Shown in pieces: positions 1 through 32,287 of a stretch of DNA of 32,287 nt; positions within the stretch are counted from its first letter, which is position 1, and every line of letters begins with the position of its first letter. The stretch covers positions 1 through 32,287 of the forward strand of contig VGRE01000014.1 in NCBI GenBank assembly GCA_016875435.1, read 5' to 3'. The translations under genes and the position numbers were made by a program. This DNA comes from Deltaproteobacteria bacterium. Lineage in GTDB: Bacteria; Myxococcota_A; UBA796; SXON01. The notes under the pieces were generated by a model. It saw nothing but the letters and a program-made list of their open reading frames with translations, did not search any database and had not been told where the DNA came from.

Positions 1-977
1 TCGGTGGTCGCCGAGAACAACCACTCGGTGGGCATCGCGTCGAAGATGTTGGCGAGGCCACGGTAACGCCACGTGTGTGGGCTCTGGCGCGTGTCGGCGA
101 GCACGGTTTCCAGACGACGGCGCAGGATCGGCAGGTGGCGGCAGGGCTGGGTGAGCGCGCGGTGGGTGAACATGCCGCGCAAGAGCACGGGCCCGGAGTC
201 GAGGTTGACGCGGATGAGATCGACGCGACCGGCACGGTGTACGGGCGACTCGGTGGGCGTCTTGCGGAGGCTGACGACGCCGTGCGACGGCATGTCGGGG
301 GCCGCGGGCCAGAGCGCGCCCCCGGCGAGCCGGTCGGCACCGAGGCGCTCGTCGCCCGCGGTGAGCCCCATGAACACGTAGTTGTCGCTGAGCAGCCAGC
401 GCAGCAACTCGGCGGCTTCCGGTCCCTCGTCGCCGCCCTGGCCGAGGGCGGCGTGAGCGGTCTTCTCCACCCGGGCCGTCATCGCCTCGTAGTCGCCGAC
501 CATCGCCTCGGCGATCGCCAGTCGGGAGAGCAGATCGGCCTCGACGGTCCCGGCGGCGGTGGCCTCCACGCCCTCCACCTCGAAGCGGATCACCGACTGG
601 CTGGCCCCCTCACCGTCGCGGACGATGAGGTTGTAGCCGCCGATGCGCGTTGCGCCCGCCTCGCGCAGGCCGAGGCGCAGGGTGTCGACGATGAAGGGCT
701 GGTCGGCCATCACCGAGCGCACCACGAGGCCGTCGCCGCCCGCCTCCACCGACACGCGCTTGTTGCCCGCGCTCGCGAAGCGCCACAGGCCCAGGCAATC
801 GCTCGCCAGCTCCGAGGGCGAGTGCTCGAGCAGCACGAGGGTCCGCATCTGTGACACGGCCGCGCGCACGAAGGCGTTGTAGCCCTCGGCCTCGGCGGGG
901 GTGAAGCTCGCGGCGAGTTCGTGGGCGGCGGCGTTCACGCGGGCCAGCGTGGCCTCGCGCTGCGGGTGATTCGGCAT
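1..977 (-). CDS. Large NAD-dependent glutamate dehydrogenase, N-terminal part (partial at window edge)
   Basis: An open frame of 325 codons runs from ATG at 977 off the left edge without a stop. The protein reads like the N-terminal regulatory region of the large (about 1600-residue) bacterial NAD-glutamate dehydrogenases, which deaminate glutamate to 2-oxoglutarate. Family-like stretches are DQPFIVDTLRLGLREAG (about residues 92-108), a segment ELLRWLLSDNYVFMGL that parallels the family's EFLEWLADDHFTFLGY, and MFTHRALTQPCRHLPILRRR followed by LANIFDAMPTEWLF, matching the family's FTSxAY...IPLLRRK...ILETxPRDELF. The catalytic Rossmann part lies outside the window. A GGAG lies about 7 nt before the ATG, supporting this start. 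It is divergent from the lipoprotein gene at 1087. The identification rests on remembered motifs, not a search. Confidence 0.82.
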   Translation of the reverse strand, partial: MPNHPQREATLARVNAAAHELAASFTPAEAEGYNAFVRAAVSQMRTLVLLEHSPSELASDCLGLWRFASAGNKRVSVEAGGDGLVVRSVMADQPFIVDTLRLGLREAGATRIGGYNLIVRDGEGASQSVIRFEVEGVEATAAGTVEADLLSRLAIAEAMVGDYEAMTARVEKTAHAALGQGGDEGPEAAELLRWLLSDNYVFMGLTAGDERLGADRLAGGALWPAAPDMPSHGVVSLRKTPTESPVHRAGRVDLIRVNLDSGPVLLRGMFTHRALTQPCRHLPILRRRLETVLADTRQSPHTWRYRGLANIFDAMPTEWLFSATT

Positions 978-1086
978 GAAGCGGCTCCGGTGGGGAACGT
1001 GGTGCGGCGGCCCCTTGTCGGCTGGCCGACCGACCGCGCGCGGCGTAGCCTCGCGCGGGCCGGCATTCTATTTCGTGGAGGTGCCC

Positions 1087-1518
1087 ATGTCCCGCTGGTG
1101 GTTGACCCTGGCGCTCGCGGGCTGCGGCCCTGGCGAGGAAGACACTCAGGATACCGGCGACGACGGGGGCGTGGAGTGTGGCGACCCGGTGGCCTACGAC
1201 ATCGAGGTCACGGCGAAGGTGGTGGACCAGCGCGGCGCCGGGCTCGAGGGCGTCGAGGTGGGGCTCGACGACCGGGGGTGGAACTACGAGATCCTGGGCT
1301 CGGGGACGACCAACCGCGGGGGCATGGTCACCTTCACGGCGGCGGGCGTCACTGCGCTCGACGGCTGCTGGGCCACGGTGCTCAACTACTGGATCGTGGC
1401 CACAGACCCGTCCGACGAGAGCCGCACCGCTGAAGACGACATGAACACCGAGCTCTACAACGCCATCGACAACGGGTCGCTGGCCACCGACGTCAGCGAC
1501 TTTCCGCTGGAGTTGTAG
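1087..1518 (+). CDS. Small lipoprotein, unknown function
   Basis: A 143-residue protein. Its short hydrophobic leader ends in the lipobox LAGC (Cys at about residue 12), so it is probably a lipid-anchored envelope protein. The next residues, DTQDTGDDGG, form the acidic Thr/Asp/Gly linker common in lipoproteins of Myxococcota-type genomes. The rest (VEVTAKVVDQRGAGLEGVEV, then a Gly/Thr-rich stretch) looks like a single small beta-sandwich, similar in feel to carboxypeptidase-regulatory or Ig-like domains; this is only an impression. The ATG at 1087 is chosen because GGAGGT sits just upstream and the leader starts there; the frame is open further upstream but without a signal sequence. Its 3' end overlaps that of the convergent phosphatase gene by 26 nt. 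Confidence 0.72.
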   Translation: MSRWWLTLALAGCGPGEEDTQDTGDDGGVECGDPVAYDIEVTAKVVDQRGAGLEGVEVGLDDRGWNYEILGSGTTNRGGMVTFTAAGVTALDGCWATVLNYWIVATDPSDESRTAEDDMNTELYNAIDNGSLATDVSDFPLEL

Positions 1519-2467
1519 GAGGGCGGAGGGCGGAGGGCGGCTGGAGGGGGGCGGTCGCGCTGGCCGGGGAGAGGATGTGCACGGCGTCGCCCCGGATCTC
1601 GAGGGCGGCGTAGTGGTTGCCGTAGTGGGCGGAGACCCCGGTGTCGATGCCGTAGAGCTTGCCGCCGCAGCGCACCGCGACCTCGCCGGATTCCTGCGTG
1701 GTGTGCCCCACGACCAGGCGCTCGCCGCCGAGCACCTGCAGCGCGTGGTCGAGTTCCTTGCAGGCCACCGGCTCCTCCTCGAGCAGGTAGCCGCGGTACC
1801 ACAGCGGGCCGTCGGGACCGAGCACGTCGGCGAGGCCGATGCGGGGCTCCCCGGGGCCCGGCGCGGGGGTGTCGATCGCGGCGCGCACCATCTGGTTCAG
1901 GCGCAACACCCCGGCGGCCGCCCAGCGCGGCGTCACGCCGCCATGGCAAAAGACCGTCCCGTCGATCATCGCGACGGCGTCATTGCCGCGTAGCCACTTC
2001 CCGTCGTCACCCGCGGGTGAGAAGGCGGCGGCGCGGGCGGCCTCGCCGCCGTAGCCGAGGGTGTCCTCCGCGTTCACGTAGCGGAGGTCGCCCTGCATGT
2101 TCATCACCTCGTGGTTCCCGAGGAGAGGCACCACCTGTCCCTCGGCGGCGGCGGCCTCGGCCTGCAAGCGGCGGAGGGTGGCGATGACGCCCTTGCTGTC
2201 GGGGCCGCGGTCGGTGATGTCCCCCGTCTGCACCAGTGTGGCGGCGCCGCCGCTCCACGCGCCGCTGGCATCCACGAGGCCGGCGAGCGAGAGCACGTGC
2301 AGGAGTGCCGCCGGGTCGCCATGCACGTCGCCCACCGCCACGATGCGAGGGGGCGGGGTATCGACAGTGGCGTCGGCGCCCTCGCTGGTGAACTTCTCGG
2401 CGGACGCCCGGTCGAGCGCGACCGGCTCGTCGGTCTCGCAGGCCAGCGTCAGGGGCAGGGACAGCAT
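1493..2467 (-). CDS. Shewanella-like metallophosphatase (calcineurin-like), putative lipoprotein
   Basis: A 324-residue metallophosphoesterase. In order it has GDVHGD (about residues 46-51), GDITDRG (82-88), GNHEVMNMQGDLRYV (117-131), a later VFCHGG and VVGHTTQ. These supply the Asp, His and Asn ligands of a binuclear metal centre. The GNHEVMNMxGDLRYV block is the signature of the Shewanella-like protein phosphatases within the PPP superfamily. A hydrophobic leader with a possible lipobox (LTLAC, Cys10) suggests export and lipid anchoring; the -3 residue is Thr, so this is less certain. The ATG at 2467 is used because it begins the leader; the frame continues upstream into the divergent gene. 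No Shine-Dalgarno is visible. Substrate, protein or small molecule, cannot be told. Confidence 0.85.
   Translation of the reverse strand: MLSLPLTLACETDEPVALDRASAEKFTSEGADATVDTPPPRIVAVGDVHGDPAALLHVLSLAGLVDASGAWSGGAATLVQTGDITDRGPDSKGVIATLRRLQAEAAAAEGQVVPLLGNHEVMNMQGDLRYVNAEDTLGYGGEAARAAAFSPAGDDGKWLRGNDAVAMIDGTVFCHGGVTPRWAAAGVLRLNQMVRAAIDTPAPGPGEPRIGLADVLGPDGPLWYRGYLLEEEPVACKELDHALQVLGGERLVVGHTTQESGEVAVRCGGKLYGIDTGVSAHYGNHYAALEIRGDAVHILSPASATAPLQPPSALRPPTTPAESR
1518..1538. repeat. Three tandem copies of a GGAGGGC heptamer
   Basis: Three perfect head-to-tail copies of GGAGGGC lie in the last coding stretch of the phosphatase gene, immediately after the stop of the plus-strand lipoprotein. Seven is not a multiple of three, so gain or loss of a copy would change the frame of the phosphatase's last residues only. 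Confidence 0.75.
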
Positions 2468-2497
2468 CCCGGGCGCGTATCCGATACTGTCGCCGCC
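2468..2497. promoter_or_regulatory. Divergent promoter region with GTATC-C-GATAC palindrome
   Basis: Only 30 nt separate the two start codons. The centre is a perfect palindrome, GTATC-C-GATAC, at 2477-2487. Read leftward it gives GATACG ending 8 nt before the phosphatase ATG; read rightward it gives GATACT ending 9 nt before the PmbA-like ATG. Neither start has a Shine-Dalgarno sequence. Each half fits a -10 element spaced for a leaderless transcript. The palindrome could also be an operator. Promoter activity is inferred. Confidence 0.45.
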
Positions 2498-3760
2498 ATG
2501 GAAGACCGTTCCCAGCTTCGCGCCCTCGTCGACCAGGCCCGCAAGGGTGGCGCCCGCGCCTGCGAGGTGCTGCGCAGCCAGTCCGAGGAGAGAGTGATGA
2601 CCGCGTGGCGCGGCCGTCCCCAGCGCAGCGAGGTGACGACGTACACCGTGCGGGCCTGGCTGGACGGCGGGCGTGGCGGCGTCGGGCGGGGCCCGAGTGG
2701 GGACAAGGCCGTGGGCGACGCCCTCCTGGCGGCGGCCGCTGCCGAGCCCTCGGCGGTGGCGGGCCCCGCCGACCGGATGCCGGCCGTGACCGGCCCGCTG
2801 GGCATCGACGATCGGCGTCACGCCGGCATCGCCGAGGCGGATCGAAACGAGGTGTTGCAGACGGCGGAGCGGGCGCTGGCGCGGGGCGACGTCGCGCTCC
2901 ACCGCATCGAGTACCGCGAGCGTCGCGAGGTGCGAGCGTACCTGTCCACGCGCGAGGTCGAACTCGAGGCGGGCGCCACGAGCTACTCGCTGGAGGCCGA
3001 GGCCTCGCTGGCGGGGCGCACGCTTGGTCACCGGATCGCGTCGCGACACTTTTCCGACATCGCCTCCTTGCCCTTTGGGACCGACCTTCGCCGCCGGCTC
3101 GAGTCGCTGGTCCCGCCAGGGCCGGTACCCTCGCGAGCGCTTCCCGTGGTACTCGACCCGCGCGCCATGGCCGCGCTGGTGAGGGGCATCGCCCCGGCTT
3201 TTGCGGCGACGGCGATCGAGCGCAGTTTCCTCGCGGCGTTCCGGGGCAAGGCGCTGGCCTCGCCGGCCTTACATCTCACCGACGACGCCGGCCTCGCCAG
3301 TGGGCTCCGCACGTGCACCTTCGATGATCGCGGCGTGCCGCCGATCGCCGTTGCCCTGCTCAAAGAAGGAGTCGTCAACAGCCTGTACCACGACCCCGAG
3401 TCGGCGCGCGCCCGCGGCCTCCGTCCCACCGGTCACTGCGGTCCCGACGGTCTCGCCCCGGCGAACCTCGTCGTGCGCCCAGGTTCTCGCACCCGCAACG
3501 TCATCCTCACGGAGTTGAAGGACTACGTCGTCGTCGACGAGTTGCCGCCCGTTGACCTCGCGACCGGTCGTATCCAAGGAGTCGTGGACGCTCTCCTCGT
3601 CGCCGGGGGACAGCAGGTGGCCGGTTTCCGCGCGTTGATCGAGACGGAAGTCCACACGTTGCTGCACCAGGTGTCGGAGCTGGCGGCCGACCAGGAGCGC
3701 AGCGAGGAGGTCGACGCGCCCACCACCGTGTTCGAGGGGCTAGCCCTCCTGCAGGGCTGA
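2498..3760 (+). CDS. PmbA/TldE-like protein of the TldD/PmbA peptidase family
   Basis: A 420-residue protein of the TldD/TldE (PmbA) family, whose heterodimer degrades unfolded or leader peptides, for example in microcin B17 and PQQ maturation. It fits the family's usual length (about 430-450). The start MEDRSQLRALVDQARKGGA is the typical N-terminal helix, and the C-terminal half has the family layout (VVLDPRAMAALV, then GLRPTGHCG, ANLVVRPGSRTRN and DYVVVDEL). The TldD HExxxH metal-binding helix is absent, so this is the non-catalytic TldE-type partner. No TldD gene is in the window. The ATG at 2498 has no Shine-Dalgarno but a GATACT element 9 nt upstream. The gene is followed by a strong hairpin. 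Confidence 0.82.
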   Translation: MEDRSQLRALVDQARKGGARACEVLRSQSEERVMTAWRGRPQRSEVTTYTVRAWLDGGRGGVGRGPSGDKAVGDALLAAAAAEPSAVAGPADRMPAVTGPLGIDDRRHAGIAEADRNEVLQTAERALARGDVALHRIEYRERREVRAYLSTREVELEAGATSYSLEAEASLAGRTLGHRIASRHFSDIASLPFGTDLRRRLESLVPPGPVPSRALPVVLDPRAMAALVRGIAPAFAATAIERSFLAAFRGKALASPALHLTDDAGLASGLRTCTFDDRGVPPIAVALLKEGVVNSLYHDPESARARGLRPTGHCGPDGLAPANLVVRPGSRTRNVILTELKDYVVVDELPPVDLATGRIQGVVDALLVAGGQQVAGFRALIETEVHTLLHQVSELAADQERSEEVDAPTTVFEGLALLQG

Positions 3761-3761
3761 A

Positions 3762-3798
3762 ACGACAACGGCCCGGGATTGCTCCCGGGCCGCGTCGT
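3762..3798. terminator. Bidirectional terminator hairpin
   Basis: A perfect 10-bp stem CGGCCCGGGA / TCCCGGGCCG (3769-3778 and 3783-3792) with a TTGC loop is extended outward by ACGAC / GTCGT (3762-3766 and 3794-3798). It sits between the convergent stops of the PmbA-like gene and the tube protein gene. It has no U-tract, which is common in GC-rich genomes. Confidence 0.7.
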
Positions 3799-3818
3799 GG
3801 CGCCAAGGCGCGAGGCGG

Positions 3819-4262
3819 CTAGCCGCGCTCGACCTTCTCGACGGCGATCTCGATCTTCTCGATGGCCATCGCGGAGCTGTCCGAGTTCATGTCGGGCACG
3901 TTCCACTTGCAGGGCCAGCCTTCGTAGAAGTTGTAGCGGGCGACTTCGGTGGTGCCGTCCTGGTCGAGGACGATGACCGAGCCGGAACGACGGTCGATCT
4001 TGCCGTCCTCGATGTTCTTGCGCCAGGTCCAGAGGTCGTCGGTGGCGGTGTAGCCGCGCTCGAGCACGATGTTGGCGTAGGTGGTGCGGCCGGGCTTCTT
4101 GCGGACCACGATGTCGTTGCCCTGCTTGAACTCGACGATCTCGGTCTCGCTGTCCATGCCGGACACGGACTTGAAGCCGCCGACGATGATCTTGTTGTCG
4201 GCGACGATTCCCTGGATCTCCAGGAGGAAGTTGTAGGTACCAAACAGTTCTTCGGTAGGCAC
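3819..4262 (-). CDS. Contractile tail tube protein, phage T4 gp19-like (orphan)
   Basis: A 147-residue protein of the gp19-like inner tube family (Hcp-fold), which forms the hexameric rings of phage tail tubes and of extracellular contractile injection systems such as PVC and Afp. Family hallmarks run in order: YNFLLEIQGI, GGFKSVSGMDSETEIVEFKQG, VVRKKPGRTTYANIVLERG, DDLWTWRKNIEDGKIDRR, VARYNFYEGWPCKWNVPDMN and AIEKIEIAVEKVE. The length is typical. The start is GTG at 4262 with GGAG 8 nt upstream. No sheath, baseplate, spike, ATPase or toxin gene is within the 32 kb, so it stands alone downstream of mfd after a 158-nt gap. It may supply a system encoded elsewhere, or be a remnant. Confidence 0.92.
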   Translation of the reverse strand: MPTEELFGTYNFLLEIQGIVADNKIIVGGFKSVSGMDSETEIVEFKQGNDIVVRKKPGRTTYANIVLERGYTATDDLWTWRKNIEDGKIDRRSGSVIVLDQDGTTEVARYNFYEGWPCKWNVPDMNSDSSAMAIEKIEIAVEKVERG

Positions 4263-4420
4263 GGTAGCACTCCATTCGGACGGGACGTTGACTCGAACGC
4301 GACCGCGACGTGCGAGACTGGGATGCCGTCAGGTGTGTTCCCCGGGGGGAGCGGGCTCCTGCCGACGCGGGGATCATTCACCACCTGCCCCGGCCCTGCA
4401 AGCGGTTTTCGGGTTTTTTT

Positions 4421-7400
4421 CTAGCCCTGCAGGCGACCGATGGCCCAGTCGACGAAGGTGAAGGGATCCCGGGCCTCTTCCGGGGTGCACCGCACCTCGA
4501 TGCCATCGGAACCCTGCGCCCGGAAGCGCGCCGGCTCCCGGGTGCAGAGCTCGACCAGATGCTGCGGGTCGAGCGCGTGCCGCGGGCTGAGCACGAACAG
4601 CGCACGCACCTTGAGCATCGAGCACTTCGACACCCCGAGATCGCGACACGAGATGCGCAGCTCGGTGACCCGTCGCAAGTGCTGGGCCTCCAGCGGCGGG
4701 GGCCCGTGGCGCCGCTCGAGATCGGCGAACACCCCCGCCACGCGGGTGGCGGTGGGCGCGAGGGAGAGCTTCTGGTAGGCGTCGAGTCGGTCGGCGGTGT
4801 CGGGCACCCAGTCTTCCGGCAAGAACGCTGGGAGCGGCACCTCTACCTCGGTGTCGACCGGCGGCTGCATCGCATCGCCGCGGAGCCGGTGGACAGCCTC
4901 GTCGAGCAGCTGGACGTAGGCGTCGAAGCCGATGGCGGCGATGTGGCCGTGCTGCTTCTCGCCGAGGATCTCGCCGCCGCCGCGCATCTCGAGGTCGCGG
5001 CTGGCGAGGCCGAACCCCGAGCCGAGGGCGCTGGCCTCCATGAGCGCGTGGAGGCGTCCCAGCGCCTGCTTGCTCGCCACGCCGGTGCCGCCGACCAGCA
5101 GGATGCAGCGGGCGCCGACGTCGGCGCGGCCCACCCGCCCGCGGAGCTGGTAGAGCTGGGCGACGCCGAAGCTCTCGGCCCGGTTGATCAGCATGAGGTT
5201 GGCGTTCGGCAAGTCCACGCCGCTCTCGACGATCGCGGTGCAAAGGAGCACGTCGACCTCGCCTCCTGCGAAGCGCGCCATGGCCGACTCCAGTTTCTCG
5301 GCGCTCATCTGGCCGTGCGCCACGGTGATGCTGGCCTCCGGCACGATCTTGGCCAGCCATCGCGCCACGCCGCCGATGCTCTGCACTCGATTGTGGACGA
5401 TGAAAGACTGCCCTCCGCGAGTCTTCTCGGCGAGGATCTCCTCGCGAATGCGGGTCGCGTCGAATCGGACCACCTCGGTGTGGATGGGCACGCGCCCCTC
5501 GGGGGGCGTGGTGATGAGCGACAGGCTGCGCAGGCCTCCGAGCGCCATGTGGAGCGTGCGCGGGATCGGGGTGGCCGAGAGGGCGAGGTAGTGGATGCCC
5601 GAGGCGAGGCGACGGCTTTCCTCCTTCTGCTTGGTGCCGAAGCGATGCTCCTCGTCCACCACGACCAGGCCTAGGCGGCGGAAGCGCACGCTGCGACCGA
5701 GTGCGGCGGTCGTGGCGACAAGAACGTCCACTTTTCCGGAAGATACGTCGCTGACGATAGTCCGGATTTTTGAACTATCCACGAGCCGCGACAATCCCTC
5801 GACTCGCGCGCCAAACGGCTCGAGGCGTGCCTTGAAACTGCGGAGATGCTGTGCCGCGAGCACGGTGGTGGGCACCAGCACCAGCGCCTGGTAGCCCTCG
5901 AGGAGCACGCGGAAGGCTGCCCGCATCGCCACCTCGGTCTTGCCGAAACCCACGTCGCCCACGACTAGCCGGTCCATCGGCGTGCCAGCGGCGAGGTCGC
6001 CGAGCACGGCCTCGATGGCCTCCTGCTGCTCGGGAGTTTCCATGTATGGAAAGGCCTCTTCGAACCTAGTGAACAAGGCGTCCAGACCGGTGAACGCCGG
6101 CGCCTGGACGAGCTTGCGTCCCGCGTGGATACGCAGGATCTCCGCCGCGAGCTTGAGCACGGCGTCGCGCACCTTGGCCCGGCGAAGTTCCCACGTGCCA
6201 CCGCCCAGCTTGTCGAGCCGCGGCGCGGGCGCCTCGCCGGGCGAGCGGTAGGGGGCGAGCAGGTCGAGGCGGAAGACCGGGACGTAGAGGCGATCGCCGT
6301 CGCGGTACTCCACCACCACGAAGTCGCCTGCCGTCTCGCCCAGCGGCATGCGCGCGAGGCCGCGGTACAGGCCGATGCCGTGTCGCGCGTGGACCACCGG
6401 CTCGCCCCGGTTGACGGTGCCGAGGCCCACCGCCGCCGCGCGGCGAAATCGTGTCGCGACCGAGACGCTCTCGGTGCGTAGCCTCTCGCCGAAGATCTCG
6501 TCGGCGGTGACGAAGGCGATGTCGGGCGCGGTGAAGCCCTCGGGCAGGTCGCCCACCACCAGCGCCACGGTACGCGGCGACGGCGCGTCGCCGGGAACGA
6601 GGCCGTGTGGCTCCAGCAGCTGGCGGATGCGGTTGGCGCGCGTGGCGTCGTCGGCCACCAGCACCACGCTCGCACCGGTCGCGGCGCGCTTTCGCAGCGC
6701 GGTGACGACGGGCGCGAGGTCGCCCTGGCTGCCGACGCGCAGATCGGCGTTCGAGCGCGAGTCGAAGCCGAGGCCGCCCGCCCGGAGCGCGCGGCCGTCG
6801 ATCGTCACCGGCGCGTACCGGTCGCCGGGACGGACCAGCGGCTTGTCTTCCTCGCGGAGGGCATCGAGCCGGCGCTCCACGTCGTCCCATGCCCGGGCGA
6901 GGGCCGCCTCGACCAGCGGCGGCTCGTGTACCAGCACGGGGAACGGCAACTCGGGGGGGCCACACTCGGCGAGGGCGGGCAGGTAATCCTCGCAGCTCGC
7001 GAACCAGGTGCCCTCGCGCAAGTCGGCGAGCACCTGGCGCCGGTCGCGTCCGACGACCCCGCGCTCGTTGGCCACGGCGTGAACGTAGGCGGCGGCGCGC
7101 TCCGCGCTGGCCGAGTCGAGCGGCGCCTCGCGCGCGGGGAGCAACCTCGCCGGGCCGCGCACCGCCTCGACCTCGTCGTCGAGGAAGAGCACCCGGGTGC
7201 TGCGGTCGTTGCCGATGCCCCAGGCTTCCACGCCACCTCCGCGCAGGGCCACCGTCCCCGGGCCGTCAACCTGGGGCGAGGCGAGGTAGCCTCGGGCCAC
7301 CAGCCAGCGGACGAGGGCCTGGGGACCGAGGCGGTCGCCCAGGCGGATCTCCCGGCCGTCGAGCGGCGGCACCCGGGCGAGCAGGGCGCGCGCCTCCGCC

Positions 7401-7693
7401 ACCACGACGGCGCCACTGGAGGCACGCGCGACGATTCGCGCCGCAGCGAGTTCGGGGTCGCGCACGTTGCCGTCCCACGGGCGCCCGTTGTCGGCGGGGT
7501 AGGCCAGCACGCGGCGGCCGGGAGAGAAGAAACGCAGCGCCCGGATCCAGCGGTCGAGCGCGGCGTGATCGGCCACCACCACCGTCACCGATCCCGTGGG
7601 GAATAGTCGCGACAGCGCGTGGGGCGCCGCCCCGGCCGACAGCCCGTCGAGCGGGCCCTGCCAGCCGGGTTCGAGCGAACAGAGGAAGGGCAC
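4421..7693 (-). CDS. mfd: Transcription-repair coupling factor Mfd
   Basis: A 1090-residue Mfd, slightly shorter than E. coli Mfd (1148). It removes RNA polymerase stalled at DNA lesions and recruits UvrA. Visible parts are an N-terminal UvrB-like module, the CarD-like RNA polymerase interaction domain (VVHARHGIGLYRG near residue 432, then LYVPVFRLDLL), and RecG-like translocase motifs: Walker A GDVGFGKT near 580, DEEHRFG near 680, SATPIPRTLHM, ESGVDLPNANLMLI and QLYQLRGRVGR near 848. A C-terminal TRCF domain closes the protein. The start is GTG at 7693: the in-frame upstream codons reach the stop of the preceding membrane-protein gene five codons away with no other start codon. It lies 12 nt after that gene and is probably co-transcribed with it. 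Confidence 0.97.
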   Translation of the reverse strand: MPFLCSLEPGWQGPLDGLSAGAAPHALSRLFPTGSVTVVVADHAALDRWIRALRFFSPGRRVLAYPADNGRPWDGNVRDPELAAARIVARASSGAVVVAEARALLARVPPLDGREIRLGDRLGPQALVRWLVARGYLASPQVDGPGTVALRGGGVEAWGIGNDRSTRVLFLDDEVEAVRGPARLLPAREAPLDSASAERAAAYVHAVANERGVVGRDRRQVLADLREGTWFASCEDYLPALAECGPPELPFPVLVHEPPLVEAALARAWDDVERRLDALREEDKPLVRPGDRYAPVTIDGRALRAGGLGFDSRSNADLRVGSQGDLAPVVTALRKRAATGASVVLVADDATRANRIRQLLEPHGLVPGDAPSPRTVALVVGDLPEGFTAPDIAFVTADEIFGERLRTESVSVATRFRRAAAVGLGTVNRGEPVVHARHGIGLYRGLARMPLGETAGDFVVVEYRDGDRLYVPVFRLDLLAPYRSPGEAPAPRLDKLGGGTWELRRAKVRDAVLKLAAEILRIHAGRKLVQAPAFTGLDALFTRFEEAFPYMETPEQQEAIEAVLGDLAAGTPMDRLVVGDVGFGKTEVAMRAAFRVLLEGYQALVLVPTTVLAAQHLRSFKARLEPFGARVEGLSRLVDSSKIRTIVSDVSSGKVDVLVATTAALGRSVRFRRLGLVVVDEEHRFGTKQKEESRRLASGIHYLALSATPIPRTLHMALGGLRSLSLITTPPEGRVPIHTEVVRFDATRIREEILAEKTRGGQSFIVHNRVQSIGGVARWLAKIVPEASITVAHGQMSAEKLESAMARFAGGEVDVLLCTAIVESGVDLPNANLMLINRAESFGVAQLYQLRGRVGRADVGARCILLVGGTGVASKQALGRLHALMEASALGSGFGLASRDLEMRGGGEILGEKQHGHIAAIGFDAYVQLLDEAVHRLRGDAMQPPVDTEVEVPLPAFLPEDWVPDTADRLDAYQKLSLAPTATRVAGVFADLERRHGPPPLEAQHLRRVTELRISCRDLGVSKCSMLKVRALFVLSPRHALDPQHLVELCTREPARFRAQGSDGIEVRCTPEEARDPFTFVDWAIGRLQG

Positions 7694-7705
7694 GAGGTGG
7701 ACGGT

Positions 7706-8506
7706 CTAGCCGACCGTCTCGTCGCTCCCCGTGAGCGGCAGCTGCGCGTAGGCCCCGGCGGCGGGGTCGGTGGTGCCGGCTTGCTCCACCGGGCGTGCCT
7801 CGGCGGGGGCTTGCTTCTTGCGGAAGAGGTCCAGGTAGATCTGCACCATGCACAGGTCGATGAGGATCAGCACCATGTGGTCGACGACGCCGGAGAGGCT
7901 GGCGTAGAGCAGGTTGGTGGACTGCGCGAGGAACACGATCAGGAGCTGGTAGGGAATCCACCACGCAAGGAACACCGCCATGGTGCGGAAGATCGTGCCC
8001 CGGCGACCCGAGGTGAGCCGCTGAGAGCGCGCGAGGGGGCTCTTTTCCTGCACGTCGAGGGTGGCGATGGCGTCGACGAAGGCGAACATGAGGCCGAACA
8101 GCACGCCGGGGACGATGACGATGTTGCCCGCGGCGATGATGGCGTAGGCCTTGAAGTGCGCGGCGAAGACGCGCTTGAAGCGGTTGAGACCGAAGTTGAC
8201 GGCCTCGTAGAGCGACGCCGGCTTGCCCTTCTCTCGTTGCACCCACAGGTAGATCTGCGCCGGGGCCGCCCAGGAGCCCACGAAGCCCGACCACACCGTG
8301 AGGACCAGCACGCTGAAGAGCTGGGTGACCACCAGGAGTTGCTGCCCCTTCATGTCCACCGCGTCGGCGAAGGCGGTGGCGGCCATCGTGGCCACTGCGC
8401 TGCCGACGCCCCCGGCGACGACCGAGATGAAGAGCACGATGCCGAAGTTCTGGAAGAACACCTCGAAGGCGTTCTTCAGTACGGTGCGGACGCCGATCTG
8501 ACTCAT
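7706..8506 (-). CDS. Multi-pass membrane protein, unknown function
   Basis: A 266-residue integral membrane protein with about five or six hydrophobic segments: near residues 20-45, 60-85, 120-145, 170-195 and 205-235. The N-terminus MSQIGVRTVLKNAFEVFFQNF and the repeated layout recall membrane proteins of the DUF975 or glycerophosphodiester phosphodiesterase membrane-domain type, with two related halves; I cannot assign a family. The C-terminal 30 residues are Pro/Ala/Thr-rich and probably cytoplasmic. It is the first gene of a likely two-gene unit with mfd, and is divergent from the RelA-like gene with only 32 nt between starts. No Shine-Dalgarno is visible; a GTTAGC element lies 10 nt before the ATG. 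Confidence 0.75.
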   Translation of the reverse strand: MSQIGVRTVLKNAFEVFFQNFGIVLFISVVAGGVGSAVATMAATAFADAVDMKGQQLLVVTQLFSVLVLTVWSGFVGSWAAPAQIYLWVQREKGKPASLYEAVNFGLNRFKRVFAAHFKAYAIIAAGNIVIVPGVLFGLMFAFVDAIATLDVQEKSPLARSQRLTSGRRGTIFRTMAVFLAWWIPYQLLIVFLAQSTNLLYASLSGVVDHMVLILIDLCMVQIYLDLFRKKQAPAEARPVEQAGTTDPAAGAYAQLPLTGSDETVG

Positions 8507-8538
8507 GGTCCCAGGGGCTAACTTGATAAGCCCCCGCC
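8507..8538. promoter_or_regulatory. Divergent promoter with GGGGCT/AGCCCC inverted repeat
   Basis: The 32 nt between the two start codons contain GGGGCT (8514-8519) and its exact complement AGCCCC (8529-8534) with a 9-nt AT-rich spacer. GATAAG (8525-8530) lies 8 nt before the rightward GTG, and GTTAGC (8522 to 8517 on the minus strand) lies 10 nt before the leftward ATG. Both could be -10 elements for leaderless transcripts, and the inverted repeat a shared operator. Function is inferred. Confidence 0.42.
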
Positions 8539-9606
8539 GTGCGGTCCGATCCCCTCGACCTTGACGACTCGATACCGGCAGCCGCCGAGCAAACGCCGCT
8601 GACGGCCCTCGACGAGGACACGATCCGGCTGGCGCTTGCTGGCGGGTCGGTGGTCGAGTGGTCGCGACTGAACTTCCGCTCGCACGACGAGGTCAACGGC
8701 TTCTTGAGGCTGTGGGGATGCGACCTCGTGGAGCAGGGCTGGGCGCGCGAGCGGCTGCGCTACCTGTACAACCAGGCCGTCGAGTACCTAGAGGAGCACG
8801 TCCAGCTTCACTTCGCCTCGGAGGTGCGCCGCCCGCGCGACGTGCGCGACGCCTTCCTGCGCGCGTCGATGCGCGACCGGTTCAGCCGCTACCGCATCCA
8901 GTACTGCGCGATCCTGAAGCTCGTTCACGTGATCAATCACCTCGAGATGCAGGAGCTGCGCTACCAGGTGGCGGTGCGAGAGCACGACCTGATCGAGCTC
9001 GCCAACGCGAAGGTGCTGGCGGCGGCGCGTCGCATGCGGGAAGAGGGCCACCCGGTGCTCGCCTTCTATGGCAACCGCAAGACCCGGCCCAGCGTGATCA
9101 CCAAGCTCCTCGCGAAGCGAGAGAGCACGGCCGCCACCGTCTTCGACAAGCTGCGGTTCCGTGTCGTCACCGAGACCCGTCGCGACCTCGTGTCGACCAT
9201 CGGGTGGCTGTTTCGGAACCTCCTGCCCTTCCCCGCGGTGATCCCCGGCGAGAGCCACAACAACCTGCTCACCGAGAACGAGCTCGCGGCGATCCAGGGT
9301 GTCGCTGCCGTCCCCGGCCTCGCGCCCGCGCCGGAAAACCCTCACACGAGCGGTTTCCGCGCCATCAACTTCGTGGCGGGACTTCCCGTGCGCGTTTACG
9401 ATCTCCCACGGATCAACACGCCGAAGAACCGGGCTCTTCTCGGGGAGGTCGTCTCGGTGCTCACCGAGTTCCAGGTGGTCGACCGCGCCACCGACGTGGC
9501 GAACGAGACGGGCGAGAGCCGTCACGACCTCTACAAGCTCCGCCAGATGCAGCGCGTGTACGAGCGGCTGGGGAGGACGATGAAGGCGCCGGTCGACGGC
9601 GTGTAG
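8539..9606 (+). CDS. Divergent RelA/SpoT-like nucleotidyltransferase-fold protein
   Basis: A 355-residue protein of an uncharacterised family that I associate with Myxococcota (possibly TIGR04552, unverified). Its C-terminal half follows the motif order of RelA/SpoT synthetase domains. YGNRKTRPSVITKLLAKR (177-194) parallels GRxKxxxSIxRKM. VFDKLRFRVVTETRRDLV (201-218) parallels the DLxAxRVIV strand, with Asp203 in the Mg position. SGFRAINFV (271-279) parallels NGYxSLHTTV. TEFQVVDRATDVANETGESR followed by HDLYK (309-333) parallels VEIQIRTxxMHxxAExGxAAHWxYK, with Glu310 in the catalytic Glu position. The guanine-stacking Tyr is Phe273 and the loop His is Asn277, so activity is uncertain. Start GTG 8539 has no Shine-Dalgarno; GATAAG lies 8 nt upstream. 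Confidence 0.7.
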   Translation: MRSDPLDLDDSIPAAAEQTPLTALDEDTIRLALAGGSVVEWSRLNFRSHDEVNGFLRLWGCDLVEQGWARERLRYLYNQAVEYLEEHVQLHFASEVRRPRDVRDAFLRASMRDRFSRYRIQYCAILKLVHVINHLEMQELRYQVAVREHDLIELANAKVLAAARRMREEGHPVLAFYGNRKTRPSVITKLLAKRESTAATVFDKLRFRVVTETRRDLVSTIGWLFRNLLPFPAVIPGESHNNLLTENELAAIQGVAAVPGLAPAPENPHTSGFRAINFVAGLPVRVYDLPRINTPKNRALLGEVVSVLTEFQVVDRATDVANETGESRHDLYKLRQMQRVYERLGRTMKAPVDGV

Positions 9607-9649
9607 GAGGGTGGTTAGCCGGCCGGCCCGTACCATCTCGGAGTTGATC

Positions 9650-9790
9650 ATGGCTCGCACCCCGGCCCCCAGGAAGCGCAACAAGAGCAGCCGCCACCGT
9701 GCCAAGCTGAAGGCGAAGCACACCAAGCAGCGGATGCGCGCGAAGGGCTTGCTGCAGAAGCGCGGCGGCGGTCGCCGCCTCCGTCGCTAG
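9650..9790 (+). CDS. Small, very basic 46-residue protein
   Basis: ATG at 9650 to TAG at 9788-9790. The product begins MARTPAPRKRNKSSRHRAKL and ends in a Gly/Arg tail. Almost half of the residues are Lys or Arg, with no acidic residue, so it should bind nucleic acid; small ribosomal proteins (THX, or the AURKAIP1/COX24-like bS22 type) are of similar size and charge, but I see no firm match. GGAG lies about 8 nt before the ATG. It sits 43 nt after the RelA-like gene and 6 nt before malQ in the same direction, so it is probably part of that transcript. Confidence 0.68.
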   Translation: MARTPAPRKRNKSSRHRAKLKAKHTKQRMRAKGLLQKRGGGRRLRR

Positions 9791-9796
9791 CACAAC

Positions 9797-11227
9797 GTGC
9801 CAGCCTCCCCCCGTCACGCGGGGGTGTTGCTCCACCCCTCGAGCCTGCCCGGCCCTGGCCCCATCGGCGAGCTAGGGGCCTACGCGCACGCGTTCCTGGA
9901 GTGGATGTCCCACGCCGGGCTCGACACCTGGCAGGTCTTGCCCCTGCACCCGGTCGGGCCCGGCGCGTCCCCGTACAGCTCTCCCTCCGCGTTCGCCGGC
10001 GACCCGCGCCTCGTCGCGGTGGAGGCGCTGGTGGCCGATGGCCTGGTCGACCCGGTCGCGATGCCATGGGGCCTCGACGTGGTCGACGTCGACGCGGTCG
10101 AGGCCTGGAAGTGGCCGCTGGTTCGCGCGGCGGCCGCGCGCATCGGGGACAGCGCCGAGGTGAAGGCATGGGCACAGTCGCAGGCCTGGCTCGAGTCCTG
10201 GGCGCTGTACGCGGCGGTGGCCGAGACCGAGGGCCACAACGAGTGGTGGACCTGGAAGGAGGCCAAGGCCTCGTCCCATCGCGAGGCGATCGCCGTGCAC
10301 GTGGCGGTCCAGTACCTGTTCGAACGGCAGTGGACGGCGCTGCGCGATGCGGCGCGGGTGCGCGGCATCCGGATCGTCGGCGACGTGCCCATTTTCGTCA
10401 CGCGGGATGCCTGCGACGTGTGGACGTCACCGCGGCTCTGGAGGCTCGACGCGAGCCACGCGCCCGACCCGGTCAGCGGCGTGCCCCCCGACTACTTCTC
10501 GCCCACCGGCCAGCGCTGGGGCTCTCCGATCTACGACTGGCAGGCTCACGCCGACTCGGGCTTTGCCTGGTGGCGCGCGCGGCTGCAGCGCGAACTGGCG
10601 CTCTGCGACGCGGTGCGCCTCGACCACTTCCGGGGTTTCGCCGCCTCGTGGGCGATCCCGGCGGCCGAGCCCGACGCGCGGAAGGGCGAGTGGGTGCCGG
10701 GGCCGGGACGCGCCCTCTTCGACGCGCTCGCCCAGGAACTCGGGAGCCTGCCGTTGTGGGCGGAAGACCTCGGCGAGATCACGCCCGACGTCGAATCGCT
10801 CCGCGACGAGCTGGGGCTTCCCGGCATGAAAGTCCTGCAGTTCGCCTTCGGCACCGACGCGGCGCACCCGTTTTTGCCCCACAACTTCGGTCACGACCGG
10901 TGGATCGCCTACACGGGCACCCACGACAACGACACCGCCGCCGGCTGGTACAAGTCGGCCGACGAGACCACTCGCCATCGCTTCCGCGTGTACACCGGTC
11001 GCGACGGGTCCGACCCCGCGTGGGCGCTGATGCGCGAGGCCTGGGCCAGCGTGGCCGGCACGGCGATCGCGCCGATGCAAGACGTGCTCAAGCTCGGCAG
11101 CGACGCGCGCATGAACACGCCCGGCGCGGCCAGCGGCAACTGGGGATGGCGCATGCGAGAGTTGCCGTGGCAGGTGTGTGCGCCGCTGAGGGAGATGGGG
11201 GAGGCGTTTGGTCGGGTCCAGGCCTAA
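9797..11227 (+). CDS. malQ: 4-alpha-glucanotransferase (amylomaltase)
   Basis: A 476-residue GH77 amylomaltase, which transfers alpha-1,4-glucan segments between maltooligosaccharides in glycogen and maltodextrin metabolism. Visible signatures are GVLLHPSSLPGPGPIGELG at the N-terminus, WQVLPLHPVGPGASPYSSPSAFAG split over the first strands (the PYSxxSxFAGNP motif), the nucleophile region VRLDHFRGF (Asp near residue 275), the acid/base WAEDLGEITPDV (Glu near 322), and GTHDNDT (near 374-380). Its length suits the short bacterial type. The start is GTG at 9797, 6 nt after the preceding small gene, with no strong Shine-Dalgarno. Its stop overlaps that of the convergent dCTP deaminase gene by 4 nt. 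Confidence 0.95.
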   Translation: MPASPRHAGVLLHPSSLPGPGPIGELGAYAHAFLEWMSHAGLDTWQVLPLHPVGPGASPYSSPSAFAGDPRLVAVEALVADGLVDPVAMPWGLDVVDVDAVEAWKWPLVRAAAARIGDSAEVKAWAQSQAWLESWALYAAVAETEGHNEWWTWKEAKASSHREAIAVHVAVQYLFERQWTALRDAARVRGIRIVGDVPIFVTRDACDVWTSPRLWRLDASHAPDPVSGVPPDYFSPTGQRWGSPIYDWQAHADSGFAWWRARLQRELALCDAVRLDHFRGFAASWAIPAAEPDARKGEWVPGPGRALFDALAQELGSLPLWAEDLGEITPDVESLRDELGLPGMKVLQFAFGTDAAHPFLPHNFGHDRWIAYTGTHDNDTAAGWYKSADETTRHRFRVYTGRDGSDPAWALMREAWASVAGTAIAPMQDVLKLGSDARMNTPGAASGNWGWRMRELPWQVCAPLREMGEAFGRVQA

Positions 11228-12321
11228 CCGAACTGCTTCGCCAGCTTCAACCCTTGCATCTGATAGTTGCTCCCGGTGGCTCCGTAGAGCACGTCGGGCA
11301 GCGCGCGGTTGCGGAGAAGCTCGATGCGGAACAGCGGCTGGCCGTGCTCGAGCAGGAAGGGCACGTCGTGGGTGCGAATCTCGAGCACGAGGCGGGCGCC
11401 CTTGCCGCTGGGATCGACGCCGAAGCCGGAGTCGATGAAGCCGGCGTAGTGGGTGCGAAGCTCGCCCTTGGTGGCGTCGAAAGGCACGAGTTCCGCGCAG
11501 AGCTCCGGGGGGATGCGCAAGCGCTCGCGGGTGGCGAAGATGTAGAACTGCTCGGGCTCGAGCACGAAACCCTCGCCGCTCTGGTCGGCGTGGACCGGCG
11601 TCCAGTATCGGAAGCGGTCGAGGTCGCGGCGGCGAAGGTCGATGGGCGGCCGGTAGCGCTGGGCGGCGTAGCCCACGATGCCGTTGACGTTCTCGTGCAG
11701 GTCGACCGACATCTCGATGCCGGGCGTGTCGGGGTCGGCCACCGGCGCCGGGCGGCCGTCCGACCAGTACACCGCCGGGCTCGCCGCCTGCAGGCGCTCG
11801 ATCTCTTCGACGCCGAGCCGAGGACGCCCGCGCGCGAGGCGAAGCTGGCCCAGCGTGTCGCCGCGGCGCACGGCCACGTGGAAACTCTGGGGCGTGATCT
11901 CCAGGTAGAGCTTGCCGTGGTAGCCCGGGGGGACGGTGTCGAAACTATGACCTTCTTCGGTCAGTAATCGCACGAAGACATCGAGGCGTCCCGACGAGGA
12001 CTTGGGGTTGGCCCGGCCCCAGACCTCCGGGGGGAGTTCCAGGACCTCCTCCACTTCCGCCAGGTACACGCCGCCCTCGCGGAAAACCACCGGGTTCTCC
12101 GCGTGCAGCTTCACCTCGTCGATGGCGAGTCGGCCGATCTTTGGCGCGATCCCGCCCGCGCCGGGCAAGAAAGAACACTGCAGCTGCCATGCCCGCGCGC
12201 CGAGTCGAAGGTCGATCGACGAGGGCTGCACCTGGTCGGCCCGCAGCGGGTAGAGCGCCCGGATCGCGCCCTGGGCCGCGAGATCGCGGAGATCCTGCGA
12301 GACGAGGATGCCGTTCGCCAT
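11224..12321 (-). CDS. dcd: 2'-deoxycytidine 5'-triphosphate deaminase, two-domain type
   Basis: A 365-residue protein of the long dCTP deaminase family, which converts dCTP to dUTP for dTTP synthesis. Two dUTPase/DCD-like halves are fused. The first contains VQPSSIDLRLG (about residues 31-41), GRANPKSSSGRLDVFVRLL and the strand PGYHGKLYLEITP. The second contains FYIFATRERLRIPPELCAEL, the active-site-like THYAGFIDSGFG, and ARLVLEIRTHDVPFLLEHGQ. Single-domain dCTP deaminases are about 190 residues, so the length fits an internally duplicated form. The start ATG at 12321 is followed directly by the conserved MANGILVSQDLRDL; no Shine-Dalgarno is present, but a GTTAGC element lies 10 nt upstream. 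Confidence 0.92.
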   Translation of the reverse strand: MANGILVSQDLRDLAAQGAIRALYPLRADQVQPSSIDLRLGARAWQLQCSFLPGAGGIAPKIGRLAIDEVKLHAENPVVFREGGVYLAEVEEVLELPPEVWGRANPKSSSGRLDVFVRLLTEEGHSFDTVPPGYHGKLYLEITPQSFHVAVRRGDTLGQLRLARGRPRLGVEEIERLQAASPAVYWSDGRPAPVADPDTPGIEMSVDLHENVNGIVGYAAQRYRPPIDLRRRDLDRFRYWTPVHADQSGEGFVLEPEQFYIFATRERLRIPPELCAELVPFDATKGELRTHYAGFIDSGFGVDPSGKGARLVLEIRTHDVPFLLEHGQPLFRIELLRNRALPDVLYGATGSNYQMQGLKLAKQFG

Positions 12322-12362
12322 GGCACCGGGGGCTAACTCGCGCGGCGGCGATACAAGCCCGC
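12322..12362. promoter_or_regulatory. Divergent promoter sharing a GGGGCTAACT block with 8514-8523
   Basis: The 41 nt between start codons carry GGGGCTAACT followed later by GATACAAGCCCGC. This repeats the design seen at 8514-8536 (GGGGCTAACTTGATAAGCCCC), with a longer spacer. GATACA (12350-12355) ends 7 nt before the rightward ATG, and GTTAGC (12337 to 12332, minus) ends 10 nt before the leftward ATG. Neither gene has a Shine-Dalgarno. Two leaderless divergent promoters are inferred. Confidence 0.4.
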
Positions 12363-14351
12363 ATGCGTCGCCACGCCCACGGGGGACCCTTGCTGCCGCT
12401 CTTGGTTGCCCTTGGCTGCAGCGGTGGCGGGGAGCTGGCGTCCGACACCGGGCCGTTCGGCGACAGCGGCGCGCTCGATACCTCCGGGGCCGGCAGCGCG
12501 GCGCCTGGGGTGTACCGCTTCGGCCCGCCGGCGGGCACGGCCGGCGCGTACGACAACGCCTGGAACGGCGACACGCTCTACGTGTCGAACCTGCACACGC
12601 CCTTCGTGACGATGCTCGACCGGGGGGGGCAGTGGACGGGCGCGCTCGACCTTCGCGACGCCGGGGCCACCTACGCCGCGATGCCGCGGCTCTACAAGGT
12701 TGGTGACGCCCTGTGGGTGAGCGACGCCGAGGCAGGCCGATTCTGGCGTTTTACCCTGGCCGACCACGCACCCCTCGCACCGGTGGCCACAGAGCTGCCG
12801 TTCACCGCCGCGCGTGTGGCCGGGGGGACCTTGTACGTGGCGCTGGAGGACGGCCGCGTACAAGCTTGGCAAGAGAGCGCTTGGATCGAGGTCTGGGCCT
12901 CGGGGCTAGCCATCGCCGCCTTCGACGTCGCCGAGGGGCAGCTGGGCTGGGTCGACACGGATCGCGGCTGGGTCGGGGTCAAGGGCATCGGCGCCGCGCC
13001 GGGCTGGCGTGCGGAGACCTCGGCCCGAAAGGTCGACGACGTGCGGCTGGTGGGTGGGCGGCTGCTGGTGGCCGACCGCCTGGGCGGGCGCGTCGATGCC
13101 TGGGGAGATGGCGCCGTGGTGGCGACGGCCACCCCGGGCTGGGACCCTTTCTCGCTCGAGCCCGACGACTCGGGGGTCGTGGTGGTCGTGCGGGAGGGGG
13201 CGGAGCGGCCTGCCTCCGGCGCCTACGAGGGGGCCCCGGCGCGGGTGGTGCGGCTCGACGCCGACCTCAAGGAGGTGTGGTCGCTCGACGTCGGCAAGAC
13301 GGCGCATTTCCTCGCGCGGGGGACCGACGGCTGGTGGGTCACCAACGAAGACGAGCTCACGGTTTCGCTCATCGATCCGGCGGCGGGCGTGGAGTTGATG
13401 CGGTCTCCGGCGATCGGCTTGGTGCTCGACTCCGTCGCGGAAGACGCTTCGGGCCGCGTGTGGTCGGCCTCGCACCTGACCGACGAGCTGTTCTGGTTCG
13501 ACCCGGGTGTTGAAGACGTGCGAACGCCGGCCACGTGTGGCTGGCCCTTCTTCGCGGTGATCGACGCGGCCGTGGCCTACGTGCCCTGCCAGGACGAGGG
13601 CGAGGTGCGCGGCTACGACCTCGACTCCCTCGACGAGGTGGCCCGGTACGACCTCGGCGGCACGCTCCACCCCGAGTGCCCCGAGGGGATCTGCACGAGC
13701 CACACCGAGTTTCCCGGTGGGGCGATCGTCGGCGGCTCGCTCCGTGTTGCCGACCCGCACGACATGGCGCTCGTCGACGCCGAGGGCAGCGAACTGGCCG
13801 TGTTCGGCGACCCCCTCCTGCCGCGTGGCGACGGCGGGCACTACCAGGTGATCGAGGTCGACGGCCAGGCGGTCGTCGCCGACCTCCGGGCGCGCCGCCT
13901 CGTCCACGTGGGCACCGGGGCCACGACGAGCTGGTCGGGGGGGCCTGCCGCGTTCCCCATCGTCGCGACGGGGGGCGGCTACTGGGTCGGACACGAACGA
14001 TTCGACACCGCGCTCGCCCCGAGCGGCGCCCTCGCCGACACGGTGTCCGTGGTGGCCGGCAACGACCGGTGGATCGTGGGGGTGGCCACGGAGGAACTCG
14101 TGGTGTTCGACGCGGACACCCTGATTGAGGTCGGGCGCCTCCCCCTCGCGGAGCTGCGTGCCCCGCCCTACCGCCACCGCGGCGACGAGCCGGGACCGAT
14201 GCGGTACCTCGTCACCACGGGCGGCGAACTCTTGGTGGCCAACACCTTCCGCGCCACGCTGGAACGCAGGTCGCTCCCGGACTTGGCGCCGGTGGGCACC
14301 GATGAGGTTCGGGCGCTCGGCACTTGGGCTGCGCTCGACGGGCTGCGCTGA
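12363..14351 (+). CDS. Secreted beta-propeller-like lipoprotein
   Basis: A 662-residue protein with a basic N-terminus (MRRHAHGG), a hydrophobic stretch and a lipobox-like LGC (Cys near 19), followed by a linker SDTGPFGDSGALDTSG of the type common in Myxococcota lipoproteins. The body has many short repeats of about 40-50 residues in which a Gly/Asp turn is followed by a hydrophobic strand (for example LYVSNLHTPFV, LWVSDAEAGRF, RLLVADRLGGRVDAWG, WWVTNEDELTVSLID, LRVADPHDMALVD, LLVANTFRATLERRS). This is the pattern of YVTN/NHL-type beta-propellers. No catalytic motif is seen. The ATG at 12363 begins the leader and has GATACA 7 nt upstream. It is 24 nt before the S46 peptidase gene. Function unknown. 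Confidence 0.75.
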   Translation: MRRHAHGGPLLPLLVALGCSGGGELASDTGPFGDSGALDTSGAGSAAPGVYRFGPPAGTAGAYDNAWNGDTLYVSNLHTPFVTMLDRGGQWTGALDLRDAGATYAAMPRLYKVGDALWVSDAEAGRFWRFTLADHAPLAPVATELPFTAARVAGGTLYVALEDGRVQAWQESAWIEVWASGLAIAAFDVAEGQLGWVDTDRGWVGVKGIGAAPGWRAETSARKVDDVRLVGGRLLVADRLGGRVDAWGDGAVVATATPGWDPFSLEPDDSGVVVVVREGAERPASGAYEGAPARVVRLDADLKEVWSLDVGKTAHFLARGTDGWWVTNEDELTVSLIDPAAGVELMRSPAIGLVLDSVAEDASGRVWSASHLTDELFWFDPGVEDVRTPATCGWPFFAVIDAAVAYVPCQDEGEVRGYDLDSLDEVARYDLGGTLHPECPEGICTSHTEFPGGAIVGGSLRVADPHDMALVDAEGSELAVFGDPLLPRGDGGHYQVIEVDGQAVVADLRARRLVHVGTGATTSWSGGPAAFPIVATGGGYWVGHERFDTALAPSGALADTVSVVAGNDRWIVGVATEELVVFDADTLIEVGRLPLAELRAPPYRHRGDEPGPMRYLVTTGGELLVANTFRATLERRSLPDLAPVGTDEVRALGTWAALDGLR

Positions 14352-14375
14352 GCGGCGGCGCGATAAACGCGCGGG
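14352..14375 (+). promoter_or_regulatory. Putative promoter for the S46 peptidase gene (GATAAA)
   Basis: The 24-nt gap contains GATAAA at 14362-14367, ending 8 nt before the ATG, with no Shine-Dalgarno. The spacing matches the GATA elements at 2483, 8525 and 12350. The only possible start for the downstream gene is this ATG, because an in-frame TAA lies at 14364-14366 with no start codon between. Confidence 0.38.
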
Positions 14376-16514
14376 ATGCTCCTCGCCCTCGCCCTCCAAG
14401 CCGCCGCCGTCGAAGGGATGTGGGAACCGGCGCAGCTCCTGTCTCTCGCACAGCCGCTGCGGTCCGCTGGCTACCTCGACGATCCGGCGCGCCTCGCCGA
14501 CCTGCGCGCCGCGCCGCTGGGCGCGGTCGTGTCGCTCGGCGGGTGCACGGCGAGCTTCGTCAGTGACCTCGGCCTCCTGGTCACCAACCATCACTGCGCC
14601 GTGGGGTACCTGCAGCGCGCCCAGCACGAGGGCGAAGACCTCGTCGAGACTGGCTTCTACGCGCCCACTCGACAGGACGAGCGGTCGGGAGGCAAGGGCG
14701 CGCGAGTGTTCGTGACCCAGTCCTTCGAGGACGTCACCGAGAAGGTGTCGGGGAAAATCCCCGCCAAGACCGACGACACCCAGCGCAAGGCGCTGATCGA
14801 CGAGCGCACCAAGAAACTCGTTGCCCAGTGCGAGAGGCCGGGCGGCCTTCGTTGCCGGGTGGCGAGCTACTTCGAGGGGCTGCGCTACACGCTCGTGCGG
14901 CAGGTCGAGCTTCGCGACGTGCGCGTGGTGATGGCCCCTCCCGACGCCGTGGGAAACTACGGCGACGAGATCGACAACTGGCACTGGCCACGCCATTCCG
15001 GCGACTTCGCGTTCCTCCGGGCCTACATCGGTCGCGACGGTAAACCTGCAGACTACTCGCCGGACAACGTGCCCTACGCGCCGCCCCAGCGGCTTGTCGT
15101 CTCGCCCCGGGGTGTCCAGCCCGGCGAGTTCGTCATGGTTGCCGGCTACCCCGGTAGTACCGAGCGCTGGCGCACTGCCGGCGAGGTGTCTCGTGACGCC
15201 ACCCTGCAGCTTCCCGCCTACATCGAGGACGGCACCTGGGCGATCGACATGCTCGAGTCGGTGGCTCGCGAGCTGCCGAGCGAGGCGGTGAAGGTGAACG
15301 TGCCCCGGTTTTCCTTGAGTAACGGGGTGTTCAACGCGCGCTGGACGCTCGAGGCCTTCAAGCGCACAAGTGTTGTTGGCGTCGCGACGGCTCGGGACGA
15401 GGCCCTGCGGCGCTGGATCGATGCCGACAGCGCGCGCGCCGCGGCCTACGGTCCAGCGCTAAAAGAGCTCGCGGCCCGCGTCAGCCAGCGTGACCCCGAC
15501 TTCGAACGCGACCGGGTGATGGGCTGGGTGGGCCGGTCCGACCTGCTGGCCACGGCGCGGTCGCTCTACCGGTGGGCGAGGGAGCGCCAGAAGCCCGACG
15601 CCAAGCGGGAGGTTGGCTACCAGGCGCGCGACGAGGGCCGCTTCGTGGCGCGCCTCGCCGACATGCAGGCCGACCTCAGCCTCGAGGCCGAGCGTCGCTT
15701 GCTCGAGCACTTCCTGGCCCGCGCGATCGCCCTGCCTCCGGGGCGCGGTTCGGCCGAGCTGCTCGCCTGGGTCAACGCGAGCGGGGCCACCGGCGGTCCC
15801 GAGGAAATGGCCCGGGCTGCGGCCGCGCGGCTGTTCGCCGATCCTGCCCTGGCCACGGCCGAGGGCCGCCTCGCCTGGTTCAAGCAGGGGCCTGCGGCCT
15901 TCGAGGCGTCTCGCGACGGGTTCATCGGCCTGGCCGTCGCCCTCCGTCCTTACGACGATGCCCGCGAGCGCGAGTCGAAAGACGACTCAGGCGCCTACGC
16001 CCGGCTCCGACCCCGGTACGCCGAGGCGATGCGCGCTTTCGACGCGTCGCGGGTGTACGCGGATGCCAATGGCACCCTCAGGGTGACCTTCGGCACGGTC
16101 CAGGGCTACCGGCCTCGCGACGCCGTGACCTACGCCCCGCAGACCACGGTGCATGGAATTATCGAGAAGATGGGCCCCCATCCATTCGATCCTCCGGCGG
16201 CGCTGGTTGACGCCATCGAGCGGGGGCAGTGGGGAAGCTACGCCGACCCCGCCCTCGGCACGGTCCCGGTGGACTTCCTCTCCGACCTCGACATCACCGG
16301 CGGCAACTCGGGATCGCCCACCCTCGACGCCAAGGGACGACTCGTGGGCCTCGCGTTCGACGGCAACGTCGAGGGCATCGCCAGCGACTACGTCTTCGAT
16401 GCCGCGATGGCGCGCACCATCCACGTGGACGTGCGCTACCTGCTCTGGTACCTCGACGCCGTCACCCAGGCCGACGGGCTATTGCGCGAGCTCGGTCTCG
16501 AACCCGCACTCTGA
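14376..16514 (+). CDS. S46 family dipeptidyl-peptidase, DPP7-like
   Basis: A 712-residue S46 serine peptidase; this family removes dipeptides from the N-termini of peptides in the periplasm or at the cell surface. The triad is visible: His in TNHHC (residues 72/73), Asp210 in WPRHSGDF and Ser645 in TGGNSGSP. Other family blocks are LGGCTASFVSDLGLLVTNHH, GNYGDEIDNWHWPRHS and GEFVMVAGYPG. The specificity position, 18 residues after the catalytic Ser, is Gly663 (in AFDGN), as in DPP7 with its preference for hydrophobic P1 residues; DPP11 has Arg there. The length equals the family norm. The leader MLLALALQAAAVEG is unusually short and lacks a basic residue, but no other start codon exists before an in-frame stop. 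Confidence 0.93.
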   Translation: MLLALALQAAAVEGMWEPAQLLSLAQPLRSAGYLDDPARLADLRAAPLGAVVSLGGCTASFVSDLGLLVTNHHCAVGYLQRAQHEGEDLVETGFYAPTRQDERSGGKGARVFVTQSFEDVTEKVSGKIPAKTDDTQRKALIDERTKKLVAQCERPGGLRCRVASYFEGLRYTLVRQVELRDVRVVMAPPDAVGNYGDEIDNWHWPRHSGDFAFLRAYIGRDGKPADYSPDNVPYAPPQRLVVSPRGVQPGEFVMVAGYPGSTERWRTAGEVSRDATLQLPAYIEDGTWAIDMLESVARELPSEAVKVNVPRFSLSNGVFNARWTLEAFKRTSVVGVATARDEALRRWIDADSARAAAYGPALKELAARVSQRDPDFERDRVMGWVGRSDLLATARSLYRWARERQKPDAKREVGYQARDEGRFVARLADMQADLSLEAERRLLEHFLARAIALPPGRGSAELLAWVNASGATGGPEEMARAAAARLFADPALATAEGRLAWFKQGPAAFEASRDGFIGLAVALRPYDDARERESKDDSGAYARLRPRYAEAMRAFDASRVYADANGTLRVTFGTVQGYRPRDAVTYAPQTTVHGIIEKMGPHPFDPPAALVDAIERGQWGSYADPALGTVPVDFLSDLDITGGNSGSPTLDAKGRLVGLAFDGNVEGIASDYVFDAAMARTIHVDVRYLLWYLDAVTQADGLLRELGLEPAL

Positions 16515-16522
16515 GAGAAAGG

Positions 16523-16828
16523 ATGCCGACCTACCAGATCCGCCTTCACAACCCCGAGAAAGGACTCGACGTCACGATCCCGTGTCGAGACGACCAGCCC
16601 ATCCTGGAGGCCGCCGAGATGCGAGGCCTCGCGCTGCCGTACTCGTGCCGCTCGGCGGCGTGCGGAACCTGCGCTGGGAAGCTGGAGCGCGGCAGCGTCC
16701 ACATCGACGACCAGTCGATCCTCGGCGAGGGCGACATCGCCAATGGATTCACGCTCCTGTGCTCCGGTCATCCGCGCAGTGACTGCACGATCCTCACCCA
16801 CCAGCAGGACGAGCTGGAGACCGTTTGA
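16523..16828 (+). CDS. Plant-type 2Fe-2S ferredoxin
   Basis: A 101-residue soluble ferredoxin, an electron carrier. The cluster ligands are CRSAACGTC (C-x4-C-x2-C, about residues 42-50) and a distal Cys in TLLCSGHP (near 84), the classical plant/cyanobacterial-type spacing. The preceding DDQPILEAAEMRGLALPYSC is also typical. The ATG at 16523 is preceded by GAGAGAAAGG, a usable Shine-Dalgarno, and follows the peptidase stop by 8 nt, so it is probably translated from the same mRNA. No obvious reductase or partner enzyme is adjacent. A GC-rich hairpin follows. Confidence 0.93.
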   Translation: MPTYQIRLHNPEKGLDVTIPCRDDQPILEAAEMRGLALPYSCRSAACGTCAGKLERGSVHIDDQSILGEGDIANGFTLLCSGHPRSDCTILTHQQDELETV

Positions 16829-16831
16829 CAT

Positions 16832-16860
16832 GCCCGGCGGCTCTCGTTAGCCGCGCGGGC
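16832..16860 (+). terminator. Hairpin between ferredoxin and rpsR genes
   Basis: GCCCG-GCGGCT (16832-16842) pairs with AGCCGC-G-CGGGC (16849-16860), a stem of about 11 bp with one bulged G and a 6-nt loop, just after the ferredoxin stop. No U-tract follows. It is probably a terminator; because it lies in the leader of rpsR, a regulatory role cannot be excluded. Confidence 0.5.
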
Positions 16861-16880
16861 TCTACAGATTCGGAGAAGCC

Positions 16881-17081
16881 ATGGCCGACCTCACCAAGAA
16901 GCCCCACGAGGACATCACGGACTACAAGGATCCGGCGCGCCTCAAGCGTTTCCTCACCGAGCGCGGCAAGATCCTGCCCCGCCGCATGACCGGCCTCAAC
17001 GCGCTGCAGCAGCGCCAGGTGGCGCTGGCCATCAAGAGGGCGCGGCACCTGGGCCTGCTGCCTTACGTCAACCGCGAGTAG
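16881..17081 (+). CDS. rpsR: 30S ribosomal protein S18, cysteine-free form
   Basis: A 66-residue bS18, a small-subunit protein that pairs with S6. The conserved core is complete: [48 protein letters not shown]. The N-terminus is short and has no CxxC pair, and the usual TGTCAKHQR segment reads TGLNALQQR, so none of the Cys ligands of zinc-binding (C+) S18 proteins is present. This is therefore the zinc-independent (C-) type. It stands alone, not in the usual rpsF-rpsR-rplI operon, which suggests either an extra copy or a relocated gene. GGAG lies 7 nt upstream of the ATG. A 3' fragment of this gene is repeated at 17161. Confidence 0.95.
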
Positions 17082-17094
17082 CGCCGCGCTGGAA

Positions 17095-17150
17095 GGGCGG
17101 CCGGTCCCGAGACTCGTAGGGGCCGGGCCGACAAGGCCCGGAGGCCGCCC
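17095..17150 (+). terminator. Nested hairpin terminator after rpsR
   Basis: An outer stem GGGCGGCC (17095-17102) / GGCCGCCC (17143-17150) encloses an inner perfect stem CCGGGCC (17123-17129) / GGCCCGG (17135-17141) with a GACAA loop. It begins 14 nt after the rpsR stop. A C-rich rather than U-rich tail follows. Confidence 0.6.
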
Positions 17151-17160
17151 GCCCCCGCCC

Positions 17161-17249
17161 CCGGCCTCAACGCGCTGCAGCAGCGCCAGGTGGCGCTGGC
17201 CATCAGGAGGGCGCGGCACCTGGGCCTGCTGCCTTGCGTCAACGGCGAG
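17161..17249 (+). pseudogene. Duplicated 3' fragment of rpsR
   Basis: These 89 nt repeat rpsR positions 16990-17078 with three substitutions (AAG to AGG, TAC to TGC, CGC to GGC), i.e. 86 of 89 identical. The translated fragment, [20 protein letters not shown] onward, keeps the frame, but there is no start region, and the copy ends exactly at the codon before the rpsR stop; the stop itself is not copied. It lies beyond the rpsR terminator and 3 nt from the stop of the convergent amidohydrolase gene. All three changes alter an amino acid. It looks like a segmental duplication that is now decaying. Confidence 0.85.
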
Positions 17250-17252
17250 CCG

Positions 17253-20200
17253 TCAGCGCCGCTGCACGGGCTGCGCGTCGTTCGCCGCCCGCTCGGCCAC
17301 TTCCCAGCGCATGGCCTTCCGCGCCGGCGCGGCTGGGTGAATCTGGTTCATCGCGAGCGCCTCGTACACGATACCGTCCCGCGCGGTGTAGACCACGTTG
17401 CGCGCGGCGCGGAGGTCCACCGTGGGGTCGCCGTCCACGACGAAGAAATCGGCGGTCTTCCCGGCACGTAGGGAGCCGATGTCCTGGTCGAGGCCGAGAT
17501 GCTTCGCCCCGCCCATGGTGCCGGCGTACAAGGCCTCGAGCGGCGTCATCGCCCCCGGGCCCCCGAGCGCCTCGAGTTCCCAGTGGGGGCCGAGCCCCTG
17601 GAGCTGCCCGTGCGCGCCGAGCGCCACGTTGGCCCCCATGCGCGCCAGTACGGCGGCATCGGCGGCGACCTTGCGGTGGTGAAACTCCTTCTCGTCGCTG
17701 ATGTAGAGCGGCAGCCGGTAGGCACGCGAGCGCGTGACGGCCGGCGGCAGGTAGCGGGCGAGCCGCGAGTCTTCCCAGGTGCGCTCCGACTGGTAGAAAC
17801 TGTGCTCGCCGGAGGGTCCGCCATAGGCCACCAGCAGCGTCGGCACGTAGGTGGTGGCCGAGCGCGCCCACACTTCCTTCACGTCGGCGTACACCGGGGC
17901 GAGCGGGAAGGCGTGCTCGATGCTCGAGTGCCCGTCGAGGATCATGCCGAGGTTGCTCCAGGGATCGCCGCCACCCTCGGGTACGTCGAGCAAGCCGAGC
18001 TTGCGGCAGGCTTCCACGACCCACTGGCGCTGGCTGCGCTTCGGCTGCTGGTAGGACTTCACGCCCCAGGCGCCGTAGCCAAGCAGGCGCAGCACGTGGC
18101 GCTCGGCATCCTCGTAGCTCCCGATCTTGGCCCCCTGGCTGTCGTCGGCCCCGTAGAGGATGAAGCCGGTGGAGAGCACGCGGGGGCCGATCATGCGACC
18201 GGTGTCGACGAGCTCGGCCTGCCCGAAGACCAGGTCGGTGGAGGCCGACGGGTCGAAGACGGTGGTGACGCCGTAGGCGAGGTTGGCGAGGTGACGCCAC
18301 TCCTGCTCGGGGAACACGTCGCCGCTCGCGTAGTGCAGGTGGGCGTGCACGTCGATGAGGCCGGGAAGGATGGTCTTGCCGCCGAGGTCGATCACGGTGG
18401 CGCCGGCGGGCGGCGAGACGTTCGCGCCCACGGCGACGATCTCGCGGTCGTGCACCACCATGGTTCCCCGGGTGATGACGCCCTCGTCCTCCATGGTGAC
18501 GATGCGGGCGTTGGTGAAGGCGATCGTCCCCCGGCCCCCCGTGCGAGCCGTCCTCACACTCAGAGTGTGCTCGGTCGCGACCGGAAGCTCCTCGGCGTCG
18601 CGCTGGAGCAGGCCCGAGATGGGCGCGGCATAGAGGCGATCCGCGTGGCTCCACGTGAGATCCTCGCCGGCGAAGTCGATCCAGTCGCCGGCCACGTCGG
18701 TGAGCTTGCGGCTGGGCAGGTCGGCCGCCTTGACCTCGGCGTTGCCGAGGGCTGGCATCGGCGCGATCCACGCCTGGTGCTCGTGCTTGTAGGCCAGCCA
18801 GCGCCCGTCGGGCGACAGTCGAACCTCCTGCGCGGCGTCGAAGCGCACGTGCGAACGGACGTCGCGACCCGAGAGATCGCATGACTTCAGGACCGTCTCC
18901 TCGTGGGCCCGGGGCTCGGGGTGCTCGTCCTCGATCCAGTAGAGTCGGTGGCCGTCGGCGCTCCACTGCAGCCGGGGCCCTCGGTTGTTGCTGCCGCGGT
19001 TCGGGATGCTGCGGAGCCGCCGCCCGTCGCCTCCTGCGGCAGGAGCGATCAATAGGTCGAAGGCAGGCTCTGCGCCGAGGTCTTCCCCGGCCATCGCCGC
19101 GCCGGTGCCGCGGAGGAAGGCCAGCGACTTCCCGTCGGGCGAGTACACCGGCGAGGCGTAGTGGCCCGGTAGCTGGGTGACCTGCCGCGCGGCCCCGATG
19201 GGACCGGCCCACACCTGGCCCCCGGCCACGTCGTCCCAGGTCGCGTAGGTGAGCGATTTCTGGTCGCGACTGAGCGCCGGGTAGTAGGCGGACTGCGCCT
19301 CGGGGCTCACCGCGCGCGTTCGCTCGCCCAGGGCCCAGATGCGCCCGAGCGCGGCAGCGTACACCGTGCCGTCGGCGGCGCGCTGGGGCCAGCGGATCAC
19401 CTTGGCAGCCAGCTCGCCGCGCTCGAGGTGCCGGTCGCGGCGCGCGGCGTCGGTGATGCGAGTGTCGACCCGCGCGGTGAAGGGGATCTCCTTCCGCTGT
19501 AGTGTCGCGACGTCGAGGCGCCAGAGGCGCCCCTTCGCCCAGTAGACGATCTCCCTCCCGTCGGGCGTCCAGTCCATGCGCGGGTAGGCCCCGCGGAGCT
19601 CGAAACCCTCCATCTGGTCGTGGTCGAGGTCGGCGACGAGGCGCCGCATGGAGCGGGTGGCCACGTCCATCAGCATCAGCACCGTCTGCGCGCGATCCCG
19701 GGTGACGAGCGCGAGGCTTCGGCCGTCGGGCGAGGGCGTGGGACGGACCGCGCCGCCGGTGAGCGAGGTGACGGTGGTCGTTTCCCCGAGCTCGCGGTCG
19801 TAGCGCGCGACTTGCCAGAGCCCCTCGTGGATGTTGTCGTCGTAGTTGAAGCGCCCGGCGCGGGTACTGAACCAGATGCTCCTCCCGTCGGCCGAGAACG
19901 CGGCCTCGCCTGCGTGCGGGTGCGCCTCGAAGCTCGTGAGCTTCACCCCGGCGCCGCCCGCCTCGTGGAGCAGCCACAGCTCCTGGACGCCGATGCTCCG
20001 CGTGTCGGTCATCCGCTTGCGCCCGAGCAACCAGCCCGGCTCCGGCGCCGGCACCGGGTCGGTCCAGCGGTGCTCCTCCTCCTCGGTGAGCACGCGGGCG
20101 TCGGTGCCGTCGCGCGCCATCGACCAGAGGTTCTCGTTGCCGCTGCGGTCGGAGTTGAACAAGAGGCGTGCGCCATCGCGGCTGTAGGTAGCGTCGCTGT

Positions 20201-20435
20201 CCCAGGCCAGTCCCTCGGTGAGGCGCTTGGCCGCGCCGCCGGCCAGCGGGATCTCGTAGATGTCGCCGAGCAGGCTGGTGACCAGCTTGTCGCCGGTCGG
20301 CGCCACGTCGACGGAGAGCCAGGTGCCCTCGGTGACGGTGAAGGACACGTCGCGACCAGGACCGTGCGGCGCGGCGATGTCCCAGGGCGGGGGCTCGGGG
20401 TCTTCGGCGAGGGCGAGGGCGACGAGGGGCAGCAT
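17253..20435 (-). CDS. TolB-like propeller fused to amidohydrolase (secreted)
   Basis: A 1060-residue protein. After a short signal peptide (MLPLVALALA) come TolB/PD40-type propeller repeats over roughly residues 30-600, recognisable from repeated motifs such as DSDATYSRDGARLLFNSDRS, EAAFSADGRSIWFSTR, RPTPSPDGRSLALVTRD, YSPDGKSLAFLR and RLSPDGRWLAYKHE. From about residue 660 an amidohydrolase domain follows, with the DVHAHLHY metal ligands near 690, GVKSYQQPKRS (candidate bridging Lys), GHSSIEHAFP and LGAHGQLQGLG, ending in IGSLRAGKTADFFVVDGDP. Such proteins resemble imidazolonepropionase-like or peptidase-type amidohydrolases; the substrate is unknown. The ATG at 20435 is chosen because it starts the signal peptide and leaves room for the divergent SURF1 gene. 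Confidence 0.9.
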   Translation of the reverse strand: MLPLVALALAEDPEPPPWDIAAPHGPGRDVSFTVTEGTWLSVDVAPTGDKLVTSLLGDIYEIPLAGGAAKRLTEGLAWDSDATYSRDGARLLFNSDRSGNENLWSMARDGTDARVLTEEEEHRWTDPVPAPEPGWLLGRKRMTDTRSIGVQELWLLHEAGGAGVKLTSFEAHPHAGEAAFSADGRSIWFSTRAGRFNYDDNIHEGLWQVARYDRELGETTTVTSLTGGAVRPTPSPDGRSLALVTRDRAQTVLMLMDVATRSMRRLVADLDHDQMEGFELRGAYPRMDWTPDGREIVYWAKGRLWRLDVATLQRKEIPFTARVDTRITDAARRDRHLERGELAAKVIRWPQRAADGTVYAAALGRIWALGERTRAVSPEAQSAYYPALSRDQKSLTYATWDDVAGGQVWAGPIGAARQVTQLPGHYASPVYSPDGKSLAFLRGTGAAMAGEDLGAEPAFDLLIAPAAGGDGRRLRSIPNRGSNNRGPRLQWSADGHRLYWIEDEHPEPRAHEETVLKSCDLSGRDVRSHVRFDAAQEVRLSPDGRWLAYKHEHQAWIAPMPALGNAEVKAADLPSRKLTDVAGDWIDFAGEDLTWSHADRLYAAPISGLLQRDAEELPVATEHTLSVRTARTGGRGTIAFTNARIVTMEDEGVITRGTMVVHDREIVAVGANVSPPAGATVIDLGGKTILPGLIDVHAHLHYASGDVFPEQEWRHLANLAYGVTTVFDPSASTDLVFGQAELVDTGRMIGPRVLSTGFILYGADDSQGAKIGSYEDAERHVLRLLGYGAWGVKSYQQPKRSQRQWVVEACRKLGLLDVPEGGGDPWSNLGMILDGHSSIEHAFPLAPVYADVKEVWARSATTYVPTLLVAYGGPSGEHSFYQSERTWEDSRLARYLPPAVTRSRAYRLPLYISDEKEFHHRKVAADAAVLARMGANVALGAHGQLQGLGPHWELEALGGPGAMTPLEALYAGTMGGAKHLGLDQDIGSLRAGKTADFFVVDGDPTVDLRAARNVVYTARDGIVYEALAMNQIHPAAPARKAMRWEVAERAANDAQPVQRR

Positions 20436-20475
20436 GGCGGGCCCACCTAGCGCGCCCGGGCTAGTCGCCGCACCG
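20436..20475. promoter_or_regulatory. Divergent promoter between amidohydrolase and SURF1 genes
   Basis: In 40 nt, CTAGC (20447-20451) and GCTAG (20460-20464) form an inverted repeat around CGCGCCCG. GCTAGG read on the minus strand (20451 to 20446) ends 10 nt before the amidohydrolase ATG; GCTAGT (20460-20465) ends 10 nt before the SURF1 ATG. No Shine-Dalgarno is present at either start. This fits paired leaderless promoters; the activity is inferred. Confidence 0.4.
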
Positions 20476-21078
20476 ATGTGGCGCTTCCATCCCAGGCTGG
20501 TACCTACGCTCGCCACTGTGGTCGCGCTGGCGGTGTTCGGCTCGCTGTGCGCGTGGCAGCTGCGGCGAATGGGCGAGGCGCGCCTCGCGCGAGCCGAGGC
20601 CGCTGATCGGCTCGCGGCCGAGCCCTTCGACGCCACTGCACCCCCGGCGGATCCCGGCGGGCGCCGGGCAACCGTGAGCGGCGTGCCCGACTGGACCGCC
20701 GTGTCGCGACAGGCGGCGGTGTCGCCCGCCTACGAGCAGGGCTACCGCATGGTGGTCCCAGTGGCCGGCGTACGCGTCGACGTGGGTTTCGTGCCGGAAG
20801 CCCTGTGGGACGCCGTGCTCGCGGCGGAGCGGGGGGTGCCAGGAGCCCGTGCCTACCGCGGCCTTGCCCGAGCCGACGCGGAGGGATGGTTGCTCGTCGA
20901 CGGCGACGGTTACGCGCGCGGCCGATCGCCGGCCGACCGCGAGCCTCCCGTGGCCGGGTGGGAGATCGTCACCCACGAGCGCCCCCACGGGGAGTACGCC
21001 ACCACCTGGGCGGCTTGCGCGCTCATGGTGCTCGGGTTCTGGGCCAGCGCGTCGTTCACGCGGTCGGCCCCGGCCTGA
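20476..21078 (+). CDS. SURF1-like cytochrome oxidase assembly protein
   Basis: A 200-residue protein with the SURF1 layout: an N-terminal membrane helix (about residues 8-25, ending in the WQLxR motif as AWQLRRMGEARLARAEAAD), a periplasmic domain and a C-terminal membrane helix (TTWAACALMVLGFW). The central part contains a VSGVPDW segment and QGYRMVVPV followed by VDVGFVPEALWD, matching the SURF1 GYxVxxPL...VNRGWVP pattern. SURF1 helps insert heme a into oxidase subunit I. Its place at the head of the oxidase locus supports the call. The product is somewhat short for the family (about 230-250). Start ATG 20476 lies 40 nt from the divergent amidohydrolase start. Confidence 0.85.
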   Translation: MWRFHPRLVPTLATVVALAVFGSLCAWQLRRMGEARLARAEAADRLAAEPFDATAPPADPGGRRATVSGVPDWTAVSRQAAVSPAYEQGYRMVVPVAGVRVDVGFVPEALWDAVLAAERGVPGARAYRGLARADAEGWLLVDGDGYARGRSPADREPPVAGWEIVTHERPHGEYATTWAACALMVLGFWASASFTRSAPA

Positions 21079-21141
21079 GCGTCCCGTCGTCTTGCCGGGC
21101 CGGGGGGGTGAGGCTATGCGCGCGCCCCTCCGGAGGCCAAG

Positions 21142-21999
21142 GTGGCCGGCAGTGGCGCCCCCGAGCACGTCCGACACCGCCTCGGCGCGGGCTTCGTGGC
21201 GCTCGCCGCCGTGACCTACGCCCTGCTGGTGTTCGGCAGCACCGTGCGCGTGCATGGCGCCGGCCTCGCCTGCCCCGACTGGCCGCTGTGTTTCGGCGAG
21301 CTGCTGCCGCGCTTCGACTTCCGCATCCTCCTGGAGTGGGGGCACCGGGTGCTCGCCGGCGGCGTCTCGCTTGGCTTCACCGGCCTCTCCGCCTACATCG
21401 CCTCGCATCGCGAGCTGCGGCACGAGCTGGGCGCGCACCTGCTGGTCCTCGCGGGCATTCTCTGCGCCCAGATCGTCTTCGGCGGCCTTACCGTCCTCAA
21501 GCTGCTCGCGTACTGGTCGGTCACGACGCACCTCCTCCTCGGCAACGCCTTCATGGTGGGGCTCGTCGGCCTGGCGATTCGCCTGCGAGGCACCGGCGGC
21601 GGCGCGCCTCCGCGCGGGCCAGTGGCCGCGCTCGCGGTACTGGTGACGGTGCAGATGGCGCTCGGCGGGCTGGTGTCGAGTAACTACGCCGGCCTCGCCT
21701 GCACCGAGTGGCCCACCTGCAACGGCGGCGTGTGGTTCCCCACCTTCACCGGCATCGTGGGGCTGCAACTCGCGCATCGCCTCGGCGCCTACGCGGTGCT
21801 GGTCGCGGCGGGGATCGTCGCGTGGCGCGCGCGCGGGCTCGGCACCTGGGTGCTGGCGCTCGTGCTGGGACAGGTGGCCGTGGGCATCAGCAACGTTCTC
21901 CTGGCCATGCCGGCCGAGCTGGCGGTGCTGCACGCCGCGCTGGCCCACGGCATCGTCGCCCTCACCTCGATCCTCGCCTGGCGAGCGGTGGCGAAGTGA
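21142..21999 (+). CDS. ctaA: Heme A synthase (CtaA/COX15)
   Basis: A 285-residue polytopic membrane protein with about eight helices in two related halves. It converts heme O to heme A. The heme-binding His residues are His68 (EWGHRVLAG), His130 (VTTHLLLGN), His212 (QLAHRLGAY) and His264 or His269 (VLHAALAHG). Both halves carry the periplasmic Cys pair: ACPDWPLC (Cys44, Cys50) and ACTEWPTC (Cys187, Cys193). The start is GTG at 21142 with a good GGAGG 5 nt upstream. The stop overlaps the start of ctaB (GTGA), so the two are translationally coupled. Confidence 0.95.
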   Translation: MAGSGAPEHVRHRLGAGFVALAAVTYALLVFGSTVRVHGAGLACPDWPLCFGELLPRFDFRILLEWGHRVLAGGVSLGFTGLSAYIASHRELRHELGAHLLVLAGILCAQIVFGGLTVLKLLAYWSVTTHLLLGNAFMVGLVGLAIRLRGTGGGAPPRGPVAALAVLVTVQMALGGLVSSNYAGLACTEWPTCNGGVWFPTFTGIVGLQLAHRLGAYAVLVAAGIVAWRARGLGTWVLALVLGQVAVGISNVLLAMPAELAVLHAALAHGIVALTSILAWRAVAK

Positions 22000-22901
22000 A
22001 GGCCGTTGCTACCCCGCGGTCAGTCGCGACGCAGCTTCGTCTCTGGTGGGACATGACCCGCCCCCGGGTGCTGCTCCTGGTGCTGTTCACGGGCCTCCCG
22101 GTCTTTGGCCTCGTGCGGGCCGAGGGTCACACCCTAGGCCGCATGGCCTGGGTGATCCTCGGGACGGCCCTCGCGGGCGCGGCCTCGTCGACGCTCAACG
22201 CCTACCTCGAGCGCGACACCGACGCGCGCATGGCGCGCACGCAGCGGCGGCCCTTGCCGGCCGCGGCGGTGCAGCCGGGGCACGCCCTCGCCATCGGCCT
22301 CGGGCTCACCGTGCTCTCCACCCTGCTCCTGTGGTGGGTCGGCGGCGCCTTCGCGGCGGGCGTGGGCCTCGCCACCATCCTCTTCTACGTGCTGGTGTAC
22401 ACCATCTGGCTCAAGCCGCGCACGCCTCAGAACATCGTGATCGGGGGCGCGGCGGGGTCGACGGCGCCGCTCATCGCCGAGGCGGCGCTCAGCGGCCAGC
22501 TCACGTGGGCGAGCTGGGTACTTTTCCTCATCGTCTTCCTCTGGACGCCGCCCCACTTCTGGGCCCTCGCCATCTACCGGAAGGAGGAGTACGCGGCGGC
22601 GGGGTTTCCGATGATGCCGAGCGTGGTCGGCAACGCCTCCACCCGGCGGCAGTCGCTGGTCTACGCGATCCTCCTCCTGCTCACCACCCTCACGCCGGTT
22701 CCCCTCGGCATGCTGTCCATGTTTTACGGCGCCGTCGCGCTCCTCGCGGGGGGCTGGTTCGCCTGGCGGGTGTACGTGTCGATGCGCGCCGACGATCCTC
22801 AGGTGGACTACGCGGTGTTCCGCGACTCGATCCGCTACCTTTTCCTTCTCTTCGGCGCGATGTTGCTCGATCTCGCCGTTGCTGCCGCTCTCCACGGGTG
22901 A
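21996..22901 (+). CDS. ctaB: Heme O synthase (protoheme IX farnesyltransferase)
   Basis: A 301-residue UbiA-superfamily prenyltransferase with eight or nine membrane helices. It adds a farnesyl group to protoheme to make heme O, the substrate of CtaA. The first Asp-rich motif is NAYLERDTDARMARTQRRPL (about residues 68-87). Other conserved stretches are YTIWLKPRTPQNIVIGGAAG, WTPPHFWALAIYRKEEYAAA and GFPMMPSVVG. The start is the GTG at 21996, overlapping the ctaA stop by 3 nt, consistent with coupled translation. The next gene begins 119 nt downstream, the largest gap in this locus, which may hold a separate promoter for the structural genes. Confidence 0.96.
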   Translation: MKAVATPRSVATQLRLWWDMTRPRVLLLVLFTGLPVFGLVRAEGHTLGRMAWVILGTALAGAASSTLNAYLERDTDARMARTQRRPLPAAAVQPGHALAIGLGLTVLSTLLLWWVGGAFAAGVGLATILFYVLVYTIWLKPRTPQNIVIGGAAGSTAPLIAEAALSGQLTWASWVLFLIVFLWTPPHFWALAIYRKEEYAAAGFPMMPSVVGNASTRRQSLVYAILLLLTTLTPVPLGMLSMFYGAVALLAGGWFAWRVYVSMRADDPQVDYAVFRDSIRYLFLLFGAMLLDLAVAAALHG

Positions 22902-23020
22902 TGCCGCGCACCTTGATCTGCGGTCGAAGGTGGAGTAGAGCCATCGGCCACTCGCCCCGCCCTTCCGGCTCGCTCATCGAGTGCGCCAACGGCGGCCCCC
23001 CTCCATCGGAGCGTCCTACC

Positions 23021-23689
23021 GTGAAGCTCGGAACCTTCGGAACGGCCAGATGCCGTGTCCTCTCCGTGGCCACCCTGCTGGCAATGGCCGCGTTTTCCGC
23101 CGGGTGCGACCCGGCCCAGGCCCGCGTGCACACCGGCGACACCCTCTTCTCCAACAACTGCGCCCCTTGCCACGGCGCCCAGGGCGAGGGGCTCGCCGTG
23201 GCCAAGGCGCCCGCCATCGGCGGCCTGCCCGAGTGGTACGTGAAGCATCAGGTCGAGGGCTTCCGCCAGGGCCTGCGTGGCACGCACTTCGACGACATCC
23301 AGGGCATGCGCATGCGCCCGATGGCGCTCACGCTCGTCAACGACGAGGAAGTGGCGAAGGTGAGCGCCTACGTGGCGAAGCTGCCCCCGGCCAACCCGGC
23401 CACCGAGCTCCAGGGCGGCAACGCCGAGGCCGGCGCCGGCTACTACGGCACCTGCGCCGCCTGTCACGGGACCGATGGCATGGGCAACGAGGCCCTGGGC
23501 GCGCCCCCTCTGGTGGGCGCCTCCGACTGGTATCTCCGCGATCAGCTTGAGAAGTTCCAATCGGGCGTGCGCGGCGCGCACCCCAAGGACGCCCGCGGCG
23601 CGCAGATGGCGCCGATGGCCAAGACCCTGCCCGACGGGCAGGCCATCAAGGACGTGCTCGCGCATGTCGCCACCCTCGGCAAGAGATAG
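23021..23689 (+). CDS. Two-heme cytochrome c, putative lipoprotein
   Basis: A 222-residue c4-like cytochrome. It has an N-terminal export signal with a lipobox-like SAGC (Cys29), then two homologous cytochrome domains. The heme sites are CAPCH (47-51) and CAACH (145-149); likely Met ligands are in MRPMALTL (near 98-101) and MAPMAKTL (near 196-199). Both domains share the motif pattern EWYVKHQVEGFRQGLRG / DWYLRDQLEKFQSGVRG, showing internal duplication. It should carry electrons to the CuA site of subunit II. The start GTG 23021 has GGAG about 10 nt upstream and begins the signal peptide; the frame is open far upstream inside ctaB in another frame and that part is not coding. Confidence 0.92.
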   Translation: MKLGTFGTARCRVLSVATLLAMAAFSAGCDPAQARVHTGDTLFSNNCAPCHGAQGEGLAVAKAPAIGGLPEWYVKHQVEGFRQGLRGTHFDDIQGMRMRPMALTLVNDEEVAKVSAYVAKLPPANPATELQGGNAEAGAGYYGTCAACHGTDGMGNEALGAPPLVGASDWYLRDQLEKFQSGVRGAHPKDARGAQMAPMAKTLPDGQAIKDVLAHVATLGKR

Positions 23690-23697
23690 GAGGGGCA

Positions 23698-23820
23698 ATG
23701 TCCGCTGAACATTTCGAAGATGGCGACGTGGCCGCCCGCTTCTGGACGAAGTGGCTCCTCATCGGCGTGGTGGCGTTCTCGGGCGCCGCATTCACCATCC
23801 TCCTCATCACGGGGAACTAG
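23698..23820 (+). CDS. 40-residue single-pass membrane peptide in the oxidase operon
   Basis: ATG at 23698 to TAG at 23818-23820. The product begins MSAEHFEDGDVAARFWTKW and has one hydrophobic helix (about residues 20-38, LLIGVVAFSGAAFTILLIT). A strong Shine-Dalgarno (AGGAGGGG) overlaps the preceding stop and lies 4 nt from the ATG, and the next gene (subunit II) starts 3 nt after the stop, so translation is well supported. Its size and position recall small accessory oxidase subunits (CcoQ-like, or subunit IV of aa3 oxidases), but no sequence match is claimed. It may stabilise the complex or help electron entry. Confidence 0.8.
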   Translation: MSAEHFEDGDVAARFWTKWLLIGVVAFSGAAFTILLITGN

Positions 23821-23823
23821 GCG

Positions 23824-24501
23824 ATGCTGCACCTCACCCAGTGGCTGGTGGTGCCGGCCTCCACCTTCGCCGACGATATCGACTTCGTGTTCGGGCTCAT
23901 CTTCTGGATGGTGGGCTTCTGGTACGTGCTGTCGAACGTCGCGTTCTTCTACTTGCTCTTCAAGTACCGGGCGCAACCCGGGAAGAAGGCGCTGTACGTC
24001 ACCGGCACCGAGCACGACCTGCTGAAGTGGGTGGAGTGGCCTCACTACGCCATCATCGTGTGCGACATCGTCATCATCGCGGCCGCCGTGAAGGTCTGGT
24101 ACGAGGTGAAGCAGGACCTGCCGCCCGCCGATGCCGAAGTCACCGTCGTGGCCCAGCAGTGGGCGTGGAGCTTCGTCCACCCCGGCGCCGACAACAAGAT
24201 CGGCACCAGCGACGACATCAAGACGGTCGACGAGTTGCACCTCGAGGTCGACAAGCTGGTGCACTGGCGCCTCCAGGCTCGCGACGTGTTGCACAGCTTC
24301 TCAGTGCCCGCCTTCCGCATCAAGCAGGACGCGATCCCCGGTCGCGACATCATGGGCTGGTTCGAGCCCAACCGCGTGGGCACTTACGACATCCAGTGCG
24401 CTGAGATCTGCGGCATCGGCCACGGCATCATGGGCGCGCGGGTCATCGTCCACACCCCCGAGGAGTACGCGGCCTGGGTCGCGAGCTCCTCCCAGCACTA
24501 G
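23824..24501 (+). CDS. ctaC: Cytochrome c oxidase subunit II (CuA)
   Basis: A 225-residue subunit II. Two membrane helices (about 20-46 and 74-94) are followed by the periplasmic CuA domain. The aromatic electron-entry motif is QQWAWSF (111-117). CuA ligands are His157 (VLHSF) and CAEICGIGHGIM, giving Cys192, Glu194, Cys196, His200 and Met203. There is no C-terminal cytochrome c domain, so electrons must come from separate cytochromes, which are encoded on either side. The N-terminus has no cleavable signal or lipobox. The ATG at 23824 is 3 nt after the small peptide gene; no strong Shine-Dalgarno, so coupling is likely. Confidence 0.96.
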   Translation: MLHLTQWLVVPASTFADDIDFVFGLIFWMVGFWYVLSNVAFFYLLFKYRAQPGKKALYVTGTEHDLLKWVEWPHYAIIVCDIVIIAAAVKVWYEVKQDLPPADAEVTVVAQQWAWSFVHPGADNKIGTSDDIKTVDELHLEVDKLVHWRLQARDVLHSFSVPAFRIKQDAIPGRDIMGWFEPNRVGTYDIQCAEICGIGHGIMGARVIVHTPEEYAAWVASSSQH

Positions 24502-24519
24502 TCCTCCGAGGAACCAAGC

Positions 24520-26241
24520 ATGTCGCACCCTGAGCACGCGCACGCTGACCATGGTCACGCGGCGCACGGCGACCACCACCACGAGATGAGCTTCTCGGAA
24601 AAGTACCTTTTCCCGACCGACCACAAGTACATCGCGAAGCAGTACATGCTGACCGGCATGATCATGGCGGTGGCGGCGGGCTTCTTCGCCTACGCCTTCC
24701 GCATGCAGCTCGCCTTCCCCGGCATGAGCGTGCCCTTCTTCGGCGTGGTGTCGCCCACCGAGTACAACTCGCTGGTCACCCAGCACGGCAGCATCATGGT
24801 GTTCTGGGTGGCGATGCCGGTGCTCATCGCGGCCTTCGGCAACTTCCTCATCCCGCTGATGATCGGCGCCGACGACATGGTCTTCCCGAGGTTGAACCGG
24901 CTGAGCTACCAGCTCTTCCTGCTGAGCGCCATCCTGGTGGTGGTCGGCTGGTTCGTCCCGGGCGGCGGCTTCGGCGGCGCCTGGACCAGCTACCCCCCGC
25001 TCTCCGCCAAGGCCGAGTACAGCCTAACCCCGGCCGGCTCCTCCATCTGGCTCGCGGCGGTGGCCGTCGAGTTTGCGGCCTTCCTCCTCGGTGGTATCAA
25101 CTTCGTCGTCACCGCGATGAACGCCCGCGCCCCGGGCATGAAGTGGCACGACGTGCCCATCGTGGTGTGGTTCATCTGCATCGCCAGCATCTTGTTCATG
25201 GCCTCGGTGGGCCCGCTCATCGCCGGCGCGATCATGCTGCTTTTCGACCAGCAGCTCGGCACGCACTTCTTCGATCCGGTGGCCGGCGGCGACCCCATCC
25301 TCTGGCAGCACCTGTTCTGGTTCTTCGGGCACCCCGAGGTGTACGTGGTGCTCCTGCCGGCCATCGGCATCTGCGCCGAGATCATCCCGGTGTTCGCGCG
25401 CAAGAAGCTCTTTGGCTACCGGGCGATCCTCTACACGGGCATCGCCACCGGCGTGCTCTCCTTCTTCGTGTGGGCGCACCACCAGTTCGTGGCCGGCATC
25501 GACCCGCGCATGGCCAACGTGTTCACCATCACCACGGTGCTCATCTCCATCCCCATCGCGGAGATGGTGTTTCTCTACATCGCCACCCTGTACGGCGGAT
25601 CGATCAAGTTCAGCGTGCCGATGCTGTGGGCGCTCAGCTTCATCTTCTGCTTCCTCATCGGCGGCGTGACCGGCATCTTCCTCGGCGCCAGCGGCGCCGA
25701 CATCTACCTCCACGACACCTACTTCGTGGTGGCGCACTTCCACTACACCTTCTACCCCATCGCGATCATCGGCACCTTCGCCGGGGTGACGCACTGGTTC
25801 CCGAAGCTGTTCGGCCGCTACATGGACGAGAAGCTCGGCCAGATCCACTTCTGGGGCACGGTGCTGAGCTTCAATCTCATCTTCATCCCGCTCTTCTTCA
25901 CTGGGCTGGCGGGCGACCACCGTCGCATCTACAACTACAACAACTTCGCCGAGCTCGGCACCCCCGACCTGCAGTGGCTGCGGATCCTCGCCACCGTGGC
26001 GCTGGTCATCATGCTGATCTTCCAGGTGCTGTTCGTCTACAACTTCATCAACAGCATCTTCAAGGGCAAGCTGGCTCCGACCAACCCCTGGAAGGCCACC
26101 ACGCTGGAGTGGACCACCCCCAGCGCCCAGCCCGGCCACGGCAACTGGACGCCGGAGACGATGCCCTCGGTCTACCGCGGCCCCTACGAGTACAGCGCTC
26201 CGGGTCGCGACGACGACTTCCACCCCCAGAACGTTCCCTAG
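24520..26241 (+). CDS. ctaD: Cytochrome c oxidase subunit I with non-canonical K-channel
   Basis: A 573-residue heme-copper oxidase subunit I. Metal ligands are complete: His89 (TQHGS) and His408 for heme a, His406 for heme a3, and His271, His320 and His321 for CuB, with Tyr275 for the His-Tyr crosslink. Glu273 (GHPEVY) marks the A1 type, and the D-channel is intact (Asp119, Asn126, Asn194). The K-channel is not: at a constant 5-residue offset from Paracoccus numbering, Ser291 is Ala286, Thr351 is Ile346 and Lys354 is Met349, while Glu348 appears next to it. The N-terminus is His-rich (nine His in residues 1-21). The ATG at 24520 has GAGGAA upstream, 18 nt after subunit II. Confidence 0.97.
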   Translation: MSHPEHAHADHGHAAHGDHHHEMSFSEKYLFPTDHKYIAKQYMLTGMIMAVAAGFFAYAFRMQLAFPGMSVPFFGVVSPTEYNSLVTQHGSIMVFWVAMPVLIAAFGNFLIPLMIGADDMVFPRLNRLSYQLFLLSAILVVVGWFVPGGGFGGAWTSYPPLSAKAEYSLTPAGSSIWLAAVAVEFAAFLLGGINFVVTAMNARAPGMKWHDVPIVVWFICIASILFMASVGPLIAGAIMLLFDQQLGTHFFDPVAGGDPILWQHLFWFFGHPEVYVVLLPAIGICAEIIPVFARKKLFGYRAILYTGIATGVLSFFVWAHHQFVAGIDPRMANVFTITTVLISIPIAEMVFLYIATLYGGSIKFSVPMLWALSFIFCFLIGGVTGIFLGASGADIYLHDTYFVVAHFHYTFYPIAIIGTFAGVTHWFPKLFGRYMDEKLGQIHFWGTVLSFNLIFIPLFFTGLAGDHRRIYNYNNFAELGTPDLQWLRILATVALVIMLIFQVLFVYNFINSIFKGKLAPTNPWKATTLEWTTPSAQPGHGNWTPETMPSVYRGPYEYSAPGRDDDFHPQNVP

Positions 26242-26254
26242 GGAGACGCCCACC

Positions 26255-26830
26255 ATGGCCTTCCGTCCGATTGCCACCACCCGCAGCGCCACGGGGATGC
26301 CCACCGGGCGCCTCGCGATCTGGTGGCTGATCGTCTCCGAGATCGTGATCTTCGGGGGCGTCCTCGCCTCCTACATCATGCACCGCATCGGCCACCCCGA
26401 GTGGGCCTACCAGGCCGAGCACACCAACCTCGTGGCGGGCTCGGTCAACACCATCGTGCTGCTCACCTCGAGCCTGCTCGCCGTGCTCGCGCACAACGCG
26501 GCCGAGATGGGCGACGGCAAGAAGGCCGCCAAGCTCTTCGTGGGCACCATCCTCGGTGGCCTGGTGTTCCTCGTGATCAAGTCCTTCGAGTGGGGCAACG
26601 AGATCGCCCACGGCTACACGATCACGTCGAGCGGCTTCTGGGCTTTCTACTACACCGCCGCCGGCATCCACGGCACCCACGTGCTGGTGGGCATGATCGT
26701 CATGGGCTTCGTGGCCTACGACGCCTGGCACGGCAGGGAACTCCAGCGCATCGAGTTCGCCGGGATTTACTGGCACTTCGTCGACGTGGTCTGGATTTTC
26801 CTCTTCCCTCTCCTCTACATCGCGAGCTGA
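26255..26830 (+). CDS. ctaE: Cytochrome c oxidase subunit III (five-helix type)
   Basis: A 191-residue subunit III. It has about five membrane helices and lacks the first two of the seven-helix mitochondrial type, as is usual in many bacteria. Family features are WWLIVSEIVIFGGVLASYIM (residues 22-41), KSFEWGNEI (the conserved Glu helix), GIHGTHVLVGMIVMG, and the C-terminal YWHFVDVVWIFLFPLLYIAS. The ATG at 26255 has GGGAG about 9 nt upstream and lies 13 nt after ctaD. A second subunit III-like gene lies at 27278. Confidence 0.94.
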   Translation: MAFRPIATTRSATGMPTGRLAIWWLIVSEIVIFGGVLASYIMHRIGHPEWAYQAEHTNLVAGSVNTIVLLTSSLLAVLAHNAAEMGDGKKAAKLFVGTILGGLVFLVIKSFEWGNEIAHGYTITSSGFWAFYYTAAGIHGTHVLVGMIVMGFVAYDAWHGRELQRIEFAGIYWHFVDVVWIFLFPLLYIAS

Positions 26831-26832
26831 TC

Positions 26833-27276
26833 ATGTCTGGCGACGCTCACCACGACCACGCTCACGCCGAACACCACGACCACAGCAAGTTCTACATCAA
26901 GGTCTGGGCAGCGCTGTTCGTGCTGTTCTTGATCAGCGTGTTCGGCACGTTAACGCCGTGGTTTTTCGTCACGATCATCGTGGGCTTCGGGATCGCGCTG
27001 GTGAAGGCCTACCTCGTCGTGAGGTACTTCATGCACGTGGACATCGAGAAGCCGGTGGTTCACTACGCGCTCATCGCGGGCCTGGCCCTGATGGTGCTCT
27101 TCTTCGCGGCGGTGTCGCCCGACGTGCTCAACCACGAGGGCAGCCGCTGGGTGAACGTGGCCGCCCGCGCCGAGATGGAGCGCCGCGAGGCGGCCCACGC
27201 CGCCGGTGAGGGTGGGCACCACGAGGCCGCGCCCGCCGCGGGGCACGAGGCGCCGGCCGCCGAGGCTGGTCACTAG
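26833..27276 (+). CDS. Cytochrome c oxidase subunit IV family protein, His-rich ends
   Basis: A 147-residue protein with three membrane helices (about residues 22-40, 45-65 and 78-96), in the order typical of the prokaryotic subunit IV family (KFYIKVWAALFVLFLIS, then AYLVVRYFMHVDIEKP). It probably stabilises the oxidase. Both ends are His-rich: MSGDAHHDHAHAEHHDHS at the N-terminus, and a soluble C-terminal tail of Ala, Glu and His. The ATG at 26833 follows the subunit III stop by 2 nt, so translation is probably coupled. The His clusters could bind copper, which is inference. Confidence 0.88.
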   Translation: MSGDAHHDHAHAEHHDHSKFYIKVWAALFVLFLISVFGTLTPWFFVTIIVGFGIALVKAYLVVRYFMHVDIEKPVVHYALIAGLALMVLFFAAVSPDVLNHEGSRWVNVAARAEMERREAAHAAGEGGHHEAAPAAGHEAPAAEAGH

Positions 27277-27277
27277 C

Positions 27278-27871
27278 GTGACCGACGCGCCCCCGGAACG
27301 CGACTTCCGGCTGGTGCACCCGGCGCCGCGCGCGCGACGGCCGGTGGTGCCGAGCGAGGTGATCGCGATGCTGGTTTTCGTGTTCACCGAGGTGATGTTC
27401 TTCGGGGGCCTGGTCAGCGCGCACACCATCACGCGCTCCAACTGGCCGATGTGGCCGCCGCCGGGCCAGCCACGGCTGCCCATCGAGGCCACCGCGGTAA
27501 ACACCGCGGTCCTGCTCGCCAGCGCCGGACTCCTGTGGCTGGCGGGCCGCCGTCACGTCGAGGGGCGGGCGCGGGCGCCGTTGCTGGGCGCGATGGCCGC
27601 CGGGGGGTTCTTCGTGGTGGCCCAGGGCTACGAGTGGGTGGGCCTCGTGCGCGAGGGGCTCACGATGCAGTCGAGCACCCACGGCGCCTTCTTCTACCTG
27701 ATCGTCGGCACGCACGCCTTGCACGTGCTGGCCGGGCTCGGGGTCCTGGTCGCGCTCCGCGCGCGCCTCGCCGCCGGGCGACTCAGCGTCGACGAGTTCA
27801 CCGCGGGTCGCATCTTCTGGTACTTCGTGGTGGTGCTCTGGCCGGTGTTGTACTGGCGGGTGTACCTGTGA
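27278..27871 (+). CDS. Second cytochrome oxidase subunit III-like protein
   Basis: A 197-residue five-helix protein of the subunit III superfamily (CoxC/NorE). Motifs include VFTEVMFFGGLVSAHTI (about residues 34-50), AVNTAVLLASAGLLWLAGR, QGYEWVGLVREGLT, GTHALHVLAGLGVLVAL and IFWYFVVVLWPVLYW. It is clearly related to, but divergent from, the product of the gene at 26255, so it is not a fragment completing that gene; each has the core five helices. The start is GTG at 27278, 1 nt after the subunit IV stop. Its stop overlaps the next start (GTGA). It could replace the other subunit III under some condition or form a pair with it. Confidence 0.9.
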   Translation: MTDAPPERDFRLVHPAPRARRPVVPSEVIAMLVFVFTEVMFFGGLVSAHTITRSNWPMWPPPGQPRLPIEATAVNTAVLLASAGLLWLAGRRHVEGRARAPLLGAMAAGGFFVVAQGYEWVGLVREGLTMQSSTHGAFFYLIVGTHALHVLAGLGVLVALRARLAAGRLSVDEFTAGRIFWYFVVVLWPVLYWRVYL

Positions 27872-28050
27872 GCCTCGCCTGGCTCGCGCCCGCCTGGGCC
27901 TGCGCCGTGTGCGGTGCCGGGCAGGGCAACGATCAAGGCGCCTACCTCGAGATGTCGATCGTCCTGAGTCTCATGCCCCTCGTCCTCATCGGCGGCGTGG
28001 CCTGGTGGGTGCGCGGCCAGGTGCGTGCGGCGCGCGCCGCGGCGGGCTAG
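27868..28050 (+). CDS. 60-residue membrane protein with a CxxC pair
   Basis: GTG at 27868 overlaps the TGA of the previous gene. The product begins MSLAWLAPAWACAVCGAGQG, that is, a short hydrophobic leader ending at AWA, followed by CAVC (Cys12 and Cys15), then NDQGAYLEM and one membrane helix (about residues 30-48), with a basic tail (RGQVRAARAAAG). The layout suggests an exported CxxC tip held in the membrane. It may bind copper or heme, or act in thiol chemistry for CuA or CuB assembly; none of this is shown. Coupled translation and strict position in the oxidase locus support that it is real. Confidence 0.78.
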   Translation: MSLAWLAPAWACAVCGAGQGNDQGAYLEMSIVLSLMPLVLIGGVAWWVRGQVRAARAAAG

Positions 28051-28078
28051 ACAGCGCGGCCCCCGGAGAGGTCCTCAC

Positions 28079-28666
28079 ATGTCCTCGCGCTCGCTCGTCG
28101 CGCTCGTTGCCCTGCTGGCTGGTTGTGCTCGCACCTGGCCGATGGATCCCCCCGAGATCCAGGCGCGCTTTGCCTCGCGGCACGTCGGGCAGTGCAACGC
28201 CTGGGTAGCGAGCCAGCGTACCGGCTACCGGTACTGCTCCTCGCCGGCCTTCCTTCCCGACGCCACCCTCGGCGCCTACGAGAAGGCCAGCTCCACCGGC
28301 CGCTCGTGGAGCAAGGCCGATGGTCCCACCGACGCCGACTCGCTCAAGGCCCATGGGGAAGGCGTCTACACCAACGCCTGCGCTTCCTGCCACCAGGCCA
28401 ACGGCGAGGGCCTCGCCGGGGTTTTCCCCCCGCTCAAGGGCGCGGGCTCGTTCTACGGCAGCGCCGCGAACCACGCCAAGATCATTCGCGATGGCCTCTC
28501 CGGCGAGATCGAGGTCAATGGCGTGAAGTACAGCGGCGCTATGCCCCCCAAGGGCGGCGCACCGCTCACCGACTACGACATCGCCGCCGTGGCCACCTAC
28601 GAGCGCCTGAGCTGGGGCAACAACGACGGGCCGGTGACGCCTGACGACGTCAAGGGCGCGCAGTAG
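28079..28666 (+). CDS. One-heme cytochrome c lipoprotein
   Basis: A 195-residue lipoprotein: lipobox LAGC (Cys16), then about 75 residues of unassigned sequence, then a class I cytochrome c domain with CASCH (101-105) and a likely Met155 ligand in YSGAMPPKG. The unassigned part contains two further Cys (39 and 53) that could form a disulfide. The cytochrome domain resembles those attached to subunit II in caa3 oxidases or found in alternative complex III. It is probably an electron donor to the oxidase. The ATG at 28079 lies 28 nt after the CxxC gene, with CGGAGAGG about 8 nt upstream. It ends the locus; a convergent gene starts its stop 15 nt on. Confidence 0.92.
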   Translation: MSSRSLVALVALLAGCARTWPMDPPEIQARFASRHVGQCNAWVASQRTGYRYCSSPAFLPDATLGAYEKASSTGRSWSKADGPTDADSLKAHGEGVYTNACASCHQANGEGLAGVFPPLKGAGSFYGSAANHAKIIRDGLSGEIEVNGVKYSGAMPPKGGAPLTDYDIAAVATYERLSWGNNDGPVTPDDVKGAQ

Positions 28667-28681
28667 TCCCGCCGTAGCGGC

Positions 28682-29719
28682 TCACTCCACCGCGTGTACC
28701 GCGCACACCCAGGCGCCGTCGTCGCGGAAGGCGATGTCGGTCACGCCCACGTACGCGCCCACGTGCGAAGTGGCCACGTTCGACACGGTGATCTCGTAGA
28801 CGTTGATGTAGGGGTCGCCTCCGCCTGAGCCAAAGGCCGAGGCGAGGCTGGAGCCCGTCCCCGGCGCCGGCCAGAGCGGGGCGCCGACGTCGAGATCGAC
28901 CTGCCGCGTGCTGGCGGCGTCGTCCCAGCTCGCGCCGCCGTCGGTGCTGCGGACGATGACGGCGCCGTCGTCGTCTCGTCCCGACATGAAGAGCACGTCG
29001 GCGTCGTCGGGGTGGATCGCGGCCCGGCTGGGGACGAAGCTGTCGGTCACCACGCTCGCGGAGATGTCGTCCCAGGTCTGCCCGCCGGTCTTGCTGAGGT
29101 AGCCGCCGGTGGCGGTGACGACGAAGATCGTGTCGAGGCCGGAGGCGCACGCGACGCCACCCACGAGACCCTCGGCGGGCGCCGGGCCGGTGAGCACCCA
29201 GTTGGCGCCGCCGTCCTCGCTGGTCACCACGCCGCGCGCCTGCACGCCGCGCAGGCGCCCCGCCACCGCCGGGTCGGCCACCACCTCGGAGAGCCAGGTG
29301 CCGCCGCTGTCGAAGGCGGTCCAGCTCATGCCGTCGTCCTTGGAGTAGCCGCCCTGCGAGGACAGGCGGTCGAAGGCGTAGACGGTGTTCCCGGCGGCCA
29401 CGAGATCCCAGTCGCCGCCCACGGGCAGGCCGCTGCCGTTGAAGTCCCAGTTGCAGCCGCTGTCGTCCGACACCATCACCTGTGGACCGAACATGCCGAT
29501 CCACGACACGCCGTCGCCGAGCGGGCCGGCCACGCTGCTCATCTTCGTCTCGGCGTCGGGCGCCTCGTCGGGAAAGTGGGGCGTGGTGCTGATGTCGTCC
29601 CAGATCACCACGCCGCCGGTGCCGTGGATGCGATCGCAGACGAGGCCGCTGGTGTCGATGGGACCGGCCTTGTCGGTGCCCTCGTTGTCGGGGCAGCCGA
29701 GCAGGAATGCGAGGATCAT
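28682..29719 (-). CDS. Asp-box (BNR) beta-propeller lipoprotein
   Basis: A 345-residue protein. The very short leader MILAFLLGC fits a lipobox (LLGC, Cys9), followed by a linker with PIDTSG. The body has five Asp-box motifs of the S-x-D-x-G-x-x-W type: SDDSGCNW, SKDDGMSW, SEDGGANW, SKTGGQTW (degenerate) and STDGGASW, spaced by about 40-70 residues. This is the signature of sialidase- or Ycf48-like propellers. No sialidase catalytic Arg triad or Tyr/Glu pair is evident, so a binding or structural role is more likely. The ATG at 29719 has no Shine-Dalgarno and lies 48 nt after the methyltransferase gene. Confidence 0.85.
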   Translation of the reverse strand: MILAFLLGCPDNEGTDKAGPIDTSGLVCDRIHGTGGVVIWDDISTTPHFPDEAPDAETKMSSVAGPLGDGVSWIGMFGPQVMVSDDSGCNWDFNGSGLPVGGDWDLVAAGNTVYAFDRLSSQGGYSKDDGMSWTAFDSGGTWLSEVVADPAVAGRLRGVQARGVVTSEDGGANWVLTGPAPAEGLVGGVACASGLDTIFVVTATGGYLSKTGGQTWDDISASVVTDSFVPSRAAIHPDDADVLFMSGRDDDGAVIVRSTDGGASWDDAASTRQVDLDVGAPLWPAPGTGSSLASAFGSGGGDPYINVYEITVSNVATSHVGAYVGVTDIAFRDDGAWVCAVHAVE

Positions 29720-29767
29720 GGAATCACCGGGGGCGACGGGGGAAGTGGGGCAGGGCGGCGGGCGTGC

Positions 29768-31138
29768 TCAGAATCCGCTCGCCGGTGGGCACGCCGGCGA
29801 CCTATCGCGGGTGAAGCGGGCGACGACCTCGACGTGGGCGGTGTGCGGGAAGAGGTCGACGGCGGTCCAGCCGTCCCGCCGCCACCCCGAGGCCTCGAGC
29901 GCGGCGCCGTCGCGGGCGAGGGAGCTGGGGCGGCAGGCGACGTAGACGAGAGTGTCGGCGTCGAGGTGCAAAAGGGGTCGTAGCGCGGCGGGGTGCAGCC
30001 CCCCCCGGGGGGGATCGACCAGCACCTTCACGGGACGGCCCGCCTCGGCGAGCACGCCCGCCAGCAGCTCTTCCACCTTGCCGGCGCGGTACTCTGCCGC
30101 GACGCCTAGCGAGGATGCGTTACGATTTGCCTCCGCGACCGCCTCGGCGTTGAGCTCCACCCCGATCACGCGGTCGAAACGCCCGGCGAGCGCGAGGCCG
30201 AGGGCGCCGACCCCGGCGTAGAGGTCGAGCAGCGTGCCCCCGGTTCCCAGCGCCGAGGCGATGGTGTCGAGCAGCACCGCCGCGCCCTGGTCGTTCACCT
30301 GGAAGAACGCGGTGGGGCTGAGGACCATCGTCGCCCCGCCGAGAGCAGCCGCCAGCGTGTCGCGACCGTGCAAGACCTGTCGCAGATCGCCGACGGCCGC
30401 GTCGGTGGGACGGTCGGTGGTGTACCACAGCACCCCGGCGGCCCCCCAGCCGGCCGCGTGCACCCTGAGCCAGGCCTCGTGCTCGGCGGTGCCGGCCGCC
30501 GTGTAGACCAGCGCGAGGACGCCGTCGCGACCGGCGCGGAGCGCGAGGTGGCGCCAGAAGCCAGCGTGGGACCGCGGGTCGTAGGGAGGAAAGGGCGAGG
30601 CGTGGACGTCGCGACGCACGCGCCCGAGCACCTCGTTGATGCGCGGATCGGCGATGGCGCAGGCCGGCACGTCCACCACGCGATCGAAGCGCCCGGGCCC
30701 GTGGAAACCGAGGAAGTGACCAGCCTCGCCGGTGGCACCACTCGCCATCTCGGCGCGGCTCATGTACCGCTGCGGGCCGAAGCTCAGCTCGATCTTGTTG
30801 CGGTAGCCGTAGCCCTCGCCGCCGGTGCCCCGCATCGCGCCGCAGCCGCCGAGCAGGGCAACGAGCGCGCGCAACTTCTCCTCGCGTTGTCGCGACACGG
30901 GCAAGGACTGGTAGAGGCAGCCGCCGCAGGTGCCGAACAGCGCGCAGCGAGCGGGGATCGCGTCGACGTGGGGCCGCGCGACCGAGAGTAAGGCGCCGTG
31001 GGCCGCGCGCCCCCCCGCGAGCACGAGGCTGCCGGGGATCGCGCCGCGAACCGACCAGCGTCGCCCGCGCTCGTCGAGGCCGGTGGCCACGCCGTTGGCG
31101 TCGAGTCCATCGATGTTGACCGGCACCGGTGCGCGCAC
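29768..31138 (-). CDS. TrmA/RlmD-type RNA (uracil-5-)-methyltransferase with Fe-S cluster
   Basis: A 456-residue RNA m5U methyltransferase. An N-terminal TRAM-like segment (VNIDGLDANGVATG) is followed by the 4Fe-4S ligands CALFGTCGGC (Cys65, Cys71, Cys74) and Cys160 (VPACAIA), as in RlmD. The SAM-binding domain has SPTAFFQVND, LLDLYAGVGALGLALA, IGVELNAEAVAEANRNA, VDPPRGGLHP and the catalytic-Cys motif VYVACRPSSLARD near residue 415 (usually SCNPxTLARD). It probably methylates a 23S rRNA uridine, but which one cannot be told. The start is GTG at 31138, 9 nt after the SGNH-like gene, suggesting co-transcription. Confidence 0.92.
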   Translation of the reverse strand: MRAPVPVNIDGLDANGVATGLDERGRRWSVRGAIPGSLVLAGGRAAHGALLSVARPHVDAIPARCALFGTCGGCLYQSLPVSRQREEKLRALVALLGGCGAMRGTGGEGYGYRNKIELSFGPQRYMSRAEMASGATGEAGHFLGFHGPGRFDRVVDVPACAIADPRINEVLGRVRRDVHASPFPPYDPRSHAGFWRHLALRAGRDGVLALVYTAAGTAEHEAWLRVHAAGWGAAGVLWYTTDRPTDAAVGDLRQVLHGRDTLAAALGGATMVLSPTAFFQVNDQGAAVLLDTIASALGTGGTLLDLYAGVGALGLALAGRFDRVIGVELNAEAVAEANRNASSLGVAAEYRAGKVEELLAGVLAEAGRPVKVLVDPPRGGLHPAALRPLLHLDADTLVYVACRPSSLARDGAALEASGWRRDGWTAVDLFPHTAHVEVVARFTRDRSPACPPASGF

Positions 31139-31147
31139 CGGGTGCTG

Positions 31148-32062
31148 CTATCGCAGATCGGCCAGCGCCTGCTTGATCAACTCTCCAGCCGCGAAGGTGA
31201 AGTTGGCCCTGCCCTGGCCATTGAGATGCACGTCGTCCTCGTAGTCGCCCCGGTGGAGCTCCGGCGCCGGCAGGATCCGCCCGCCCAGCCCCCGCAACCA
31301 GCCCTCGATCCGGGCCTGGTCGCCGCTGCGCGCCTGCCCGCTGCGCGGCGACACCGGCATGGGTAGGAACAACACGGGGATCCCAGCCGCGTGCGACTGG
31401 GTGACGAGACGCCCCAGGTAGTGCAGCGCCGCCTCCTCGGCGGCGGATCGCCCGCCGCCGGGCGGCTTGCCCTCCGGCGGATCGCGCGAGAGGCTGCGCG
31501 CGCCCGCCATCCACCACGCCCAGTTCCCGAAGTAGGCCCGGTAGCGATAGAAGTAGGAGGCCCGTCGCAGGTAGAACTCCGCCTGGCAGGCGAGCGTGGC
31601 GCAGCTCCAGCGGGCGATGTCGGGCACGTCGCTCCAGCGGGCCAGGTCCATGGCCTGGCTCTGCCAGGGCGATGGCGCCCGGTACAGGTCGCCCATCACG
31701 TAGAGGATCACGATGGCGTCGAGCTTCGCGGGATCCAGGAGGTTGCTCTGCGCGAGGTACCAGTCCAGCGGCCCGCTGCCGGTCGAGGAGAGGTTGTGGA
31801 CCCGGCCCCCCTCGCCGAGCACCCCGCCGAGGAGCCGGGTATCGAGAGTCTGCTCGCCGAGGCAGGTGCCGTAGAGCGAGACGTCGACAGTGTCGGCCCG
31901 CATCTCCGCGGCGGCGGCTCGTGCGCGCGCCACCATCTCGCCGGGCGCGTGGTAGCCGATGCGAGCGTAGGCCTCCAGCGACAGCAGCGTCGCGACCGCG
32001 ACCAGTGCAGCCACCCAGCCGGGGAGGGGACTAGAACTGAAAGAGTCTACAGGATTCCGCAC
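31148..32062 (-). CDS. Membrane-anchored SGNH-hydrolase-like protein with Cys at the nucleophile position
   Basis: A 304-residue protein with one N-terminal membrane helix (about residues 16-32) and an extracytoplasmic domain resembling SGNH/GDSL esterases of the AlgX/AlgJ type. Block I reads VSLYGTCLGEQTLD (61-74), where the usual GDS or GSS is Gly65-Thr66-Cys67. A strand VILYVMGDLYR follows, then PVLFLPMPVS, and block V is DDVHLNGQG with Asp276 and His279 (DxxH). Such proteins usually act on O-acyl groups of polysaccharides, often next to an MBOAT acyltransferase, which would lie outside the window. GTG at 32062 is the only start codon before an in-frame stop at 32084-32086 other than GTG at the helix itself; no Shine-Dalgarno. 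Confidence 0.68.
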   Translation of the reverse strand: MRNPVDSFSSSPLPGWVAALVAVATLLSLEAYARIGYHAPGEMVARARAAAAEMRADTVDVSLYGTCLGEQTLDTRLLGGVLGEGGRVHNLSSTGSGPLDWYLAQSNLLDPAKLDAIVILYVMGDLYRAPSPWQSQAMDLARWSDVPDIARWSCATLACQAEFYLRRASYFYRYRAYFGNWAWWMAGARSLSRDPPEGKPPGGGRSAAEEAALHYLGRLVTQSHAAGIPVLFLPMPVSPRSGQARSGDQARIEGWLRGLGGRILPAPELHRGDYEDDVHLNGQGRANFTFAAGELIKQALADLR

Positions 32063-32287
32063 AGTAGACCGAAAGAGTAAGGTTTAGCCTGTGTTCTCGC
32101 CGACGAACCCGCGCGACGGCGCCGCAGCGAGCGCACGATTCGACCGCAGTTTTCCGCAGGCGTGTGGGGAAGATGTGGGGTGCTCCGAGCGCGCCGATAG
32201 CCCGGCGACAGTGGCGGGTCTACTCGACGGTGCCTCGCTGTCGCGCGTGTCGCGCCCGCGGCCTTCGCCGCCGAAGGCCTGCTCATC
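32063..32287. other. No supportable gene; short repeats and a hairpin
   Basis: GAAAGAGT occurs at 32039-32046 and 32071-32078, and GTCTAC (32045-32050) faces GTAGAC (32064-32069), straddling the start of the SGNH-like gene. TGTGGGG is repeated at 32163-32169 and 32174-32180. A perfect 8-bp hairpin GGCCTTCG/CGAAGGCC lies at 32260-32279. Two minus-strand frames stay open to the window edge, but their third-position GC is clearly lower than that of the neighbouring genes, so I do not call a gene. Confidence 0.5.

Follow-up and report, generated by a model that had tools for sequence, protein, structure and literature searches.

The TIGR04552/TIGR04562 family as a divergent branch of the RelA/SpoT synthetase superfamily with an altered acceptor side

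The gene and its family

Which reaction is carried out by a bacterial protein that is annotated as "TIGR04552 family protein" and nothing more? This question is raised by one gene of the window, by which the whole analysed stretch of 32,287 nucleotides is meant:

8539–9606, + strand: TIGR04552-family gene; 355 aa, GTG start; helical N-terminal domain plus divergent RelA/SpoT SYNTH domain

The codon equivalent to the GTG start is used by close homologues, and since dN/dS values against four relatives lie at 0.06–0.23, the open reading frame is a real coding gene under purifying selection. It is present in one copy in its own genome. Homologues with 62–94% identity to the window protein are encoded at 19 loci of the genome collection, and these originate from MAGs that are labelled mostly as Deltaproteobacteria, Myxococcales or Proteobacteria. 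Three loci (L006, L010 and L015) belong to "Klebsiella pneumoniae" MAG records, carry the gene at 65–71% identity and have surroundings resembling those of the other close loci; these taxonomic labels look wrong.

The window protein scores 250.9 bits against the NCBIfam model TIGR04552 (cut-off 125, residues 24–344) and 232.9 bits against TIGR04562 (cut-off 140), and both models are matched by all 30 aligned relatives. The "uncharacterised family" of an earlier note on this DNA is therefore this pair of models, neither of which has an assigned function. The window's own family (20 sequences, Asn277 throughout) forms a separate third branch beside the typical TIGR04552 and TIGR04562 members, and it reaches about 250 bits with TIGR04552 compared to 330–380 bits in typical members. 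The two distant clades share 22–38% identity with the window protein, and the counts of residue conservation given below refer to 50 homologues from the three clades. The gene was found in 119 of 189 sampled genomes of the phylum (~63%), nearly always in one copy, and none of 14 named control genomes gave a match. Within the taxonomic family to which the window belongs, it occurs in 21/22 genomes, and in 12/12 of those of good quality.

In the literature searched, the family is named in one paper only, as an annotation in Bdellovibrio sp. NC01 (PMC9888234). The paper describes an evolution experiment with six lines on a single prey, in which the TIGR04552 gene DOE51_RS08710 acquired a one-base deletion that exceeded 75% in one evolved line (Table 1 of PMC9888234), and it states that its single-nucleotide indels in coding genes lead to frameshifts. 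The gene therefore seems to be dispensable in Bdellovibrio sp. NC01, at least under the conditions of that experiment.

Homology of the C-terminal domain

9055–9573, + strand: RelA/SpoT SYNTH-like domain, residues 173–345 (hhalign, Foldseek, PF04607)

When the window protein was used alone, a Pfam search gave no match and a PDB search was uninformative; the relationship becomes visible only through family profiles. PF04607 (RelA_SpoT) matches 25 of 30 diverse family members with a best E of 7.3e-7, two of which exceed its gathering cut-off (29.9 and 28.0 bits vs 27), and a PF04607 search of whole genomes independently recovered family genes above that cut-off (G037:C15, G007:C25). A family profile run against all PDB sequences placed RelSeq 1vj7 first (E 2.3e-4), followed by RelP 6fgk and other GTP pyrophosphokinases. 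Profile-profile alignment with hhalign against 34 Rel/SAS domains of the same phylum gave a probability of 96.7% (E 3e-10), and the C-terminal domain alone reached 95.9% with the Rel SYNTH domain (E 6e-9), with controls of reversed profiles and mismatched domains at 0.8% or less.

An AlphaFold2 model of the window protein has a pLDDT of 71 and a pTM of 0.69, its confidence being limited by an alignment of 19 close relatives only; pLDDT is lower at the donor loop and the G-loop, and the pocket geometry of the model is not reliable. All 50 PDB matches listed by Foldseek are RSH proteins (Rel, RelA, RelP or RelQ), the best among the matches listed being 24io_A (E 6e-5, probability 1.00), and the TM normalised by target is 0.4–0.5 for RelP and RelQ. 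The proposal of the earlier note that the C-terminal half holds a divergent RelA/SpoT-like synthetase thus stands on the two checks it had named, the profile-profile search with its null controls and the predicted fold, which is that of an RSH synthetase. The C-terminal domain almost certainly belongs to the RSH SYNTH superfamily, and TIGR04552/TIGR04562 is an unrecognised, vertically inherited branch of it that includes the window protein.

Predicted residues for ATP binding and transfer

9070–9117, + strand: donor (ATP) phosphate motif G178-N-R-K181-x3-S185-x3-K189-x3-K193, counterpart of RxKx3Sx3K with the Arg of RxK absent
9145–9162, + strand: D203-x4-R208, Mg-binding Asp and second adenine-contact Arg, both in 50/50 homologues
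9466–9483, + strand: E310-x-Q312-x-x-D315, catalytic Glu motif, counterpart of ExQIRT; E310, Q312 and D315 in 50/50
9502–9537, + strand: N322-E-x-G325-x3-H329-x2-Y332-K333, counterpart of AExGxAAHWxYK (family profile and hhalign alignments)

In the hhalign alignment to Rel, D203 is paired with the Mg-binding Asp, E310–Q312 with ExQIRT, and HDLYK with HWxYK. The residues K181, S185, K189, K193, D203, R208, E310, Q312, Y332 and K333 are invariant in the 50 homologues, G325 is found in 50/50 and H329 in 49/50. Arg208 follows Asp203 at a distance of five positions, which is the same spacing as in D107/R112 of RelP and D90/R95 of FaRel2, and the roles assigned to the residues are taken from the literature on these two enzymes (PMC5794853, PMC11782079); those of the acceptor residues rest on this literature together with the motif counts. 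The counterparts of the alarmone-synthetase motifs, including the AExGxAAHWxYK-like stretch, are therefore located where they had been placed from the sequence of the window protein, and the Asp203/Glu310 pair, whose lack of conservation in homologues had been named as contrary evidence, is conserved in all of them.

The donor motif shows one deviation. Its Lys, Ser and Lys are invariant, whereas the Arg of RxK is absent in 50/50 family members and present in 34/34 Rel/SAS proteins. This could lower or abolish the use of ATP, and as read from the alignment it counts against an active enzyme.

The acceptor side

9229–9261, + strand: family-specific stretch F231...P236-x-x-S239-x-N241, located before the G-loop, where an insertion absent from Rel begins; F231 and N241 in 50/50, S or T at 239
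9337–9372, + strand: G-loop counterpart N267-x2-[ST]-x2-[YF]273-R-x-x-[HNQ]277-F, in Rel PKxNGYxSLH; N267 in 50/50

Altogether three basic residues that are invariant in the 34 Rel/SAS proteins of the phylum are gone throughout the family, namely the Arg of RxK, which is the adenine-stacking Arg, the Lys of PKxNGY, which is the G-loop Lys, and the Arg of QIRT. Position 179, which corresponds to the RxK Arg, is occupied by N, G, S, P, H, A or T across the 50 homologues, and the adjacent position 180 carries a basic residue (R/K) in 45/50. At position 314, which corresponds to the QIRT Arg, V, I, L, M or C is found and never a basic residue, and the Thr of that motif is replaced by Asp315 in 50/50; both the Arg and the Thr are present in 34/34 ordinary Rel proteins, and the preceding Gln is kept in 50/50 of the family. 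F231, N241, N267, D315, Q336 and R343 are new invariant residues, and hhalign places an insertion of ~30–60 residues without counterpart in Rel ahead of the G-loop.

The G-loop itself is more variable than the window protein would suggest. Position 273 is Tyr in 47/50 homologues, with Phe in the window protein and two relatives only. Position 277, which hhalign sets on the His of YxSLH, is His in 21, Asn in 22 and Gln in seven of the 50; by branch, His occurs in 21/23 other TIGR04552 proteins, Gln in the seven TIGR04562-like proteins, and Asn is general in the window's family. The comparison with guanosine-specific synthetases thus failed at the G-loop, where the Lys is absent family-wide and the window protein has Phe273 and Asn277, and likewise at the QIRT motif. 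The earlier note had pointed to Phe273 and Asn277 as changed nucleotide-contact residues, which is correct for the window protein and does not hold for the family as a whole. Judged by the alignments, the telling family-wide change is the loss of the three basic residues, which the earlier note does not mention, rather than these two substitutions.

At the level of the individual branch, both substitutions may nevertheless matter. The Tyr-to-Phe exchange at the G-loop position was used to cripple FaRel2 (PMC11782079), and because of this the activity of the window protein may be lower than that of its relatives. The Apk2 (p)ppApp synthetases carry Asn in place of the syn3 His as a signature (PMC12226406), and the window's family shares this Asn, which by analogy makes an adenosine acceptor possible in the window's branch.

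Proposed reaction and its alternatives

We think that the protein would be enzymatically active and non-toxic and would use ATP to pyrophosphorylate an unusual acceptor, and we assign this reading a probability of about one half. Since neither the PKxNGY Lys nor the QIRT Arg is left, and the F231–N241 insertion, N267 and D315 do not vary, the acceptor is probably handled unlike in (p)ppGpp synthetases. In the mechanism that we envisage, a Mg-dependent enzyme would bind ATP via K181, S185, K189 and K193 as well as R208, the Mg ion would be held by D203 and E310, and an acceptor stacked on Tyr/Phe273 would receive the pyrophosphate of ATP at its 3'-OH. This acceptor may be the 3' end of an RNA, an adenosine nucleotide, or some nucleotide that carries fewer phosphates. 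The helical N-terminal domain would probably act as a sensor or regulator, and the enzyme would have a housekeeping or signalling role and not that of a toxin. A narrower form of this reading, which we hold as less likely than not, is a core, non-toxic, phylum-wide RSH branch in which the acceptor of the pyrophosphate of ATP is neither GDP nor GTP; AMP/GMP-type nucleotides, cofactors and RNA 3' ends are examples of what it may be.

An ordinary (p)ppGpp synthetase, that is, an extra alarmone synthetase that uses ATP and GDP or GTP in a remodelled pocket and adds to the canonical Rel, appears rather unlikely. The conserved G-loop Tyr speaks for it, as does the His of 21/23 TIGR04552 proteins that do not belong to the window's family; with Tyr273 and His277 in most of these proteins, a guanosine acceptor also fits. 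The closest solved relatives, among the matches listed, are RelSeq, RelQ and RelP, and the canonical Rel that is also encoded in the same genome (a 736-aa open frame) could hydrolyse the product. These points are opposed by the family-wide absence of the G-loop Lys and the QIRT Arg, and by the replacement of His277 with Asn or Gln in 29/50 homologues.

Less probable still is a pseudo-enzyme or nucleotide sensor, in which ATP or an alarmone would be bound by the SYNTH fold but not turned over, and the N-terminal domain would relay the signal. The missing basic residues of the RxK, PKxNGY and QIRT motifs would agree with this, as would the Phe at the G-loop Tyr position of the window protein. 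A dead enzyme is argued against by the invariance, over three clades, of the Mg ligands Asp203 and Glu310, of the phosphate-binding Lys181, Ser185 and Lys189, and of Arg208, Gln312 and Lys333, as a decayed site is expected to drift. The earlier note had left the choice between a different nucleotide product and a pseudo-enzyme sensor; because the residues for metal, phosphate and transfer are invariant, a different product fits better.

The N-terminal domain

8590–9054, + strand: all-helical N-terminal domain, residues 18–172 (helices of the model); C123-x2-L-x3-H130-x3-H134 conserved

The helices seen in the model confirm the helical N-terminal domain proposed in the earlier note, and the domain is unlike HD in both sequence and fold. 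A degenerate HD hydrolase was considered, as full-length Foldseek alignments of the window model to RelSeq spanned ~366 columns, and it was rejected: hhalign against the Rel HD hydrolase domain gave 0.8%, and a separate model of the domain (pLDDT 75.6, moderate, with 20 close sequences behind the alignment) had no match among solved structures in the PDB, HD domains included (best E 2.6). One helix of the domain carries a C-x2-L-x3-H-x3-H pattern (residues 123–134, window 8905–8940), with H130 in 50/50 and H134 in 49/50 homologues, which could bind a metal or another ligand. The spacing of K127-x2-H130-x3-H134 recalls the KxxDxxxN of Rel HD domains and was a further reason for considering the HD hydrolase.

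Genomic surroundings and inheritance

Upstream of the gene lies a divergently transcribed membrane protein gene (7706–8506) that is weakly similar to UPF0259 and is itself followed by mfd; downstream, a basic ORF of 46 aa precedes malQ. Both mfd and malQ are near the gene at most of the 20 close loci, and across 40 loci (20 from close and 20 from distant genomes) no conserved neighbour was found. A conserved operon was thus rejected, as mfd, the UPF0259-like gene and malQ accompany the gene only in close relatives of the window, and other genes are found elsewhere.

The 46-aa protein (window 9650–9790, + strand) starts with MARTPAPRKRNKSSRHRAKLKAKHTKQRMRAKG, consists of Lys and Arg to 43%, and is nearly identical in 15/19 close loci. 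It has no Pfam match, its matches in the phylum are mostly weak and occur in 13/113 genomes, and it is perhaps an RNA- or ribosome-binding small protein. In genus g2, the ORF lies on another contig than the TIGR04552 gene in genome G088, and in the 86% complete genome G097 it is present and the TIGR04552 gene was not found; a role as partner or antitoxin was rejected on these grounds.

Within the same genomes, the pairwise identities of the TIGR04552 proteins follow those of Rel (rho 0.91 in 10 genomes, permutation p 2e-4; rho 0.89 in 12 genomes). A search of 72,556 plasmids and 50,697 phage records gave no homologue. PADLOC gave no match for the window gene, and membership in a defence system was rejected for this reason. 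The TIGR04552 gene is a vertically inherited, core-like, chromosomal gene and not a mobile toxin. A toxSAS-type toxin of a toxin-antitoxin, defence or secretion system, which arrests growth by pyrophosphorylation of the tRNA CCA end or by (p)ppApp synthesis, is therefore very improbable, even if the tRNA-modifying FaRel2 is reported with a smaller basic acceptor patch (PMC11782079) and Asn277 of the window's family matches the Apk2 signature (PMC12226406): it is opposed by the lack of a conserved neighbour in the 40 loci, the unlinked small ORF of the other genus, the absence of PADLOC, plasmid and phage matches, and the single-copy vertical inheritance under purifying selection, with presence in all good-quality genomes of the taxonomic family.

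Comparison with known systems

With the long RSH proteins Rel, RelA and SpoT (RelSeq 1vj7, 24io), the window protein shares the SYNTH fold, the Mg-binding Asp/Glu pair, Kx3Sx3K, the Arg at D+5, ExQ and GxxxHxxYK. It differs from them in lacking an HD hydrolase domain by sequence or fold and in having no room for TGS and ACT domains, and its family lacks the three basic residues named above (of RxK, PKxNGY and QIRT) and has the insertion before the G-loop. RelQ and RelP (5dec, 6fgk, 6ex0) are likewise synthetases without a hydrolase domain, and their donor residues are the same except for the first Arg. In contrast to them, the window protein has an N-terminal domain of ~170 residues where RelQ and RelP have a short N-terminus, as well as altered acceptor residues, and it would not have their C-terminal helical bundle, because just 22 residues follow the YK motif. 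The toxSAS FaRel2 and the pyrophosphotransferases Apk1/Tas1 and Apk2 resemble it as divergent SYNTH folds with unusual acceptors; they are toxins with antitoxin or immunity partners or export modules, whereas the window gene is core-like and without a conserved partner.

A family known by its model number alone can thus be described as an RSH-type synthetase, in which the residues for the chemistry appear intact and the acceptor pocket appears rebuilt. Non-guanosine members of the RSH superfamily in the cited literature are toxins or exported enzymes, and a vertically inherited core member of this kind would be a different use of the RSH fold. If the acceptor is indeed other than GDP or GTP, these bacteria would use pyrophosphate in a further signal or RNA modification, so far unrecognised, that runs alongside the stringent response. 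For alarmone-type signalling beyond Rel, in this phylum and in Bdellovibrio, the family would offer a concrete candidate that is easy to assay.

The genome of the window contains, in addition, a second and very weak RelA_SpoT match at about 20956–21252 of G000:C31 (L090:1363–4500, − strand), with 26.9 bits in the genome search and 22 bits on the protein. It sits in a 1731-aa open frame, the sequence of which is otherwise without assignment and which possibly holds another divergent RSH-type domain within a large protein.

Follow-up and report, generated by a model that had tools for sequence, protein, structure and literature searches.

A conserved one-helix peptide encoded directly upstream of coxB, a candidate accessory subunit of one A-type cytochrome c oxidase lineage

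The cytochrome c oxidase gene cluster in the 32,287-nucleotide stretch of DNA analysed here (hereafter the window) holds, between a c-type cytochrome gene and coxB, an open reading frame (ORF) of only 40 codons, running from ATG to TAG, with the 40-aa product MSAEHFEDGDVAARFWTKWLLIGVVAFSGAAFTILLITGN. Is this ORF a gene and, if so, does its product belong to the oxidase? A first-pass annotation had described a membrane peptide gene with an AGGAGG motif over the preceding stop codon and spacings of 8 and 3 nt to its neighbours. Its coordinates, size, motif and spacings all agree with the sequence as we read it: the cytochrome c gene stops with TAG at 23687-23689, 8 nt before the ORF, and the stop codon of the ORF (23818-23820) is followed by 3 nt (gcg) and then by the ATG of coxB, which lies in the same reading frame (Table 1). 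ORFs of 30-60 codons are frequent in this G+C-rich window, however, so that the ORF by itself proves little and comparison with other genomes is needed.

Table 1 Features of the oxidase gene cluster around the small ORF, in window coordinates.
Feature	Coordinates	Strand	Basis
CtaA, heme A synthase	21142..21999	+	PF02628
CtaB, heme O synthase (UbiA family)	21999..22901	+	PF01040
Two-domain (diheme) c-type cytochrome, GTG start as read	23021..23689	+	PF00034, two stretches
AGGAGG Shine-Dalgarno-like site	23688..23693	+	Sequence; overlaps the upstream cytochrome c stop
Small ORF, one transmembrane helix	23698..23820	+	Sequence, AF2 model, family members at the same place
CoxB, cytochrome c oxidase subunit II, two TM helices, presumed CuA motif CAEICGIGHGIM	23824..24501	+	TIGR02866, PF00116, AF2, structure alignment
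CoxA, catalytic subunit I, A-type	24520..26241	+	PF00115; nearest solved chains are A-type subunit I
CoxC, subunit III	26255..26830	+	PF00510
CoxD, COX4_pro / caa3 subunit IV type; ordinary small subunit, not the peptide	26833..27276	+	PF03626, TIGR02229
Second CoxC-like protein, GTG start as read	27278..27871	+	PF00510; present in most long loci examined

The window CoxA aligns without gaps to the A-type subunit I of Paracoccus and Rhodobacter around HPEVY, GADDMVFPRLN and HDTYFVVAHFHY, motifs that we take to mark it as A-type, and it matches TIGR02891 (CtaD_CoxA) below the cut-off of that model (574.5 of 670.75 bits). Two subunit III-like genes flank the subunit IV gene, an arrangement retained in most long loci. 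The subunit IV gene encodes a small membrane protein of the same operon type as the peptide, but is a separate gene with its own family matches.

We first asked whether the ORF is found at the same place in related oxidase loci. A scan of one genome per species (84,980 species) with the window CoxB returned 44 loci; the scan relied on conserved stretches of this CoxB, and close relatives are thus favoured among them. One of these loci (L064) begins inside coxB, and an automatic search found an ORF of 33-64 aa with one predicted helix directly 5' of coxB in 39 of the other 43. When the frames were read, such an ORF was also present in three of the remaining loci (L025, L026 and L059), and in the fourth (L056) the mere 87 bases that precede the CoxB match encode the end of one. 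In a wider collection of 144 coxB loci (CoxB identity of at least 46%), in which several are one place retrieved more than once, 142 carry a one-helix ORF immediately before coxB, with 106 distinct peptides; the two misses are L056 and L064, both cut by contig ends. Conservation at the same place, which the first-pass annotation had proposed as a check, was therefore found. A cytochrome c gene precedes the peptide gene in most loci examined. Exceptions among the loci with enough DNA are L052 and L055, with a ctaB-like gene (about 4020-4830) instead of the diheme cytochrome c upstream of the peptide. Over the 106 distinct members, an SD-like 4-5-mer lies within 18 nt upstream of the start in 81, and the gap to coxB is shorter than 20 nt in 91.

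The same set bears on whether a stop codon might have cut the peptide loose from the N-terminus of CoxB, as a former segment or signal anchor of that protein. In the window the two reading frames agree, and the in-frame class is the largest (45/44/17 for in frame, +1 and +2 relative to coxB), with a naive binomial P of 0.03 for rows that are not independent. Yet more than half of the 106 loci are out of frame, CoxB of oxidases that do without the peptide has a similar N-terminus, and, as described below, the match of CoxB to subunit II structures begins roughly where CoxB itself begins. We consider a split CoxB very unlikely.

Next, we estimated how closely the peptide gene is linked to this kind of oxidase. 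In 377 Myxococcota genomes, a profile of 51 peptide members (threshold E <= 1e-3) matched 116 places in 110 genomes, and CoxB of the window type was found at 114 places (E <= 1.1e-73), 109 of which have a peptide match directly upstream. Of the five coxB places without one, two (G257 and G289) are truncated at contig ends, and in G062 coxB begins close to the end of a contig and the peptide lies close to a different contig end, which probably reflects a split assembly. The other two, G147 and G350, do encode the peptide (E 5.6e-9 and 6e-5), in G350 in a divergent form. Conversely, 110 of the 116 peptide places adjoin a listed coxB and six do not (G062, G308, G272, G046, G076 and G332), so that, aside from the split assembly of G062, five of the 116 matches lie away from coxB. 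The peptides of G308 (L152), G272 (L153) and G076 (L166) are family-like, with no cox gene in the surrounding 2.1-2.5 kb, and the 1.8 kb examined around the G046 place (L082) held no match to the proteins of the window cox cluster. By eye, L152 and L166 encode similar non-cox neighbours.

As a control, we analysed more distant CoxB proteins from the same phylum, 36-46% identical to that of the window (sister type). A hydrophobic small ORF in the ~300 nt upstream was absent at all 13 sister-type coxB genes checked, one of which (L159) has a weakly hydrophobic 78-codon ORF ~690 nt upstream. Nor did the peptide profile give a convincing match (best E 0.46) in 25 stretches around sister-type coxB, some of which are the same places at greater length. 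Five genomes (G002, G004, G008, G010 and G345) carry both kinds of oxidase, with the second, related cluster lacking the peptide. In a CoxA tree, one branch with a support of 100/100 parts 42 peptide-lineage rows from 10 peptide-less rows. Thus, the link of the peptide gene to one coxB/coxA lineage is almost strict.

The peptide also occurs in other phyla, as seen in four phylum samples, each built around a centre genome that was picked because it carries the gene and is counted among the matches; these centres are a Gemmatimonadota, an Opitutales, a Binatia and a Nitrospira MAG. In the G377 sample the profile matched 21 of 298 genomes (E <= 1e-3), and all 20 loci examined have the peptide between cytochrome c and coxB. 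At E <= 1e-4, the G378 and G380 samples yielded only the centre genome itself (1 of 288 and 1 of 247 genomes, respectively) and the G379 sample two of 46 genomes, centre included. The peptide lies between cytochrome c and coxB in the four loci from these three samples as well, three of them being the centre loci themselves.

A profile built without the window peptide and without its nearest distinct relative (L022) placed the window peptide at the head of 484 ORF segments from the window, with E 0.0015 against 4.3 for the runner-up, which argues that the ORF is more than a chance reading frame. Across the 4.8-Mb genome, the same alignment gave no other match at E <= 10, although the one to the peptide was weak (E 0.2). 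We then compared peptide genes by codon position in 55 pairs of equal length and at least 50% protein identity, which are not independent of one another. The third position holds the most differences in 43 of them, as in L052/L055 (1/0/8 for first, second and third positions), L030/L043 (5/2/19), L070/L073 (5/4/18) and L047/L063 (6/4/17). Counter-examples are L074/L075 (10/9/10) and L075/L076 (11/10/10), and several further pairs have dN/dS near or above 1. The window copy itself differs from that of L022 by 13/10/10, with pN (0.32) exceeding pS (0.14), whereas CoxB of the same two loci is 95% identical and differs by 12/4/40; CoxA is 96% identical. Of the 33 differences between the two peptide genes, 22 fall in codons 14-27 (window 23737-23778), with frame and length kept. 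The peptide gene of G010/L003 has the same form of this block and a single synonymous difference from the window. The first-pass annotation had named a lack of third-position bias as the finding that would speak against the gene; the bias is seen across the family pairs and is missing from the comparison of the window with L022. In our reading of the sequences, the family evidence outweighs this one pair, yet the window copy appears to be under weak or altered constraint, with which its weak profile matches are consistent. Together, the comparisons indicate that the window ORF is a real, conserved protein-coding gene tied to one oxidase lineage.

The consensus over the 106 members begins with a charged N-terminus containing P-D/E-E/D-L-A, continues with K/R, F, I, T, M, A, G and V and one always-aromatic position, and closes with a hydrophobic end and hardly any tail; the window copy has T17 and L20 in place of the consensus F and T. 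Lys/Arg and Asp/Glu average 2.1 and 3.5 on the N side of the helix, and 0.4 and 0.3 on the C side. Along the helix, conservation varies with a period of 100 degrees (P 0.0095 by permutation), and the conserved face comprises window positions 20, 23, 27, 31 and 34, occupied in the window by L20, G23, F27, A31 and I34. The strongly conserved F at position 17 sits ~70 degrees off this face. This pattern bears on the possibility that the ORF is a leader whose translation controls coxB and whose product is unimportant, a role that its shortness, its tight spacing and its overlap with coxB in 16 of the 106 distinct loci would suit. Residue conservation at the protein level over several phyla, and its restriction to one side of the helix, make a mere leader extremely improbable.

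Consistent with the single helix claimed in the first-pass annotation, an AF2 model of the read-through chain of peptide and CoxB (40 rows) places a helix at residues 9-38, with a pLDDT of 86 for residues 11-20, 91 for 21-30, 69 for 31-40 and 47 at the joint; it gives no binding site for the peptide. CoxB in the model has two long helices, spanning residues 58-90 and 106-139 in read-through numbering, and aligns along its length to A-type subunit II chains, with Z up to 17.8. When the read-through model was aligned with other structures, 45 of the 50 listed rows started at residue 38-49, about the start of CoxB itself, and the peptide helix is thus barely covered by the alignment. Four other rows cover the periplasmic domain only, and the last, which begins at residue 9, is 9a4u_B, from an integrative model of a different complex.

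Does the peptide belong to a known family? The window peptide alone had no match in Pfam or NCBIfam, 37 family members gave scattered weak matches of which none was convincing, and a phmmer search of the PDB with the window peptide alone yielded matches at chance level. A literature search with most of its coverage outside the subscription titles found no paper on this peptide. The closest known parallel is subunit IIa of B-type oxidases (CbaD/CoxIIa, PF08113; about 34 aa). According to the available parts of Prunetti et al. (2011; PMC3128077), IIa is small, has one helix and is often left unannotated, its gene lies directly upstream of that of subunit II, and its length in bacteria is about 34-71 aa. 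There it is described as standing in, with opposite polarity, for the missing first helix of subunit II, and no IIa is reported in those parts where a B-type subunit II has two helices. The motif PX1-3G(T/A) is found in most IIa sequences, and a Trp is conserved towards the C-terminal end. The window peptide shares with IIa the gene position, the size and the single helix. The IIa helix runs antiparallel to TM1 of A-type subunit II, a direction that may also hold for the window peptide. The enzymes differ, however: as far as that source goes, the IIa enzyme is a B-type oxidase with a one-helix subunit II, and the oxidase here is A-type with a two-helix subunit II. The motif is absent from the window peptide and occurs in one of the 106 distinct members. 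Trp occurs anywhere in 41 of the 106, without a Trp-dominated column, and the window copy has its Trp at 16 and 19, so that the late Trp of IIa has no counterpart. The CoxIIa Pfam model matched neither the window peptide nor any of the 37 members, it had no match at E <= 1 in the window's own genome, and a profile comparison with Thermus IIa gave an hhalign probability of 0.8%. On these grounds (two-helix subunit II, missing motif, no CoxIIa match, hhalign result) we reject membership of the IIa family, which is highly unlikely despite the shared place and size.

Subunit IV of the Paracoccus denitrificans aa3 oxidase, which has one helix, is likewise a small extra subunit of an A-type enzyme (1qle_D, 7ate_D). 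Kinship with it was rejected at an hhalign probability of 0.9%, with no such family among the Pfam matches. The best small-chain match in the PDB is a 37-aa chain labelled 'subunit I / unknown' in 8k9e, 8k9f, 8x2j and 9ilt, covering most of the length, with an E of 0.024 when 37 members were used (below four rhodopsin entries) and of 0.013, in first place, with 51 members. Its hhalign probability of 78.6% was reached by none of 200 half-preserving shuffles but by one of 75 unrelated TM segments, and the likeness is therefore a lead only. We take these four entries to be alternative complex III of Chloroflexus aurantiacus; if so, the chain belongs to a different complex.

Our combined findings suggest that the peptide is probably a hitherto undescribed accessory subunit, with one helix, of the A-type cytochrome c oxidase encoded directly downstream. 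The first-pass annotation had raised the idea of a new small oxidase subunit, and the conserved gene, the nearly strict linkage, the conserved helix face and the lack of a curated family all speak for it; presence in the complex is what we infer from them. Translation of the peptide is probably coupled to that of cytochrome c upstream and of CoxB downstream. The helix would insert N-in/C-out, in keeping with Lys/Arg beside the helix on the N side and an almost absent C-terminal tail. Its conserved face may pack on CoxB and/or CoxA, and the packed helix would then steady the oxidase complex.

The main rival to a structural subunit is a transient assembly factor, acting for example when CoxB is inserted or CuA is loaded. 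Such a factor would leave the same pattern in the genomes, and the linkage thus fits either function. Fast sequence turnover with hydrophobicity kept, and a CoxB with a short N-tail and no signal peptide by eye, would suit such a factor; hits to the oxidase assembly family COX14 in Pfam, obtained for two of 37 members, are at chance level (best E 0.078). Sister CoxB proteins with a similarly short N-tail nonetheless manage without the peptide, and the conserved helix face suits a stable partner. We regard an assembly factor as rather unlikely.

The CoxA sequences of this lineage have a further peculiarity. The lysine that we take to be that of the K-pathway (K354 in Paracoccus) is absent in all 42 peptide-lineage CoxA read, the window and its near copies included. 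PTGIKVF of Paracoccus aligns without gaps to PIAEMVF of the window CoxA, in which Glu348-Met349 correspond to window positions 25561-25566. The Glu one residue before the lost Lys is found in 41 of the 42, with Gln in one (L058). The 11 peptide-less sister CoxA read also lack the Lys, and they lack the Glu at that place. Since the sister oxidases without the peptide have lost the Lys too, the peptide helix is not simply a consequence of this loss. No pertinent paper on a K-pathway lysine loss of this kind was found. In a more speculative reading, the peptide could mark an undescribed A-type lineage without the K-pathway Lys, its helix being a structural element peculiar to this altered enzyme or a docking helix for a quinol:cytochrome c complex, related to 'subunit I' of 8k9e; we think this improbable.

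The K-pathway lysine observation may matter more than the peptide itself. The peptide family, conserved and without a convincing Pfam or NCBIfam match, joins the few one-helix proteins that are linked to oxidases, and about a hundred distinct loci carry its gene. Its position shows that the gene slot of IIa in B-type oxidases also serves an A-type lineage, in which no missing helix has to be replaced.
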